Positions 1-64,000 of a stretch of 64,000 bases of DNA are shown here, one piece after another; position 1 is the stretch's first letter; every line of letters begins with the position of its first letter. This DNA comes from an uncultured Comamonas sp. (GTDB taxonomy: Bacteria; Pseudomonadota; Gammaproteobacteria; Burkholderiales; Burkholderiaceae_C): positions 90,598-154,597 of the forward strand of contig CAMZGS010000007.1 of the NCBI GenBank assembly GCA_947306475.1. Reading direction: 5' to 3'. The translations under genes were made by a program, and so were the position numbers. The notes below the pieces were generated by a model that worked only from the letters and a program-made list of their open reading frames with translations, was not told the origin of the DNA and did not search any database.

Positions 1-403
1 CTTCCAGCACGCGCTGCTTGATCGCCACCTGCGCGCTGATGTGCAGGTGCTGCATCTTGCAGCCACCGCACGCGCCGGTGTGCAGGCCAAAGTGCGGGCA
101 TGCCGGGCGCACGCGCTGCGAGGAAGGCCGGTGGATGTCGGTCAGCTCGGCCTGCTCCCAGTTGTTTTTCCTGCGTTTGGTCTGGGCGCTGACCAGTTCG
201 CCAGGCAAGGCGCCGTCGATAAAGACCACCTTGCCATCGGGGCGGCGCGCCACACCCTGGGCGTCCATGTCCATGGAGGCGATTTCCAGCCAGCCTTCAG
301 GCAGCGCATCGGCACATGGTGGCTGGGTGGGCAATGGGGAGAAGGAAGCGTCCGCCTGAACGTCGGCAGAAGAAGAGAGGGGATTGTCGTTGGATTCGCA
401 CAT
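1..403 (-). CDS. rlmD: 23S rRNA (uracil-C5)-methyltransferase RlmD, 5' part only
   Basis: The reading frame starts at an ATG at 403 and runs leftward off the window without a stop, giving 134 residues of the N-terminus. It has the TRAM-like opening ([19 protein letters not shown]) and then the cysteine cluster [19 protein letters not shown], which in RlmD/RumA holds an iron-sulfur cluster, followed by a segment ending KQRVLE. RlmD uses SAM to methylate U1939 of 23S rRNA. The SAM-binding half and the catalytic cysteine lie outside the window. The first 30 or so residues are a low-complexity Ser/Pro-rich extension. The call rests on the CxxC-type cluster and its neighbours. A sister RNA uracil methyltransferase (RlmC/TrmA) is less likely because of the cluster and N-terminal domain. 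Confidence 0.85.
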
Positions 404-521
404 GATGGCGCTATTGTCTCAGAACCCACCCAACACCCCGGCGTGCTGCCTGCCCCCTGCTTCGCCCCACTGCGTGACTTCCGGCATGGTCACATCAGGG
501 CTGCGAGCGCACGATTCTCTT

Positions 522-619
522 AAAAAAAGAGCTGCTGGCGCTTACCAGGCAAGAGTTTCAGGCAAATTTTTGCTTGAAACCAGCTACCTGTCAGCGCCAG
601 CAGCTCACTTTTTAGCTAT
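522..619. repeat. dispersed palindromic repeat, copy A
   Basis: A long imperfect palindrome between rlmD and sbp. The outer arms are GAGCTGCTGGCGCT and AGCGCCAGCAGCTC; an inner pair contains GTTTCAGGCAAA and TTTGCTTGAAAC. A-rich and T-rich ends flank it (AAAAAAAGAGCT, CTTTTTAGCTAT). Related sequences occur at 9970-10062 and 30176-30270. It may also act as a transcription terminator between the two minus-strand genes. Confidence 0.7.
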
Positions 620-634
620 CTTCCGGACGATGTC

Positions 635-1669
635 CTACTTGCGCGTATAGATCTGATCGAAGCTGGCGCCATCGGCAAAGTGCGCCTGGGTGGCCTTGCT
701 CCAGCCGCCAAATGCCTGCTCGATGGTCAGCAGCTCCAGCTTGGGGAAGCTGTCGGCAAACTCTGCCTGCACCTTGGGGTCCGTGGGGCGGTAGTGGTGC
801 CTGGCGGCGATGCGCTGGCCTTCGTCGCTGTACAGGTACTGCAGGTAGGCTTCAGCCACGGTGCGCGTGCCCTTGCGGTCCACCACCTTGTCCAGCACCG
901 CCACCGAGGGCTGCGCCAGGATGGACACCGAGGGCACGACGATCTCGAACTTGTCCGTGCCGAACTCCTTGAGTGCCAGGAAGGCCTCGTTCTCCCAGGC
1001 CAGCAGCACATCGCCTACGCCGCGCTGCACGAAGGTGATGGTCGAGCCGCGTGCGCCGGTATCGAGCACCGGCACGTTCTGATAGAGCTTGCGCACAAAG
1101 TCGCGGGCCTGGTCGGCGCCGCCGTACTTGCGCTCGGCAAAGGCCCAGGCGGCCAGATAGTTCCAGCGCGCGCCGCCGCTGGTCTTGGGGTTGGGGGTGA
1201 TGACCTTGACGTCCGGGCGCACCAGATCATCCCAATCCTTCAGCCCCTTGGGGTTGCCCTTCTTGACCAGGAACACGATGGTGGAGGTATAGGGCGCACT
1301 GTCGCGCGGCAGGCGCTTTTCCCAGTCGGGCGACAAATGCCCGCCGTTTTGCACCAGGGCGTCGATGTCACCGGCCAGCGCCAGCGTGGCCACGTCGGCA
1401 TCGATCCCGTCGATGATGGAGCGCGTCTGCTTGCCCGAGCCACCGTGCGACTGCTTGACGGTCACGTCCTGGCCGGTCCTGGCCTTCCAGTACTTGACGA
1501 ATGCCTGGTTGTAGTCGGCGTACAGCTCACGCGTCGGGTCGTAAGAGACGTTGAGCAGCGTCACCGGTTTGGGCGGCTGCTGTGCCCATGTGGTGGAGGC
1601 GGACAGGGTCAAGCCGGTCAGCAGGGCGGCCAGAACGGGAATCTTGATAAAGTTGCGGCGGTTTTTCAT
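635..1669 (-). CDS. sbp: Periplasmic sulfate-binding protein of a sulfate ABC transporter
   Basis: A 344-residue protein with a Sec signal peptide (basic MKNRRNFIK, hydrophobic core, likely cleavage after TTWA at residue 29). The mature part has the Sbp/CysP hallmarks: [11 protein letters not shown] near residues 41-51, SHGGSGKQ at 75-82 for sulfate contact, and the [13 protein letters not shown] segment. It would capture sulfate or thiosulfate in the periplasm for a CysTWA-type importer. No cysT, cysW or cysA is in the window, so the transporter genes lie elsewhere or beyond the left edge. Length and motifs fit the family well. Whether it prefers sulfate (Sbp) or thiosulfate (CysP) cannot be settled from sequence alone. 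Confidence 0.92.
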
Positions 1670-1815
1670 GAATGGCTTTCTTTTTGGGGACTTGGTGAAA
1701 CGACGACCGGCATATGCCGTTGCCGTGCATTCTCAAAGCCATTCGTTAAAACTCAAACCAATAATATTTCAGTTTGTTATTACTGAAAAATCTGACACCA
1801 CAAGGATTTGTACAC

Positions 1816-2088
1816 ATGGCACGTACCGTTCATTGCATCAAACTGGGCAAAGAGGCAGAAGGCCTGGACTTTCCGCCCTACCCCGGCGAGCTGGGCAAGC
1901 GCATTTTCGAAAACGTCAGCAAGGAGGCCTGGGCCGCCTGGCTGCGCCACCAGACCATGCTGGTCAATGAAAACCGCCTGAACCTGGCCGATGTGCAGGC
2001 ACGCAAATACCTGGCCAAGCAGATGGAAGCGCACTTCTTTGGCGACGGCGCCGAGCAGGCCGCCGGCTACGTGCCGCCCAGCAAATAA
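1816..2088 (+). CDS. yggX: Probable Fe(2+)-trafficking protein (YggX family)
   Basis: A 90-residue cytoplasmic protein that starts [10 protein letters not shown] and has the conserved cysteine at residue 7, the motif [15 protein letters not shown] and the segment [17 protein letters not shown], all diagnostic for the YggX family. The family protects iron-sulfur clusters from oxidative damage and is thought to move Fe(II). The ATG at 1816 was chosen over an upstream in-frame start because homologues begin with MxRxVxC. It stands alone, divergent from sbp. Confidence 0.93.
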
Positions 2089-2109
2089 GCCGTGCCATAA
2101 TCGCCCGTT

Positions 2110-2305
2110 TTTGCGGGAGAGAGGGCAACGCCACCAGCCCCGCCGAAGGCGCAAACTCCCATAATCGCTCAGGCCCAGATACCGCAAAGAAATTTCGCCG
2201 ACTGGAGAGCAGCCACCGCCCGCATGCGGGCCAGCGTGGCTCACCGAAGGGGCAAGTGCGCCACCGCCGCGCACGCAACTCTCAGGTACCAAGGACAGAG
2301 GGAGA
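2110..2305 (+). promoter_or_regulatory. Tandem glycine riboswitch (gcvT type)
   Basis: Two consecutive glycine aptamers lie in the leader of the downstream gene. The first (about 2110-2188) has GGGAGAG, then GCCGAAGGCGCAA and a closing CTCAGG-like strand. The second (about 2199-2305) has GGAGAGC, CACCGAAGGGGCAA and ACTCTCAGG followed by GGACAGAG. The order GGAGAG - CCGAAGGGGCAA - CTCTCAGG - ACAGAG is the conserved core of the gcvT riboswitch. In other bacteria it commonly switches genes for glycine breakdown or glycine transport. The downstream gene is of a family that Pfam names glycine transporter (PF03458), which fits. Confidence 0.88.
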
Positions 2306-2350
2306 GGCAATCCCACTCAACCACCAACCCTTAACCCTGACAGGTGCTGT

Positions 2351-3016
2351 GTGCTGCCCTCTACCTCGCTGCTGGAGTCGTTCCAGCTCTCGCAAGTGAC
2401 CGCCATGCTGGTCATCTACCTGATTGCCATCACGGCAGAAGCCATGTCCGGCGCACTGGCCGCCGGGCGGCGCAACATGGACATCTTTGGCGTGGCCGTG
2501 ATCGCCTTTGTCACCGCCCTGGGCGGCGGCACCATCCGCGACATGGTGCTGGGCCACTACCCGATCGGCTGGACGCAACACCCCGAATACGTGTACCTGG
2601 TCATCACCGCCGGCCTGCTCACCACCGTGGTGGCGCGCCACATGCGCCACCTCAAGCAGGTGTTCCTACTGCTGGACGCCATGGGGCTGGTGGCCTTTTC
2701 CCTCATCGGCTGCAGCGTGGCGCTGGAGCACAACTACCCGCGTGTGGTGGTCATCATGGCTGGCATGCTCACCGGCATCAGCGGCGGCATCGTGCGCGAT
2801 GTGCTGTGCAACCAGGTGCCCGTGGTGTTTCGCCGTGAGCTGTACGCCAGCGTGTCGCTGACCGTGTGTCTGCTCTACTGGGCACTGGAAGTGCTGCAGG
2901 TCCAGCACGACATCAGCATCGCCGTGTGCTTTGCCGGCGGACTGGCCTTTCGCCTGCTGGCCATCCGCCTTGGCTGGCGCCTGCCCGTCTTTTCCTACCA
3001 GGAGCGTTGGGACTGA
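2351..3016 (+). CDS. TRIC / YadS-family (PF03458) membrane protein, probable glycine transporter
   Basis: A 221-residue integral membrane protein with about seven hydrophobic helices and an internal duplication. Each half carries the signature motif: GGGTIRD at 58-64 and GGIVRD at 145-150. This is the bacterial trimeric intracellular cation channel fold, formerly UPF0126. The gene sits directly behind a tandem glycine riboswitch, so glycine export or uptake is the likely role. The GTG at 2351 gives the usual N-terminus before the helix ending SGALAAGRR; an ATG at 2405 would cut into the first helix. Its stop overlaps the start of the mnmC-like gene (TGATG), so the two are probably cotranscribed. 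Transport substrate is inference from the riboswitch. Confidence 0.88.
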   Translation: MLPSTSLLESFQLSQVTAMLVIYLIAITAEAMSGALAAGRRNMDIFGVAVIAFVTALGGGTIRDMVLGHYPIGWTQHPEYVYLVITAGLLTTVVARHMRHLKQVFLLLDAMGLVAFSLIGCSVALEHNYPRVVVIMAGMLTGISGGIVRDVLCNQVPVVFRRELYASVSLTVCLLYWALEVLQVQHDISIAVCFAGGLAFRLLAIRLGWRLPVFSYQERWD

Positions 3017-4749
3017 TGCATCTGCCCCCCTGGCTTTGCCCCCTGCCCCACGCCTGGCAGCAGCAGCGCAGCTGGCGCGTGCTGGATGTCAGTGGCAACT
3101 GCCAGACGCTGTGGGCACTGCTGTCCCTGTGGCAGCAGGCGCAGCACCTGGCACCCACCGCCCCACCACGACAGCTGCACTATGTGCTGGTGCTGTCCGA
3201 TGCGCAGCCGCTGCTGGAACAGGCACCCGTCACCTGGCACACGCAGCTTGTCGGCCTGCTGCCTGGCGTGCAGCGTCTGGTACTGGAGGGCGGCGCCCTG
3301 CAACTGACGCTGTGGCTGGGCGATGCCCTGACCCTGCTGCGTCAGCAAAGCGTGGTGGTCGACAGCATCGTGCTGGGTGCAGACAGCCAACCCTGGCTTG
3401 TACCCCACGCCCTCAAACCACTGCTGCGCCACTGCCAGCGCGGCACCCAATGGCTCGCTCCACCAGGGGCACTACCTGCCGAACTGCTGCAACGCAGTGG
3501 CTTTCGTATCGCAGCGCCTGCCACAACCGACGGCGCTGACTGCGGCTTGCATGCGGTGTTCGATCCTCCCTGGACGCTGCGCAAAGCCCCGCTACCTGCA
3601 GCCACCCCAGGCCAGGCCGTGGTGCTGGGGGCAGGCCTGGCCGGCAGCGCCACCGCCTGGAGTCTGGCGCAGCGCGGCTGGCAGGTGCATGTGCTGGGGT
3701 TGGATGCAGTGCCAGCCGATGGTGCCTCGGGCCTGCCTGCCGGGCTGTTCTGCCCGCACACCTCGCCCGACGACTGCCCGCTCTCACGCCTGTCGCGCGC
3801 CGGACTGCAAGCGCTGCTGCCACGTCTGGCACAACTGCCCCTGCAACGCGGCCATGACTGGGACGCCAGCGGCGTGCTGGAGCACGATTGCGCCCAACCC
3901 AGCCAGCTGGCCTGGCACGACGGCCCCGGCCTGGACTGGAGCCGCCCCGCCAGCGCCGCGCAATGCCAGCAAGCCGGCCTGCCCGCCGATGCCCCGGCAC
4001 TGTGGCACCAGCGTGCGGGCTGGCTGCGCCCGGCCGCCCTGGTCAGCGCCCAGCTACGCCACCCGAACATCCACTTTCATGGTCACAGCGCCTGCTCCCA
4101 GATGCGCCACACCGGGCAACACTGGCAAGCGCTGGACGCTGCCGGTCAATGCCTGGCGGAGGGCGACATCGCCATCGTTGCCGCCGGCAGCCATAGCCCG
4201 CAGTTCCTGCCCGCCAGCTGGCGCCTGCAATACCTGCGCGGCCAGGTCACCTGGGGGCCGCACACGCCAGAGCATGCACACGCGCTGCCCCCCTTTCCGG
4301 TCAACGGCAGTGGCAATCTGGTGCCCCAGGTGCCTGATGCCCAGGGACGGTTCTGGGTCATGGGCTCCACCTTTGAGCGCGATGTCACGCAGCTGCCCAT
4401 CAGCGCCGCCGATCAGGCCGCCGCCCACGCGCACAACCTGGACAAGCTCGCCCAACTGCTGCCCGCCAGCGCGCCGGTGCTGGCGCCAGCCTTCACCCCC
4501 GGTCACGCGGCCTGCCAGCCCACCTGGGGACGGGTGCGCCTGGCCAGCCACGACCGGCTGCCCCTGGTCGGTCCCGTGCCCGGTGGCCCGGACAGCCTGT
4601 TCGCCCTCACTGCCCTGGGTGCACGCGGCATCACCCTCTCGGTGCTGTGCGGAGAACTCTTGGCCGCACGCCTGCACGCCGAGCCCCTGCCGCTGGATGC
4701 CAGGCTGGCGCAGCAGCTGGGCACCGAGCGCCTTGGCCAAAAACCATAG
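3016..4749 (+). CDS. mnmC: MnmC-type tRNA 5-(carboxymethylaminomethyl)uridine oxidoreductase, methyltransferase half decayed
   Basis: A 577-residue protein. The C-terminal part is a DAO-like FAD oxidoreductase with the dinucleotide loop LGAGLAGSATAW at about 204-215, the FCPHTSPDD region and the C-terminal RLPLVGPVPG, as in MnmC, which demodifies cmnm5U34 of tRNA. The N-terminal ~190 residues align in order with the MnmD methyltransferase domain, but the expected SAM loop ExGFGTG is replaced by VSGNCQT (residues 25-31), and the catalytic DGFxP segment is replaced by LGADSQPW (120-127). Methyl transfer is therefore doubtful, while oxidoreduction looks intact. The gene overlaps the upstream glycine-transporter gene by one base and converges on jetD with a 24-base gap. 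Confidence 0.85.
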   Translation: MHLPPWLCPLPHAWQQQRSWRVLDVSGNCQTLWALLSLWQQAQHLAPTAPPRQLHYVLVLSDAQPLLEQAPVTWHTQLVGLLPGVQRLVLEGGALQLTLWLGDALTLLRQQSVVVDSIVLGADSQPWLVPHALKPLLRHCQRGTQWLAPPGALPAELLQRSGFRIAAPATTDGADCGLHAVFDPPWTLRKAPLPAATPGQAVVLGAGLAGSATAWSLAQRGWQVHVLGLDAVPADGASGLPAGLFCPHTSPDDCPLSRLSRAGLQALLPRLAQLPLQRGHDWDASGVLEHDCAQPSQLAWHDGPGLDWSRPASAAQCQQAGLPADAPALWHQRAGWLRPAALVSAQLRHPNIHFHGHSACSQMRHTGQHWQALDAAGQCLAEGDIAIVAAGSHSPQFLPASWRLQYLRGQVTWGPHTPEHAHALPPFPVNGSGNLVPQVPDAQGRFWVMGSTFERDVTQLPISAADQAAAHAHNLDKLAQLLPASAPVLAPAFTPGHAACQPTWGRVRLASHDRLPLVGPVPGGPDSLFALTALGARGITLSVLCGELLAARLHAEPLPLDARLAQQLGTERLGQKP

Positions 4750-4773
4750 CTGCAGTCGCTTGATGAATAAGGG

Positions 4774-5958
4774 CTAGGGCGCTTCCTCGGTCCAGCGCTG
4801 CAGTGCATGTTCCACTGCACTGCTGAGGAGAAACTCCTGTTCCAGGCGCCCCCTGCCCTGCTGCACCAGCCAATCGGCCAGCGCCTGCTCCTGCGGGAGC
4901 AGCCACTGTCGATATTCCTGTAGCGATGCTGGTGTTGGTTCCACCACCGCATGCTGCGCATGCGCCTCAAAAGTTGGACGATCCATCAGCAAGGCCTGTA
5001 TCTGCGGCAGATGGCGGCGTGCCGTGGCCAGCATCTTCAGGCCCCAGCTGTCGATATCGCCCCAATAGCCCACCTGGCGCTGCTGCAGCCAGGTGGCGCT
5101 GAGCCATTCCAGATCGAGCCCGGATCCCAGCACAGCCACCGTGCCGGGCAGCGGACGGGGCAGGTGGTGCGCGCATTGCTCGTTTTCCACCAGCAGCAGC
5201 CTTTGCCCGGGCAGTGCCATGTGCTGCAGTTCCCGGGTGCTCAGGCGCAGACGGGGAAAAGGCAGCAGATCGGGCTGCAGGGGCAGCACCAGCAGCCAGT
5301 GGTCGGCGTCGTCGCAGGCACCAAGGAATGCGGTCAGCCCTTCGCGGCTGGCGGCGCCATCAAAGCGCTCGTCCAGCAGCAGCCTGAGCAGTGCGTCATG
5401 GCGCTCAAAAAACTTGCTGTCATTGCCCTGCAGCGCCAGGGCACGCAGGGGCTTGCCCTGGGCACATTGCGGGCCCAGTTCCATGGCCATGCGGGCGGCG
5501 GTGATGACGGCTTGCAGGGGTGTCTCCCGCCACAGCGCCAGTCGGCGTACCAGCACGTGGTGCAGCGCAGGATCGACCTGCGCCAGCACGGTCTGCAGCG
5601 CCTGGTAGTCCTGGACGATGTGCGCCTGTGCCCGCCCTCCGAATTGGCGGATGGCCTGCAGGTATTGCGAGGGCCTGTGGATGACCCAGTGCGCGGGCAT
5701 GTGCACCGGCTCGCTGGCCGCACGAAAGCGCCGCTGCGTCCATTCCACCTCGCCAATGCCGCTGTCTGTCACGGCCTGCCATTGCTGCAGGTGTTCGCGC
5801 AGCAGTGCCGGCTGCGCCAGGAACGTCTGGCTGTCTGGCAGGCCAATGCTCAGGCGCAGCGGCCAGCCTTCGCTGGGTGGCAGCAGATGGGTGGTGCGCC
5901 AGTCATTGCGTTGCCAGTAGCGAGCCAGCACCTGAGCCAGTTGCTGTGGGGATTTCAT
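4774..5958 (-). CDS. jetD: Wadjet nuclease subunit JetD (DUF3322/DUF2220)
   Basis: A 394-residue protein starting MKSPQQLAQVLARYW. The N-terminal DUF3322 region binds DNA in solved Wadjet complexes. The C-terminal DUF2220 region is a Toprim fold related to topoisomerase VI; its acidic metal-binding motif is visible as WGDIDSWGLKML near residues 299-310. JetD is the nuclease that cuts circular plasmid DNA after loop extrusion by JetABC. The ATG at 5958 overlaps the jetC stop by four bases (ATGA), showing translational coupling; a longer in-frame extension upstream lies within jetC and is rejected. It is the last gene of the operon and converges on mnmC. Confidence 0.92.
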   Translation of the reverse strand: MKSPQQLAQVLARYWQRNDWRTTHLLPPSEGWPLRLSIGLPDSQTFLAQPALLREHLQQWQAVTDSGIGEVEWTQRRFRAASEPVHMPAHWVIHRPSQYLQAIRQFGGRAQAHIVQDYQALQTVLAQVDPALHHVLVRRLALWRETPLQAVITAARMAMELGPQCAQGKPLRALALQGNDSKFFERHDALLRLLLDERFDGAASREGLTAFLGACDDADHWLLVLPLQPDLLPFPRLRLSTRELQHMALPGQRLLLVENEQCAHHLPRPLPGTVAVLGSGLDLEWLSATWLQQRQVGYWGDIDSWGLKMLATARRHLPQIQALLMDRPTFEAHAQHAVVEPTPASLQEYRQWLLPQEQALADWLVQQGRGRLEQEFLLSSAVEHALQRWTEEAP

Positions 5959-8900
5959 GCCGGTGCTGACGCAGCAGATGCCTGACGTTGCTGTGCACGC
6001 TCTTGCAGTTCCTGCCAGCTCAGGCAGATCAGGCTGGCCTGCTGGCCGCGGCGGTGCACCAGCACGGCAGAGCGGGTATGGTCGCGCAGCAGGCGCATTT
6101 CCTTGTTGGGCGTGACGAACAGGGCGTGCAGCCCAAACTCCCGCAGCGCCTGGATGATGCGCGCCGCCACGGCCTGCGAGCTCTTGGAAAACGCTTCGTC
6201 GAGCACGATGCTGCCAAACAGCGGGCGGTTGCGACCCTGGGGGCACAGCGCATAGCTCAGCGAGGCGGTGAGCACATAGCTGGCGATGATTTCCTTTTCC
6301 CCGCCACTGCCGCCTTGCGAGCCGGTGCGCCGCTCCAGCACCTGGCCGCTCGCGCGATCCAGCACCTGCACGGCAAACTGCAGCCGGTAGCGTGCATCGA
6401 GCAGGGCCTGCGAGGCCTTGGTGCGGCGCGTGGCGTGCTCGCGCAGCAGTTCCACCATGGCTCGCAGGGCCTGGTAGTGGCTGTTGCCACCATCGTCGCG
6501 CAGGCGCTCGGTGCGCAGATGTGCCATGGCCTTGTTGAGCTCCTGCAGGCTCTGGTGCACCACGGGCTGCGGGTCCAGCTGCAGGTAGCGCCCTGGCTGA
6601 AAGTCCACGCGCAGCAGGGTCTGGTTGAGCGCGTCGATGCGCTCCTGAATTTCCGTGACCTGGGTCTCGATGCCTTTGAGCAGGGTGCTGACACCCTGGT
6701 CGGAGGCATTGTTCAGATACTCCTGAAAGCGGGCGCGCTTTTCCGGCAGCGCCTCTTCTTCGAGCACCTGCAGCCGGGCCAGAAAGTGCGGCAGCTCCGC
6801 TAGATCCTCGCTGTGGTCGGCCAGTGCGCCCGTGTCTTCCTTGATGGCCTTGCCCATCTGGCGGATCAGCTCCTTGTGCGTGTCATGGAGACGGCGGTTT
6901 TCCTGCTCAAAGCGTTCCTGCAGCTTGGTCAGCATTTCGCGCTCCTGCTGGTGCAGCTGCTCGTGGTGAAGCTGGGGCAGCCGTCCTTGGGGCAGCAGCT
7001 GGATCAGGCGCCCATCGAGCGCTGGCGCAGGGGTATCGGCCACCCGCTGTGCAAGCTGGGCGCATTGTTGCCGGGCATGGTCATGGGTGGCGCCCAGCCG
7101 TTCCGTCTGTTGCTCCAGCTGGCGCAGCGCCCTGTCGGCCGCCTGTGTGTGCGTCTGGGCGGCCTCCCAGCGCTGCTGCGCCTGGGCCGTGTCGGACTGT
7201 GGATCCAGCAGGGCATCCAGCTGCTCCTGCAGCCGCTGGATCTCGGCCTGGGGGCCGGCCACGTCAATGAGTTCGTAGCGCAGCTCCAGCAGCCGTTCCC
7301 AGAGGACCCGCTGTTCGCGTAGATGGCACAGTGCCTGCTGGGCCTTGCGTTTGTCGGCATCCAGCTGCTTCCACTGCGCTTCGGCCTGTGTGATCTGTGC
7401 AGTGAGCTGGGCCAGCCGGTCACGGTTGTCAAAACCGGTCATCCAGTCCTGGTCCAGACGTCTTTGGTCCTGCTTGTCGAAGTGGTAGGCCTTGCCAGAC
7501 ATCAGCCCCTGCTGCGTCATGGCATGGGGGGTCTGGGCCAGCGCCTCGACATCGGCCACGCAATGGCGATCCAGCGCGGCCAGCAACTGGCGCAGCGCTG
7601 CGCTGTGGGCATGGGGCCTGAGGTTGAGCTTGCGGGCAAAGCCGTCGTCCCAGAACGTCACGTCTTCATCCGCCCGGGCTTCGAGCAGGCGCACATGCAG
7701 CCGGTTGTGGCGCTGGTTGACCCATGCCAGCGCATCGCGCATCAGCGTGGGGGGCACCAGAATGCGCAGGCGGTGGCTGCCCAGGGCGCGCTCGATGGCG
7801 CCACGCCAGGCCTGGTGCGGGGCTGGCACTTCCACCAGCTCGGCCACAAAGGGCAGATCCTCTGGCGTGCATTGCAGGTGCTGGGCCAGATCGGCACGAA
7901 ACTGCTGGAAGTTGGCAGGCACGTTGGAATGTGGCCGGGCGCGTACTTCCTGCAGTTCCTGTTGCCATTCCTGCAGCTGGGCATGGGCATTGCGCTCGGC
8001 CGTGACGGCGGCTTCGGCGGCTTCCTGCAGGGTGGCAGCCTGTGCCTCCAGCTGGTCCAACGCCGCGCGGGCCTGCGCCTGCTGCGCGGCCAGCGTGCCG
8101 GCGTTCATATCCTGGCTGCGGGGGAGTGTCAGGGCGAGATTGCGGGCCAGCCTGATGTAGTCCAGCAAGGCTTGCTCGCGCTGCTGCAGGATGCCTTTTT
8201 GCGTGGTGATGCTGCTGCGCAGCATTTCAATGCTGTTGCCGCCGGCCTGCAGGTAGTGCGCGAAGGCGTCCTGCTCCTGCTGCCGGGCCTGCTGCAGGGC
8301 TTGCCCGGCGGTTGCGCATTGCTGCTGCAGCGCCTGAACTTCACGCTGCAGTTCCTGGCAGCGCGCCTGCCACAGCTGCAGGCCTTGCTGTGCGAACCAG
8401 GCGGGCAGGGCGGTTTTCAGGTGCTGCAGCTGCTCGACCAGCCCGGCCTGTCGGTCGGCCTGCTGCTCCAGATCGCGCAGGGGTAGCAGAGACAGAAACT
8501 GGCGCGTGGCCACTTCCAGATCGGCATGGATGGAGGCCAGCTGGTCAAAACTGGCGACGACCTCCAGGGCATGCTCAAAGGACGAATGGTCATCGAGCAC
8601 CAGCTCGCGAAAGATCTCGTCAATGCTGTTGAGCTGCTTCAGCCCCGCGGCGCGGTTGAGCAGCACGAAGGCATTGGGGCCGACTTCAAAAAAGCGCTGC
8701 AGCCGTGCCAGATACTGCTTTTTGTTGGCGAAAATCTGCAGCCCTTCGGTGTTCTTTTCCAGCTGTGTGAGTGCGCGGGCACCACCACGGTGGTGCTCTT
8801 CCAGCCAGGCGTCCATGCTGTGCTGGCTGCCCTGGGCAAAGAACCAGCGTTTGGCCATGTCGCTGGCGGACGAGCTGGTGCCATCCAGCCAGAACAGTGC

Positions 8901-9257
8901 GCCCAGCAGCACGGACTCCTCCCCGCGCACCAGGCGCGCGGCAATGGCGGTGACGGTGCGGCCGCTGCGTGCCAGATGCCGGCTGTCGTCGCCACTGTGA
9001 CCGGGGCCGGTGGCTCCGCGCACGTAGGAAACCAGATCGCGGTCGCTTTCATGGCCGCCCGTGGAGGCCAGGTTGTAGCGCGGGCTGGCGCACAGCAGCG
9101 TCATCAGGGCATCGATCAGCGTGGTCTTGCCACTGCCCGTGGGGCCAATGATGGCGGTGTTGCCAGCGTCCAGCAGGGCCTGATGGCGGCCCGCAAAAGC
9201 ACCCCAGTTGTACAGGTGCAGTTCGCTGAGGTGAAAGCTCGGTTCATGCGTTGTCAT
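5955..9257 (-). CDS. jetC: Wadjet SMC-like ATPase JetC
   Basis: A 1100-residue SMC/MukB-like ATPase. Walker A is GPTGSGKT at 38-45, after the typical LHLYNWGAF start. The C-terminal head has the ABC signature GGSGGEKE at about 982-989 and Walker B SIVLDEAF near 1016-1023, followed by TPNKEM. The middle is Gln/Leu-rich coiled coil, broken around residues 430-560 by a hinge-like region. In Wadjet, JetC dimerises with JetA and JetB to extrude DNA loops and sense small circular DNA. It overlaps jetB by 14 bases at its 5' end and jetD by four at its 3' end. All ATPase motifs needed for activity are present. Confidence 0.94.
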   Translation of the reverse strand: MTTHEPSFHLSELHLYNWGAFAGRHQALLDAGNTAIIGPTGSGKTTLIDALMTLLCASPRYNLASTGGHESDRDLVSYVRGATGPGHSGDDSRHLARSGRTVTAIAARLVRGEESVLLGALFWLDGTSSSASDMAKRWFFAQGSQHSMDAWLEEHHRGGARALTQLEKNTEGLQIFANKKQYLARLQRFFEVGPNAFVLLNRAAGLKQLNSIDEIFRELVLDDHSSFEHALEVVASFDQLASIHADLEVATRQFLSLLPLRDLEQQADRQAGLVEQLQHLKTALPAWFAQQGLQLWQARCQELQREVQALQQQCATAGQALQQARQQEQDAFAHYLQAGGNSIEMLRSSITTQKGILQQREQALLDYIRLARNLALTLPRSQDMNAGTLAAQQAQARAALDQLEAQAATLQEAAEAAVTAERNAHAQLQEWQQELQEVRARPHSNVPANFQQFRADLAQHLQCTPEDLPFVAELVEVPAPHQAWRGAIERALGSHRLRILVPPTLMRDALAWVNQRHNRLHVRLLEARADEDVTFWDDGFARKLNLRPHAHSAALRQLLAALDRHCVADVEALAQTPHAMTQQGLMSGKAYHFDKQDQRRLDQDWMTGFDNRDRLAQLTAQITQAEAQWKQLDADKRKAQQALCHLREQRVLWERLLELRYELIDVAGPQAEIQRLQEQLDALLDPQSDTAQAQQRWEAAQTHTQAADRALRQLEQQTERLGATHDHARQQCAQLAQRVADTPAPALDGRLIQLLPQGRLPQLHHEQLHQQEREMLTKLQERFEQENRRLHDTHKELIRQMGKAIKEDTGALADHSEDLAELPHFLARLQVLEEEALPEKRARFQEYLNNASDQGVSTLLKGIETQVTEIQERIDALNQTLLRVDFQPGRYLQLDPQPVVHQSLQELNKAMAHLRTERLRDDGGNSHYQALRAMVELLREHATRRTKASQALLDARYRLQFAVQVLDRASGQVLERRTGSQGGSGGEKEIIASYVLTASLSYALCPQGRNRPLFGSIVLDEAFSKSSQAVAARIIQALREFGLHALFVTPNKEMRLLRDHTRSAVLVHRRGQQASLICLSWQELQERAQQRQASAASAPA

Positions 9258-9960
9258 GCGAGTCCTCCTGCCTGCGGGTCAGTGCGCGCAGGTGCTGCAG
9301 CAGTGCCTGCAGGTTCTGCGGATTGGCCAGGTGCACGATCATGGGCCGGATGAACAGGCGCTCCTGCGCATCCACTTCAGACACCACGCCATGGGTGCGC
9401 AGGTTTTCCAGCAGCGTCAGCAGCCGTTTGCGGTCCTGCATGTCGCTGCCGCTGGCACCCAGATAGATTTCCAGCTGCGGCAGCAGCTGCTCCACGCTGA
9501 TGGACACCGGTACGCCCATGCCGCGTTCCTGTTCCTGCTGCAGGAATTCGCGCCGCAAAATGGCCAGCAGCAGGGATTGCTCCAGCGTCAGGCGCTGGCG
9601 GCGCACCAGCGGGTGCGTCCAGGCATCTTCTTCCTCGTCGTCTCCCTGGTAATCCGCAGGAATGGCCACATAGAGCAGGCCGCGGGTGTCGTCCAGACGC
9701 ACTTCCAGGTCCAGCGGCTCCAGCAGCGTATTGACGCGTGCCAGGTCCGTGGCCACATGCCGGAACAGCTGCGGCTTGCTCTGCTGCTCCAGCAGTCCCT
9801 GCCGCAGCAGTTCCTGCATGGCACGGCGCAGATGCCCCGGCGTGCCAGGCGTCACCGGCGCGGCTTCGGTGGCAGGGGCCGGTTCCGGCGCAGGTGCGTT
9901 GCCAGGCTGCGGAGCGATCCACTGGTCAAACAGGTCGGCATCTGGGGGAGTGGTAGCCAT
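9244..9960 (-). CDS. jetB: Wadjet MukE-like subunit JetB (DUF4194)
   Basis: A 238-residue acidic protein of the DUF4194 family, the MukE-like KITE subunit of the Wadjet condensin. The first ~45 residues are Pro/Ala/Glu-rich and probably disordered. The ordered part holds two winged-helix-like stretches, including LTLEQSLLLAILRREFL and KRLLTLLENLRTHGVV. It bridges the kleisin JetA and the JetC ATPase heads. The 3' end overlaps jetC by 14 bases. It is separated from jetA by about 110 bases that consist almost wholly of a palindromic repeat, unlike the overlapping junctions elsewhere in the operon. Confidence 0.9.
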   Translation of the reverse strand: MATTPPDADLFDQWIAPQPGNAPAPEPAPATEAAPVTPGTPGHLRRAMQELLRQGLLEQQSKPQLFRHVATDLARVNTLLEPLDLEVRLDDTRGLLYVAIPADYQGDDEEEDAWTHPLVRRQRLTLEQSLLLAILRREFLQQEQERGMGVPVSISVEQLLPQLEIYLGASGSDMQDRKRLLTLLENLRTHGVVSEVDAQERLFIRPMIVHLANPQNLQALLQHLRALTRRQEDSHDNA

Positions 9961-9969
9961 AGGTTCTAT

Positions 9970-10062
9970 GAAAAAAAGAGCTTTTTGCGCTGATCATTCA
10001 ATGGTTTCAAGAAGATTTGTATTCAAACTCATGAAATTGCAAGCGCATGAAGCTATGTTTTT
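9970..10062. repeat. dispersed palindromic repeat, copy D, inside the jet operon
   Basis: This element fills the jetA-jetB gap. It shares with copy A the start AAAAAAAGAGCT and with the copy in pepN the blocks GGTTTCAAG and GAAGCTATGTTTT. The arms AGCTTxxxGCGCT and AGCGCxxxAAGCT pair. On the coding (minus) strand the hairpin is followed by a run of T, so it could attenuate transcription between jetA and jetBCD. Confidence 0.7.
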
Positions 10063-10070
10063 GGAAGTAT

Positions 10071-11573
10071 TCAAACCGGCTCAAAGCCCTGCACCGCAGC
10101 TTCGGTGAGATGAACTTTGGGCACGGTAAAGCGCCAGGCTGGCTGGCCATCTGCACCTGCGGTGGTGATGTGTTCCTGTTCGGCATCCATGGCCGCCTGG
10201 GCCGAGCAGGCCGCAGCGAGCCAGACGGTCAGTGTTTCCAGATCGTGCTCGCCCAGCGGGATGTGCTGTGCCAGTTCCTGCAGGCTCATGGGGCGGCCCT
10301 GCTGCTGCAGGATTTGTACGGTCTGCACCAGCAGCGCCTGCTGGTCAAGGCCTGCAAAGGCTTGCCAGAACTCGTCTTCCACCTGGTCCAGATCGGCATA
10401 CTGCGTGGCCAGCATCAGGTCGGCCGTGCCCTGGGTGCTTTCGATGGACTTGATGCGCAGCCGCTCGATCAGCGGCAGTCCAGCCAGGCTTATTCCCACC
10501 GGCGGCAGTGGTGCAGGCTGGCGACGCACGGCCTGGCGCTGCCATTCCACCTCCAGCGCCTGCTGCAGGATGTCATTGAGCAGCTGGCCCACGCGCTGGT
10601 TTTCTGCCGCCTGCCCGGTTTTCATGAACTGGCTGACTTCGCGCTCCGTGCGGGCACGCACCTGTTGCACGACCTTGGCTTCCTTGATGAGCAGGCCAAC
10701 GAGCAAGCGCAGATGGGTCTGCTGCAGATCATCGAGTGCGCGCCGGGCCGCAGGATGCGTGAGGATGCTGCGAATGCGCTGACGCATTTCCGCCAGTTCG
10801 CTTTGCCGGTCCAGCTGCTGGTGAAAATTCTCGAAGACGCGCCCTTCCTGCGTGTTGAGCAGGTTGGCGTGCCCTTCGAGCAGCTGGTCCATGACCGCAC
10901 CGCGGTGGTACTGCGCACTCAAAATGGCCTGGCGCAAGGCACGATCCGCTTCGCGCCAGGAATCCTCCACACGCCGGAAGTCTTCGCGCAGGCTGGTGGC
11001 CAGCGCATAGATTTCGCGAATGCCTTCGATGGCCTGCTCCTCGGTCAGCACCTGCAGCTGGCCGGACTGCACCTGTTCCAGCTGCTGCTGCAGTTCCTGT
11101 ATGTGGCGCTGCAGGTATTCGGCGCGGTGCTGCGGGTTGGGGTCCAGCGCAGCAGCCAGATGGTCGATTTCGCGCTGCACCACGGCCAGCCGCGAGGCAG
11201 TGGACGTCATCCAGCGGCTATCCAGCTGCTCCAGAAAACGCAGCGCCGTCTTGAGCGCATCGGTCTCAAAAATTTTGCCTTCCCGTTCCGTGATCAGGGC
11301 ACGGCGAATCCACTCGCGCAGCTCCTTGCGTGCCTGCGTCGTGACGTCGTGGATGTCGATCTCGTAGTCCGGCTGGTTCGCGTGGGCGGCCAGCATGTCG
11401 GCCAGTGCCTGCACGGCCTCCTCAAAGCCGACGCCTTCGCGCTGATGCTCGAACAAGGCCTCCAGGCAACTGAGCATCAAGGGCGCCCGGCGGGAAGCCA
11501 ACAGCAACCAGGCGGGGTGCTGCTGGCGGGCCTGGATGTACTTCTGGGTGCGCTGCTGGCTGAGAGAGAGCAT
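10071..11573 (-). CDS. jetA: Wadjet kleisin subunit JetA (DUF3375)
   Basis: A 500-residue protein of the DUF3375 family, which marks type I Wadjet and is the MukF-like kleisin of the complex. It begins MLSLSQQRTQKYIQ, has an N-terminal winged-helix region and long helical segments in the middle (HIQELQQQLEQVQSGQLQ), and a C-terminal region ending in RFTVPKVHL. It joins the JetC heads and recruits JetB. It is the first gene of the minus-strand operon, divergent from the methyltransferase gene at 11703 across 129 bases. With jetB, jetC and jetD all full length and in the canonical order, the system looks functional. Confidence 0.92.
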   Translation of the reverse strand: MLSLSQQRTQKYIQARQQHPAWLLLASRRAPLMLSCLEALFEHQREGVGFEEAVQALADMLAAHANQPDYEIDIHDVTTQARKELREWIRRALITEREGKIFETDALKTALRFLEQLDSRWMTSTASRLAVVQREIDHLAAALDPNPQHRAEYLQRHIQELQQQLEQVQSGQLQVLTEEQAIEGIREIYALATSLREDFRRVEDSWREADRALRQAILSAQYHRGAVMDQLLEGHANLLNTQEGRVFENFHQQLDRQSELAEMRQRIRSILTHPAARRALDDLQQTHLRLLVGLLIKEAKVVQQVRARTEREVSQFMKTGQAAENQRVGQLLNDILQQALEVEWQRQAVRRQPAPLPPVGISLAGLPLIERLRIKSIESTQGTADLMLATQYADLDQVEDEFWQAFAGLDQQALLVQTVQILQQQGRPMSLQELAQHIPLGEHDLETLTVWLAAACSAQAAMDAEQEHITTAGADGQPAWRFTVPKVHLTEAAVQGFEPV

Positions 11574-11702
11574 GGTCGGCGGTCAGGTGGCTGGAGTTTT
11601 CTGGGCGTCGGGCGCTGTCTGTCGGGCACTTTACGTCGGGCGGCCCGGCAGTATGGATAAAAATGCAGCCCCCGAACAGCCCCACCCAGCCCCGATCCCC
11701 CC

Positions 11703-12662
11703 ATGCAAGCCCTGCTCGACTGTATTGCCCAGCTCACCCCACCCGACCACGCCTGCCGCCTGTTTCATGGGCGTGGCGGGCGCTTTCCCGGCTGTGAGCA
11801 CCTCACGCTGGACGCCTACCCGCCAGTACTGGTGCTGACCAGCTTCAAGGCGCTGGAGGCGCAGACGCTCGACGCCATCGACCGGGCGCTGACCCAGCGC
11901 TACGCCCTGCTGGAGCGGGCGCTGCACTGGGTATTTCAGCAGCGCCAGAGCGGCCAGCCCGCGCACACCCAGCTGATGCGCGGCAGCGTGCCTGAGCCGC
12001 ACATCGTCCGGGAAGGCGATGCGCGCTACCGCGTGCGCCTGTTGCAAGGGCAGAACCACGGCCTGTTTCTGGACATGGCCGCTGGCCGCCAGTGGGTGGC
12101 GCAGCACATCGCCAGCCACCCCCGGCGCGCGCAGGGCCTCAGGGTGCTCAACCTGTTTGCCTACAGCTGCGCGTTTTCCGTGGTCGCCCTGCAAGCCGGT
12201 GCGCGGGAAGTGGTGAACATCGACATGGCCAGCGGGGCGCTGGCCACAGGCCGGGAGAACCACCAACTCAATGGCCTGAGCGGTGCGCGCTTTCTGGCGC
12301 ACGACATCTTCAGCAGCTGGGGCAAGCTCAAGCGCATGGGGCCGTACGACCTCGTGATCAGCGACCCGCCCAGCTACCAGAAAGGCAGTTTTGTCGCCAC
12401 CAAGGACTACGCGCGCCTGGTGCGGCGCCTGCCCGAGCTGCTCACCCCCGACGGCCACGCGCTGCTGTGCCTCAACGCCCCCGAGCTGGACAGCGCCTTC
12501 CTGCGCGCACAGGTGCAGGAACACGCGCCCAGCCTGCGTCTGGTGCAACGCCTGCCCAACCCGCCGGTCTTTGCCGATGTGGACGAGGAGCGCAGCCTCA
12601 AAGTGCTGGTCTATCAAAAAGCCTGCGACCTGGTGCTCGACAACGCACAAAAGCTGCTGTAA
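11703..12662 (+). CDS. Class I SAM-dependent methyltransferase, RlmI/RlmK-like
   Basis: A 319-residue protein with a SAM-binding Rossmann domain: NLFAYSCAFSVVALQAGA (motif I), VVNIDMASGAL (motif II) and the catalytic-type motif ISDPPSYQKGSF (motif IV, DPPS), then LLCLNAPE. This matches the methyltransferase domain of RlmI and RlmK, which methylate cytosine or guanine bases in 23S rRNA, but the N-terminal PUA/EEHEE part of RlmI is missing or divergent, so the exact target is open. It is cytoplasmic and stands alone between the divergent Wadjet operon and cheR, with no overlap to either. The substrate cannot be assigned from sequence. Confidence 0.8.
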   Translation: MQALLDCIAQLTPPDHACRLFHGRGGRFPGCEHLTLDAYPPVLVLTSFKALEAQTLDAIDRALTQRYALLERALHWVFQQRQSGQPAHTQLMRGSVPEPHIVREGDARYRVRLLQGQNHGLFLDMAAGRQWVAQHIASHPRRAQGLRVLNLFAYSCAFSVVALQAGAREVVNIDMASGALATGRENHQLNGLSGARFLAHDIFSSWGKLKRMGPYDLVISDPPSYQKGSFVATKDYARLVRRLPELLTPDGHALLCLNAPELDSAFLRAQVQEHAPSLRLVQRLPNPPVFADVDEERSLKVLVYQKACDLVLDNAQKLL

Positions 12663-12833
12663 CGCCAGCTCCAGCCCCCCATTCAACGCCCCTGCCCATG
12701 CCTGCCCAAGGCGGTGCATGGCTGGGGTATTACGTTTCTTGCAGCACGCCCCGCACGCCCATTAAGCCTTTGCAATAACTTTGTTTTACAAAGTCCGTGA
12801 GAATGTGCGCCCTTTGCTATCGTTTTTGCGATC

Positions 12834-13649
12834 ATGTCGTTGCATATCACCGACGCTGAGTTTGCCGACTTCCAGGACTTCGTGTATCAGCACGCGGGCA
12901 TCAGCATGCATGAAGGCAAGAAGGCACTGATCTGCGCGCGCCTGGGGCGGCGCCTGCAGCACTACCAGCTGCACTCCTACGCGCAGTACTTTGCCTTGAT
13001 CCAGAGCCCTGAAGCCGTGGCCGAACGGCAGGTCTGCATTGATTTGCTGACCACCAACGAGACGTATTTCTTCCGCGAGCCCCGGCATTTCGAGTGGCTG
13101 ACGCAGTTGCTGCGCGGCCTGCCGCCCAGCGACCAGACGCTGCGTGTCTGGAGCGCGGCCAGCTCCAGTGGTGAGGAGCCGTACAGCCTGGCGATGACGC
13201 TGGCCGAGCACTGCCGGCAGCCGTGGCAGGTGGTTGGCTCGGACATCAGCCAGCGCATGCTGGAGCGCGCACGCCTGGGCCACTACAGCATGATGCGCAC
13301 GCGCAATATCGCCCCCGCCTTCCTCAAGAGGTACTGCCTGCGCGGCACGGGCAGCCAGGAGGGCACCCTGCTGATCCGCAAGGAGCTGCGCGAGCGGGTG
13401 GAGTTCATACAGATCAACCTCAACCAGACGCTGCCGCCGCTGGGGCAGTTCGACATCATCTTCCTGCGCAACGTGATGATCTACTTTGACACGCCCACCA
13501 AGCAGGCCGTCATCGACCGCCTGGTGCAGCAGCTGCGCCCGGGCGGCCATCTGTGCATTGGCCACTCCGAAAGCCTCAACGACCTGCAGCACAAGCTGCA
13601 GCTGCAGGCGCCGTCGATTTTCCGCAAGCCCTTGAAGACCTGGACCTGA
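12834..13649 (+). CDS. cheR: Chemotaxis protein methyltransferase CheR
   Basis: A 271-residue SAM-dependent methyltransferase that adds methyl groups to glutamates of chemoreceptors. It has the helical N-terminal domain ([20 protein letters not shown]) and the C-terminal SAM domain with [28 protein letters not shown] (motif I) and [12 protein letters not shown]. No pentapeptide-binding insertion is obvious. It opens the chemosensory gene cluster, and its stop overlaps the cheB start (TGATG), so the two opposing enzymes are translationally coupled. Confidence 0.95.
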
Positions 13650-14731
13650 TGAGCATCCGCGTTTTGCTGGTCGATGATTCGGCCGTCATGCGCCAGACCC
13701 TGGGCGCGCTGATCCAACAAATGTCCGGCATCGAGCTGCTGGCGGCGGTGGCCGACCCCATCCTGGCACAAAAGCGCATGCAGCAGCACTGGCCCGATGT
13801 GATCGTGCTGGATGTGGAGATGCCGCGCATGGATGGCATCACCTTCCTGCGGCAGATCATGCAGGAGCGCCCGACGCCGGTGATCATCTGCTCGACGCTG
13901 ACCGAGCGCGGCGCCCAGACCACCATGGATGCCATGGCGGCCGGCGCGTTCACGGTGATCTGCAAGCCCAGGATCGGGTTGCGCAATTTTCTGGACGAGC
14001 ACGCCCGGGACTTTGCCGCCACGATCCGCGCGGCCGCACAGGCCGATGCCAAGCGCCTGGCGCCACGCGCGGCAGCGGCGCCCCTGCCGGTCAGCGGCAA
14101 GCTCAGCGCCGATGCCATCCTCCCTGCCGTCAAGCCGCAGCGCAGCCTGTCGCAGACCACGGAGCGGGTGGTGGCCATTGGCACCTCCACCGGCGGCACG
14201 CAAGCGCTGGAGCAGATCCTGACGGCGCTGCCGCGCCTGAGCCCCGGCATCGTCATCGTGCAGCACATGCCAGAGAAATTCACCGCCGCCTTTGCCCAGC
14301 GCCTGGATGGCCTGTGCGCCATCGATGTGCGCGAGGCCCGGCACGGCGACCGCGTCCTGCCCGGCCTGGCACTGATTGCCCCCGGCGGCAAGCACATGCT
14401 GCTGCGCCGCAGCGGGGCGCAATACGTGGTGGAGGTGGTCGATGGCCCGCTGGTCAGCCGCCACCGCCCCTCGGTGAATGTGCTGTTTCGCTCGGTGGCG
14501 CAAAGCGCCGGCCCCAACGCCATGGGCATGCTGCTGACGGGAATGGGCGACGACGGCGCGGCAGGCCTGCTGGAGATGCGCCAGGCCGGCGCACACACAG
14601 TGGCACAGGACGAGGCCAGCTGCGTGGTGTTTGGCATGCCCCGGGAAGCCATCAAACGCGGGGCAGCGCAAGAGGTGCTGCCGCTGCACCTCATGCACGA
14701 GCGCATATTTGCATACAACAAATCTGAATGA
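13649..14731 (+). CDS. cheB: Protein-glutamate methylesterase/deamidase CheB
   Basis: A 360-residue two-domain response regulator. The receiver domain has VDDSAVMRQ and the phospho-acceptor Asp55 ([13 protein letters not shown]). The linker is Ala-rich. The C-terminal methylesterase has the catalytic serine loop [10 protein letters not shown], a histidine in VQHMPEKF and the GMGDDGA motif. It removes methyl groups from receptors once phosphorylated by CheA. The start at 13649 overlaps the cheR stop; an in-frame GTG further upstream inside cheR is rejected because the receiver fold begins at [10 protein letters not shown]. Confidence 0.95.
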
Positions 14732-14884
14732 AGATCAACGGGATAAACCCTTTAATCTCATCAATAATACGCGGGGGTTAACCTTTGTTTGCGATGAACC
14801 CCCTACCATCGCGCCAATAGTTTCTTTATTTACCAATTCTTACAAAAAGAAAACCAACGCGCTTGCTGCGCGTGCCGTCACAGC

Positions 14885-16063
14885 ATGTCCTCCATCACCC
14901 AGCCATCCCAGCCCGCGCAGAGTGCATCTGCAGTCCCTGGCTTCTTGCACCGACTGCAGCGCCTTGCATTCCAACCCGGCGCCATTGGTCTGGTCACTGG
15001 TCTGGCGGGTTTTGCCATCAGCGGCTGGCACCCGGCAGCGGCCGTCGTGGCGCTGCTGGCCACGGTCTGGGGCGCATGGGCACAGCACAGACAGCAGCAG
15101 TCGCTACAAGCGCACACCCAGATCAGCGAGGCGCCCGCGCAGAGCCTGCAGGCCATCTCCCAGCAGCTGGCGCCCCTGTGGATGCAACACATCGAGGCTT
15201 CGCGTGCGCAGATGGAGGTGGCCGTCACGGAGTTGACGACACGGTTTTCCAGCATCGTGGATCGCCTGGACCAGGCCATGCAGGCCTCGGCACTGTCTTC
15301 CGAAAGTGGCAGCTGCGATCTGGTGCAGGTGTTTGAAGAGAGCCAGGCCGAGCTGCAATCGGTGCTGCAGGCGCTGCGCGACTCCATGGACAGCAACAGC
15401 GCGCTGCACGGCAAGGTGCAGCAGCTGGAGCAGTTCGTCAAGGAACTGCAGGGCATGGCCGCAGAGGTCAGCTCCATTGCCTCGCAGACCAATCTGCTGG
15501 CCATCAATGCCGCCATTGAGGCAGCGCACGCTGGCGAAGTGGGACGCGGTTTTTCCGTACTGTCGCAAGAGGTGCGCAAACTGGCCGCCCAGTCCGGCGA
15601 GACCGGTCGGCGCATGGCACAGAAGGTGGCAGCCATCACGGCGGCCATTGAAGAGACGCGCGACAGCGCCGCCCACACGGCCAGGGCGCAGACCGAGTCC
15701 CTCTCCCAGTCGCAGCAGGGCGTGACGGCGGTGCTAGAGCGCTTTCAGGGGCTGACTTCGGCCCTGTCCCAGTCCGCGCAGGTATTGCAGGACGAAAGCC
15801 GTGGCATTCAGGCCGAGATCGTGCAGTCGCTGGTGCAGTTGCAGTTTCAGGACCGCGTCAGCCAGATGATGAGCCACGTCACCGACAACATGGCCCAGCT
15901 CACCAGCCAGCTGCAGGGGCAGCAGTCCGCAGACATTGCCGAGCTGCTCAAGGCGCTGGAGAACTCCTACGCCATGGCCGAAGAGCGCCGCACGCACGCC
16001 GCCAGCCACCAGATCAGCACCAGCGCACACCAGCACGACAGCGATGCAGTGACCTTCTTCTGA
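14885..16063 (+). CDS. Methyl-accepting chemotaxis protein without a large sensory domain
   Basis: A 392-residue chemoreceptor-like protein. Two short hydrophobic segments near residues 31-47 and 50-66 form a hairpin at the membrane with almost no periplasmic part. The signalling tip is clear: [20 protein letters not shown] and [13 protein letters not shown]. The region before the tip is coiled coil. It contains [14 protein letters not shown] near the C-terminus, a motif seen in related short receptors. Lacking a ligand pocket outside the membrane, it may sense a cytoplasmic or membrane cue or partner with another sensor. It is preceded by a 153-base gap after cheB and followed by cheY. Confidence 0.88.
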
Positions 16064-16121
16064 ACCTCCCCTGCTGCGGCAGCGCCCTCCCCTTTTTCTC
16101 CTGCTACAAGGAAAGCCTAAA

Positions 16122-16490
16122 GTGCCCAAGACCATCATGATCGTTGACGATTCGGCCTCTTTGCGCCAAGTGGTAGCCATCGCCCTGCGTGGTGCCGGCT
16201 ACGAAGCCATCGAGGCGCGTGATGGACAAGATGCCTTGTCCAAGCTCAATGGCCAGAAGGTGCATTTGATCGTCTCGGACGTGAACATGCCCAACATGGA
16301 CGGCATCAGTTTCGTCAAGGCCGTCAAGGCCCTGCCGGCCTACCGCTTCACGCCCATCGTGATGCTGACCACCGAGTCTCAGGCCGACAAGAAGGCGCAG
16401 GCACAGGCCGCTGGCGCCAAGGCCTGGGTGCTCAAGCCCTTCAATCCGCCGCAACTGCTGGCCGTGGTGCAAAAGCTGGTCATGCCATGA
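16122..16490 (+). CDS. cheY: Single-domain response regulator CheY-like
   Basis: A 122-residue receiver domain. Acidic residues VDDS at 8-11, the phospho-acceptor Asp53 (VSDVNMPNMDG), the conserved Thr in MLTTES and the Lys in LKPFNP are all present. It starts at a GTG at 16122, preceded by an AAGGAAAG ribosome site. It would take phosphate from CheA and carry the output signal, either to a flagellar or pilus motor or within the cluster. Its stop overlaps the STAS gene start by four bases. No CheZ phosphatase gene is nearby. Confidence 0.92.
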   Translation: MPKTIMIVDDSASLRQVVAIALRGAGYEAIEARDGQDALSKLNGQKVHLIVSDVNMPNMDGISFVKAVKALPAYRFTPIVMLTTESQADKKAQAQAAGAKAWVLKPFNPPQLLAVVQKLVMP

Positions 16491-16795
16491 GCCAGGACGG
16501 GCAAGCCTTCACCATCGAAGGCGAATTCAGCATCTATCGCGCTGCAGAGCTGGCCCAGACGTTGCAGGCGTGGTGGCCACAGGCAGTTGCCTGCGGCGCC
16601 GTGCACCTGGATCTGGGCCAGGTCAGCGAGATGGACAGCGCAGGCCTGCAGCTGCTGCTGTCCGCACAGCGCAGTGCCCAGGCGCAGGAGCTGGATTTTC
16701 AAGTCACGGCCGCCAGCGCCGCCGTGGCGCAAGTGCTTCAGCTGTGCGCACTGCAGGCCCTGCTGCCCGCTGCCGACCCGGGAGCCGCCGCATGA
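16487..16795 (+). CDS. STAS-domain protein of the chemosensory cluster
   Basis: A 102-residue protein with one STAS domain, of the anti-anti-sigma factor type. The central motif LDLGQVSEMDSAGLQLLLSA carries the serine that is phosphorylated in SpoIIAA-like proteins (DSAGLQ). It is wedged between cheY and cheA, overlapping both by four bases (ATGA), so it belongs to this operon. Similar stand-alone STAS genes accompany alternative chemosensory clusters, where the protein may modulate CheA or bind a cytoplasmic partner. The exact role is unknown. Confidence 0.85.
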   Translation: MSQDGQAFTIEGEFSIYRAAELAQTLQAWWPQAVACGAVHLDLGQVSEMDSAGLQLLLSAQRSAQAQELDFQVTAASAAVAQVLQLCALQALLPAADPGAAA

Positions 16796-18876
16796 ATCTG
16801 GACCAAGCCCTGTACACCTTCATCGAGGAAAGCCGCGAGCTGCTCGCCGAGATGGAAGACAGCCTGCTGCGCATGCACACCGAGGCGCAGTCGCCGGATG
16901 CCATCCATGCCATCTTTCGCGCAGCGCACACCATCAAGGGGTCGGCCGGCCTGTTCGGCCTGGACAGTGTCGTGGCCTTTACGCACGTGGCGGAAAGCCT
17001 GCTGGATGAAGTGCGCAATGGCTACGTTGCATTGACCGAGCCGCTGGTGCAGCTGCTGCTGGCGTGCTGCGACCACATGTACGCCCTGATCAACGCCATC
17101 GAACAAAAGGACAGCCAGGAAGGCAGCCAGTTGCAGGCCCAGGGCGTAGCGCTGATGCAGGCGCTGCAATCCCACAGCAGTAGCCGGCAGCACGCAGCAG
17201 CGACCGATGCCAGCGCCACCGCCGCCACAACGCCGGAAGCCCCCCGTCAGGACTGGCATATCGCCGTACGCTTTGGCCCCACGGTGCTGCAAAACGGCAT
17301 GGACCCGCTGGCCTTTGTGCGCCACCTGTTCTCCCTGGGCGAAGTGCTGCACACCGAGCTGCTGAGCGAGGACATCCCGCTGCTGCCCGAGCTGGACGCC
17401 GAGCAATGCTATCTGGGGTTCGTGCTGCACCTGCGCAGCAGCGCCAGCCAGCAGGAGCTGGAGGAGGTGTTCGAGTTTGTGCGCGACGACTGCAATCTGT
17501 GCGTCACGCCGCTGATGGAGGCCGCCGGCAACATCGAAGAATCCAGCGCCTGCGCCACGATGCCGCCGGGTGTGCAATGCACGCCCAGCGCAGCCTGCGC
17601 CACGCGCGAGCCAGAGGGACAGGCGGCCGGGGCCTGCCCGGCGGTGCCATCGGCCTCTGCGGCTGGTTTTTCGGTCAGCGCCTCCAAGCCCCGCGCTGCC
17701 GAGCTACACAGCGTGCGTGTGGATGCACAGAAACTGGAACAGCTCATCAACCTGGTGGGCGAGCTCATCATCGCCTCTGCCGGGGCCACCGAGGTGGCCC
17801 GGCGCCTGCGCCAGACCGAGATGCTGGAGGCCAACGCCACGCTCACCGCCCTGGTCGAGCAGGTGCGCGATCAGGCGCTGCAACTGCGCATGGTCAAGAT
17901 CGGCGGCACCTTCAACAAATTCCAGCGCGTGGTGCATGACGTCTCGCGCGAGCTGGGCAAGGACATCGTGCTCCAGGTCAGCGGTGAGGACACCGAGCTG
18001 GACAAGACCGTGGTCGAGCGCATTGGCGACCCCCTCACCCACCTGGTACGCAACGCCATCGATCACGGCATCGAACCGGCCGAGGTGCGCCTGGCGCGCG
18101 GCAAGCCAGCCCAGGGCACGGTCAGGCTCAACGCCTACCACGAGTCCGGCTACATCGTGATCGAGATCAGCGACGACGGCGGCGGCCTGGACCGCGAGCG
18201 CATCCTGGCCAAGGGCCTGGAGCGCGGTCTGATCGAGCCCGGGCGCCAGCTCAGCGACCGGGAAATCTATGCCCTGATCTTTGAACCCGGCTTTTCCACC
18301 GCCGCCCAGGTGACCAATCTGTCCGGGCGCGGCGTGGGCATGGACGTGGTGCGCAGCAACATCACCGCCCTGCGCGGCACCGTGGAGCTGGACAGCCAGC
18401 CCGGCCTGGGCACCAAGGTGCAGGTGCGCCTGCCACTGACGCTGGCCATCATCAACGGCTTTCAGGTGCGCGTGGGCCAGTCCGTGTTCGTGATTCCGCT
18501 GGAGATGGTGGACGAATGCGTGGAGTACACCGGGTCGCAATCGCACAACTACATCGACCTGCGCGGCAGCGTGCTGCCCTTTGTGTCGCTGCGCGAGCAC
18601 TTTGCCATTGACGGCCCCGCCAGCGCGCGCCCCAACATCGTGGTCATCAAGCTCGGCAACCAGCGGTTTGGCCTGCTGGTCGATGACCTGCTGGGCGAGG
18701 CACAGACCGTCATCAAGCCACTGTCGCGCCTGTTCAGCCACGCCCAGGGCATCAGCGGCTCCAGCATCCTGGGCAATGGCCGCGTGGCGCTGATCCTGGA
18801 CATCCCCGTTTTACACAACCAGCTGTTGCTCGGCAGCAAGCCCCCCGCTGACAACAGCATGCACCTGGCGCAATAG
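16792..18876 (+). CDS. cheA: Chemotaxis histidine kinase CheA
   Basis: A 694-residue kinase with the full CheA layout. The P1 Hpt domain has the phospho-accepting His46 ([15 protein letters not shown]). An Ala-rich linker and P2-like region follow. The P3 dimerisation helix has [11 protein letters not shown]. The P4 ATPase has the N box NAIDHGIE, the G1 box DDGGGLD and GRGVGMDVV, and the G2 region GLGTKV. The C-terminal P5 domain ([18 protein letters not shown]) is CheW-like. It autophosphorylates under receptor control and feeds CheY and CheB. The ATG at 16792 overlaps the STAS stop. Confidence 0.95.
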
Positions 18877-18929
18877 CGCGTCTGGCTCTACCACCCAACC
18901 TCTACCCATCTACTCATTTAGGACCTGGC

Positions 18930-20609
18930 ATGTTTAAAAATATGCGCGTAATCACGCGGCTGGCTCTTGGCTTCGGCCTGATGATCCTGATCCTGCTGGG
19001 CATCTCCATGTTCGGACTAGACCGTTTGCACACGGTGTCCGAGCTGAGTGCCACGGTGATGAAATCCTATTACCCACGCGTGCAGCTGGTGCGCGACACG
19101 ATCGACGCCAACGACCGCGCCCGTCTGGTGACCCGCGATCTGTTCATCGCCAGCACCCCGGAGGAACTGGCGCAGGCGCGCAAGGAATTGATTGAGCACC
19201 GCACCCAGGCCCAGAAGAACCTGGCCGAGCTGAACAACGCGCTTGAAACCCCGCAAAGCCGTCACCTCATTGGCATCGTCCTTGAAGGGGCCAAGAGGGT
19301 CGCCACCGCCTACGACAACTTGTTTGTCGCCGTGGACGCCCAGGACCGGGAAGCCATGCTGCACCTCTTCCGCACCGAATACACCGTCGAGCAGGAGAAG
19401 ATGATCAAGGCGCTGATGGACCTCAACCAGCACATCAGCAGCACCATGACGCAGGCTGACGAAGAGGTGCAGCGCACCACCCAAAACATCCAGACCATCA
19501 TCACCTACGCCAGCATGTTTGCCGTTGCGCTGGCGGCACTGGTGGCCTGGCTGATTGCGCGCGGCATCGGCAAGCTGCTGGGTGGTGAGCCCCTCTACGC
19601 GGCAGAAATCATGAACCGCATCGCCCAGGGCGACCTGACCATGGACGTGCAGGTGCGCAAGAACGACACCAGCAGCATGCTGTACGCCACCCGACAGATG
19701 GTGCAAAAGCTCCAGCAGGTGGTCGGTGAAGTCAACAGCAGCGCAGAAGCCCTGGCCGGCGCCTCCGAAGAAGTCAGCGCCACCGCCCAGACCCTGAGCC
19801 AGGCCTCCAGCGAACAGGCCGCTGGCGTGGAAGAAACCAGCGCCACCATCGAGCAGGCCAACGCCTCCGTCAGCCAGAACACGGAAAACGCCAAGCTGAC
19901 CGACAGCATGGCCTCCAAGGCCGCGCAGGACGCTGCTGAAGGTGGCGAAGCCGTCAAGGCCACGGTGGCCGCGATGAAGCAGATCGCCCAGAAGATCTCC
20001 ATCATTGACGACATTGCCTACCAGACCAATCTGCTGGCTCTGAACGCCGCCATTGAGGCAGCACGCGCTGGCGAGCATGGCAAGGGCTTTGCCGTGGTGG
20101 CCACCGAAGTGCGCAAGCTGGCCGAGCGCAGCCAGATCGCTGCCCAGGAAATCAGCGACGTGGCCAGCTCCAGCGTGCAACTGTCCGAGCGCGCCGGTGA
20201 GCTGCTCAACGTCATGGTGCCCAACATCCAGAAGACGTCGGAACTGGTGCAGGAAATCGCCGCCGCCTCGCAGGAACAGGCCACCGGCATCAGCCAGATC
20301 AACACGGCCATGAGCCAGTTGAGCCAGGCCACGCAAACCAACGCCGCCAGCTCCGAAGAACTGGCCGCCACCGCCGAGGAAATGAGCGCCCAGGCCGAGC
20401 AATTGCAGCACGCCATCGCCTTCTTCCGCCTGGATCAGGACAGCGCCGCATTTGGCAGCCCCAGCCCGCGCAGCACGCCCAAGAGCGGTGGCAGCAAGCC
20501 CAAGCCCGTCACTGCCGCTGCACGCGCAGCCCTGACCCCCAGCCTGGCTGCTCGGCCACGCGCAGCGGCGGCCAAGTCCCTGGACGAATCCGAGTTCGTG
20601 AGCTTCTAA
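18930..20609 (+). CDS. Transmembrane methyl-accepting chemotaxis protein (4HB type)
   Basis: A 559-residue chemoreceptor. TM1 lies at about 8-28, followed by a periplasmic helical region of roughly 160 residues that looks like a four-helix-bundle sensor (4HB_MCP), TM2 at about 190-210 ([17 protein letters not shown]), a HAMP domain ([13 protein letters not shown]) and the signalling domain with the tip [19 protein letters not shown]. The C-terminal tail is Lys/Pro/Ala-rich and ends DESEFVSF, with no NWETF-type CheR tether. Ligand unknown. It lies between cheA and cheW and belongs to the same transcription unit. Confidence 0.93.
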
Positions 20610-20612
20610 GCG

Positions 20613-21137
20613 ATGGACACGCGCATGAACGCTACCGCTACGCAGTCGGTGCAAGTGCCGACCCAGTATCTGACCTTCATGCTCGGCAACGATGCCTATG
20701 CGATGGGCATCCTGTCGATCAAGGAAATCATCGAATACACCACCATGACCGAGGTGCCGCTCATGCCCGCCTGCGTGCGTGGTGTCATCAACCTGCGTGG
20801 CGCCGTGGTGCCCGTGCTGGATCTGCAAGTGCGCTTTGGTCAGCCGGTCAGCCCCGTGACCAAGCGCACCTGCATCGTCATCGTCGAAGTGCCGGGGCCG
20901 GAGGGCCAGCAGGTCATGGGCGTGGTGGTCGATGCGGTCAATGAGGTGCTGGACATCGATGCCAGCGACATCGAGCCGCCCCCCACCTTCGGCGCGCGCA
21001 TTCGCTCGGACTTCATCTCCGGCATGGGCAAGATCCGGGGCAAGTTCGTCATCCTGCTCAACGTGGACAGTGTGCTGGACCTGGACGATCTGCAGGCACT
21101 CTCGCAAGCCCTTCCCGCCACCGCCGAAGTGGGCTGA
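20613..21137 (+). CDS. cheW: Chemotaxis coupling protein CheW
   Basis: A 174-residue adaptor that links receptors to CheA. The CheW fold is visible from QYLTFMLGNDAYAMGI through IKEIIEY, VRGVINLRGAVVPVLDL and GVVVDAVNEVLDI to MGKIRGKFVILLNVD. It begins three bases after the MCP stop; an ATG four codons downstream (20625) is an alternative start. Confidence 0.95.
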   Translation: MDTRMNATATQSVQVPTQYLTFMLGNDAYAMGILSIKEIIEYTTMTEVPLMPACVRGVINLRGAVVPVLDLQVRFGQPVSPVTKRTCIVIVEVPGPEGQQVMGVVVDAVNEVLDIDASDIEPPPTFGARIRSDFISGMGKIRGKFVILLNVDSVLDLDDLQALSQALPATAEVG

Positions 21138-21164
21138 CGCCCGCCGCGCCGCCCCGATCCCATC

Positions 21165-22460
21165 ATGAGCACCATGCACCTGACACCACCTTCAGCAGCG
21201 GCAGCTCTGCGCTCCATCATGGTGGTCGAAGACAGCCCCGTGCAACGGGCACACGCTGTGGCCCTGTGCAGACAACTGGGCATCGAGCTGATCTACGAAG
21301 CCTGCGACGGCGCCGAGGCACTGCTGCAACTGGGCATGCTGCAGCTCAAGCCCGATCTGATGCTGATCGACCTGCACATGCCGGTGATGGACGGCGTCGA
21401 ACTGATCACCCACATGCACGAAAGAGGCTGGAAGATCCCGATGCTGGTGGTCTCCAGCCAGCAGCAGAGCATCCTGAACGCGGTGCAGGAGCTCAGCAGC
21501 ACGCTGGGCCTGCCCATGCTGGGCCTGCTGGCCAAGCCCATGCAGCGCGAGCAGCTGGAATCCGTGCTGCAGCACTACAGCCAGTGCAAGCAGCGCAACG
21601 CCCTGCCCTCCTCATCCCGCCCACCGATCGCCGTCACCAGCGCCGACCTGTGCCACGCCATTGACACCGACCAGCTGCAAGTGCATTACCAGCCCAAGGT
21701 GGATATCCCCACCGGCCTGGTGCGCGGCATGGAGGTGCTGGCGCGCTGGACGCACCCCGAGCTGGGGCGCATCCCGCCCGACCAGTTCGTGGCGCTGGCC
21801 GAAAAGGAAAACCTGATTTTTGACCTCAGCATGCAGGTGCTGCGCAAGACCATCGACCAGGCGGCCCAGTGGCAGCACACCGGCTTTTATCCCCGGCTGG
21901 CCATCAACCTCTCGCCGCTGCTGCTGGACAGCCCCTACATCGTCACCGCCATTTGCGACATGGTCACCAGCCGGGGCATCCACCCCTCGCAAGTGGTGCT
22001 GGAAATCACGGAAAGCGCCGGCATCGAACACCTTGGCCGAGTGATTGCAGTGCTCACGCGCCTGCGCCTGCAAGGCTTTGGCCTGTCCCTGGACGACTAC
22101 GGCACCGGCTTTTCGTCCATGCAGCAGCTGGCACGCCTGCCATTTACAGAGCTCAAGATCGACCGCAGCTTCGTGCACGGCGCACACCTGCGCAGCAACC
22201 TGTGCGTGATCCTGGACTCTGCCCTGGACATGGCCAAGCGCCTGGAGCTGACCTCGGTGGCCGAAGGCATCGAAACCCTGGAAGACTGGCGCCTGCTGCA
22301 GCAGTGCGGCTGTAACGTCGGCCAGGGCTACCTGATCGGCAGACCCATGCCCGCCGAAGACATCCCCGGCTGGCTGCGCAGCCACCGCATGCGCCTGCCC
22401 GAGCTGCGCGCGCCGCAGGCGGGGAGCGAGAACAAGGTGGAAGCGCTCGTACGAGCATGA
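21165..22460 (+). CDS. Response regulator with EAL (c-di-GMP phosphodiesterase) output
   Basis: A 431-residue protein. Residues 15-135 are a receiver domain with VVEDS and phospho-acceptor Asp69 (LMLIDLHMPVMDG). The rest is an EAL domain. The residues needed for c-di-GMP hydrolysis appear intact: the EVLARW glutamate, the NLS asparagine, EITES, the DDYGTG pair, the LKIDRSF lysine, AEGIE and the glutamine of GQGYLIGRP. It resembles RocR-type regulators, which hydrolyse c-di-GMP to pGpG. As the last gene of the chemosensory cluster it is a likely output: CheA signalling could lower c-di-GMP and shift the cell between surface and motile states. Confidence 0.9.
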   Translation: MSTMHLTPPSAAAALRSIMVVEDSPVQRAHAVALCRQLGIELIYEACDGAEALLQLGMLQLKPDLMLIDLHMPVMDGVELITHMHERGWKIPMLVVSSQQQSILNAVQELSSTLGLPMLGLLAKPMQREQLESVLQHYSQCKQRNALPSSSRPPIAVTSADLCHAIDTDQLQVHYQPKVDIPTGLVRGMEVLARWTHPELGRIPPDQFVALAEKENLIFDLSMQVLRKTIDQAAQWQHTGFYPRLAINLSPLLLDSPYIVTAICDMVTSRGIHPSQVVLEITESAGIEHLGRVIAVLTRLRLQGFGLSLDDYGTGFSSMQQLARLPFTELKIDRSFVHGAHLRSNLCVILDSALDMAKRLELTSVAEGIETLEDWRLLQQCGCNVGQGYLIGRPMPAEDIPGWLRSHRMRLPELRAPQAGSENKVEALVRA

Positions 22461-22498
22461 AAGAACGCTCGCAGACCCCCTGCCGCCGGGATTAACTG

Positions 22499-23140
22499 CT
22501 CCCAGTTCCACTCTTCATCGCTGACCCCAAGCCTGAAGGCGAGCACAAACCCTCCAAGGCGTATGAGCCTGGCTATGTGCATGTGGATGTGAAGTACCTG
22601 CCCCAGATGCAAGATGAGGACAAGCGCCGCTATGTCTTTGTTGCCATCGATCGAGCCACACGCTGGGTGTTCATTGATATCAAACAGCACAAGACGGCAG
22701 CGTCCGCCAAAGCCTTCCTGGCCGCCGTACGCAAAGCTGCAGCGTTCAAGATTCACACCATCCTCACCGACAACGGCAAAGAGTTCACAGACCGATTGTT
22801 TGGCAGTCGCACTCGTCAGCCTACAGGCGAGCACGAATTCGACCAGCTATGCCAAGCACTGGGGATAGAACACCGGCTGACCAAACCCAAGACGCCACAA
22901 ACCAACGGCATGGTCGAGCGCTTCAATGGCCGCCTGAGCCAGGTGCTGCGCTCGCACCACTTCAACAGCGCAGAGGATTTGGAGAAGACACTGCACAGGT
23001 TTGTCTGGCTGTACAACCACCACTTGCCGCAAAAGGCACTGGGGCATGAAGCCCCAGTCCAAGCACTCAAAAAATGGAGGATGAAAGTGCCTGATTTATT
23101 CGTCAAGAACGTGCGCAATCATCCGGGACCTGACAGGTAA
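22499..23140 (+). pseudogene. IS481-type transposase, 5'-truncated
   Basis: The reading frame encodes the C-terminal ~210 residues of a DDE integrase-type transposase: EPGYVHVDVKYLPQM (first catalytic Asp), AIDRATRWVF, ILTDNGKEFTDRLF (second Asp) and NGMVERFNGRLSQVL (Glu). A stop at about 22493 precedes it in frame, so the N-terminal helix-turn-helix is gone and only a GTG inside the catalytic core could start translation. The catalytic triad survives but the protein should not bind its ends. The fragment lies right behind the receiver-EAL gene and marks the start of an accessory stretch. Confidence 0.85.
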
Positions 23141-23214
23141 CGTTGTGCGCTCATAAGGGCTCCTATTTGAACTGAAATAGGAAGCTTTGAGCTATCTACA
23201 AAACTCTGGTCGAT

Positions 23215-23487
23215 TCACTCTTCAGTATCTCGATATTGATATTTATCTTTTAAGTATAGAAATAATTTTACAGAGTAATACCACCATATGGAATTTATGA
23301 GCAATCCAAATACAATATTTAATTGTAAATGTTTTATTATAAATAGTGTTATTAATGAGAATGGAAAGGCCGAAAGCAATAAAATCAATGCAGAATCCCA
23401 TGTGTATATTCCGTAAACACTCATTAGGATTAGTGTGGCACTAAATGCAATTAGAGTAAATATTATTGCTGGATTGAATTTAATCAC
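23215..23487 (-). CDS. Small AT-rich membrane protein, unknown
   Basis: A 90-residue hydrophobic protein with about three membrane segments (IIFTLIAFSATLILMSVY, ALILLLSAFPFSLITLFII and LNIVFGLLINSIWWYYSV) and a charged C-terminal tail. I do not recognise the family. The base composition is far more AT-rich than anything else in the window, and the gene sits between a dead IS481 transposase and a complete IS5-family element, both signs of transfer from a distant source. A role such as an immunity protein is possible for small AT-rich membrane proteins but there is no direct evidence. The stretch 23488-23650 beside it shows no gene. Confidence 0.5.
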   Translation of the reverse strand: MIKFNPAIIFTLIAFSATLILMSVYGIYTWDSALILLLSAFPFSLITLFIIKHLQLNIVFGLLINSIWWYYSVKLFLYLKDKYQYRDTEE

Positions 23488-23650
23488 AAATAAATTCCTA
23501 TTATATTTGCATGATATGAAAATAAATCAATTGCAAGATTCATCGTTTTTTTCCAGCTAGAGGAAATGGATTTAAACCGATTACAATGGACAAACCAATT
23601 TTTTTATCCATGATGTCCTTTTTGGAGTATCCATGAGGAGAGCTTTATTA

Positions 23651-24524
23651 GAGCGTGTTATGAACTTTGCGGAGGGTGGAGCGAGTTGTAGGTAAAGTTC
23701 GAGGATGTTTCGTAGGCTCTACCCCAGCGATGTGAGCGATGAAGAGTGGAGCTTTGTTGCGCCTTACCTCATCTTGATGGATCAAGAAGCACCGCAGCGT
23801 CAGCACGATCTGCGCGAAGTCTTCAATGCACTGCGCTGGCTAGTGCGTGCAGGAGCTCCTTGGCGCATGCTGCCCAATGACTTGCCACCGTGGGAGGCGG
23901 TGTATCAGCAAAGCAGACGCTGGCTCGATGCTGGCTGCTTTGAGGCAATGGTGTCAGACCTGCGCTCCATCATCCGCGTAGCTCAAGGCAAACAAGGCCA
24001 GCCTGGCGCAGTGGTGTTTGATGGCCGCACCCTACAGTCAAGCTGTGAGAGTGGAGCGCGGGCTGGCTATGACGGCTACAAGCGGCGCAATGGCTCCAAA
24101 GTTCACATGGCCGTGGACACGCTGGGCCACCTGCTGGCTGTGCATGTCACGCCAGCCAACGAGCAAGAGCGCGATCAGGTTGATGCGCTGTGCCAAGCGG
24201 TGCAGCAAGCGACAGGATCGACTGTGGAGAAAGCTTGGGTTGATCAAGGCTACACAGGGCAAAGCGCCAAGGCTGCAGCAGCGCAAAACGGCATTGCTTT
24301 GGAGGTTGTAAAGCTTGCACAAGCGAAGAAGGGCTTTGTGCTACTGCCGAGGCGCTGGGTGGTGGAGCGCAGCTTTGGCTGGCTGGCCAGATTCAGGCGT
24401 CTGTCTCGTGATTACGAGCGACTGCCAGATGTTCTGGGTGGATTGCACTTCGTGGTCTTTGCCATGCTCATGTCGCCCCACGCTACACCCTTGATTCGAT
24501 TGGTGCAAAGTTCATAACACGCTC
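23651..24524 (+). mobile_element. IS5-family insertion sequence, complete, 874 bp
   Basis: The element is bounded by perfect inverted repeats: GAGCGTGTTATGAACTTTGC on the left (23651-23670) and its exact complement on the right (24505-24524). It is flanked by TA on both sides (23649-23650 and 24525-24526), consistent with the TA target duplication of the IS427 group. It holds one intact transposase gene. Confidence 0.88.
23705..24517 (+). CDS. IS5-family transposase
   Basis: A 270-residue DDE transposase of the IS5 family. The N-terminal domain has LYPSDVSDEEWSFVAPYL and GAPWRMLPNDLPPWEAVYQ. Catalytic residues are in VVFDGRTLQSS (D), AWVDQGYTG (D) and WVVERSFGWLARFRRL (E). Unlike many members of the IS427 group it is one continuous frame and needs no frameshift. 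Start and stop lie just within the inverted repeats, so the element is probably active. Confidence 0.92.
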   Translation: MFRRLYPSDVSDEEWSFVAPYLILMDQEAPQRQHDLREVFNALRWLVRAGAPWRMLPNDLPPWEAVYQQSRRWLDAGCFEAMVSDLRSIIRVAQGKQGQPGAVVFDGRTLQSSCESGARAGYDGYKRRNGSKVHMAVDTLGHLLAVHVTPANEQERDQVDALCQAVQQATGSTVEKAWVDQGYTGQSAKAAAAQNGIALEVVKLAQAKKGFVLLPRRWVVERSFGWLARFRRLSRDYERLPDVLGGLHFVVFAMLMSPHATPLIRLVQSS

Positions 24525-24530
24525 TAATAC

Positions 24531-25214
24531 TCACCACTGCAGAGTCGATACATTCAACAAAGTGAAGTCGTTGTCCAACCAGCCACCAGTGTCGATGTAC
24601 ATCACATTGCCCAGTGATGCAGATTCGTCCACCGTCGTATGACCGACGACCACATAGAACACATCTTGCACAGGGGTCTCATCTTCCGTTTCGATACGGC
24701 GCCTGCTCCACTGCGCTTCGTCGCGCAACAGCCCACGCTCCACATCAGTGAGCCGATCATCCGTAAGCGCTTGACGAAACGCTGCCCAGTTGTCCTGCGG
24801 ACAGTCCGCATGCACGATGCCCACCAAACCACGTGGCGTTTGCACCTCCATAGCCACCGGCAAGGCCTGCAGCACGGCATACACCTCGTGCTGCAAGTCC
24901 TTGGGACTGTTCATCAACCACTCACCGCCGTTGTCGGCATAGATCTCTGCAGGGATGAGCCCGTCGAGATACTCCATGGCGATCTGCTCATGGTTGCCAC
25001 GCACTGCATGGAACCATGGCTGCATTAACCATTGCAACACCCGCTCTGACTGCGGGCCTCGATCTATCAGATCACCCACGGAAAAAAGCCTGTCCTTCTG
25101 CGGGTCAAACTGCACAGCATCGAGCGCCTGTTGCAGCTTGGAAAAATATCCGTGCACGTCCCCAACAATCAGGTCACGCCCATTGTGATTGATCTCAAAT
25201 CTCTTGAAGACCAC
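24531..25214 (-). CDS. PPP-type metallophosphatase (PrpA / lambda phosphatase-like)
   Basis: A 227-residue phosphoesterase with the three metal-binding signatures in order: IVGDVHGYF, SVGDLIDRGPQSERVL and AVRGNHEQIA, then a late VVVGHTTV histidine. These are shared by lambda-type protein phosphatases (PrpA/PphA) and symmetric Ap4A hydrolases (ApaH). The spacing and length are closer to PrpA. It may remove phosphate from Ser/Thr/Tyr of proteins or from dinucleotides. It starts at a GTG overlapping the small upstream ORF by 20 bases, and it is the last gene of a four-gene minus-strand cassette with a sirtuin and a macrodomain protein. The IS5-family element lies four bases from its stop. Confidence 0.85.
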   Translation of the reverse strand: MVFKRFEINHNGRDLIVGDVHGYFSKLQQALDAVQFDPQKDRLFSVGDLIDRGPQSERVLQWLMQPWFHAVRGNHEQIAMEYLDGLIPAEIYADNGGEWLMNSPKDLQHEVYAVLQALPVAMEVQTPRGLVGIVHADCPQDNWAAFRQALTDDRLTDVERGLLRDEAQWSRRRIETEDETPVQDVFYVVVGHTTVDESASLGNVMYIDTGGWLDNDFTLLNVSTLQW

Positions 25215-25398
25215 GCTGCCGCTCCGTTATAAAACCAATCACAATTTTGCCAGGGTCATGCGACAAGTTGCGTCGTACTACGCATTCAATATCTGCCAAT
25301 GGTCTGTTTTCCCTAAATGAGTTGCGAATGAGACCAACAGCCATCTGGGTAAATCTAGGCGATTCCATCCAAAGCCCAGATGGTTTATCTCTTTGCAC
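25195..25398 (-). CDS. Small ORF of unknown function
   Basis: A possible 67-residue protein starting at a GTG, with central text RFTQMAVGLIRNSF and a basic C-terminus. I recognise no family. It fills the gap between the sirtuin and phosphatase genes on the same strand and overlaps the phosphatase start by 20 bases, which is the only support for it being real. It could equally be untranslated leader. Confidence 0.3.
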   Translation of the reverse strand: MQRDKPSGLWMESPRFTQMAVGLIRNSFRENRPLADIECVVRRNLSHDPGKIVIGFITERQRGLQEI

Positions 25399-25439
25399 TC
25401 ACCCCGACTGAGGGGGCTTGGGCAATTTGAGCTAGTAAA

Positions 25440-26189
25440 TTACAAAAACAGCTCCGGCAATATCTGAGCTGAAGTACCTTTCAAACACACATCTGCAATG
25501 CCATCAAGCTCTGTATCATCAGGATTGATAATCACGATTTTGGCTCCACGCTGGTGTGCCTGAAATACCAAGCCAGCTGCTGGATAGACAGCGCCCGTAG
25601 TACCAATTGCCAGCATCAAATCGCACTGCTGTGCTGCTGCCTCAGCATCCTGCAGCGCTTGTGCAGGCAAATTCTCCCCAAACCAAACCACCGCTGGGCG
25701 CAGCATATTGCCGCACGCCGAACACTGTGGCGGCTGGCCACCAGCGCTCAGTGCAGCCTGTGCATCACACATGGGGCACGCATCATTTAGCCAACAGTTG
25801 CCCATTAGCTCACCGTGCAAGGCAATCACGTGAGGGCTTCCTGCACGTTCGTGCAAACCATCGACGTTTTGTGTGACCAGCGTAAGCTTTCCTGGATGCT
25901 GCTGTGCATAGCTTGCCAAAGCGGTGTGACCCGGATTGGGCTGCACATGAAGCATAAGCTCACGCCGCTCGCTGTACCACTGCCACACGCGCGCAGGGTT
26001 GGAGCGATAACCAGACACACTGGCCATATCTTGCACATCAAACTCAGCCCAATAACCTTTTTGCGTATCACGAAATGTCGGCACTCCCGACTCTGCACTC
26101 ACCCCTGCGCCTGTGAGCACTGCCACGTGTTTTGCTTGTTCTAGCCATTGGCGTACCTGTTGCATAGCCGTTTGTGTTTGAGAGTTCAT
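25440..26189 (-). CDS. cobB: SIR2-family NAD-dependent protein deacylase (sirtuin)
   Basis: A 249-residue sirtuin. The NAD-binding loop GAGVSAESGVPTFRD starts at 27, TQNVDGLH is at 106-113 and the catalytic His is residue 125 (LHGEL). A zinc ribbon has cysteines in CWLNDACPMC and CSACGN. The Tyr72-x-x-Arg75 pair (WYSERR) matches the class III CobB/SIRT5 motif that accepts succinyl or malonyl lysine. The enzyme consumes NAD and yields nicotinamide and O-acyl-ADP-ribose. The macrodomain gene upstream on the same strand (64-base gap) may act on that product, so cotranscription is plausible. Confidence 0.92.
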   Translation of the reverse strand: MNSQTQTAMQQVRQWLEQAKHVAVLTGAGVSAESGVPTFRDTQKGYWAEFDVQDMASVSGYRSNPARVWQWYSERRELMLHVQPNPGHTALASYAQQHPGKLTLVTQNVDGLHERAGSPHVIALHGELMGNCWLNDACPMCDAQAALSAGGQPPQCSACGNMLRPAVVWFGENLPAQALQDAEAAAQQCDLMLAIGTTGAVYPAAGLVFQAHQRGAKIVIINPDDTELDGIADVCLKGTSAQILPELFL

Positions 26190-26253
26190 TGATCTTCCTT
26201 TTTTGAATCACCATTTACTTGTTTTTTTGTATCAGCAGAAACTGCTATGCGCG

Positions 26254-27279
26254 TCATGGGTGCGCCTCGTTAAATTGCTGGATGGCTTGCGTCAGCTGGC
26301 TAGGTATTGCGCGGTAACACACTTGCACCACATCCAAGCTGTGTCCTTCCACAGATTGCAGGGCGCGCTCAATGGCTTGAAGAATCCATTCAACTGGGTT
26401 ACCGAATACGCCACCACCCACCAGCGTCAGGTAAACACGCGGGTTGCCTGTGGTGTGTGCATTCAGTACACCAGCGAGTAATGTGGCTTCATAGGTTGCC
26501 TCCAACACCAGGCGCGCCATGGGCCCCCAGTCTTTCAGGTCGCCACGGTTGTAAGCAATAGGCAAAGCAGCGCAGTAGGCTTGCGTGAGCTTTTGCCCCG
26601 CTGGCGCACCTGCTGCCGTGACTTGGCTGTGATGCTGCACGCCAATTTGCAGTCGCTGACGCAGTTGGTCATGCTGAGCGGCATCCAGTGCCCGCAGCTT
26701 CTGAGCGGTGGCTTGCATGGTGGCCGCTGCCGCCATCAAGTAGCCATTGCGCATCTCAAAACCGGTGAGCCCCATACCCTCCAAGGCCGCCAGAACGTCT
26801 TGCAGGGTGTTGATTTGCCGCTGCGCGGTCTGCCCCACCCCACCGGGCAGCGCCACCAGGTAATTTCGCACCAGTGTTCCAGCGGCGCAGGCCATCGCAC
26901 ACGCGGGGCCTTGGGTGTGGTCGTAGGCATAAGCCGTAATGCCTGCTTCGGGCGTGACATTGGGTGATGGCATCTCCAGCAGGTTGAACTGGCTGGCAAC
27001 CTGCACCAAAGCGCCATGTGCTTCAGGTTGCCGGTGCAGTTGAGCCGCATCGGTGGCTACAGCACGCCACATTGGGTTTGCGCCGGATTGCTTGGGTAAG
27101 GCTGCCACTTGCTCACGCAGGGAGGCCAGGCTGGGCAGCTGCAGCGCACCTGGGCTGAAATAGCGCGCAGACTGCTCGCTGCCTACGCGCAGTTGTCCAT
27201 CCGGTTGTAAAGCCAGCAGCGCCTGTGTACCAGCGTAATCCCTCTCGGTAAACCCAAACAGCTCTGTGAACCAGTCCAT
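26254..27279 (-). CDS. Macrodomain-like protein (possible ADP-ribose binder or hydrolase)
   Basis: A 341-residue protein. The C-terminal half has the macrodomain signature VYLTLVGGGVFGNPVEWI followed by AIERAL, the GxGVFG phosphate loop of ADP-ribose pockets. The middle has VQVASQFNLLEMPSP and TQGPACAMACAAGTLVRNYL, which sit where macrodomains place the adenine and ribose contacts. The length exceeds a plain macrodomain (about 170), so an extra N-terminal region is present. It resembles the larger macro-fold proteins similar to Legionella MavL, but that is a memory-based comparison and not tested. Context with a sirtuin and a phosphatase supports ADP-ribose or NAD chemistry. It is the first gene of the cassette. 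Confidence 0.65.
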   Translation of the reverse strand: MDWFTELFGFTERDYAGTQALLALQPDGQLRVGSEQSARYFSPGALQLPSLASLREQVAALPKQSGANPMWRAVATDAAQLHRQPEAHGALVQVASQFNLLEMPSPNVTPEAGITAYAYDHTQGPACAMACAAGTLVRNYLVALPGGVGQTAQRQINTLQDVLAALEGMGLTGFEMRNGYLMAAAATMQATAQKLRALDAAQHDQLRQRLQIGVQHHSQVTAAGAPAGQKLTQAYCAALPIAYNRGDLKDWGPMARLVLEATYEATLLAGVLNAHTTGNPRVYLTLVGGGVFGNPVEWILQAIERALQSVEGHSLDVVQVCYRAIPSQLTQAIQQFNEAHP

Positions 27280-27560
27280 ACCGATGCCTCCTTTGCATTT
27301 TTAATCCGCATCTTACCGATAGCGCGTGGTGCCCAAGCACAATAGCCGCAGACGCCGATGTGCTGGCTTTTGCGACAGCCAACGACCCTGGCCTGCCCCT
27401 GCTGCGTCCAGAAAGCAGCGCCAATGCTCACAAATATGAAGCTGGTTGCGCTTTATTTATCTAATAATTTATATAGATTGGCATTAAAAACCATACATGA
27501 TCAGCGGATGCAGCTCTTTTTATCAGAGCAAAGCCGGAATTTCTCCCAGTTACTCTCACC

Positions 27561-28073
27561 ATGCCCTTTACACCGTTTCATATGGGCGTCGGTCTGGTTG
27601 CCAAGGCCGGAAGCGACGCACGTTTTAGTCTGATCAGCTTTGCCTTGGCGCAAATCGCCATGGATATCGAACCTGGCATCCGCATGCTCCACGGTGAGGC
27701 CGTCTTGCATGGCTGGAGCCACACTCTGGGCGGCGCCTTGCTGGTGGCCGCCATAGTCGGCATCGTCTCGCCATGGATCGTTCGCCCCCTGGTTGCCCGC
27801 TGGAACGCAGAAGCCGCCCACTACCGCAAGGACTGGCTGATGCTGCCGCAGCCCCCCAGCCGGTCGGCGGTGGCCGTGGGCGCTTTTTTTGGCACCTTCA
27901 GCCACGTGCTGCTCGATGCACTCATCCACGCCGACATGCAGCCTTTTGCCCCCTTCACGCAGACCAACCCGCTGCTGGGCTGGATGGGGCATGACGCGGT
28001 GTATCTGGGTTGTGCCGTCGCCATCTTCGTCGGCGCTCTGGTTTGGCTATTGCGCAAGAGGCTTTGCCCATGA
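27561..28073 (+). CDS. YdjM-like membrane-bound metal-dependent hydrolase
   Basis: A 170-residue inner-membrane protein. It starts MPFTPFHMGVGL and has His/Asp residues in FHMG, MDIEPG, LHGWSHTLGGALL and SHVLLDALIHADMQPF that match the metal-dependent hydrolase (DUF457-like, YdjM) family. Three or four hydrophobic helices surround these residues. The substrate is unknown. It stands alone ahead of a strong terminator. The 281 bases before it (27280-27560) hold no gene or clear signal beyond an AT-rich patch at 27450-27490. Confidence 0.75.
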   Translation: MPFTPFHMGVGLVAKAGSDARFSLISFALAQIAMDIEPGIRMLHGEAVLHGWSHTLGGALLVAAIVGIVSPWIVRPLVARWNAEAAHYRKDWLMLPQPPSRSAVAVGAFFGTFSHVLLDALIHADMQPFAPFTQTNPLLGWMGHDAVYLGCAVAIFVGALVWLLRKRLCP

Positions 28074-28075
28074 AA

Positions 28076-28110
28076 AAACCCCGCCATGCAAAACATGGCG
28101 GGGTTTCCTT
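28076..28110 (+). terminator. Rho-independent terminator
   Basis: An inverted repeat AAACCCCGCCATG / CATGGCGGGGTTT with a short loop follows the membrane hydrolase directly. It has A-rich and T-rich flanks, so it may also stop transcription coming from the opposite tRNA side. Confidence 0.85.
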
Positions 28111-28117
28111 ATTTCAT

Positions 28118-28193
28118 TGGTGCCGGTGACATGAATCGAACACGCGACCTTCTCATTACGAATGAGCTGCTCTACCGACTGAGCTACACCGGC
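28118..28193 (-). tRNA. tRNA-Thr(CGT)
   Basis: A 76-nucleotide cloverleaf on the minus strand with acceptor stem GCCGGTG / CACCGGC, D arm GCTCAGTCGGTAGAGC, anticodon arm with loop TTCGTAA (anticodon CGT, threonine) and T loop TTCGATT. The 3' CCA is encoded (28118-28120). Confidence 0.97.
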
Positions 28194-28227
28194 TGAAGCG
28201 CGCATTATAGCGCGCTTTTCAGGGGCT

Positions 28228-29253
28228 TCAGGCCTTGGCCTGGTCGGCTTGCAGGTGGTAATCGGTGACGCGCTGGACTTCGTTCTTGGAGCCCAGGATC
28301 ACACTCACACGTTGGTGCAGTTCGGTGGGCTGGATTTCCAGGATGCGCTGGCGGCCGTTGGTGGCCATGCCGCCGGCTTGTTCGACCAGCCAGCTCATGG
28401 GATTGGCTTCGTACATCAGGCGCAGCTTGCCGGGCTTGTTGGGTTCGCGCTTGTCCCAGGGGTACATGAAGATGCCGCCACGGCACAGGATGCGGTGGAC
28501 GTCGGCCACCATGGCGGCCACCCAGCGCATGTTGAAGTTCTTGCCGCGCGGGCCGTCTTCACCGGCCAGGCACTCGTCGATGTAGCGCTTCACGGGCGCG
28601 TCCCAGTGGCGCATGTTGGACATGTTGATGGCAAATTCCTTGGTGTCCTCGGGGATCTTGACGTTTTCTTCGATGAGGATGAAGGAGCCCTGCTCGCGGT
28701 CCAGCGTGAACATGGCCACGCCATCGCCCACCGTGAGCACCAGGGTGGTTTGCGGGCCGTAGATGCAGTAGCCGGCGGCCACTTGCTTGGTGCCGGGTTG
28801 CAGGAAGTCGTCGGTGTGCACGCCGGGGTGGCCTTCGGGTTTTTTGAGCACGCTGAAGATGGTGCCGATCGACATGTTGATGTCGATGTTGGAGGAGCCG
28901 TCCAGCGGGTCAAACATCAGCAGGTATTCGCCCTGGGGATAGCGGTTGGGCACGACGTAGATGCCTTCCATTTCCTCGGAAGCCATGGCCGCCAGGTGGC
29001 CGCCCCATTCGTTGGCTTCGATCAGGGTTTCGTTGGCGATGATGTCCAGCTTCTTCTGCACTTCGCCCTGCACGTTTTCGCTGCCGGCGCTGCCCATGAC
29101 ATCGCCCAGCTCGCCCTTGTTCACGGCAAAGCTGATGCGCTTGCAGGCGCGTGCCACCACTTCCAGCAGCAGGCGCAGTTGCGGGGGGATGCGGCCATCG
29201 ACGCGCTGCTGCTCCACCAGGTAGCGCGTGAGGCTGTAACGTCGAGTTGTCAT
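28228..29253 (-). CDS. fbp: Class I fructose-1,6-bisphosphatase
   Basis: A 341-residue enzyme that dephosphorylates fructose-1,6-bisphosphate in gluconeogenesis and the Calvin-type cycles. Metal and substrate motifs are visible: [21 protein letters not shown] and, near the C-terminus, [28 protein letters not shown] text with the [12 protein letters not shown] loop. Length and sequence match the class I family. An AAGGAAAC ribosome site precedes the ATG. It lies downstream of pepN on the same strand but a hairpin with T-runs separates them. Confidence 0.95.
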
Positions 29254-29284
29254 TGCGGTTTCCTTTGCTTGAATTCTCTAAAAA

Positions 29285-29327
29285 GATAGCTTCAAGCGCT
29301 TGCTGGGTAAGCGTTTGAAGCCTTTTT
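29285..29327 (-). terminator. Palindromic hairpin with T-runs on both sides
   Basis: CTTCAAGCGCTTGC / GTAAGCGTTTGAAG forms a long stem after the pepN stop. On the minus strand it is followed by CTATCTTTTT and on the plus strand by CCTTTTTT, so it can stop pepN transcription. Its arm resembles the short form of the palindromic repeats in this window. Confidence 0.75.
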
Positions 29328-29338
29328 TAATCGTATTT

Positions 29339-32065
29339 TTATGCCGCTGTAGCCAGGGCGTGCTCGATGATTTCGCGCACGTCGTTGGACAGTTGCTCCT
29401 GCGCGGCCACGCGCTGCAGAGCCGCCAGGGCTTGCTCGCGGTAGGGCTGGGCCAGGCGGCTGTAGCGATCCAGCGCCCGCGCCAGGCGCGCGGCCACTTG
29501 CGGGTTGATGGCATCCAGCGCCAGCACCTGATCGGCCCAGAAGCCGTAGCCTGCCCCATCGGCACGGTGGAAGGCGGCCGGGTTGGCGTTGCAGTAGCTG
29601 AACACCAGGCTGCGCGCGCGGTTGGGGTTGCTCAGGGAGAAGTCCGGGTGCTGGTACAGGCGCTGCACCAGGGGCAGGACGTTGCCGTTGACGTCGGGGC
29701 TGGTGGCTTGCAGGGCAAACCATTTGTCCAGCACCAGAGCGTCGTCCTTGGCGATGCGGTAGAAGCGCTGCACGGCCTGCTCGGTCAGCGGGCTGGCGCT
29801 GTGGATCAGGGCGTTCAGGGCGGCAACACGGTCGGTCAGGTTGCCCGCCTGCTTGAAGCGCTGATAGGCCTTGCCGGGCCAGACCACGTCGCCGCTGGCC
29901 TGCGCTGCCAGGCACAGCATCGACAGGGCCAGTCCAGCCAGGGCGCGGCGCCCGGCGCTGTGGGGCTCGGGGCGGTAGGCGCCGGTGTCGGCATGGGCTT
30001 CGTAGGTGGCCAGCCAGTCGGCTTGCAGCGCGGTGGCCAGTTGCAGACACATGGCCTGGCGCACGGCGTGGATGTGCTGCGGATCGACGGGCTGCAGCAG
30101 TTGCTCGGCGATGTAGCTCTCCGAGGGCAAGGTCAGCGCCAGTTCCTTGAAGGCAGGATCCAGTTCGTTATCCAAAAGTACAGCACGTAGCGCTTGCAGC
30201 AGCTCGGTTTCAAGGTATTTCTTACCTGAAATTTCCGCCAAATCAGCGCCAGAAGCTATGTTTTGAATAGCATTCAGGGCGCTGCGCAGCATCAGGCGCT
30301 GGCCTGCTTCCCAGCGGTTGAAGGCGTCGCTGTCGTGCGCCAGCTGGGTGAGCAGCTCGGCATCGCTGGCCGCGTAGTGCAGTTGCACCGGGGCGCTGAA
30401 GCCGCGCAGCAGCGAGGGCACAGGCGCGCCGTCGAGTCCTTGCAGGCCGGTGAAGGTCCAGCTCTGCTCGGCCTCGGTCAGCACCAGGGTGTGTTCCAGA
30501 CCCAGCGTGCCTTCCTGGCCTTGCAGTTGCAGGGGCAGTGCCTGGCCCTGGGTGCTGAGCAGCCCCAGGGTGACGGGGATGACAAAGGGCTGCTTCTCGC
30601 TCTGGCCGGGGGTGGCGGGGCAGGTTTGGCGCAGGGTCAGCGTATAGCTGCCGCTGGCGGCATCGAAGGCGCCGCTGGCATGCACCTGCGGGGTGCCGGC
30701 CTGGCTGTACCAGCGCTTGAATTGCTCCAGGTGCTGGGCCAAGGGACTGCCGGGGTTGGCATCGGCCATGCATTGCACGAAGTCGTCGCAGGTGACGGCC
30801 TGACCGTCGAAGCGCTCAAAGTACAGCTTCAGGCCCTGGGCAAAGCCGTCGCGGCCGACCAAGTTGTGCTGCATGCGCACCACTTCGGCGCCCTTCTCGT
30901 AAATCGTGACGGTGTAGAAGTTGTTGATCTCGATGTAACTGTCCGGGCGCACCGGGTGGGCCATGGGGCCGGCGTCCTCGGGGAACTGCACGGTGCGCAA
31001 GACGCGCACGTCCTCGATGCGCTTGACGGCGCGCGCCGAAGGGGTGCCGGCCATGTCCATGCTGAATTCCTGATCACGGAACACCGTCAGGCCTTCCTTC
31101 AGGCTCAGCTGGAACCAGTCGCGGCAGGTGATGCGGTTGCCGGTCCAGTTGTGGAAGTATTCATGGCCGATCACCGATTCGACGTTGGCAAAGTCCACGT
31201 CGGTGGCACTGGCCGGGTTGGCCAGCACGTACTTGGTGTTGAAGATGTTCAGGCCCTTGTTCTCCATGGCGCCCATGTTGAAGTCGCTGGTGGCAACGAT
31301 CATGAAGCGTTCCAGGTCCAGGCGCAGGCCAAAGCGTGCCTCGTCCCAAGCGATGGCGTGCATCAGCGCGCGCATGGCGTATTCGGTTTTTTCCAGGTCG
31401 CCGGGGCGCACCCACACTTGCAGCAGGTGCGGCGTGCCGCTGCGGCTGGTGATGTGCTGCTCGCGCGCCACCAGCTTGCCCGCTACCAGTGCAAACAGGT
31501 AGCAGGGCTTTTTGTGGGGGTCTTGCCAGCGGGCAAAGTGGCGCCCGCCTTCCAGGTCACCGCTTTCCACCAGGTTGCCGTTGGACAGCAGCACCGGGTA
31601 CTGGGCCTTGTCGGCGCGCAGCAGCACGCTGTAGCTGGCCATGACGTCCGGGCGGTCCAGGAAGTAGGTGATGCGGCGAAAGCCCTCGGCCTCGCACTGC
31701 GTGAAGAAGGTGCCCTGGCTGACGTACAGGCCGGACAGCTGGGTATTCTTGGCAGGCTGGCAGGTGGTGAAGATTTCCAGCTCGAACGGCTCGGGGCCTT
31801 CGGGCAGGTTTTCCAGCACCAACTGCTCGCCCTCGAGCTTGAAGGAGGTGCCGCTGCCATTGACCAGCACGCGTGCCAGGTTGAGTTCTTCACCGTCCAG
31901 ACGCAGTGGCTGCGCGGCAACGTCGGGGTTGCGACGCACGCGCATCTTGTTGAGCACCCGGGTTTTGGCGGGATCCAGGTCAAAGGTCAATTCGACGGTG
32001 TCGATCCAGTACGCCGGGGCGCTGTAGTCCAGGCGCTGGATGGCTGCGGCTTGTCCTTGTTTCAT
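29339..32065 (-). CDS. pepN: Aminopeptidase N (M1 family)
   Basis: A 908-residue zinc aminopeptidase of the E. coli PepN type. The exopeptidase motif NMGAMENKGLN and the zinc site HEYFHNWTGN, with the downstream glutamate in KEGLTVFRD, are intact. The C-terminal helical domain completes the family length, plus an insert: residues about 598-630 (around NAIQNIASGADLAEISGKK) are encoded by a copy of the palindromic repeat at 30176-30270, in frame and without stops. The ATG at 32065 has a GAGAGAG ribosome site; a TTG five codons earlier is unlikely. It starts 12 bases after the prfB stop. The peptidase should be active, since the insert is far from the catalytic domain. Confidence 0.95.
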   Translation of the reverse strand: MKQGQAAAIQRLDYSAPAYWIDTVELTFDLDPAKTRVLNKMRVRRNPDVAAQPLRLDGEELNLARVLVNGSGTSFKLEGEQLVLENLPEGPEPFELEIFTTCQPAKNTQLSGLYVSQGTFFTQCEAEGFRRITYFLDRPDVMASYSVLLRADKAQYPVLLSNGNLVESGDLEGGRHFARWQDPHKKPCYLFALVAGKLVAREQHITSRSGTPHLLQVWVRPGDLEKTEYAMRALMHAIAWDEARFGLRLDLERFMIVATSDFNMGAMENKGLNIFNTKYVLANPASATDVDFANVESVIGHEYFHNWTGNRITCRDWFQLSLKEGLTVFRDQEFSMDMAGTPSARAVKRIEDVRVLRTVQFPEDAGPMAHPVRPDSYIEINNFYTVTIYEKGAEVVRMQHNLVGRDGFAQGLKLYFERFDGQAVTCDDFVQCMADANPGSPLAQHLEQFKRWYSQAGTPQVHASGAFDAASGSYTLTLRQTCPATPGQSEKQPFVIPVTLGLLSTQGQALPLQLQGQEGTLGLEHTLVLTEAEQSWTFTGLQGLDGAPVPSLLRGFSAPVQLHYAASDAELLTQLAHDSDAFNRWEAGQRLMLRSALNAIQNIASGADLAEISGKKYLETELLQALRAVLLDNELDPAFKELALTLPSESYIAEQLLQPVDPQHIHAVRQAMCLQLATALQADWLATYEAHADTGAYRPEPHSAGRRALAGLALSMLCLAAQASGDVVWPGKAYQRFKQAGNLTDRVAALNALIHSASPLTEQAVQRFYRIAKDDALVLDKWFALQATSPDVNGNVLPLVQRLYQHPDFSLSNPNRARSLVFSYCNANPAAFHRADGAGYGFWADQVLALDAINPQVAARLARALDRYSRLAQPYREQALAALQRVAAQEQLSNDVREIIEHALATAA
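30176..30270. repeat. dispersed palindromic repeat, copy C, in frame within pepN
   Basis: This block shares AGCGCTTGCAGCAGCTCGG-like outer sequence, GGTTTCAAG, CCTGAAATTT and AGCGCCAGAAGCTATGTTTT with the intergenic copies at 522-619 and 9970-10062, and has the same internal order. It adds roughly 30 codons to pepN without a frameshift or stop. Confidence 0.65.
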
Positions 32066-32076
32066 GTTGTTCTCTC

Positions 32077-33181
32077 TCAAATGCCTTGCTTGAGCGCGGC
32101 TTCAATGAACACATCCAAGTCCCCGTCCAGCACTTTCTGGGTGGCAGAGACTTCGACATTGGTGCGCAAATCCTTGATACGGCTGCTGTCCAGCACGTAG
32201 CTGCGGATCTGGTGGCCCCAGCCCACATCGGTCTTGGCGTCTTCGAGCTTTTGCTGCTCTTCCTGGCGCTTGCGGATTTCGAGCTCGTACAGGCGCGAGC
32301 GCAGGCGCTGCCAGGCCACATCGCGATTGCTGTGCTGCGAGCGTCCGTCCTGGCACTGCACGACGATGCCGGTGGGAATGTGCGTCAGGCGCACGGCCGA
32401 GTCGGTCTTGTTGATGTGCTGGCCACCAGCGCCCGAGGCACGGTAGGTGTCCACGCGCACGTCGGCGGGGTTGATATCGATCTCGATGGAGTCGTCGATT
32501 TCCGGATAGACAAACAGGCTGGCAAAGCTGGTGTGGCGCCCGCCGGAGCTGTCAAAGGGCGACTTGCGCACCAGGCGGTGCACGCCGGTTTCGGTGCGCA
32601 GCAGGCCGTAGGCGTATTCGCCCTCAATGTGGATGGTGGCGCTCTTGATGCCGGCCACGTCACCCGGGGTTTCGTCATCGACGGAGGCCTTGAAGCCCTT
32701 GCGCTCGGCGTACTTGAGGTACTGGCGCAGCAGGATGCTGGCCCAGTCGCAGGCTTCGGTGCCGCCGGCGCCGGCCTGGATGTCGATGTAGCAGTTGAGC
32801 GGATCGGCCTCCTGGCGGAACATGCGGCGGAACTCCAGCTCCTCGATCAGGGGCTTGAGCTTGGCGGTCTCGGCCTCGATGGTGAGCAGACCAGCCTCGT
32901 CGCCCTCCTCCCGGCTCATTTCGTACAGTTCCTGGTTGTCGGCCAGCTCGGTGGTGAGCTTTTCCAGGGTGAGCACTACGGCGTCAAGCGATTTCTTTTC
33001 CTTGCCCAGTTCCTGGGCCTTCTTGGGATCGTTCCAGACGGCGGGGTCTTCCAGCGCAGCGTTTACCGTGCGCAGGCGTTCAAACTTGGCATCGTAGTCA
33101 AAGATACCTCCGTAGGTCCTGGGTGCGCTCACTCAGGTCCTGCAAGGTGTTGCCAATTTGGTTGATGTGTTCTGCGTCCAT
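32077..33181 (-). CDS. prfB: Peptide chain release factor 2, with programmed +1 frameshift
   Basis: RF2 ends translation at UGA and UAA. It is encoded in two frames: a 27-residue opening ORF ([12 protein letters not shown]...RRYL, ATG at 33181) that meets an in-frame TGA at 33098-33100, and the main frame, entered by a +1 slip, giving about 367 residues. The slip site is CTT-TGA-C. The main frame has the SPFDS stop-recognition motif and the [14 protein letters not shown] catalytic GGQ loop. The frameshift makes RF2 limit its own synthesis. pepN follows 12 bases downstream. Confidence 0.95.
33097..33111 (-). promoter_or_regulatory. prfB programmed +1 frameshift signal
   Basis: On the minus strand the site reads GGAGGTATCTTTGAC: an internal Shine-Dalgarno GGAGG, a short spacer, the slippery CTT and the TGA stop followed by C. 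This is the canonical RF2 autoregulatory signal. Confidence 0.93.
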
Positions 33182-33379
33182 GGTGATGTCCTGTTCGTTA
33201 CGGGTAGATCTGCAAAATGTGTGGTCATGCCCGCGCCGTGGGCGCAGGCAAAAAGGTTGGCATTTTCGCATGCCAGGCCTGGGGGCATTTGTTCCCGGCA
33301 AAAGGACACACAGCACGTCACCGGCGCCAGAGGCGCGCAGCACACAAACTTTTACGTTGCTGGTACGCCGCTGCGGCTG

Positions 33380-34567
33380 CTACAGCTCTTCCACCCGACG
33401 TGCCGGGTAGCTGTCCCAGCTCTGGCAGCCTGGGCAATGCCAGAAGTGCTGGCGTGCTTCAAAGCCACATGCGGCGCAGCGGTAGCGCATCAGCGGCCGC
33501 ACGGCGTGCTCCAGCGCCTGCACCACGGGAGCCGGGGGCTGCACGCCCTCTGCCGGCTGCAAGGCAACCCACTGCCGGGCCACGATGAGGGAGGGCTCGC
33601 GCTCCAGGTGGCGCAGCAGCCACTGCTGGCCGCAGGCGCTGGCATCCGCCACCGTGCAGCGTGCAGCGCCTTGCCCATCGGGATCGGCCCCCAGCTGCAC
33701 CAGTGCCAGCAGCACATCCAGCGCCGGTGCCTGGGCATAGCGCTGGCGCAGCAAGGCCACGGCCTGCCCTTCCCGGCCAGAGCCCTGGGCAAGCTCCAGC
33801 AGCAGCGGCAGGGCCAACGGCAGGGCCTGGGGGGCCCGCTGGGCCAGGCACTCCAGCTGCTGCCAGGCAGCATCGGTGTCTTGCAGGCGATGGAGCACGC
33901 GCGCCATGTCCAGGTATGGACGGGGGGCATCGGGCGCGGTGGCCAGCGCCTGCTCCAGCAGGGCGCGTGCCTCGGTCAGTTGCTCCCGCTGGGCCAGGGC
34001 CTGCGCCTGCTCGCACAGGTAGTGGGACAGGCGCATGCTGAAGTCGCCCTGCCCGTGCTCCTGCATGCTGCGCACGATCGCCGCTGCCTGGACCCAGTCG
34101 CGTGCCCGCTCATAGATGCCCAGCAGCGCCAGGCGCGCATCCGGCGCGTAGGGCGTACCCTCCAGGCGGCGCAAGGCATCTTCTGCACGATCCAGCAGAC
34201 CGGCTTTCAAAAAGTCCTGCGCCAGCCCGTGCTGGGCGCGCTCGCGATCGGCCTGGCTCAGGTCGGCGCGCTGGAGCAGGTGCTCATGCACGCGCACAGC
34301 GCGGTGGTATTCGCCCCGGCGGCGGAACAGATTGCCCAGGGCAAAGTGCAGCTCGGCGGTGTCGGGGTCGTTCTGCATGGCCTCGATGAAGGCATCGATG
34401 GCCTGATCCTGCTGCTCGTTGAGCAGGAAGTTCAGGCCCTTGAAGTAGGCCTTGGGCGCCTGGCGGTTTTCCAGACGCATTTGGCGCACGTCCATGCGCG
34501 AGGCCAGCCAGCCCAGCACGAAGGCCAGGGGCAGGCCCAGCAGAATCCAGCTCAGATCAAAGTTCAT
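33380..34567 (-). CDS. lapB: Lipopolysaccharide assembly protein LapB (YciM)
   Basis: A 395-residue protein: one N-terminal membrane anchor (LSWILLGLPLAFVLGWLAS), then TPR repeats (FKGLNFLLNEQQDQAIDAF, ELHFALGNLFRRRGEYHRAV and more) and a C-terminal rubredoxin-like metal site, CAACGF and CPGCQSW. In E. coli LapB steers FtsH to degrade LpxC and so balances LPS synthesis. The ATG at 34567 is 11 bases inside the end of lapA, so they are coupled. The 198 bases downstream, up to prfB, show no gene. Confidence 0.92.
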   Translation of the reverse strand: MNFDLSWILLGLPLAFVLGWLASRMDVRQMRLENRQAPKAYFKGLNFLLNEQQDQAIDAFIEAMQNDPDTAELHFALGNLFRRRGEYHRAVRVHEHLLQRADLSQADRERAQHGLAQDFLKAGLLDRAEDALRRLEGTPYAPDARLALLGIYERARDWVQAAAIVRSMQEHGQGDFSMRLSHYLCEQAQALAQREQLTEARALLEQALATAPDAPRPYLDMARVLHRLQDTDAAWQQLECLAQRAPQALPLALPLLLELAQGSGREGQAVALLRQRYAQAPALDVLLALVQLGADPDGQGAARCTVADASACGQQWLLRHLEREPSLIVARQWVALQPAEGVQPPAPVVQALEHAVRPLMRYRCAACGFEARQHFWHCPGCQSWDSYPARRVEEL

Positions 34568-34862
34568 TGGGAAGGATGGCGGTGGTGGGCAAGGCGTCCT
34601 TGGGGGCGGCGGTGCTGTCCGCAGGTGCGGCGGCTGCCTGCAACTTCTGAATGGTCTGGCGCTGCTGCCACCAGCGCGGCAGCATGACCAGCACGCCACT
34701 GAGCAGCCCCAGGCACAAGGCTGCCAGCACCACCAGCACCAGGGGCGCCTGCCACTGGGCACCAAAGAACCAGTGCACCACGGTGACGTGCTGGTTATTC
34801 AGGGCAAATGCGAACAGCGTAAAAAAAATGGCCGCCTTGAGCAGCCATAGCAGATATTTCAT
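34557..34862 (-). CDS. lapA: Lipopolysaccharide assembly protein LapA (DUF1049)
   Basis: A 101-residue inner-membrane protein with two hydrophobic helices (LWLLKAAIFFTLFAFAL and APLVLVVLAALCLGLLSGVL) joined by NNQHVTVVHWFFG, the pattern of the LapA/YciS family. It works with LapB in envelope assembly. The C-terminal tail is Ala/Pro-rich. It lies upstream of and overlaps lapB. Confidence 0.9.
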   Translation of the reverse strand: MKYLLWLLKAAIFFTLFAFALNNQHVTVVHWFFGAQWQAPLVLVVLAALCLGLLSGVLVMLPRWWQQRQTIQKLQAAAAPADSTAAPKDALPTTAILPNEL

Positions 34863-34866
34863 GAAG

Positions 34867-34896
34867 GCCCTTCCTGTTGTGCGAACAACAGGGAGG
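34867..34896 (-). other. Hairpin between ihfB and lapA
   Basis: CCCTCCCTGTTGT and ACAACAGGAAGGG pair around a short loop directly before the lapA start. There is no T-run on the minus strand, so it may be a processing or translation-control hairpin and not a terminator. Confidence 0.45.
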
Positions 34897-34900
34897 GATT

Positions 34901-35194
34901 TTAGGCTTGAGGTGGCGGCGTATCCACCGCTTCACGCATCGCCTTGCCAGGCTTGAAGTGGGGAATGCGCTTGGCTGCAACGGCCACTGCCTCACCGCTG
35001 CGTGGATTGCGTCCTATGCGCGCGGGACGGTGGGTGACCGTGAAGCTGCCAAAGCCTCGGATCTCAATGCGCTGCCCACGCACCAGCGCCTGAACAATGG
35101 CATCTTGCAAGGCCTTGACAGCCTGCTCTGCATCGCGCTGCATCAGAAACGGCAGCCGTGCGGCAAGTGCTTCAACAAGATCGGAACGGGTCAT
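34901..35194 (-). CDS. ihfB: Integration host factor beta subunit
   Basis: A 97-residue HU/IHF-type DNA-bending protein. It begins [11 protein letters not shown] and has the core [20 protein letters not shown] and [10 protein letters not shown], the beta-arm with the conserved Pro that intercalates into DNA, then [14 protein letters not shown]. It pairs with IhfA (not in the window). The rpsA-ihfB-lapA-lapB order is conserved in many proteobacteria. Confidence 0.95.
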
Positions 35195-35246
35195 GGTTGT
35201 GGACGGTAAAACGAGGAAGCAAAAAATGCATCAAAGGTGCAATAGA

Positions 35247-35310
35247 CAACGGGCGCCGATGAAAGCGCCCGTTGTGTTCCTGTTCATCCTGTCCCGGGCC
35301 GCTGCCCGGG
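35247..35310 (-). other. Two GC-rich hairpins between rpsA and ihfB
   Basis: CCCGGGCAGCGGCCCGGG (35293-35310) and CAACGGGCGC / GCGCCCGTTG (35247-35273) follow the rpsA stop. Neither has a clear T-run on the minus strand, so they may protect mRNA ends or stop transcription only weakly. Confidence 0.45.
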
Positions 35311-35329
35311 TGGGTCAGGAGTGATCAGC

Positions 35330-37012
35330 CTACTTGTCAGCGTCCAGCTTGGCACGCAGCAGTGCGCCCAGGCTGGTGGTGCCGGCATTTTCCTTGGAAG
35401 CCTGAGCCGACAGGTTGGCCATGGCCTCCTGCTGCTCGGCCTGGTCCTTCTGCTTGATCGACAGCTGGATGTTGCGGGACTTGCGGTCCACGTTGGTCAC
35501 CACAGCAGTCACTTCGTCGCCTTCCTTCAGGACGTTGCGGGCGTCTTCCACGCGGTCCTGCGAGATTTCGGACACGCGCAGGTAACCCACGATGTCTTCG
35601 CCCAGCTCGATTTCAGCGCCCTTGGCGTCCACGCTCTTGACCTTGCCGGTCACGATGGAACCCTTGTCGTTCACCGTCACATAGGTGGTGAAGGGATCCT
35701 GATCCAGCTGCTTGATGCCCAGGGAGATGCGCTCGCGCTCGACGTCCACGGCCAGCACGATGGCTTCCACTTCCTGGCCCTTCTTGTAGTTGCGCACAGC
35801 GGCTTCGCCGGTTTCGTTCCAGGACAGGTCAGACAGGTGCACCAGACCGTCGATGCCAGCGGCCAGGCCCACGAACACGCCAAAGTCGGTGATGGACTTG
35901 ATGGGGCCCTTGACCTTGTCGCCGCGCTTGGTGTTCTGAGCAAATTCCTGCCAGGGGTTGGCCTTGCACTGCTTCATGCCCAGGGAGATGCGACGCTTGT
36001 CTTCGTCGATTTCCAGGACCATGACTTCGACTTCGTCGCCCAGGGCCACCAGCTTGGAAGGAGCAACGTTCTTGTTGGTCCAGTCCATTTCGGAAACGTG
36101 CACCAGGCCTTCGATGCCGGGTTCCAGTTCCACGAATGCGCCGTAGTCGGCAATGTTGGTCACCTTGCCGAACAGACGGGTGCCGGCAGGGTAGCGGCGA
36201 GCCACGCCCAGCCAGGGGTCGTCGCCCATTTGCTTCAGACCCAGGGACACGCGGTTCTTGTCGGTGTCGAACTTCAGGATCTTGGCAGTGATTTCCTGAC
36301 CAGCCTGCACCACCTCGGAGGGGTGACGCACGCGGCGCCATGCCATGTCGGTGATGTGCAGCAGACCGTCGATGCCGCCCAGGTCCACGAAGGCACCGTA
36401 TTCGGTGATGTTCTTCACCACGCCTTGAACGATGGCACCTTCCTTCAGGGTTTCCATCAGCTTGGCGCGCTCTTCGCCCATGGAGGCTTCCACCACGGCG
36501 CGGCGGCTCAGCACCACGTTGTTGCGCTTGCGGTCCAGCTTGATGACCTTGAACTCCATGGTCTTGTTTTCGTAGGGAGTCAGGTCCTTGACGGGACGGG
36601 TGTCGATCAGCGAACCGGGCAGGAAGGCGCGGATGCCGTTGACCAGCACGGTCAGGCCACCCTTGACGCGGCCGCTGGTGGTGCCGGTGACAAACTCGCC
36701 GGATTCCAGAGCCTGCTCCAGCGCCAGCCAGGAAGCCAGACGCTTGGCGGTGTCGCGCGACAGCACGGTGTCGCCGTAGCCGTTTTCGATCATGCCAACA
36801 GCCACGGACACGAAGTCGCCCACCTGGACTTCGATTTCGCCCTGGTCGTTCTTGAATTCTTCAATTGGCACGTAGGCTTCGGACTTGAGGCCAGCGTCCA
36901 CGATCACAAAGTTTTGATCGACGGCAACCACTTCAGCAGTGATCACTTCACCAGGACGCATTTCGGTGCGTTGCAGGGATTCTTCAAACAGGGCGGCAAA
37001 AGATTCGGACAT
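35330..37012 (-). CDS. rpsA: 30S ribosomal protein S1
   Basis: A 560-residue protein with six S1 repeats. Repeated units such as [40 protein letters not shown] and [20 protein letters not shown] are plain. S1 recruits mRNA with weak Shine-Dalgarno sequences to the 30S subunit. Length equals the usual 555-570. It follows the aroA-cmk gene, as in many proteobacteria (cmk-rpsA-ihfB). Confidence 0.97.
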
Positions 37013-37115
37013 GTGTTTCCTTGTTCGCTATGGCAGGTTTCCGGCAGCACCATTGCTGCGCGTTTTTATGACTGCAAGCGATCGGGGTGCAGAAAGGTTT
37101 CTGCGGGTTGGATGT

Positions 37116-37149
37116 AAAAAAACGCACTATCTGCCGGAAACCCGGCAGA
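37116..37149 (-). terminator. Terminator-like hairpin after aroA-cmk
   Basis: On the minus strand TCTGCCGG-GTTT-CCGGCAGA is followed after a few bases by TTTTTTT. It would separate aroA-cmk from rpsA, or attenuate readthrough. The T-run starts about seven bases after the stem, so it may be inefficient. Confidence 0.55.
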
Positions 37150-37170
37150 CACCATGCGGGCGAAAAGGCC

Positions 37171-39204
37171 TCAAGCCGAAGCAAAAGGCTGGCGCTGTTG
37201 CCACCAGGCCAACACCTGCTGCACGGCTTGTTCGACCGTGCGCTCAGCGCTGTTGTCCCAGTGCAAAGCATCCTCGGCAGGTTGCAGGGGCGATGCGCTG
37301 CGCTGTGTATCGCGCGCGTCGCGGGCCTGCAGGTCCGCCAAAAGGTCGTGCATGTTAGCAGAGAGACCTTTATCTATCAATTGTTTAAAGCGCCTTTGGG
37401 CACGGCATTCGACGCTGGCGCTCAAAAAGACCTTCAGCGGCGCATCCGGGAAGATGGTGGTGCCCATGTCGCGCCCATCGGCCACCAGGCCAGGCAGGCG
37501 GCGAAAGTCGCGTTGCAGCTGCAACAGCGCCTGACGCACCGCCGGAAAGGCCGACACGCGCGAGGCATTCATCCCGGCTTCTTCGGTGCGAATGGCCAGG
37601 CTGATGTCCTCTCCCCCCAGCAGGACGCGCTGGTCGGGCGTGAAGACGATGTCCAGCGTGCCGATCAGGGCTGCGATGCGCTCGGCCTGTGCCTCCTCCA
37701 GCGGAATGCCGGCGCGGCTGGCGGCCAGGCCGGTGATGCGGTACAGCGCGCCCGAATCGAGCAGCGCAAACCCCAGGCGCTGCGCCACCAGGGTGGCCAC
37801 CGTGCCCTTGCCGGAGGCTGTGGGCCCGTCGATGCAGATCACCGGCGCCGCAGCGCTGGGCTGCACCAGAGTGAACAGCGTCTCGAAATAGTCCGGGAAG
37901 GTCTTGCCCACGCATTTCGGGTCTTGAATGCGCACGGGCAGCCAGGCCGGATTGAACGCCGCCAGCGAAAAGCACATGGCAATGCGGTGGTCGTCGTAGG
38001 TGTGGATGCTGGCCGCACGCCAGGCGCTGGCATCGGCCGGCGGGGTGATGCGGATGAAGTCTGCACCCTCTTCCACCTGCGCGCCCAGCTTGCGTGCCTC
38101 TGCTGCCATGGCGGCGATGCGGTCGGTTTCCTTGACGCGCCAGCTGGCGATATTGCGCAGCGTGGTGGTGCCATCGGCATACAGCGCCATCACCGCCAGG
38201 GTCATGGCCGCATCGGGGATGTGGTTGCAGTCGAGGTCAATGGCCTTGAGCGGCCAGCTGCCGCGCTGCACCTGCAACCAGTTGGGACCGCCGCTGATGT
38301 CGGCACCCATGGCGCGTGCTGCATCCACAAAGCGGATATCGCCCTGGATGGAGTCCAGCCCCACCCCTTCGATCCGGATGCCTTTTTGGCCGTCCGCGCC
38401 CGCAGCAATGGCGCCCAGTGCTATGAAATAACTGGCCGAGGAAGCGTCTGCCTCGACGTGAATTTCGCCAGGCGACTGGTAGCGGCTGCCCGCCGGGATG
38501 ACAAAGCGCTGCCAGTCGTGGTTGACCACGCGGATGCCAAAACGCGCCAGCAGCTCCAGAGTGATGTGGATATAAGGCTTGGAAATCAGCTCCCCCACCA
38601 CCTCGATGGTGATGGCGCGCTCCTGGGCCAGTAGTGGCAGCGCCATGAGCAGCGACGTCAGGAACTGGCTGGAAACATCGCCGCGCACCTGAATGGGCAC
38701 ATCCGGGAAGTTGCTGAAATCGGGCGGTGCGATCTTCAGCGGCGGGTACCCGGTGCTGCCCAGGTAATCGATACGGCAGCCCAGCTGGCGCAAGGCATCG
38801 ACCAAATCGCCAATGGGGCGCTCGTACATGCGGGCAATGCCGGTCATCTCAAAATCGCCGCCCAGCACTGCCAGCGCTGCCGTCAGCGGGCGCATGGCCG
38901 TGCCCGCATTGCCCAGAAACAGGGTGGCCGCAGCGCCTGCGGGCAGTTTGCCGCCCAGACCGGTGATGCGCAACGGCGCACCGGGCACCACCTGGCGCGG
39001 CTCGACACCGCAACCCAGGGCATGCAAGGCATCGAGCATGACGCGCGTGTCGTCCGAATCGAGCAGGTCGTGCACCGTGGTGGTGCCCTGGCTCAGTGCG
39101 GCCAGCAGCAGCACGCGGTTGGAAATGCTCTTGGAGCCGGGCAGCTGGACGCTGCCGCCAGCGCTGGCCAGATGGGGAATGTCTAAGAACTCGGTGGTGT
39201 ACAT
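37171..39204 (-). CDS. aroA: Fused EPSP synthase (AroA) and cytidylate kinase (Cmk)
   Basis: A 677-residue fusion. Residues 1 to about 440 are 3-phosphoshikimate 1-carboxyvinyltransferase, with [17 protein letters not shown] near the start and the [13 protein letters not shown] loop. From about 450 on it is cytidylate kinase, with P-loop [12 protein letters not shown] and [11 protein letters not shown]. One part makes EPSP for aromatic amino acids; the other phosphorylates CMP. The ATG at 39204 follows the tyrA stop by four bases; an in-frame GTG overlaps tyrA and is less likely. The order pheA-tyrA-aroA groups the shikimate and Phe/Tyr branch genes. Confidence 0.94.
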
Positions 39205-39208
39205 GCGA

Positions 39209-40099
39209 TCAGGCACTGGTGTGCTGCGCAGAGGCAGCGATGGCGGTAAAGCACTGGGCGCGCGCGGCGCTGGCGTGTTCGATCATGCTCTCCAGGGCAG
39301 AGGTGTCTTCTGCCTGCAAGGCACCCTCGAAGTCCAGCAGCGCCTGGCGGTAGTGCTGCAATTGTTCGAGCACCTCGGAGCGGTTGGCGTGCAGGATGTC
39401 GCGCCAGATCTTGGGATCGGCTGCAGCGATGCGCGTGAAGTCACGAAAGCCCGGCCCGGCCAGTTGCAGGAACTCCTCGCCGTGGAGCTGACCGGTGATG
39501 CTGTGCATCATGGCAAAGGCCAGCAGGTGCGGCAGGTGGCTGATGGCAGCAAACGCCGCATCGTGCGCCTGCGGGCTCATGCTGCTGACCTCGCACCCCA
39601 GCGCCAGCCACAGCAGCTGGGCCTTGTGCAGTTGCGCCGTCAGGGTGCGTTCAGTGGGCGTGAGCACCACCTTGGCACCGCGGTAGAGGTTGGCATCGGC
39701 ATGCTCCACCCCGGACAGCTCCTTGCCCGTGATGGGGTGGGCCGGCACGAAGCTGCCCAGGTGCGATCCCAGGGCACTGCGGGCGGCCTGCACCACATCG
39801 GCCTTGGTGGAGCCCACATCCATCACCAGCATGTCACTGGTGATCAGATGCTTGATCGACTTGAGCGTGCTGCCCGTGGCGGCCACTGGCACGGCCAGCA
39901 GCACGATGTCGGCACCGGCCACGGCCAGCAGGGCCGACGGGGCCTCGACATCGATCACGCCCATCTGGCGCGCGCGCTCCGTGGTGGTTGGCGACTTGCT
40001 GTAGCCCACCACGCGCTTGACCAGGCCGGCCTTCTTCAGCGCCAGCGCAAACGAGCCCCCCATCAGCCCGCAGCCAATCAGACCCAGTTGTTCAAACAT
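39209..40099 (-). CDS. tyrA: Prephenate dehydrogenase
   Basis: A 296-residue NAD(P)-dependent enzyme that turns prephenate into 4-hydroxyphenylpyruvate for tyrosine. The Rossmann loop is [16 protein letters not shown] at residues 6-21; [11 protein letters not shown] and the [12 protein letters not shown] helix are typical of TyrA. No ACT or chorismate mutase domain is attached. The ATG at 40099 begins MFEQLGLIG; a longer frame that extends into pheA is rejected. It lies 40 bases behind pheA. Confidence 0.95.
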
Positions 40100-40139
40100 G
40101 GCCCTCTCTCCCTTCTTTTCTGTGCGTTCCCTGCGCTGC

Positions 40140-41240
40140 CTAAGCGGCCACCGGGTAGCTGCCCAGCAGCTTGTAGAAAGCGCTGATCTTCTGCAGATCG
40201 GCCAACGCCTGTGCCACGTGGGGTTGTTTGGAGTGGCCTTCGATGTCGATGTAGAAGTAGTACTCCCACTGGCCGGTGCGCGCCGGACGCGACTCAAAGC
40301 GCGACATGGAGACGCCGTACTGCTTGAGCGGCGCCAGCAGGTCATACACCGCACCGGGACGGTTGGGCACGGAGATGACCAGGCTGGTGCAGTCGTTGCC
40401 GGAAGGCTCCGGCATGGCCAGGGTATGCGGCAGGCAGATGATGGCAAAGCGCGTGCGGTTGTAGGCCTGGTCCTGGATGGCGTGGCTGACGATGTGCAGG
40501 CCAAACTGCTGCGCCGCGCGCTCGCTGGCAATGGCCGCCCAGCCGGGATTCTGGGCCGCCAGACGCGCACCTTCGGCGTTGCTCTCCACCGGACGGCGCT
40601 CGGCATGCGGCAGGTGCTTGGACAGCCAGGCCTGGCACTGCGCCAGCGCCTGCGGATGGGCCGCGACGACTTCCACGTCCTGCATGTTGTTGCTGGAGCG
40701 CAGCAGGTTGTGGCGGATCAGCAGGCTGACCTCGCCGACGATGTGGCAGGGGGTGTGCAGCAGCATGTCCAGCGAGCGTGTGACCACGCCTTCGGTGGAG
40801 TTTTCGATGCCGACCACACCGTACTGGGCACTGCCCGCAGCCGTGGCGTGAAAGACCTCTTCAAAGCTGTTGCAGTACATGAAATCGGCAGCACCACCGA
40901 AGTACTCGATGGCCGCCTGCTCGCAGAACGTGCCCTCCGGCCCCAGCACGGCCACACGCTGGGGCGATTCCAGCGCCAGGCAGGCGGACATGATCTCGCG
41001 CCAGATGGCCGCCACGTGCACATCCTTGAGCGGGCCGGGGTTGGCGTTCTTGATTTTCTCGATGACCTGGGCCACGCGGTCCGGCCGGAAGAAGGTGGAG
41101 CCTTCGCGCTTTTTCACCTCGCCGACCTGCTCGGCCACGCGCGCACGCTGGTTGAGCAGGTGCAGTATCTGGTGATCCAGGCTGTCGATCTGCTCGCGCA
41201 GCTGGGCCAGCTCCGGACTGGCTTGGGGGGTGGTGCTCAT
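40140..41240 (-). CDS. pheA: Bifunctional chorismate mutase / prephenate dehydratase
   Basis: A 366-residue P-protein. Residues ~10-95 are an AroQ chorismate mutase (LREQIDSLDHQILHLLNQRA). Then comes the prephenate dehydratase domain (VAVLGPEGTFCEQAA, GIENSTEGVVTRSLD, YNRTRFAII with the catalytic TRF). A C-terminal ACT domain (TSLVISVPNRPGAVYDLL and ESRPAR) binds phenylalanine for feedback inhibition. The ATG at 41240 has a GAGAGG ribosome site; upstream in-frame ATG at 41261 is possible but weaker. Confidence 0.95.
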   Translation of the reverse strand: MSTTPQASPELAQLREQIDSLDHQILHLLNQRARVAEQVGEVKKREGSTFFRPDRVAQVIEKIKNANPGPLKDVHVAAIWREIMSACLALESPQRVAVLGPEGTFCEQAAIEYFGGAADFMYCNSFEEVFHATAAGSAQYGVVGIENSTEGVVTRSLDMLLHTPCHIVGEVSLLIRHNLLRSSNNMQDVEVVAAHPQALAQCQAWLSKHLPHAERRPVESNAEGARLAAQNPGWAAIASERAAQQFGLHIVSHAIQDQAYNRTRFAIICLPHTLAMPEPSGNDCTSLVISVPNRPGAVYDLLAPLKQYGVSMSRFESRPARTGQWEYYFYIDIEGHSKQPHVAQALADLQKISAFYKLLGSYPVAA

Positions 41241-41373
41241 GGGATGCCTCTCAAAATTCATAGCTGCACCCGCCCTTTGACAAACGATCCTGGATAAAAA
41301 ACCATCCAAAATCTTTACTCAGCAAGCGTGGACAGCTCTCTTTTTTTTCAATCCAACCTGCGCTGGCAGTGCT

Positions 41374-42480
41374 TCAGGCACTGGTGCGCTCAAACTCCTG
41401 CATGTAGGCGATCAGTGCTTCCACCCCCTGCATGGACATGGCGTTGTACAGACTGGCGCGCATGCCCCCCACGGACTTGTGGCCCTTGAGCTGCAACAAG
41501 CCATTGGCCTTGGCTCCGGCCAGAAACGCCTCATTGCGGCTTTCGTCGCGCAGAAAGAAGGGGATGTTCATGCGCGAGCGCCAGGCCGGCGCCACCTTGT
41601 TGACGTAAAAGTCAGAGCTGTCCACATAGCTGTAGAAGCGCTCGGCCTTGGCGATGTTGCGCTTTTCCATGGCGGCAACGCCCACCAGATCGCCCTCGCG
41701 CTGTTGCAGCAGCCACTGGAAGGTGAGGCCCGCCATGTAGATGCCCCAGGTGGGCGGGGTGTTGTACATGGAGTTGTTGTCGGCCACGATCTTGTAGTCG
41801 AAGGCGCTGGGGGTGATCGGCAGGGCGTGGCCCAGCAGATCCTCGCGCACGATGACGATGGTCAGGCCCGCCGGTCCAATGTTTTTCTGCGCGCCGCCAA
41901 AGGCTATGCCCACGCGGCTCCAATCCACCGGGCGCGAAGCGACGTGCGAGGAAAAATCGATCACCAGAGGCGCCTGGCTGCCCAGCGCTTGCAGGTCGGG
42001 CAGTTCGTGAAACTCCACGCCGTGAATGGTTTCGTTGCTGCAGATGTGCACATAGGCCGCATCGGGCGAGAGCTGCCAGCTGCTGGCCTCGGGCACGCTG
42101 GTAAAGCCGCTGTCCTGCCCGCTGGCAGCCAGGTGCGCGCTGGCGTACTTGCCGGCTTCCTTGTACGACTTCTGGCTCCAGCTGCCGCTGACCACGAAGT
42201 CCACCACGCCGCCGCGCGAGAGGTTCATGGGAATGATGGCGTTGTGTGCAATCGCCCCGCCCTGCATGAACAGGATCCTGAAGTTGGACGGCACGGCCAG
42301 CAGCTGGCGCAGGTCGCTTTCAGCCTGCTCATAGATGCTGATGAATTCCTTGCCACGGTGGCTCATCTCCATCACACCCATGCCGCTGCCGTGCCAGTCG
42401 CACATCTCGGCAGCAGCGCGCTGCAACACTTCTTCGGGGATCGCCGCCGGGCCGGCGGAAAAGTTAAAGGGGCGGTTCAT
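41374..42480 (-). CDS. serC: Phosphoserine aminotransferase
   Basis: A 368-residue PLP enzyme of serine (and pyridoxine) synthesis. It starts [18 protein letters not shown] and has [10 protein letters not shown], the [15 protein letters not shown] motif with the PLP lysine, and [13 protein letters not shown], all family hallmarks. It lies between gyrA and pheA, the gyrA-serC-pheA order seen in many proteobacteria. Confidence 0.97.
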
Positions 42481-42570
42481 GACTCATCCAATCTGCCGTC
42501 AGCGCTTGTCCACACTGCGCCGACAGCTACCTTATTCATAAGGGAAACGAAACGGTAAACGAAACGGTAC

Positions 42571-45300
42571 TCAGGTGTTGTCGGCTGGTGCGCCAGCCGG
42601 GCCGTCTGCTTCGGCGGCATCGCCACCCTCGTTGGTGTCACTGGCGTCATTGGCGTCGTTTTCCACGATGCGTTGCAGGCCACTGAGCTTGGCGCCCTCG
42701 TCCAGGTTCATCAGCGTCACACCCTGGGTGGCACGGCCCATTTCGCGGATCTCCGCCACGCGGGTGCGCACCAGCACACCGGTGTCGGTGATCAGCATGA
42801 TTTCATCCTCCGGCGCCACCAGGGTGGCGCCCACCACCTTGCCATTGCGCTCGGATTGCTGGATGGCAATCATGCCCTTGGTGCCCCGGCCGTGGCGGGT
42901 GTATTCCTCGATGTGGGTGCGCTTGCCGTAGCCGTTTTCGGTGGCGATCAGCACGCTCTGCGCGCTGGCGCCGGAGGATTCATGGTCTTCGGTGGGGGTG
43001 CCCTCTGCCGTCAGCAACGCATCCTCGGGCTGCGCCTCGGCCACCAGCATGGCAATCACGCTCTGGCCTTCGTCGATGTTCATGCCGCGCACGCCGCGTG
43101 CATTGCGGCCCATGGGGCGCACGTCGTTTTCGTCAAAGCGCACGGCCTTGCCGCCATCGGAGAACAGCATCACATCGTGCTTGCCATCGGTGAGCGCTGC
43201 GCCAATCAGGTAGTCGCCCTCGTCCAGCCCCACGGCGATGATGCCGACCTTGCGCGGGTTGGAGAACTCCGACAGCGCCGTCTTCTTCACCGTACCCATG
43301 CTGGTAGCCATGAAGACGTAATGGTCTTCGGGGAAGTTGCGCATCTCGCCGGTCAGCGGCAGCACGACGTTGATCTTCTCGCCTTCCTGCAACGGGAACA
43401 TGTTGACGATGGGGCGCCCGCGCGAGTTGCGCGAGCCTGCCGGCACTTCCCAGACCTTGAGCCAGTACAGCCGCCCACGGTTGGAGAAGCACAGGATCCA
43501 GTCGTGCGTGTTGGCAATGAAGAGCTGGTCGATCCAGTCGTCGTCCTTGGTGGCCGTCGCCTGCTTGCCGCGCCCGCCACGCTTTTGCGCGCGGTATTCG
43601 CTCAAGGGCTGGCTCTTGATGTAGCCCGCATGCGACAGGGTCACCACCATGTTGGTGGGAGTGATCAAGTCTTCGGTGGAAAGGTCCTGCGCACTGTATT
43701 CAATGGTCGAGCGGCGCGCGCCCAGCCTGGTCTGGCCAAACTCGGCCTTCAGGGCCGTGAGCTCGTCACCAATGATGGTGGAGACGCGCTCGGGACGGGC
43801 CAGGATGTCGAGCAGGTCCTCGATCAGCGCCATGATGTCCTTGTACTCGGCCACGATCTTGTCCTGCTCCAGACCCGTGAGGCGCTGCAGGCGCATCTGC
43901 AGGATTTCCTGCGCCTGCGTCTCGGAGAGGCGATACATGCCGTCGGCCTGCATGCCGAACTCGCGCTCCAGCCCGTCGGGGCGGTAGTCGTCGGCATTGA
44001 CCACTGCACCATCGGCGCGCGTGCGGGTGAGCATCTCGCGCACCAGGGCGCTGCTCCAGGAGCGCTCCATCAGGCCCGCCTTGGCCACGGGAGGTGTGGG
44101 GGCATTGCGGATGATGGCAATGAAGTCGTCGATGTTGGCCAGCGCCACGGCCAGCCCTTCCAGCACATGACCACGCTCGCGCGCCTTGCGCAGCTCGAAC
44201 ACCGTGCGGCGCGTGACCACTTCGCGGCGGTGCTGCAGGAAGACGCTGATCAGATCCTTGAGGTTGCACAGACGTGGCTGCCCGTCGATCAGCGCCACCA
44301 TGTTGATGCCAAAGGTGTCCTGCAGCTGGGTCTGCTTGTACAGGTTGTTGAGCACCACCTCGGGCACTTCGCCACGCTTGAGCTCGATCACCAGGCGCAT
44401 GCCGGACTTGTCCGACTCGTCCTGGATATGGCTGATGCCTTCGATCTTCTTGTCGTTGACCAACTCGGCCATGCGCTCCTGCAGCGTCTTCTTGTTCACC
44501 TGGTAGGGCAGCTCATCGACGATGATGGCCTGGCGCTGCCCCCGGTCGATTTCCTCAAAATGCACCTTGGCGCGCATGACCACGCGCCCGCGACCGGTGC
44601 GGTAGCCCTCCTTGACGCCATTGATGCCGTAGATGATGCCGGCCGTGGGAAAGTCCGGCGCCGGGATGATGTCCATCAGCTCATCCACGCTGGCATCGGG
44701 GTTGCGCAGCAGGTGCAGGCAGGCATCCACCACTTCGTTCAGGTTGTGCGGCGGAATGTTGGTCGCCATACCCACGGCAATACCGGCCGAACCATTGACC
44801 AGCAGATTGGGCAAACGCGCAGGCAGCACCAGCGGTTCGCTCTCGCTGCCATCGTAGTTGGGGCCGAAATCCACGGTCTGCTTGTCGATGTCGGCCAGCA
44901 TTTCATGCGCGATCTTCGACAGACGAATTTCCGTGTAACGCATGGCCGCCGCGCTGTCGCCATCCACCGAGCCAAAGTTGCCCTGCCCGTCAACCAACAT
45001 GTGACGCAATGAAAAATCCTGCGCCATACGCACAATGGTGTCGTACACCGCGATGTCGCCGTGTGGGTGGTACTTACCGATCACATCACCCACAATACGG
45101 GCCGACTTCTTGTAGGGGCGGTTCCAGTCGTTGTTGAGCTCGTGCATGGCAAACAGCACACGCCGATGCACAGGCTTGAGCCCGTCGCGCGCATCCGGCA
45201 AAGCCCGGCCCACGATCACGCTCATGGCGTAGTCAAGGTAGCTGCGACGCATCTCCTCTTCGAGGCTAACGGGCAGTGTTTCTTTGGCAAACTGTGTCAT
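42571..45300 (-). CDS. gyrA: DNA gyrase subunit A
   Basis: A 909-residue type II topoisomerase subunit. The breakage-reunion domain starts [20 protein letters not shown]; the catalytic tyrosine is in [11 protein letters not shown]. The six-blade C-terminal domain ends in an acidic tail ([18 protein letters not shown]). The quinolone-resistance region reads [13 protein letters not shown]: residue 83 is Ile (codon ATC, 45052-45054) where susceptible strains usually have Ser, while Asp87 is kept. Ile at this site is a well-known cause of fluoroquinolone resistance in other Gram-negatives. It is the first gene of the run through serC and pheA. Confidence 0.97.
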
Positions 45301-45532
45301 GGAGCAATTTCTAGTTTTGCTGAGGCAGCGAAATGGTCCATTCTAGAGGGAATGAACTGTTGCTGGCGTGCCACACATCGTGAAGAATGTTGGCCGTGTG
45401 TGGTTCTTGTGCTCTTGAAATTCCATGCCGGATTGCGCCCTATGGCACAATCACATGCAGCGTTCTTGGTGATGGTCACTGATGACGTCCACGAATTTCG
45501 CGAATAGCGGCTTTATCCCAAAGAGGAGAATC

Positions 45533-46144
45533 ATGAAGAAACTCAACAAAGTAGCGATTTTGTTTGCTGGCGCTGCCCTGGCTACGGCCGCTGGCGCACA
45601 AACCATCGACAACTGGAAGAACGGCACCAACGAACTGGTCTGGAAGAACGGCACCAACGAGCTGTGCTGGCGCGATGCCAACTGGACGCCTGCCACCGCT
45701 GCCGAAGGCTGCGACGGCGCCCTGCAGCAAGCCGCTGCCCCCGCACCTGCTGCGCCTGCCGCTCCCGCCCCCGCCGCTCCCGTGGCTGCCGCCTCGAAGG
45801 TGAGCTTCGCCGCCGATGCTTTCTTTGACTTCGACAAGGCTGTGCTCAAGCCCGAAGGCAAGGCCAAGCTGGACGAAGTGGCCAGCAAGGTGCAAGGCAT
45901 CAACCTGGAAGTGATCATCGCCGTGGGCCACACCGACTCCGTCGGCTCCGAGGCTTACAACCAGAAGCTGTCGGTGCGCCGCGCCGAGGCTGTGAAGGCC
46001 TACCTGGTGTCCAAGGGCATCGACGCAAGCCGCGTGTACACCGAAGGCAAGGGTGAGCTGCAGCCCGTGGCCGACAACAAGACCAAGGAAGGTCGCGCCA
46101 AGAACCGTCGCGTGGAAATCGAAGTGGTTGGCACCGCCAAGTAA
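45533..46144 (+). CDS. ompA: OmpA-family outer membrane / peptidoglycan-binding protein
   Basis: A 203-residue envelope protein. It has a signal peptide (MKKLNKVAILFAGAALATAAGAQ, cut near 22), a short repeat WKNGTNEL-V-WKNGTNEL-C, an Ala/Pro hinge, and a C-terminal OmpA domain (FFDFDKAVLKPEGKAKLDEV, VGHTDSVGSEAYNQKLSVRR, GRAKNRRVEIEV) that binds peptidoglycan. There is no eight-stranded beta barrel, so it is the short Comamonadaceae-type OmpA. The ATG at 45533 has a strong AAGAGGAGA ribosome site, suggesting high expression. Confidence 0.92.
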   Translation: MKKLNKVAILFAGAALATAAGAQTIDNWKNGTNELVWKNGTNELCWRDANWTPATAAEGCDGALQQAAAPAPAAPAAPAPAAPVAAASKVSFAADAFFDFDKAVLKPEGKAKLDEVASKVQGINLEVIIAVGHTDSVGSEAYNQKLSVRRAEAVKAYLVSKGIDASRVYTEGKGELQPVADNKTKEGRAKNRRVEIEVVGTAK

Positions 46145-46160
46145 TCTTCAGGATTCCACC

Positions 46161-46190
46161 AAAAAAGCCCCGTTGACCGGGGCTTTTTTT
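46161..46190 (+). terminator. Rho-independent terminator
   Basis: AAAAAAGCCCCG-TTGA-CGGGGCTTTTTTT follows the OmpA-family gene, with a perfect stem and a T-run. Confidence 0.95.
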
Positions 46191-46246
46191 ATCGTGTTGC
46201 AACGAACCTGAGCGTCAAACCAAAGCAAGTCGGGGGAATATTCATC

Positions 46247-46963
46247 GTGAGTGACTCTGTAAATGTGGACCCAGCCGAACTGGAAAAATTCTCTGCCCTG
46301 GCTCACCATTGGTGGGATACGGAAAGCGAATTCAAACCACTGCACATGATCAATCCCCTGCGCCTGGGATGGATTGACAGCCTTGCACAACTGCAAGGCA
46401 AGGAAGTGCTGGACGTGGGGTGTGGCGGCGGCATTCTCGCGGATGCCATGGCACGCAGTGGTGCTGCCAAAGTCACGGGGATCGACCTGGCCACCAAATC
46501 GCTGCGCGTGGCTCAATTGCACGCACTGGAGACGGGTACACCCAATATCTCCTACCGGGAAATTTCCGCCGAAGCTCTAGCTGCGGAACAGCCTGCAGGT
46601 TTTGATGTGGTGACCTGCATGGAAATGCTGGAGCACGTCCCCAACCCGGCCTCTGTGGTGCAAGCCTGCGCCACCCTGGTAAAGCCCGGCGGCTGGGTCT
46701 TTTTCTCAACCCTGAATCGCAACCTCAAAGCCTTTGGCCTGGCCATCGTGGCAGCGGAATATCTGCTCAAAATGCTACCTGCTGGCACGCATGAATATTC
46801 CAAATTCCTGCGTCCCAGCGAATTGGCACAGTTCTGTCGCCAGGCAGGCCTTGTCGTGCAGGAGAGCAAGGGACTGCAATACAACCCGATATCCGGCCGC
46901 TACTGGCTCAGCCAGGACTGCAGCGTCAACTACATGCTGGCCACACGTCGCCCCAAAGCATGA
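46247..46963 (+). CDS. ubiG: Ubiquinone biosynthesis O-methyltransferase UbiG
   Basis: A 238-residue SAM-dependent O-methyltransferase that carries out both O-methylations in ubiquinone synthesis. It has the family start [19 protein letters not shown], motif [17 protein letters not shown] and the EMLEHVPNP region, then the [13 protein letters not shown] tail. The GTG at 46247 has a CGGGGGA ribosome site. Its stop overlaps gph by four bases, so the two are coupled. Confidence 0.96.
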
Positions 46964-47637
46964 CCCTACCTTCCCTCACCCGACCGGCAGCTGTTCTTTT
47001 CGACCTGGATGGCACCTTGCTGGACAGTGCCCCCGATCTGGCGGCTGCAGCCAATGCCATGCGGACCGCACGCCATCTGGACGCCCTGCCCCTGCAGCAC
47101 TACCGCCCCTTCATCGGCACCGGGGCACGCGGCATGCTGCGCCTGGCCCTGCACGTAGAGGAAAACCATGCCGATTTCGCCACGTTGCGCGAGGAGTTCT
47201 TCCAGGCCTACGAGCAATGCATGGGCCAGCAGGCACAGCTGTTTACCGGGGTGGAGCAGCTTCTTGCCACCCTCCAGGCGCAGCACATCCCCTGGGGCAT
47301 CGTGACCAACAAGATCAGCCGCTTTGCCCAGCCGATCGTGCAGCATTGCCCCGTACTCTCCCAAACCCAGACCCTGGTGTGCGGTGACAGCACACCACAC
47401 ACCAAACCTCACCCCGCCCCCCTGCTGACAGCAGCTCAGCAACTGGGCGTATCGCCTTCGACCTGCGTTTATGTAGGCGACGATGAACGCGACATCCTGG
47501 CCGCCAGAGCCGCGGGCATGACGGCCGTGGCAGCCAGCTATGGCTATACGGGAAACGCTCAAAACGTACAGGAATGGGGCCCGGATGCGGTGGCAGACAC
47601 CCCAGTCAGCTTGCTGAAAACATTGGATTTGCATTAG
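46960..47637 (+). CDS. gph: Phosphoglycolate phosphatase
   Basis: A 225-residue HAD hydrolase. Motif I is [14 protein letters not shown], motif II is in GIVTNK, motif III lysine in HTKPHPAP and motif [16 protein letters not shown]. It removes phosphate from 2-phosphoglycolate formed during DNA repair or photorespiration-like side reactions. The ubiG-gph pair is common in betaproteobacteria. ssrA begins 14 bases after its stop. Confidence 0.92.
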
Positions 47638-47651
47638 AATGCTCGATCCAC

Positions 47652-48029
47652 GGGGCTGTCCTGGTTTCGACGTGGGTTCGGGATCGGTTCGGTGCATGTC
47701 GAGCTTGAGTGATGCTCGTAAATCTCCATTCAAAAAAGTAACTGCAAACGACGAACGTTTCGCACTCGCCGCTTAAATCCGGTGAGCCTTGCAACAGCAC
47801 GCTGATGGGCTGGGCAAGGGGGTAGCAATACCTCCCGGCTGCAAGGGAATTCACATCAGCTGGCTTGATACCGGGCACCTTGGTATTGGGCGAGATTCAA
47901 GGGTGCTGGCCTTGCTTGAAGCGTGTGTCTGCGCGACCTGCAAGGCGAGAATCAAAACAGAACACTAAACATGTAGATCTGGCCGGCGAAGGCTTGCGGA
48001 CGCGGGTTCAATTCCCGCCAGCTCCACCA
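47652..48029 (+). ncRNA. ssrA: Transfer-messenger RNA (tmRNA)
   Basis: The 5' end GGGGCTGTCCTGGTTTCGACG and the 3' end GGTTCAATTCCCGCCAGCTCCACCA-like tRNA half pair as an alanyl acceptor stem, with encoded CCA at 48027-48029. The tag-coding frame is at 47744-47776 and reads ANDERFALAA followed by TAA, the tag found in many Burkholderiales. tmRNA rescues stalled ribosomes and marks products for proteolysis. Its 3' end is a classic insertion site for genomic islands, and accessory genes follow here. Confidence 0.97.
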
Positions 48030-48037
48030 ATACCTAA

Positions 48038-48068
48038 AATCCCAACCCTTATCGGTTGGGATTTTTTT
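48038..48068 (+). terminator. Rho-independent terminator of ssrA
   Basis: AATCCCAACC-CTTATC-GGTTGGGATT followed by TTTTT, nine bases after the tmRNA 3' end. Confidence 0.93.
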
Positions 48069-48417
48069 GCCCGATCGCGCCGGTTCCCACGTGTTCTTGG
48101 GGGTTCCTGCGGAAGCCTACGGACTTCGCCAGCCGCCCGAATTGGCCGTTCCCGGCCACATTCCACTCTCTCCTGGCCATTCCTCGCTCCGACCTCGCTC
48201 CCTGAAACTGGCCCGAAGTCCGCAAAGGCCGCAAGTCAGCGCCATACAGATCAACGGGTTACGCGCGGACGAATCAAGCAGTTGTTTTTTGGCATCGGTA
48301 GGCGACGGAAACCGCCGTTATTCAGAGAATGAAGAATGCAGGCATCCCGTATGAGCGAAAAATCATCACCCTCGTGTCCGTGTGTGGATGAAGAGTGATC
48401 GCCGCTTTACAATTGAC
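48069..48417. other. Gene-free stretch between ssrA and the arsenic operon
   Basis: About 350 bases without a convincing reading frame, CpG- and C-rich on the left (48069-48200) and more mixed near arsR. This is where the left end of a genomic island would be expected. I see no integrase gene or clear copy of the ssrA 3' end in it. Confidence 0.4.
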
Positions 48418-48445
48418 CCATATTTCCATGATAATAAAAATATGG
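48418..48445 (+). promoter_or_regulatory. Probable ArsR operator
   Basis: The inverted repeat CCATATTT - 12 bases - AAATATGG overlaps the arsR start codon. Its position and AT-rich palindromic form suit an ArsR/SmtB-type repressor that leaves DNA when arsenite binds, giving autoregulation of the operon. Confidence 0.6.
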
Positions 48446-48768
48446 AAGAGAAAGACGTTGTCAAAGCCTTGGCTGCCCTTGCGCAGCCGAACCGACTTCA
48501 AGTGTTTCGTGCTCTTGTGGTCACTGGCAAGGAAGGAGCGACACCTGGCGCATTGGCGGATACCTTGGGTGTGCCTGCTGCCACGTTGTCCTTTCACCTC
48601 AAAGAACTCCTCAACTCTGGACTTGTGTCTCAGGAGCGCAGTGGTCGCAATCTGATCTACCGCGCAGAGTTCAAGCAGATGAACGAGCTCCTTTCCTATC
48701 TGACAAGCAATTGCTGTCAGGGTGAACCGTGCATGGATGAGGCAGCTACCAACTGTGGATGCGAATAA
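48442..48768 (+). CDS. arsR: Arsenic-responsive repressor ArsR
   Basis: A 108-residue ArsR/SmtB-type winged-helix repressor. The recognition helix is in VPAATLSFHLKELLNSGLV (residues 44-62), followed by the wing QERSGRNLIYRAEF. Arsenite-binding cysteines lie not in the DNA helix but at the C-terminus: Cys91, Cys92 and Cys97 (NCCQGEPC), plus Cys105 and Cys107. This matches the C-terminal site type known from acidophile ArsR proteins. The ATG at 48442 sits within the palindromic operator. It heads the operon. Confidence 0.93.
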   Translation: MEEKDVVKALAALAQPNRLQVFRALVVTGKEGATPGALADTLGVPAATLSFHLKELLNSGLVSQERSGRNLIYRAEFKQMNELLSYLTSNCCQGEPCMDEAATNCGCE

Positions 48769-48778
48769 GGAATTTCAA

Positions 48779-49183
48779 ATGAGGCACCTACCCATCCTTT
48801 GGCAACGCCTTGTGAGTGAACAGGGCACCACCTGTCCGCGCTGTCACAGCACCGGCGAAGAAGTGCAGCGCGCTGTTAAGACGCTGAAGCTGGCCCTGGA
48901 GCCGTTGGGCATCGAGCCCGAACTTCAGGTCACGGAGATTGACGAGGTCACGTTTCTCAAGGACCCCCTGCAATCGAACCAGGTGCTGATTGGTGGTCAG
49001 ACCATTGAACACTGGCTGGGTGGACAAACCGGCAGCAGCCGCTGCTGCAACGAATGTGGCGACAACGATTGCCGCACGGTGGAAGTTGGCCGGCAGAGTT
49101 ACGACGTGATCCCGGAGGACCTGCTGGTGCGTGCCGGCGTCATTGCTGCGACCCGCATGCTCGACCCAACGTTGTCCGCCTGA
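48779..49183 (+). CDS. DUF2703 protein of the arsenic operon
   Basis: A 134-residue cysteine-rich protein of the DUF2703 family. It begins MRHLPILWQRLV and has a thioredoxin-like CPRC pair (TTCPRCHSTG), then CCNECGDNDCRT near residues 82-93. The fold is probably thioredoxin-like, and the many cysteines suggest binding or delivery of arsenite, but no activity is established. It lies ten bases after arsR and before arsD. Confidence 0.75.
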   Translation: MRHLPILWQRLVSEQGTTCPRCHSTGEEVQRAVKTLKLALEPLGIEPELQVTEIDEVTFLKDPLQSNQVLIGGQTIEHWLGGQTGSSRCCNECGDNDCRTVEVGRQSYDVIPEDLLVRAGVIAATRMLDPTLSA

Positions 49184-49233
49184 GTCATCGCCAGATACAG
49201 ATCAACGGTCATTCCACTCCAAGGAGTTCCATC

Positions 49234-49596
49234 ATGACAACCATTCAAGTATTCGATCCCGCAATGTGCTGCAACACCGGTGTTTGCGGCGTGGACGTGG
49301 ACCAGAGCCTCGTGACCTTCGCGGCCGATGTGGATTGGGCCCAACAGAACGGTGCGCAGATCGAGCGCTTCAACCTGTCTCAGCAGCCCATGGCGTTTGC
49401 GGAGAGCGCCATCGTCAAAGGTTTGCTGGAGCGTACGGGTCAGACCGTGCTGCCGGTGACTCTGGTGGACGGTCAGTTGGCACTGGCTGGCCGGTATCCC
49501 TCAAGGGACGATCTGGCCCGCTGGGCAGGGCTTCAACCTCAGCCGTCCGAGACCAAAGAAGCCGCATCGTGCTGCTCTGGTAGCCGCTGCTGCTAA
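49234..49596 (+). CDS. arsD: Arsenite metallochaperone ArsD
   Basis: A 120-residue protein that hands As(III) to the ArsA ATPase. The key Cys12, Cys13 and Cys18 are present (DPAMCCNTGVCG), and a second and third vicinal pair closes the protein (SCCSGSRCC). VDQSLVTFAADVDWAQQNG and VLPVTLVDG are family blocks. The ATG at 49234 has an AAGGAG ribosome site. It precedes arsA by 15 bases. Confidence 0.95.
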   Translation: MTTIQVFDPAMCCNTGVCGVDVDQSLVTFAADVDWAQQNGAQIERFNLSQQPMAFAESAIVKGLLERTGQTVLPVTLVDGQLALAGRYPSRDDLARWAGLQPQPSETKEAASCCSGSRCC

Positions 49597-49611
49597 ACCT
49601 AGGGAGCCGGT

Positions 49612-51381
49612 GTGCTATTTCTCCAGAATCCTCCTCGTTACCTGTTCTTCACCGGTAAAGGTGGTGTAGGCAAAACGTCAATTGCCTGTGCCTGCGCCGT
49701 CGAGCTGGCTGACGCTGGCAAAAAAGTGCTGCTGGTCAGCACCGATCCGGCCTCCAATGTGGGGCAAGTGTTCGGGGGCACCATCGGCAACCGAATTACC
49801 CCCGTCGACAGGGTGCCCAGGCTGTCCGCGCTGGAAATCGATCCGCAAGGGGCAGCCCAGGCCTACCGGGACCGGATCGTCGGGCCTGTGCGGGGTGTGT
49901 TGCCAGACGAAGTGGTCAAAGGCATTGAGGAGCAACTCTCGGGCGCTTGCACGACTGAGATTGCCGCCTTCGACGAGTTCACCGGGTTGCTGACCGATAC
50001 GGCCCTGACCGCAGGCTTCGATCACATAATCTTTGATACCGCACCCACGGGCCACACCATCCGTTTACTACAACTGCCCGGTGCGTGGAGTGGCTTTCTG
50101 GAGGCGGGCAAGGGAGATGCGTCCTGTCTGGGGCCGCTGGCAGGACTGGAGAAACAACGCGCTCAATACAAGGCTGCCGTTCAGGCCTTGGCCGATCCTG
50201 GGCGCACGCGCCTGGTGCTGGTGGCACGCGCCCAGGCAGCCACCTTGCGTGAGGCGAATCGCACCCACCAGGAGTTGGCGGCCATCGGCCTGTCCCAGCA
50301 ATATCTGGTGATCAATGGTGTGTTGCCATTGGAGGCGCTTCAAGATGATCCGCTAGCCGCTGCGATCCACCAACGCGAAGCGTTGGCGCTGGCGAACATG
50401 TCTGCTGAACTCAAGGCCCTGCCGCAAGACAGTCTGGCTCTCAAGCCTTTTAATCTGGTAGGGCTGGATGCATTGCGTCATCTGCTCAACGACGCACCGG
50501 TGCCCTACAGCACAGTGCCGTCTGCGGTGCAGGCGCCCCCAGCCCCGAATCTGTCACAACTGGTCGACGACATCGCCGCCGATGGCCATGGCCTGGTGAT
50601 GCTGATGGGCAAAGGCGGCGTTGGAAAAACCACCCTGGCTGCTGCCGTGGCGGTCGAGCTGGCACATCGAGGCTTGCCGGTGCACCTGACCACGTCCGAC
50701 CCGGCTGCGCATCTTGCGCAGACCCTGGACGGCACATTGAATCACCTGACAGTCAGCCGCATTGACCCCCACGAAGTCACCGAACGTTATCGCGAGCATG
50801 TGCTGTCCACCAAGGGGGCGAATCTGGACGCAGAAGGTCGGGCCATGCTCGAAGAGGACCTGCGTTCACCGTGCACTGAAGAGATCGCCGTGTTCCAGGC
50901 CTTCTCCCGCATCATCCGCGAGGCGGGCAAAAAGTTCGTGGTCATGGACACCGCACCGACCGGGCACACCTTGCTGCTGCTGGATGCCACGGGTGCCTAC
51001 CACCGCGACATTGTGCGCCAGATGGGTGATAAAGGCGTCCACTTCACCACGCCCATGATGCAGTTGCAGGACCCCAAGCAAACCAAGGTCCTGATCGTCA
51101 CCTTGGCCGAAACCACGCCGGTACTCGAAGCAGCCAATCTGCAGACCGATTTAAGGCGCGCCGGCATCGAGCCTTGGGCCTGGGTCATCAACAACAGTCT
51201 GGCCGCCTGCGCGCCGGCTTCACCTTTGCTTCGTCAGCGTGCCGGCAACGAGCTTCGTGAAATCGAAGCCGTCGCCACGCAGCACGCACAGCGGTATGCA
51301 CTGCTCCCCCTGATGAAAAACGAACCGGTCGGTGTTCAGCGTCTGCTGGACCTGGCAGGCCACTCCCTTGAAAAGGTCTGA
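49612..51381 (+). CDS. arsA: Arsenite pump-driving ATPase ArsA
   Basis: A 589-residue two-domain ATPase. P-loops are FTGKGGVGKTS near residue 15 and MGKGGVGKTTLAA near 330. Each half has the DTAPTGHT motif. Arsenite-binding cysteines are in GACTTEIAAF, DASCLGPLAG and SPCTEEIAVF. It takes As(III) from ArsD and energises the Acr3 efflux pump. It starts at a GTG with an AGGGAG ribosome site and ends three bases before acr3. Confidence 0.96.
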   Translation: MLFLQNPPRYLFFTGKGGVGKTSIACACAVELADAGKKVLLVSTDPASNVGQVFGGTIGNRITPVDRVPRLSALEIDPQGAAQAYRDRIVGPVRGVLPDEVVKGIEEQLSGACTTEIAAFDEFTGLLTDTALTAGFDHIIFDTAPTGHTIRLLQLPGAWSGFLEAGKGDASCLGPLAGLEKQRAQYKAAVQALADPGRTRLVLVARAQAATLREANRTHQELAAIGLSQQYLVINGVLPLEALQDDPLAAAIHQREALALANMSAELKALPQDSLALKPFNLVGLDALRHLLNDAPVPYSTVPSAVQAPPAPNLSQLVDDIAADGHGLVMLMGKGGVGKTTLAAAVAVELAHRGLPVHLTTSDPAAHLAQTLDGTLNHLTVSRIDPHEVTERYREHVLSTKGANLDAEGRAMLEEDLRSPCTEEIAVFQAFSRIIREAGKKFVVMDTAPTGHTLLLLDATGAYHRDIVRQMGDKGVHFTTPMMQLQDPKQTKVLIVTLAETTPVLEAANLQTDLRRAGIEPWAWVINNSLAACAPASPLLRQRAGNELREIEAVATQHAQRYALLPLMKNEPVGVQRLLDLAGHSLEKV

Positions 51382-51384
51382 TCG

Positions 51385-52398
51385 ATGGGTGTTTTTGAGC
51401 GTTACCTGACCGTCTGGGTCGGGCTGGGCATTTTGGCTGGTGTTGGTCTCGGGCTGGTCATGCCCGACGTCTTCCAGACCGTGGCTGCGATGGAAATCGC
51501 GCAGGTGAACCTGGTGGTGGCCGTGTTCATCTGGATCATGATTTATCCGATGATGATCCAGATCGACTGGCATGCGGTGAAGGACGTTGGCAAGAAGCCT
51601 CAGGGCCTGATGCTTACGCTGGTGGTCAACTGGCTGATCAAACCCTTCACCATGGCCGCGCTGGGCGTGTTGTTCTTTCAGTACGTGTTCGCAGGCTGGG
51701 TCGATCCGCAGTCGGCCAGCGAGTACATCGCCGGCATGATCCTGCTGGGCGTGGCGCCCTGTACCGCGATGGTGTTTGTCTGGAGCCAGCTGGTCAAGGG
51801 CGATGCCAACTACACCCTGGTGCAGGTGTCGGTGAACGATCTGATCATGGTCGTTGCCTTTGCGCCGATTGCCGCTTTCCTGCTGGGCGTGACCAACGTG
51901 ACCGTGCCCTGGGAAACGCTGCTGCTCTCGACCGTGCTGTATGTGGTGCTGCCGCTGCTGGCGGGCATGACGACCCGGCAGCTGCTCGTGAAGCGGTCAC
52001 CCACCGCACTGGGCCAGTTTGTGGCGAGCCTCAAGCCCTGGTCGGTGGTGGGCCTGATCGCCACCGTGGTGCTGCTGTTCGGTTTCCAGGCCGGCACCAT
52101 CGTCGAGAAGCCTGGCGTGATCGCACTGATTGCGGTGCCGCTGATCCTGCAGTCCTACGGCATCTTCTTCATCGGCTGGTGGGGCGCCAAGTGGCTCAAG
52201 CTGCCGCACGACATCGCCGGCCCGGCCTGCCTGATCGGAACGTCCAACTTCTTCGAGCTGGCGGTGGCCGTCGCCATTTCGTTGTTTGGCCTGAACTCGG
52301 GCGCTGCACTGGCCACCGTGGTCGGTGTGCTGGTTGAAGTGCCGGTGATGCTATCGCTGGTGGCCATCGTCAACGCCTGGAAACCCCGTACCGTCTGA
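51385..52398 (+). CDS. acr3: Arsenite efflux permease Acr3
   Basis: A 337-residue inner-membrane transporter with about ten helices. It is of the ACR3 family and not ArsB: it has [16 protein letters not shown] with the essential Cys, [19 protein letters not shown] with the conserved Glu, and the [10 protein letters not shown] loop. It exports As(OH)3 from the cytoplasm, driven by the proton gradient and here probably by ArsA. ACR3 proteins paired with ArsD/ArsA are well known. Confidence 0.95.
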
Positions 52399-52413
52399 AC
52401 CGTAGAGCATCCC

Positions 52414-52836
52414 ATGACCAATATCACCATCTATCACAACCCCGCCTGCGGAACGTCGCGTAACGTGCTGGCCCTGATCCGCAACAGTGGGGTGGAGCCG
52501 ACTGTCATTGAGTACCTCAAGAATCCACCCAGCACGGAGCAGATCCAGTCCTGGCTGAGCGCTATGGGCGCTTCGGTGCGCGAGGTGCTGCGAGAAAAAG
52601 GCACGCCCTATGCCGAGCTGGACCTGGGCAACCCGAAGTGGACCGATGACGAGTTGCTGGCCTTCATTCAGCAGCACCCCATCCTGCTCAACCGCCCCTT
52701 CGTAATCACGCCGCTGGGAGTACGGCTGTGCCGTCCCTCGGAGATGGTGCTCGACATCCTGCCTGATCCGCAGCAGGGCCCGTTCATCAAGGAAGATGGC
52801 GAAGTGGTTATCGATGCTGAGGGGCGCCGTGTCTAA
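52414..52836 (+). CDS. arsC: Glutaredoxin-coupled arsenate reductase ArsC
   Basis: A 140-residue reductase that turns arsenate into arsenite with glutathione and glutaredoxin. The catalytic Cys12 is in [11 protein letters not shown], and the arginine cluster includes [16 protein letters not shown]. It belongs to the ArsC/Spx thioredoxin-like family and not the phosphatase-like type. Its 3' end overlaps arsH. Confidence 0.95.
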
Positions 52837-53563
52837 ATCAGTCTCCAACCCCCTGGCCGATCTGCCGCAAGTTCAAGCCGAACATTTCCGGGCCCCCGAT
52901 CCTGCTCAGTTGCTGGGTCCGCACTCGTCCCACCCGCCACGCATCCTGCTGCTGTACGGCTCCCTGCGCCCGCGCTCCTTCAGCCGACTGCTGGTTGAAG
53001 AAGCTGCCCGGCTGCTGCAGGCCATGGGTGCAGAGACGCGCATCTTCAACCCCAGTGGACTACCTTTGCCCGACGATGCGCCGGACACCCACCCCAAAGT
53101 GCAGGAGTTACGTGAACTGACACTGTGGTCAGAAGGTATGGTCTGGTGTTCGCCCGAGCGTCACGGCGCCATGACCGGCATCATGAAAACCCAGATCGAT
53201 TGGATTCCCCTGGCTGCTGGCGCTGTGCGCCCTACCCAGGGCAAGACGCTGGCGGTGATGCAGGTCTGCGGCGGCTCACAGTCCTTCAATGCGGTCAACC
53301 AGATGCGCGTGCTCGGGCGCTGGATGCGCATGATCACCATCCCAAACCAGTCGTCCGTAGCCAAGGCTTTCCAGGAATTTGATGACAACGACCGGATGAA
53401 ACCATCGAGTTACCACGACAGGGTGGTTGATGTCATGGAGGAACTGGTCAAGTTCACCTGGCTGACCCGCGACGTATCGCCCTACCTCGTGGACCGCTAC
53501 AGCGAGCGCAAGGAAAGCGCCGAAGAACTCATGCGGCGGGTCAACCTGCCTAATGCGGTGTGA
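52829..53563 (+). CDS. arsH: NADPH-dependent FMN reductase ArsH
   Basis: A ~244-residue flavoprotein that oxidises trivalent organoarsenicals. FMN binding is in [23 protein letters not shown], and [20 protein letters not shown] is the other core motif. The GTG at 52829, eight bases inside arsC, has a GAGGGG ribosome site and is my choice; an ATG at 52814 in the same frame is the alternative. It is the last intact gene of the arsenic operon. Confidence 0.92.
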
Positions 53564-53569
53564 AGAGCG

Positions 53570-53750
53570 GTGAGTTCCGGACACGACCACAGCCACGCCC
53601 CGCCAATTTCAACAAGGCATTTGCTATCGGCATCGGGCTTAACATCGCCTTCGTGATGATCGAAGCGTTCTACGGCTGGAAAATCAACTCACTGGCCTTG
53701 CTGGCCGACGCCAGCCACAACTTGAGCGATGTGGCTGGACTGGTGCTGGC
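53570..53750 (+). pseudogene. CDF-type cation efflux gene (CzcD-like), frameshifted and truncated
   Basis: The remaining 180 bases match the N-terminus of a CzcD-like cation diffusion facilitator. The expected start is GTG at 53570 reading SSGHDHSHA, but one base is missing near 53603 and the text continues in another frame as NFNKAFAIGIGLNIAFVMIE, then SLALLADASHNLSDVAGLVLA. Homology stops at about 53750 inside the second transmembrane region, where the serine-recombinase element begins. It cannot make a working Zn/Cd/Co exporter. Confidence 0.75.
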
Positions 53751-53828
53751 CGATGCTACATGCGCAGTTTGAGTTGCGACATGTGTCTTTGCAGTTTGAA
53801 TCCCCATCTTTTGCTGATCAGTGCCCAC

Positions 53829-54332
53829 TCAACGAAAATTGTTGACCAATTTGGTTGATTTGACATGTCGATGGTAAGCATCTGCGTCCAAAGACGCGCG
53901 TCCGCACTTGACGCGTTCCCGCTGCTCATCCCATAGCGCTGGCGGGTCCACCGCTAGGTCAAACAGCGTGATGTGGTTCGGCAGCGCGTCATCCAAGATG
54001 GCCGCCACGATGTCGGGCGCCAGCGTCGTCAGGTTGACCATCCGGCTCACGTAGCTGTTGTCGATGCCTTCCCGCGTGGCGATCTCCTTCAAGGACTTCG
54101 CCTCTCCTGACTCCAGCATCGCCAGCCAGCGGTGGCCCCTGGCCAGCGCCAGTTGGATGGAGGTTGGTGCTACGTCCCACGGTCTAACCGGCGCGGTTTC
54201 GCCGTTTGGCAAGGTGACCAGCTTGCGGCCGCTGCGGCGTTTGATCTGGATCGGGACCGACAGGGTCAGCCTGCCGTCGCTGGTCTGCAGGATGTCGGGC
54301 TCGCCGGTCTTCTGGATGCGGATGTCGCTCAT
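53829..54332 (-). CDS. Helix-turn-helix protein of the recombinase module
   Basis: A 167-residue protein starting MSDIRIQKTGEPD. The middle has a helix-turn-helix: SLKEIATREGIDNSYVSRM, followed by VNLTTLAPDIVAAIL, similar to ParB-type DNA-binding helices. I do not recognise a named family. Its start overlaps the recombinase stop by four bases (ATGA), as recombinase and DUF2924 also overlap, so the three are one unit. It may direct or regulate recombination. The 78 bases between it and the broken CDF gene hold short direct repeats of GCAGTTTGA and probably the element end. Confidence 0.7.
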   Translation of the reverse strand: MSDIRIQKTGEPDILQTSDGRLTLSVPIQIKRRSGRKLVTLPNGETAPVRPWDVAPTSIQLALARGHRWLAMLESGEAKSLKEIATREGIDNSYVSRMVNLTTLAPDIVAAILDDALPNHITLFDLAVDPPALWDEQRERVKCGRASLDADAYHRHVKSTKLVNNFR

Positions 54333-55684
54333 GCCAGTGCTTCCTCTCGTTGCTCGACCGGTTCGGGGCGCAGCTCCAGCACCAGGCGTTCGATGCCGTT
54401 GGCGCGCAGCCGCACTTCGAGGTCGTTGGGTGACACGATGACTTTCTCGACCAGCAGTTTCACGATCCGGGTCTGCTCGGCCGGGAAAAGTTGATCCCAA
54501 ATCGCGTCGAGCCGGGTCATGGCCACGGTGATCTTCGCCTCGTCCAAGGTTGGATCGAGCTTGATCGCCTGCGGCAGCATGTCGCCGAGTAGATTCGGGA
54601 CACGCAGGATTGCGCGCAGTTGGTCGAGTACCGCCGACTCGAGTTCGGCGGCCGGCAAGCGCGGCAGGCCTGAGGCGCCCGCGTGCTCCTTGGCGTCACG
54701 CTGAGGCACGTAGTACCGGTACCGACGGCCATTCTTCTTGGTCGTGTGCCACGGCGACAGTGCCCGGCCATCGTTGCCGAACACGATGCCCTTGAGCAGA
54801 TACACCACGGTTGCCCGAGTCGCGTTGCCTCGCACCCGGCCATTGGTGGCCAGGATCGCGTGGACGCTATCCCACAGTTCGCGGCTGATGATGGGCGGGT
54901 GCTCCGCCTGGTACCACTGGTCCTTGTGCCGCAACTCGCCAAGGTAGGTCCGGTTGCTGAGGAGCTTGTAGATGTGGCCCTTGTCGATCGGTCTGCCCTC
55001 GCGGGTCTTGCCGTCTTGCGTGGTCCACGCCTTCGACGTCACGCCATCCAGTTTCAGCTCCTTGACCAGCGCCGTACTGGAGCCGAGTTCAACGAAGCGC
55101 TGGAAGATGTGCCGGATCAGTTTGGCCTCGCGTTCGTTGGGCAACAGTCGGCGGTTCTCGACGTCGTAGCCCAGCGGTGGCACGCCGCCCATCCACATGC
55201 CCTTGCGCTTGCTGGCTGCGATCTTGTCGCGGATGCGTTCGCCGGTGACCTCGCGCTCGAACTGGGCGAAGGACAGCAGGATGTTCAGCATCAACCGACC
55301 CATCGAGGTCGTCGTGTTGAACTGCTGGGTGACCGACACGAACGACACGCCGTAGCGCTCGAACACCTCGACCATCTTGGAGAAGTCCGCCAGGCTGCGC
55401 GTAAGGCGATCGATCTTGTAGATGACAACCACATCGATCTTGCCGGCCTCGATGTCCACCATCATGCGGCGCAGCGCCGGACGCCCCATGTTGCCGCCCG
55501 AGAAGGCGGGATCGTCGTAGTCGTCCGCCACCGGAATCCAGCCCTCGGCGCGCTGGCTGGCGATGTAGGCATGGCCGGCATCCCGCTGGGCATCGATGGA
55601 GTTGTATTCCTGGTCGAGTCCTTCGTCGGTGGACTTGCGCGTATAGACCGCGCAGCGCATACGGCGCTTCAAAACGTCGCTCAT
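54329..55684 (-). CDS. Large serine recombinase
   Basis: A 451-residue site-specific recombinase. The resolvase domain has the nucleophile Ser18 (VYTRKSTDEG), DDPAFSGGNMGRPAL, and VVYKIDRLTRSLADF-type arginines; the E-helix region is SFAQFEREVTGERI. A recombinase domain (PPLGYDVENRRLLPNEREAKLI) and a C-terminal zinc-ribbon-like region without the usual cysteines follow (YLLKGIVFGNDGRALSP). It would integrate or excise the element. Gene overlaps of four bases on both sides tie it to its partners. Confidence 0.92.
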   Translation of the reverse strand: MSDVLKRRMRCAVYTRKSTDEGLDQEYNSIDAQRDAGHAYIASQRAEGWIPVADDYDDPAFSGGNMGRPALRRMMVDIEAGKIDVVVIYKIDRLTRSLADFSKMVEVFERYGVSFVSVTQQFNTTTSMGRLMLNILLSFAQFEREVTGERIRDKIAASKRKGMWMGGVPPLGYDVENRRLLPNEREAKLIRHIFQRFVELGSSTALVKELKLDGVTSKAWTTQDGKTREGRPIDKGHIYKLLSNRTYLGELRHKDQWYQAEHPPIISRELWDSVHAILATNGRVRGNATRATVVYLLKGIVFGNDGRALSPWHTTKKNGRRYRYYVPQRDAKEHAGASGLPRLPAAELESAVLDQLRAILRVPNLLGDMLPQAIKLDPTLDEAKITVAMTRLDAIWDQLFPAEQTRIVKLLVEKVIVSPNDLEVRLRANGIERLVLELRPEPVEQREEALA

Positions 55685-56178
55685 CGTCCACCTCCCTTCT
55701 TGGTGGACGGTTTGGTCTTGGCATTGGATGGCGGCCTGAGCCCAAAGAACAGGGGCCCCGACCAGCGCATGCCAGTGATCTCGCGGGCGATCATCGAGAG
55801 GCTCGGGTACATCCGGCCTTCAAAGTCGTACTGGCCATCGGCGGTCGCGATCACGCGGTGTTCGACACCTTTGTATTGCCGAACCAGCACGGTGCCGGCG
55901 GCCGGACGGTAATCGCGGTCGCGCTTTTTCACCTTGCCGGTTTCCACCAGGGATTCGATGCGGCGCTGATTCCGATCCAGCAGGTTGGCGTCGACCTTGC
56001 GGAGCTCTGCCTCTTGCAGCCGGTACGCAATGCGGCGTTCAAGGAACTGGCGGTTGTGGGTGGGCGTGTCGCCGCCGACCAACTTCTGCCAGAGCGCCCG
56101 GATCTCTGCCATGGGCAGCTCGGGCAACCTGGCGATTTGTGCTGCCACCGATGGCGGCGTTGAAAGTGACGTGCTCAT
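55681..56178 (-). CDS. DUF2924 protein
   Basis: A 165-residue basic protein of the DUF2924 family, commonly found upstream of large serine recombinases in prophages and integrative elements. It has LPMAEIRALWQKLVGGDTP, then RRIAYRLQEAELR and VLVRQYKGVEHRV ... SLSMIAREITG. The last block resembles a DNA-binding RAMA-type fold. It is first in the recombinase unit. Function unknown, probably DNA binding. Confidence 0.85.
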   Translation of the reverse strand: MSTSLSTPPSVAAQIARLPELPMAEIRALWQKLVGGDTPTHNRQFLERRIAYRLQEAELRKVDANLLDRNQRRIESLVETGKVKKRDRDYRPAAGTVLVRQYKGVEHRVIATADGQYDFEGRMYPSLSMIAREITGMRWSGPLFFGLRPPSNAKTKPSTKKGGGR

Positions 56179-56213
56179 TTGGACTCCGTAGTTGTCTTGT
56201 TGACGGGGTCTGA

Positions 56214-56354
56214 ATGAACGCGCTGGTTGCCAGAGAAGCCAAGCAGGACTGGCATGCTGCGGGCAAGGAGCTGCGGCGCTGGGTGTATGGCGGTGGGAAA
56301 GTGCTGCCGGGCCTTATCACACGGCGGGAGGCCGAAGTGGCGCTACTGCTGTGA
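56214..56354 (+). CDS. Possible 46-residue ORF opposite the mcrC 3' end
   Basis: ATG at 56214 to TGA at 56354 encodes MNALVAREAKQDW... with a basic, tryptophan-containing N-terminus and ending RREAEVALLL. It fills the gap between mcrC and DUF2924 on the other strand and overlaps mcrC by 12 bases. I recognise no family, and chance occurrence is quite possible. Confidence 0.25.
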   Translation: MNALVAREAKQDWHAAGKELRRWVYGGGKVLPGLITRREAEVALLL

Positions 56355-57488
56355 CCCAGGCGATTTCAGGGATGGCTCACACAAGCGCAGCAGCTGCGCT
56401 CGAATGTCCGCAGGAGTTGCCGTCAAATCCACAGTGGCAAATCGAATGGCGTGCCCCTGGATCAGCACTGTCTCGTCCACCATCTGGCCGATCGCAGGAT
56501 GCAACATTAATCCGCTCGCGCGATCTGCAAGCGCATCGCCGCACCCAACCTGGGAGCGCAGATAGGCGTAGATCTGGTACACGTATCCGCTGCGCAGGGT
56601 TTCCTCACGGTACCAACCGCTCGTCACAATCGAGGTGAACTTGGTATCGATGACAATCCGCCGCCCGGTCGACGGGTTTTCGAGCACGACATCAGTTCGC
56701 ATCGTCGGCAGGATCTTGTCGATCCCCGCCGTCTTCTGCTCGATCTGCCAGCCCATCGTCCCGCCGCATAGCACCCGCCAGCCCTGCGGACTCAATACGA
56801 CTTGGTAGAAGCCGCCCACCGCCCGCTCGAACAAACGACGTACCCACGTCGCTTCTCGCTCCGGCAGAGAGAGCACATTCGCACCCGACGCCTCCGTAGG
56901 TAGCACTAGGTCGAACGCCAGCTTTGCGGCTGCCACCATGAACCGGTCGTCCGCATCGTTACGGCCGAAACGATCGGTGCTCATTTGGGCGCGGGTCGGT
57001 GCGTCCCCTGATACACCCATTGCCTTCATGCCACCCGCAAGTGCGCGGCACCGATGGGCAACGTCCTTCCTCTGAACGATCCTGGAGATGGACTCCAAGG
57101 CTGCTCGGACGAAACGATTGCGTGGGGTGTCGATGGTGAGTTCGTCGAACCGGCACGCCACCAAGCCTCTATCCATCAACTGATGGCGTTCGGTGGTCAA
57201 GACGTCGATCCGGCCACGCACGCGATTGATGACTGCATCACGAGATCGATATCCAAGACTCAAGCGGCGACGCTGTCGCACCTCAACCGAGTGGGCAAGG
57301 ATCTCCGCGACTAGATCCGGTAGATCGTCCGGGCTGTCTTCCAAGCCGATCTTGCCGATGCCGCGAGTGCGGAACAGGTCAGAGGCGTAGAGCATCAGCA
57401 GCCAGAGGTTGCGCACCGGAATGCGTCCGATGAACCCCTCAGCGCTCATGGATGCACTTTCCACCTGTTCTGCGACGGCGGTCATCAC
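56343..57488 (-). CDS. mcrC: McrC-type nuclease subunit
   Basis: A 381-residue protein. The N-terminal DUF2357-like region has IPVRNLWLLMLYASDLF and the DVLTTERHQLMDRGLVACRF block typical of McrC. The C-terminal half has a PD-(D/E)xK nuclease core: RTDVVLENP, then IVIDTKF. McrC is the endonuclease partner that pairs with the McrB GTPase to cut modified DNA. Its start overlaps the mcrB stop by four bases. It is the last gene of the defence operon. Confidence 0.9.
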   Translation of the reverse strand: MMTAVAEQVESASMSAEGFIGRIPVRNLWLLMLYASDLFRTRGIGKIGLEDSPDDLPDLVAEILAHSVEVRQRRRLSLGYRSRDAVINRVRGRIDVLTTERHQLMDRGLVACRFDELTIDTPRNRFVRAALESISRIVQRKDVAHRCRALAGGMKAMGVSGDAPTRAQMSTDRFGRNDADDRFMVAAAKLAFDLVLPTEASGANVLSLPEREATWVRRLFERAVGGFYQVVLSPQGWRVLCGGTMGWQIEQKTAGIDKILPTMRTDVVLENPSTGRRIVIDTKFTSIVTSGWYREETLRSGYVYQIYAYLRSQVGCGDALADRASGLMLHPAIGQMVDETVLIQGHAIRFATVDLTATPADIRAQLLRLCEPSLKSPGSQQ

Positions 57489-59707
57489 CAGCCCTGTGTC
57501 AGCCGTGCAATCGCCTTTTGTGCTTCGTCGGGCGCGTCGAACCAGTATTCATCCAGCAACGGGCCGATCTCCGTCTCCACGACCTGCTGGAACCACTTCT
57601 TCGTGTCTTCCGCCTCCAGTCGATGTGCGGGTGTCACATAGCTGTGACCAATCCGGAATTGCTTGCCAAGGCGTGCATCCGCCGCGATCTGTTCGTTCAG
57701 ATCGGCGATACGGCGTTCAATATCCGCGACCAAGCCCGGATCGACAGCACACTCCTTGACCACCCACTCCCGCCAAACCTGGCCCAGTCTTGGCTCCAGC
57801 CCAACGAAAGCAAAGCGGCGACGCAATGCCAGATCGACCAGTGCAAGTGATCGGTCAGCAATATTCATGGTGCCGACCACATAGAGATTCTCGGGAATAT
57901 GGACAGGACGTCGTTTGCCGTCTGCATCCGGATAGCAGAGTTCCAGCGCTTCGTTGGGTGTCCGCTTGCCGGCCTCGAGCAGGGTCAGCAACTCGCCGAA
58001 GATCTGCGCCGGGTTTCCGCGGTTGATCTCCTCGATCACCACGACAAACTTCGATGAAGGGTCCTTCGATGCGGCCTTGATGGCTTCCATGAAGACGCCG
58101 TCCGCCAGCGACAACTTGCCTTCTCCAGTCGGACGCCACCCTCGAACAAAGTCCTCGTAGGACAGGTTGGGGTGGAACTGCACTGCACGGACCTTGCTGT
58201 CGTCCTTCTGCCCCATTAGCGCGAACGCGAGCCGTTTGGCTAGCCAGGTCTTGCCCGTGCCCGGAGGCCCCTGAAGGATGAGGTTCTTTTTTGTGCGCAA
58301 ACGATCGAGCAAGCGGTCAATCTCGGCCCTCTCCAGGAAACAGCCGTCCTTGAGGATGTCCTCCACCGAGTAGGGAACGATTGGCGCTGCCACCTGAAAG
58401 GCTTCGCGAACTTCACCTTCAGTTTGCTGTTCTGCTTCGGCATTTGTACCGATATCGCCAGCCGGCACAGGCTCGTCAACCGGGTCTTTGTACATCCAGG
58501 ACGCAAGCGACAAGTCCGGGAAACTGTGGACCGGATAGCCGTCTTCGCCGAAGCGCGAACGCAAATCGTCCAGCAGCTTCAGATAGGCCCGACCATCACA
58601 TGGGCCTTGCTGACCACTGATGGCGACATTCAGGCCAAGCCGCTTGTTGATGTAGTGGCGCGACTGGCTATCCAGGGTCAGGAATTCCCACGGATGCGCC
58701 CAGTAGAGACCTGTCGAAAGGTTCCATGCGACACCCCACACTTGGGTTGCCTCGTCATAAGCCCGGATGAAGGCATCGCGAGTGTCCAACTGGTCGCCAT
58801 CGACCATCTTGCTCGCGGCAACGAATACCTTCCATAGCGCGTCGATGTCGCCCGCACCACGCTTGTCGGCATAGGCGAAAAACCAGGAACGTTGGTTGTT
58901 GAGAACGGGAATGCCTTCGAATGAAGGCGGGACCGGCACCGTCACACCCAGCAACTTGGCAAGTTCACCCGCGATGGTCTTGCGGTTGGCATCGGTCATG
59001 GATCGGTTAAAGGTGCCCATCGTGGTGAATGGGCAAATATCCCGCAGCGGACCACTGGTTCCATCGGGAAACTTATCCTGGAGATAGGTCAGCCCCGGCA
59101 CCCGGGACGCGATCTCGTGGATGCCCTCGATGAGCGGAGTTCGATCGTCTGCGTGGGCCAGCAGCTTTTCGGCCACTGCCTCGTAGAAGTCCGTCCACTC
59201 GAAGCGCTGCTTTTCTGGTGAAGTTGTGCCGTAACGCTCCCGCCAAAAGGGCTCGTTGCGAAAGCGATCTAAATCCTGCGGCCTGCCGTCAAACGCAAAT
59301 GCAATCAGCGCATCGTTCATCCATTCGCCGGGCAGCACACGCCAGATCGTTGCTCGGTGAGTGTAGAAGTACCACTCCCGTACCGGCTCGACCTTGGCCC
59401 AGTCCACCTTCACCCGTTTCCCGTCGTTCAGGTTTTCGGTGATCGTGCCGACCGCCTTGATGCCCATCACCGAAACCGCTCGGCCTCGGCTATCGAAAGG
59501 CAGACCGTGCTTTCGCGTGTAAGACGACTTGATGGCGATCCGCTCTCCCGGGCGCATGGAACGCACCACGTCGAGGAGCTTGTCGTCGTAGCCGTTCTCC
59601 CAAATTCCTTCTGCAAGAAATCGCGGCATCTGATCATCATTACCACCATAGCTCGCGCCGACGAACCAGTTTGCTTGCGCGCCTGTGCTGTCTGTTTTTG
59701 TATTCAT
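57485..59707 (-). CDS. mcrB: McrB-type AAA+ GTPase with N-terminal EVE/PUA-like region
   Basis: A 740-residue protein. The C-terminal AAA+ motor has Walker A GPPGTGKT at about 480-487, Walker B and the McrB signature VVVIEEINRGNPAQ at about 555-568, and MNIADRSLALVD near 614. The first ~110 residues (WFVGASYGGNDDQ, MRPGERIAIKSSYTRKHGLP, GIKAVGTITEN) look like an EVE/PUA-type fold, which in other restriction factors reads modified bases. A middle domain contains STGLYWAHPWEFLTLDS. The ATG at 59707 lies eight bases after the upstream stop; a TTG four codons earlier is unlikely. With McrC it forms a modification-dependent restriction pair. Confidence 0.92.
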   Translation of the reverse strand: MNTKTDSTGAQANWFVGASYGGNDDQMPRFLAEGIWENGYDDKLLDVVRSMRPGERIAIKSSYTRKHGLPFDSRGRAVSVMGIKAVGTITENLNDGKRVKVDWAKVEPVREWYFYTHRATIWRVLPGEWMNDALIAFAFDGRPQDLDRFRNEPFWRERYGTTSPEKQRFEWTDFYEAVAEKLLAHADDRTPLIEGIHEIASRVPGLTYLQDKFPDGTSGPLRDICPFTTMGTFNRSMTDANRKTIAGELAKLLGVTVPVPPSFEGIPVLNNQRSWFFAYADKRGAGDIDALWKVFVAASKMVDGDQLDTRDAFIRAYDEATQVWGVAWNLSTGLYWAHPWEFLTLDSQSRHYINKRLGLNVAISGQQGPCDGRAYLKLLDDLRSRFGEDGYPVHSFPDLSLASWMYKDPVDEPVPAGDIGTNAEAEQQTEGEVREAFQVAAPIVPYSVEDILKDGCFLERAEIDRLLDRLRTKKNLILQGPPGTGKTWLAKRLAFALMGQKDDSKVRAVQFHPNLSYEDFVRGWRPTGEGKLSLADGVFMEAIKAASKDPSSKFVVVIEEINRGNPAQIFGELLTLLEAGKRTPNEALELCYPDADGKRRPVHIPENLYVVGTMNIADRSLALVDLALRRRFAFVGLEPRLGQVWREWVVKECAVDPGLVADIERRIADLNEQIAADARLGKQFRIGHSYVTPAHRLEAEDTKKWFQQVVETEIGPLLDEYWFDAPDEAQKAIARLTQGW

Positions 59708-59715
59708 GTCTGTTC

Positions 59716-60438
59716 TCAAAGGGTGGCGCGCAAAGCGACGAACTGGTTACTCGGCCCTTCCGACCGGAGGTCGAGGTTCGGGCTGTTCGACACCACGTAG
59801 GCCAGGGGCCGCGTCAAGTTGAACGGGAACAGCACGGGCAGCGACTGCAGACTGGGCACTGAAACGGGCTTACCGGCGTAGCGGACAGCAGCTTCTATCA
59901 GCCAAGCAGTGAGGGCATCGTTGTCGATGCTCGTCTGGGGCAAGCGAATGACGCGCTTGCCTTTCTCGACCCGCTCCACTGCGCCCCAGCTCGCCTGGCT
60001 CTGGATGACCATGTTGGTCATGCGCCGGGTGCCTTCGCGCTCCCCATAGGTTTCGCTCATGCGCCGATGCACCTCGGCGGACGCGCAGTCGCCCTGGATG
60101 GCGGACAGGCGGCCCACCAGCTCGGCTACCTTGCCAAAGAACGGGTACGTCGCCACGGACATGCCCCAGCACAGTGCTGAGACGGGAGTGTCCGGCTGCG
60201 TCTGGTGGATGGCCACGCCGCGATCCGCGTAATCGACCAGTTCGGCGCGTGGCTCCAGCCACAACCGATTCAGTACGGTGCGTGTTTTCTTCTTGGCTTC
60301 CACGCCAAGTTCGGCTGCATCGAGCAGTGCATTCAGATCATCTAGTCCAGCCACGCCCGCACGAATATTCAGTGCCGCAGCCGCCCAATCAAGCTGAATG
60401 AACCGATCAAAGCCTATTTTTGGGGCTGATGAATTCAT
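59716..60438 (-). CDS. Unrecognised 240-residue protein between pglZ and mcrB
   Basis: A soluble protein starting MNSSAPKIGFDRFIQ. The N-terminal third is helical and acidic (AGLDDLNALLDAAELGVEAK). The middle holds YPFFGKVAELVGRLSAIQG and RRMSETYGEREGTRRMTNMV, with many charged residues, and could be a winged-helix-like DNA-binding region. I recognise no family. It overlaps pglZ by four bases and sits eight bases before mcrB, so it is part of the operon. BREX type 3 has BrxA in the same place after pglZ, but I see no clear sequence match to BrxA. Confidence 0.8.
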   Translation of the reverse strand: MNSSAPKIGFDRFIQLDWAAAALNIRAGVAGLDDLNALLDAAELGVEAKKKTRTVLNRLWLEPRAELVDYADRGVAIHQTQPDTPVSALCWGMSVATYPFFGKVAELVGRLSAIQGDCASAEVHRRMSETYGEREGTRRMTNMVIQSQASWGAVERVEKGKRVIRLPQTSIDNDALTAWLIEAAVRYAGKPVSVPSLQSLPVLFPFNLTRPLAYVVSNSPNLDLRSEGPSNQFVALRATL

Positions 60439-62465
60439 TCGGTACCAATCACATAACTGACTTTCACAAAGGGCACGATCAACTCTTCGACCGACACCCC
60501 GCCGTGGACCACCACCTGCTCGCCCTCCGGCACAAAGGCGGTTCGTCCGCCTGCGAATAGGGGCATGAAGTTCGCGGGTAGTCCAGCGATGTCCAACCTG
60601 ACTGTGGTGGGATAGGCCGCAGCGGAATCGGCCAGCAACGGCTCACTCCGGTAGACCCGCACGCGCTCTCCACGCGTCTCGGCAATCACGCCCTGGTTGG
60701 GTCTGCCGACGCCGGTGGACTCCACATTGCCGTGGTCCGCCGTGAGATAGATGTGGTATCCCCTGTCCAGCAGCAGCGAGAACAGTCGGTCGACGAATCC
60801 GGTCGACAACCAGTTGCCGATCCACATCGCCACGTCCTTCTTAGACCGCTCCTTGTGGAGCCGATCGTCCACCTCATCGATGACCAGGCCCACCACCTTC
60901 GGACGCCGGTCGTTCAAGTCCGCCTCAAGCACATCTAGTTGATCAATCTGGCGCAGCGCGCGTCGATACATCACGTCATTCGCGTTGACGCCTTCGTTCT
61001 GCCAGAACGTCTTCCACAAGGATTCTTCCTTGTCCGTTCGGTCGATGGAGTCGTCGAACTCTCGCGGCTTCAGTCCGGAGAACAGCGCCTGGCGCGACAC
61101 CGATGTCACGGTCGGCAGCCAGGCGAACGCCGTTCCCTCGTCGAACGCGAAGCGTTTCGTGGTGGCGATCAGGCGCTCGCGGATCTGTACCCACTGGTCG
61201 AAGGCCAGCCCGTCGAATACCAGCAGAGCCACCTTCGTTTCCCCTGCGGACCGCCGATGGCGCAAGAAGCGCGGCACGTGGTGCACCATCACCGGGCCTT
61301 TTGTCACCGGCTGCAGGATCAGGTCGGCGTAATGCTTGGCCGCTACCCAGGCTTGCAGGTGCTCGTCTGACTGCGCTTGCAGGACCTTGATGCGATCTCG
61401 AATCACCGGCAGGTGTTCGCTGCCTTCAGTGCCTGGCAGACCATGCATGCGGGCCAGGATCTCCCCGTAGCGCTTTGCGAACTCGCTCCAGTCCTTGTGC
61501 GAAGAGGCCGCCGTTGGGGTCGTCTCGGTCAGGCCATCGATGCCTTTGAGTACCAAAGCCTGTAATGCCGCCGGGTCCTGGACGATCCCGGCCTTGATCC
61601 AACTCGGCATCCCCGCCGGGACGCTGTGCACCGCCAACGGATGCAAGCTGCCGTCGAGGAACATGGAATCGACCAGCACCTGCACATCGGAGTGATCGAA
61701 CGGAATCTCGATCTTGGCGACGCCATCTTTTCCCAAATAAGCTGGCGGCGGCGGCTCCCCTGTACGCGTGCCATCCAGCCCCAGGGTCTTCAGATAGCGG
61801 TACCACGCATCCTGCACCACGCGCAGCAGCGCGCTCTTGGATGCCAGCCATGTGGCGACGGGCAGGCCCGCGAACAAACCTTTACCCTGGATGATGCCTG
61901 CCGCGTGCTCGGCAAACAGCGGTGGCAACGAGCGGTTGGCAAAGTGCATGCGCAGCAGCTCACGCCAAAAGTCGACCGGGTTGCGAATGGATCGCGGCGT
62001 CAGTTGGTAGACGTGCTCGAGAATGAAGTCCTTGGACTCGTTCTCGCCGCGCGCTGACTGCAATTCGGTCTGGTGGGCATGAAACAGCCCGGCCAAATGC
62101 TCCGGCTCGACTTGCTGTACCGCGCTGTATGCCAGCCTGGGGAAGAGCTCCGCAAGGCTGAGCCGGACCACACGTCCGTGGTGCACGATGTCCCACGGCA
62201 ATTCATTCGCGTCGGCGCTGCGCAGATGCAGAACCAGCGAGGGCGCTGGCCCCGCCTCACCGCGATCCCAGGCTGCGCGATAGCGTTCCTCGTATTCCGC
62301 CCGAAAGGCGAACGGGTCTTCGTACAGCATGACCTCGAAGCCGCGACCGCGCAGTTCGGACAACAGCTTTTCGTCCAGCAGCACATCGTCGGGGTCGCAC
62401 GCCACCCACAGCCGGGTGAGATCGGCCGTGAAGTGGCTGAGAATGCGTTCTGACCACTGGCTCAT
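60435..62465 (-). CDS. pglZ: PglZ-domain protein (alkaline phosphatase fold)
   Basis: A 676-residue protein. The PglZ domain fills the C-terminal half: VFDGLAFDQW at about 416-425, the nucleophile region TVTSVSRQALFSG at 452-464, VIDEVDDRLH, and the metal-binding TADHGNVES at 575-583. The N-terminal half (RLWVACDPDDVLLDEKLL) is helical and of the type seen in BREX PglZ. PglZ is a core protein of BREX and related phage-defence systems. It is a metal-dependent nuclease or phosphoesterase in the cases studied. Four-base overlaps join it to the helicase upstream and the unknown gene downstream. Confidence 0.92.
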   Translation of the reverse strand: MSQWSERILSHFTADLTRLWVACDPDDVLLDEKLLSELRGRGFEVMLYEDPFAFRAEYEERYRAAWDRGEAGPAPSLVLHLRSADANELPWDIVHHGRVVRLSLAELFPRLAYSAVQQVEPEHLAGLFHAHQTELQSARGENESKDFILEHVYQLTPRSIRNPVDFWRELLRMHFANRSLPPLFAEHAAGIIQGKGLFAGLPVATWLASKSALLRVVQDAWYRYLKTLGLDGTRTGEPPPPAYLGKDGVAKIEIPFDHSDVQVLVDSMFLDGSLHPLAVHSVPAGMPSWIKAGIVQDPAALQALVLKGIDGLTETTPTAASSHKDWSEFAKRYGEILARMHGLPGTEGSEHLPVIRDRIKVLQAQSDEHLQAWVAAKHYADLILQPVTKGPVMVHHVPRFLRHRRSAGETKVALLVFDGLAFDQWVQIRERLIATTKRFAFDEGTAFAWLPTVTSVSRQALFSGLKPREFDDSIDRTDKEESLWKTFWQNEGVNANDVMYRRALRQIDQLDVLEADLNDRRPKVVGLVIDEVDDRLHKERSKKDVAMWIGNWLSTGFVDRLFSLLLDRGYHIYLTADHGNVESTGVGRPNQGVIAETRGERVRVYRSEPLLADSAAAYPTTVRLDIAGLPANFMPLFAGGRTAFVPEGEQVVVHGGVSVEELIVPFVKVSYVIGTE

Positions 62466-64000
62466 CCCACCTGTCCTCCGGGCATCACATCGCCGGAGAC
62501 GCGCACCATCATCACGGCATTCAAATCCGGCACGCTGGCCTCCATGTCGTCCAGAGCGGCCATGCGTGCGTCGTGCTCCTGCTGCAGTCGCTTGCGCCGA
62601 TGCTCACGCACGGCGGGCAGGCCGATTCGTCCAATGGCCTGGCCTCGGGCCTCGAACGCATACACCGCACGTTCGCGCTCTTCCTTCAGCCGGGCGCGGT
62701 GTTCAGTCAGCAGCTCCGTGAAGATCCGTTCACCCTGGGTACTGGCGGCGGCATGCGATGCCTCGAACCATTTCACCGACTCCTCGGCACCGGTCACGGC
62801 ATGCACATCCACGGTTTCAGTCAGCAGCAGATCCCAGACGCGCTTGGCGGTCGGCACAAAGGGGCGGCCTTCCTCGTTGATGAACACTGGCAGGAAACGC
62901 TTCCGGCTCAAACCTTCGGCTGCCAGGCTGATTTCCCATAGCGACCAGATGCCGCGAACCGAATCCGGCAGGCCGGTCACGCGGATCACCGGCAGTGGTT
63001 GGCCAGCGACAAAGCGCGGCAGCTCGCTGATCACCGCCCGGGCGCGTGGGTCTTCCATCGTGACCCATTCCAACTCCGGGTTCTCATCCGCCGTGCGGGC
63101 GTCAAAACAAGCCTGGGCCGACTCGCTGCCGTCCGCCCACTTCACTCGCCACGCCTTGCCAACCTTCGTTGCCGAGCCGCCGCGCGCAGCCAACCCGCTG
63201 GTGATGGCACGCTCCAGCCAGAACTGCGCCGGGTGGTCGCGCCACTTGCGTGCATCGTCGGCGTCCAGATCGTGTTCGGTGGTGAGCAGATCGCTATTCT
63301 TCTTCGACTCTGCCAGGGTGGATCGCAGTTGCGACACCACCGCGTCGCACTCCTGTTCGATGGCATCCGGGTTCTGCAGACCGTGCACGAACAGCTCGTC
63401 GAAGATCGGGTCGGCCTCGACCGAGTCCATCACGTCGGCCGCCTTGTCGACGCCAAACTCCTGCGCGATGACTTCCAGCTTTTCTTCCAGAACCTGACGC
63501 ACGCGATGCTCCACCGTGTCTTCAAGCACGAAGTTGATGGCGCGGACCACGTGCTTCTGCCCGATACGGTCTACGCGGCCAATGCGCTGTTCGATCCTCA
63601 TCGGGTTCCACGGCATGTCGAAGTTGACGATGACATGGCAGAACTGCAGATTCAGACCTTCGCCACCGGCATCGGTGGATATCAGCACGCGCACATCCTT
63701 GGAGAACGCCTGCTGCGCACGGGTGCGGGTTTCCAGATCCATGCTGCCGTTGAGCGTCGCCACCGAGAAACCACGGCTCTCCAGGTAGTCGGCCAGCATC
63801 GCTTGGGTGGGCACGAACTCGGTGAAGATCAGTACCTTCAGCGCCGGGTCGCCTTCCTCTTGCTGCAGCTTGTAGATCAGCTCCAGGAGCGCTTCGGCCT
63901 TGGCGTCTGTGCCAGCGGCCTCGGTTTCCCGCGCCAGTTCCAGCAGCATCTCGACTTCGGACTTCTCCAGCTCCCAGCCGCTGGACTGCATGGCCAGATC
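62462..64000 (-). CDS. SNF2-type helicase, 5' end outside the window
   Basis: The visible 512 residues are the C-terminal half of a superfamily 2 helicase: LIFTEFVPTQAMLADYLESR (motif IV), TDAGGEGLNLQFCHVIVNFD (motif V), PWNPMRIEQRIGRVDRIGQK (motif VI), and a long tail with coiled-coil character (RLKEERERAVYAFEARGQ). The ATPase motifs I-III are beyond 64000. It resembles the SNF2/HepA-like helicases found in BREX type 3/5 (BrxHII) and DISARM (DrmD). The frame is open to the edge. It overlaps pglZ by four bases and leads the visible operon. Confidence 0.88.
   Translation of the reverse strand, partial: DLAMQSSGWELEKSEVEMLLELARETEAAGTDAKAEALLELIYKLQQEEGDPALKVLIFTEFVPTQAMLADYLESRGFSVATLNGSMDLETRTRAQQAFSKDVRVLISTDAGGEGLNLQFCHVIVNFDMPWNPMRIEQRIGRVDRIGQKHVVRAINFVLEDTVEHRVRQVLEEKLEVIAQEFGVDKAADVMDSVEADPIFDELFVHGLQNPDAIEQECDAVVSQLRSTLAESKKNSDLLTTEHDLDADDARKWRDHPAQFWLERAITSGLAARGGSATKVGKAWRVKWADGSESAQACFDARTADENPELEWVTMEDPRARAVISELPRFVAGQPLPVIRVTGLPDSVRGIWSLWEISLAAEGLSRKRFLPVFINEEGRPFVPTAKRVWDLLLTETVDVHAVTGAEESVKWFEASHAAASTQGERIFTELLTEHRARLKEERERAVYAFEARGQAIGRIGLPAVREHRRKRLQQEHDARMAALDDMEASVPDLNAVMMVRVSGDVMPGGQVG

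Follow-up and report, generated by a model that had tools for sequence, protein, structure and literature searches.

A type 3 BREX operon with McrBC genes after brxA, and the probable exchange of type IV enzymes at its 3′ end

A complete type 3 BREX operon with an McrBC type IV enzyme as an exchangeable, autonomous 3′ module is, in our judgement, the probable reading of the defence genes at the right-hand end of the window, the whole stretch of 64,000 nucleotides that was analysed (G000:C7:90598-154597, in a genome of 2.92 Mb). The gene content and layout of the operon, the recurrence of its parts, the replacement of McrBC by GmrSD in relatives and a swap of cores were each observed directly.

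The sequence-only reading had described five co-directional genes joined by overlaps and a single gap, and this description was confirmed: all five are on the minus strand, with 4-base overlaps between the helicase gene and pglZ, pglZ and brxA, and mcrB and mcrC, and an 8-base gap between brxA and mcrB. Extension of the contig past position 64000, which had been proposed as a check, added seven further upstream genes, all beyond the window to its right, and completed a co-directional operon of 12 genes at window-extended positions 56343-76575, with gaps of -4 to +37 nt. The 5′ to 3′ order is WYL, brxF, brxC, PD-T7-3-like, pglXI, HEC-01A, HEC-01B, brxH, pglZ, brxA, mcrB and mcrC, and from the spacing the 12 genes probably form a single transcript. 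Every frame of the operon is uninterrupted, and nucleotide-binding, methylase and nuclease motifs are present where checked (BrxC, BrxF, BrxH, PglXI, McrB and McrC). The features are as follows; coordinates prefixed L004 become window-extended coordinates when 59822 is added.

mcrC, 56343-57488, minus strand: nuclease subunit of 381 aa; PF10117 at E 9.4e-19; NCBIfam McrC equivalog at 456 bits, cut-off 338
mcrB, 57485-59707, minus strand: 740 aa; AAA_5; C-terminal McrB AAA+ GTPase domain at about residues 440-739
McrB N1 region, 59228-59704, minus strand: EVE/PUA-like fold in the model; putative modified-base reader
McrB N2 domain, 58469-59227, minus strand: residues about 165-410; all-helical; swapped among BREX-linked McrB proteins
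brxA, 59716-60438, minus strand: 240 aa; PADLOC BrxA at E 4.7e-71
pglZ, 60435-62465, minus strand: 676 aa; NCBIfam BREX_PglZ_3 at 737.6 bits, cut-off 250; PF08665
brxH, 62462-64000 in the window and on to window-extended 65296, minus strand: SNF2-type helicase, the C-terminal 512 of 944 aa inside the window; SNF2-rel_dom
brxH whole gene, L004:2640-5474, minus strand: best PADLOC model, labelled BrxHI/BrxHII, at 1466 bits
HEC-01B, L004:5471-6124, minus strand, outside the window: match to the HEC-01B model
HEC-01A, L004:6128-7357, minus strand, outside the window: match to the HEC-01A model
pglXI, L004:7359-10223, minus strand, outside the window: clear PglXI match
PD-T7-3-like gene, L004:10220-11569, minus strand, outside the window: PD-T7-3 match
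brxC, L004:11577-15335, minus strand, outside the window: clear BrxC match; large ATPase, DUF6079 by Pfam
brxF, L004:15373-15834, minus strand, outside the window: clear BrxF match
WYL regulator gene, L004:15839-16753, minus strand, outside the window: WYL match
ADP-ribosylglycohydrolase gene, L004:16849-18789, plus strand, outside the window: divergent, at the head of the operon

Judged by these profile matches, the genes upstream of mcrBC are a complete type 3 BREX system and not DISARM. PMC12839542 lists brxF, brxC, pglXI/brxXI, brxHII, pglZ and brxA as the type 3 core, and all six are present within the one operon, which differs from that list in adding the WYL, PD-T7-3-like, HEC-01 and McrBC genes. 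PglZ is of the BREX-3 kind by its NCBIfam score, and the helicase, whose best PADLOC model is labelled BrxHI/BrxHII, is SNF2-type, as the same source describes BrxHII. DISARM was rejected on the scores of the helicase, for which the best DrmD model reached 337 bits against the 1466 bits of the BrxH model and the NCBIfam DrmD model 372.5 bits against a cut-off of 610; DrmA or DrmB is the best match of no operon protein. None of the proteins of the operon matches GmrSD, the enzyme type expected of a BrxU-type BREX island, and a PDB sequence search with BrxA returned no match. Of what had been read from the letters, the BREX kind of PglZ and helicase therefore stands and the DISARM kind does not, while the 240-residue protein called unknown proved to be BrxA once PADLOC, as suggested, was run on the locus and recognised the type 3 BREX genes. 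A methyltransferase and a large ATPase, both expected to the right, are there, the former as pglXI and the latter assigned by Pfam to DUF6079 and not to DUF499.

The last two genes encode an McrBC type IV enzyme, with an AAA+ GTPase carrying an NxxD motif and an McrC PD-(D/E)xK nuclease in one operon. McrB matches the PDB McrB 6hz4 at E 1.7e-90 over residues 440-734 and contains a Walker A motif together with the NxxD motif (NIAD); on the NCBIfam McrB model it scores 247.6 bits, below the cut-off of 637, with the GTPase part alone matching. The alignment of McrC with its E. coli counterpart (6hz4_M) sets TD...DTK against TD...DAK, a stretch that we take to hold the nuclease residues. CoCoNuT was considered and rejected, its NxD signature being absent from the window McrB, where NIAD is NxxD.

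In the N-terminal part of McrB, neither N1 nor N2 by itself has a Pfam match at E 5. In its predicted structure N1 resembles EVE folds, which makes it a putative reader of modified bases. N2 (AF2 model, pLDDT 86.1) shares 52-53% identity with the McrB proteins of loci L043 and L056, against 82-83% before N2 and 94% after it, and the L043 protein has another N2 type than that of the window. A PDB sequence search with N2 was without match. Its Foldseek and VIA matches are mostly glycosylases but weak, the HhH-GPD DNA glycosylase fold being the candidate, and the N2 profile gave probabilities of 0.1 and 0.2% against Nth/MutY-like sets, which were crude in that they took the ORF across the middle of each of 30 loci and were sorted on length alone. 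Among BREX-linked McrB proteins the AAA domain is 92-98% identical, while their PglZ proteins are 72-87% identical to that of the window, an excess of similarity that could also mean adaptation to BREX, although in L146 mcrBC DNA of 92% identity lies beside a non-BREX core.

What follows brxA in relatives was determined in 83 loci obtained by a PglZ profile search, namely the best 80 of 100 genome-collection relatives by similarity together with 3 loci on viral contigs. BrxA was recognised in all of them but L070, hence in 82, and 72 with at least 1500 nt beyond brxA were usable. The brxH-pglZ-brxA order recurs in nearly all fetched relatives, whereas intact mcrBC follows brxA in only 4 of the 72 usable ones (L043, L051, L056 and L079) among those best 80 of 100 and 3 viral loci; since L051 and L079 share 16,280 nt without a difference, the distinct mcrBC loci number three. 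In L147 mcrBC lies behind a partial brxA, and mcrB remnants are present in two of the 72, L062 and L024. The latter is the sister of the window on the PglZ tree and carries after brxA about 65 nt matching the start of the L056 mcrB, a match found by eye that the automated search did not list. GmrSD (PF03235, GmrSD_N, with PF07510, GmrSD_C) is intact in five of the 72, directly after brxA in L048, L061 and L103 and one gene later in L054 and L077, and persists as remnants in five (L023, L026, L028, L029 and L032); in L050, a locus not among the 72, the GmrSD gene is cut by the contig end. The 82 loci in which brxA was recognised include none that has both McrBC and GmrSD. In 16 of the 72 usable loci one of these enzymes stands behind brxA, either intact or as a remnant, a frequency uncontrolled with respect to other defence operon ends, and 47 match nothing in the cargo panel. 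DUF4917 genes and a family of 365/396 aa of unknown kind also occupy the stretch after brxA, and co-occurring cargo stands in the order 365/396-aa family, type IV enzyme, DUF4917. The three plasmid BREX-3 loci that were examined, out of five matches, have no annotated mcrBC in an incomplete gene table, and one of them has a DUF262 gene on the opposite strand.

With intact mcrBC in so few relatives, McrBC was rejected as an obligate part of BREX-3. The sequence-only reading had named two findings that would make its composite unit a chance pairing, and both were made: relatives mostly lack mcrBC, and the upstream genes form a complete standard BREX system. The single composite unit is thereby not supported, but plain chance does not follow, as the recurrence of the brxH-pglZ-brxA order and of mcrBC loci makes the linkage more than that, and so does the type IV enzyme or remnant after brxA in 16 loci. 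Selection for the BREX-3/McrBC pairing is no more than possible, since intact mcrBC is found in only 4 of 72 loci, 47 have no panel match and the frequencies are uncontrolled.

Exchange of the type IV cargo is seen in a pair of sister loci. The PglZ tree (81 rows, quick method) carries the McrBC label on six rows, with L062 in and L024, whose remnant was found later, out. Against all rows the McrBC label requires 4 changes and the GmrSD label 9, and within the 16 labelled rows alone neither label shows clustering beyond chance, values as low having arisen in 127 and 103 of 500 shufflings. Locus L056, with McrBC and then DUF4917, and locus L077, with an unknown gene and then GmrSD, are sisters on this tree (100). 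Because their homology stops just past brxA (86% identical DNA up to that point, unlike beyond it) and resumes beyond the cargo at 82%, blocks with different type IV enzymes have, on this alignment, evidently replaced each other at one site.

The McrBC genes are likewise met with other cores or with none. In an order-level sample of 399 genomes, which overlaps with the 83-locus sample as regards PglZ, McrB relatives were found in 7 and PglZ in 8 (E <= 1e-60, own genome in both), and the own genome alone has the two in one locus; in G826 they are on different contigs, the McrB locus there not having been fetched. Wider samples, with the own genome counted each time, gave McrB in 4 of 369 genomes at class level (E <= 1e-40) and in 8 of 398 at phylum level (E <= 1e-60). 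One genome, G961, provides a natural operon pair with the window. Its WYL protein is 93% and its McrB and McrC 82-89% identical to ours, with a type I system and a helicase gene between. The DNA is 91% identical over 2925 nt, covering the glycohydrolase gene, the intergenic region and the WYL gene, with 188 of 202 columns identical around the WYL start by hand count; this similarity ends near the WYL stop. A second stretch of 3435 nt, 78% identical, opens near the start of mcrB and extends about 100 nt beyond mcrC. Between WYL and mcrB no DNA match was found at E 1e-10. A contig of the viral collection, L146, combines a WYL gene (53%), ResIII helicase and methylase genes and an mcrBC of 92% identical DNA, which adjoins a non-BREX core.

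To these cases can be added 30 McrB loci taken from those collected, with 5′-truncated, GTPase-only and near-identical ones left out. Upstream of McrB lies BREX-3 in five (L043, L051, L056, L079 and, with partial BrxA, L147), a type I system in six (L010, L107, L132, L133, L137 and L157) and a type III-like system in six (L111, L134, L146, L148, L150 and L155), counts in which L051 and L079 are one organism and L132 and L133 one genome. No same-strand upstream methyltransferase of the panel was found in 13 of the 30, some of them on short contigs, and in L106 the two scanned genes upstream of McrBC are not restriction genes. A BREX-exclusive McrBC clade was rejected, as L146 and L132 carry close McrBC with other cores. 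Taken together, the comparisons speak for McrBC as a partner that is both autonomous and exchangeable, sharing the operon of BREX without being its cutting tool.

In the working that we propose, the WYL protein would control the whole transcript. PglXI would mark host adenines, and BrxC, BrxF, BrxH, PglZ and BrxA would block phage DNA without that mark. The N-terminal part of McrB, with its EVE-like fold and swapped helical domain, would read modified bases, and McrC would cut the modified DNA so read. A phage with modified DNA that escapes BREX would then be met by McrBC, and McrB would have to ignore the mark of PglXI. Co-transcription and all of these activities are inferred, as is the division of labour between BREX and McrBC, which follows the BREX-1/BrxU case as tested and published in PMC8565348 and the gene anatomy.

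The sequence-only reading had gone further and cast McrBC as the effector of a single system, with helicase and PglZ as the arm that senses or modifies. Its operon is real, McrBC is attached to it, and both the tight spacing, with 8 nt between brxA and mcrB, and a review passage by which suitable methyltransferases enable an McrBC relative to act on unmodified sites (PMC12707154) fit such a role. The effector itself found no support and is in our view very improbable: the BREX-3 core mostly does without mcrBC, members of this McrBC subfamily also stand beside type I cores, beside type III-like ones or beside neither, and in BREX-1 a nuclease role is reported for PglZ (PMC12839542). Also very improbable is a model in which McrBC is a backup effector that responds to damage, or to phage proteins by which BREX is disabled, since the EVE-like region of McrB and the subfamily member L106, with neither BREX nor other restriction genes adjoining, argue for a trigger of its own. 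The HEC-01 pair of the same operon, in which DUF4276 presumably has a nuclease role, may be a backup of that kind. A role of this sort has been proposed in general for auxiliary nucleases in BREX (PMC12839542).

A stronger rival, which we still consider unlikely, is that defence genes collect opportunistically at the downstream edge of mobile defence islands and that McrBC merely shares transcription, with no selected link to BREX. This would account for the DUF4917 proteins, the 365/396-aa family and others in the same stretch, for the 47 loci without a panel match, for remnants that show loss, for the movement of mcrBC between cores and for labels that do not cluster on the PglZ tree. It is less easily reconciled with the observation that 16 of 72 loci have behind brxA one of two type IV enzymes unrelated to each other, or a remnant of one, and that no locus of the 82 has both, or with the published clusters of BrxR-type WYL genes, in which BREX with type IV is the commonest combination (PMC9122601). 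A tentative possibility of another sort is that the WYL 5′ end and the McrBC 3′ end form a transferable chassis that takes up entire methylation-based cores, whether BREX-3, type I or type III-like, one in exchange for another. Attack on unmodified and on modified DNA would then be one selected unit, PglXI and McrB N2 would be the varying recognition parts, and McrB readers would be filtered for tolerance of the methyl mark of the core.

BREX with type IV restriction is, as a kind, already published. The BREX-1 system with BrxU on pEFER (PMC8565348, PMC9122601) resembles the present one in that its BREX operon likewise has a WYL regulator and a type IV enzyme embedded in it; it differs in that a GmrSD-type enzyme stands between brxC and pglX of a BREX-1 system, whereas here McrBC stands after brxA of BREX-3. 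McrBC commonly joins type I operons, those of the E. coli K-12 McrBC branch among them (PMC11090510), where it is likewise co-directional with a methylation-based system but the core is HsdRMS; the type I loci L010 and L132 have McrBC at the 3′ end. Auxiliary nucleases, GmrSD included, are described next to BREX core genes (Rakesh and Krishnan 2026, PMC12839542), as the extra nucleases here adjoin them. The main text of that paper has no word starting with Mcr, and its PD-(D/E)xK class could include McrC. The literature searched, supplements aside, yielded no description of BREX-3 with McrBC, which is not proof of absence. What is new is this combination, together with the alternation of McrBC and GmrSD behind brxA and the exchange of cores between common ends. 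The loose statement that BREX and type IV enzymes often co-occur becomes a testable one, in which two unrelated type IV enzymes interchange at a defined site after brxA. This site, together with a natural operon pair that has the same ends and different cores, opens the questions of joint selection for the two arms and of the means by which a reader of modified bases avoids the methyl mark of its neighbour.

At the head of the operon, a search for a shared inverted repeat of the BrxR-box type 5′ of WYL gave a single weak pair (71%) in the own sequence and none in G961. The divergent ADP-ribosylglycohydrolase gene was rejected as a fixed head gene, being intact in one and fragmentary in two of 18 records chosen among the collected loci.

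The BREX-3 proteins of four loci (L024, the sister of the window's locus on the PglZ tree, together with L026, L027 and L028) are 93-98% identical. The records that carry them are those of Zoogloea, Neisseria, Pseudomonas and Nevskiales, and this degree of protein identity is pointing to a recent movement of the system. PglXI is the exception, with just 52-68% identity in these four loci.

Accessory genes of the window's operon, located in the sequence to the right of the window (L004), recur in other BREX-3 loci. Relatives of the PD-T7-3-like gene precede pglX in seven of these, and the HEC-01 genes were found again, whole or as pieces, upstream of brxH or pglZ.

L004:10220-11569, PD-T7-3-like gene; relatives in L042, L053, L077, L090, L093, L095 and L098
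L004:5471-7357, HEC-01 genes; whole or in pieces in L023, L045, L046, L049 and L141
Window 53829-56178, recombinase, DUF2924 and 223-aa genes, immediately downstream of mcrC

Relatives of the last trio lie immediately upstream of McrBC in locus L161, and a recombinase piece of 95% identity is close to McrBC in locus L156. The ORFs at window 49612-53563 resemble, by their translations alone, an arsenic resistance cluster (ArsA-, ACR3-, ArsC- and ArsH-like).

In the viral-collection contig L146, the flank past the cargo (12414-13608) is similar to one in L056, L077, L152 and L156. The L146 copy encodes a phage lysozyme on the opposite strand, and therefore some of these islands may adjoin prophage lysis genes. 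The type I-McrBC island is doubled within a single genome, with L132 and L133 both on G961:C1 and approximately 67 kb between them; the match percentages of the two copies are equal.
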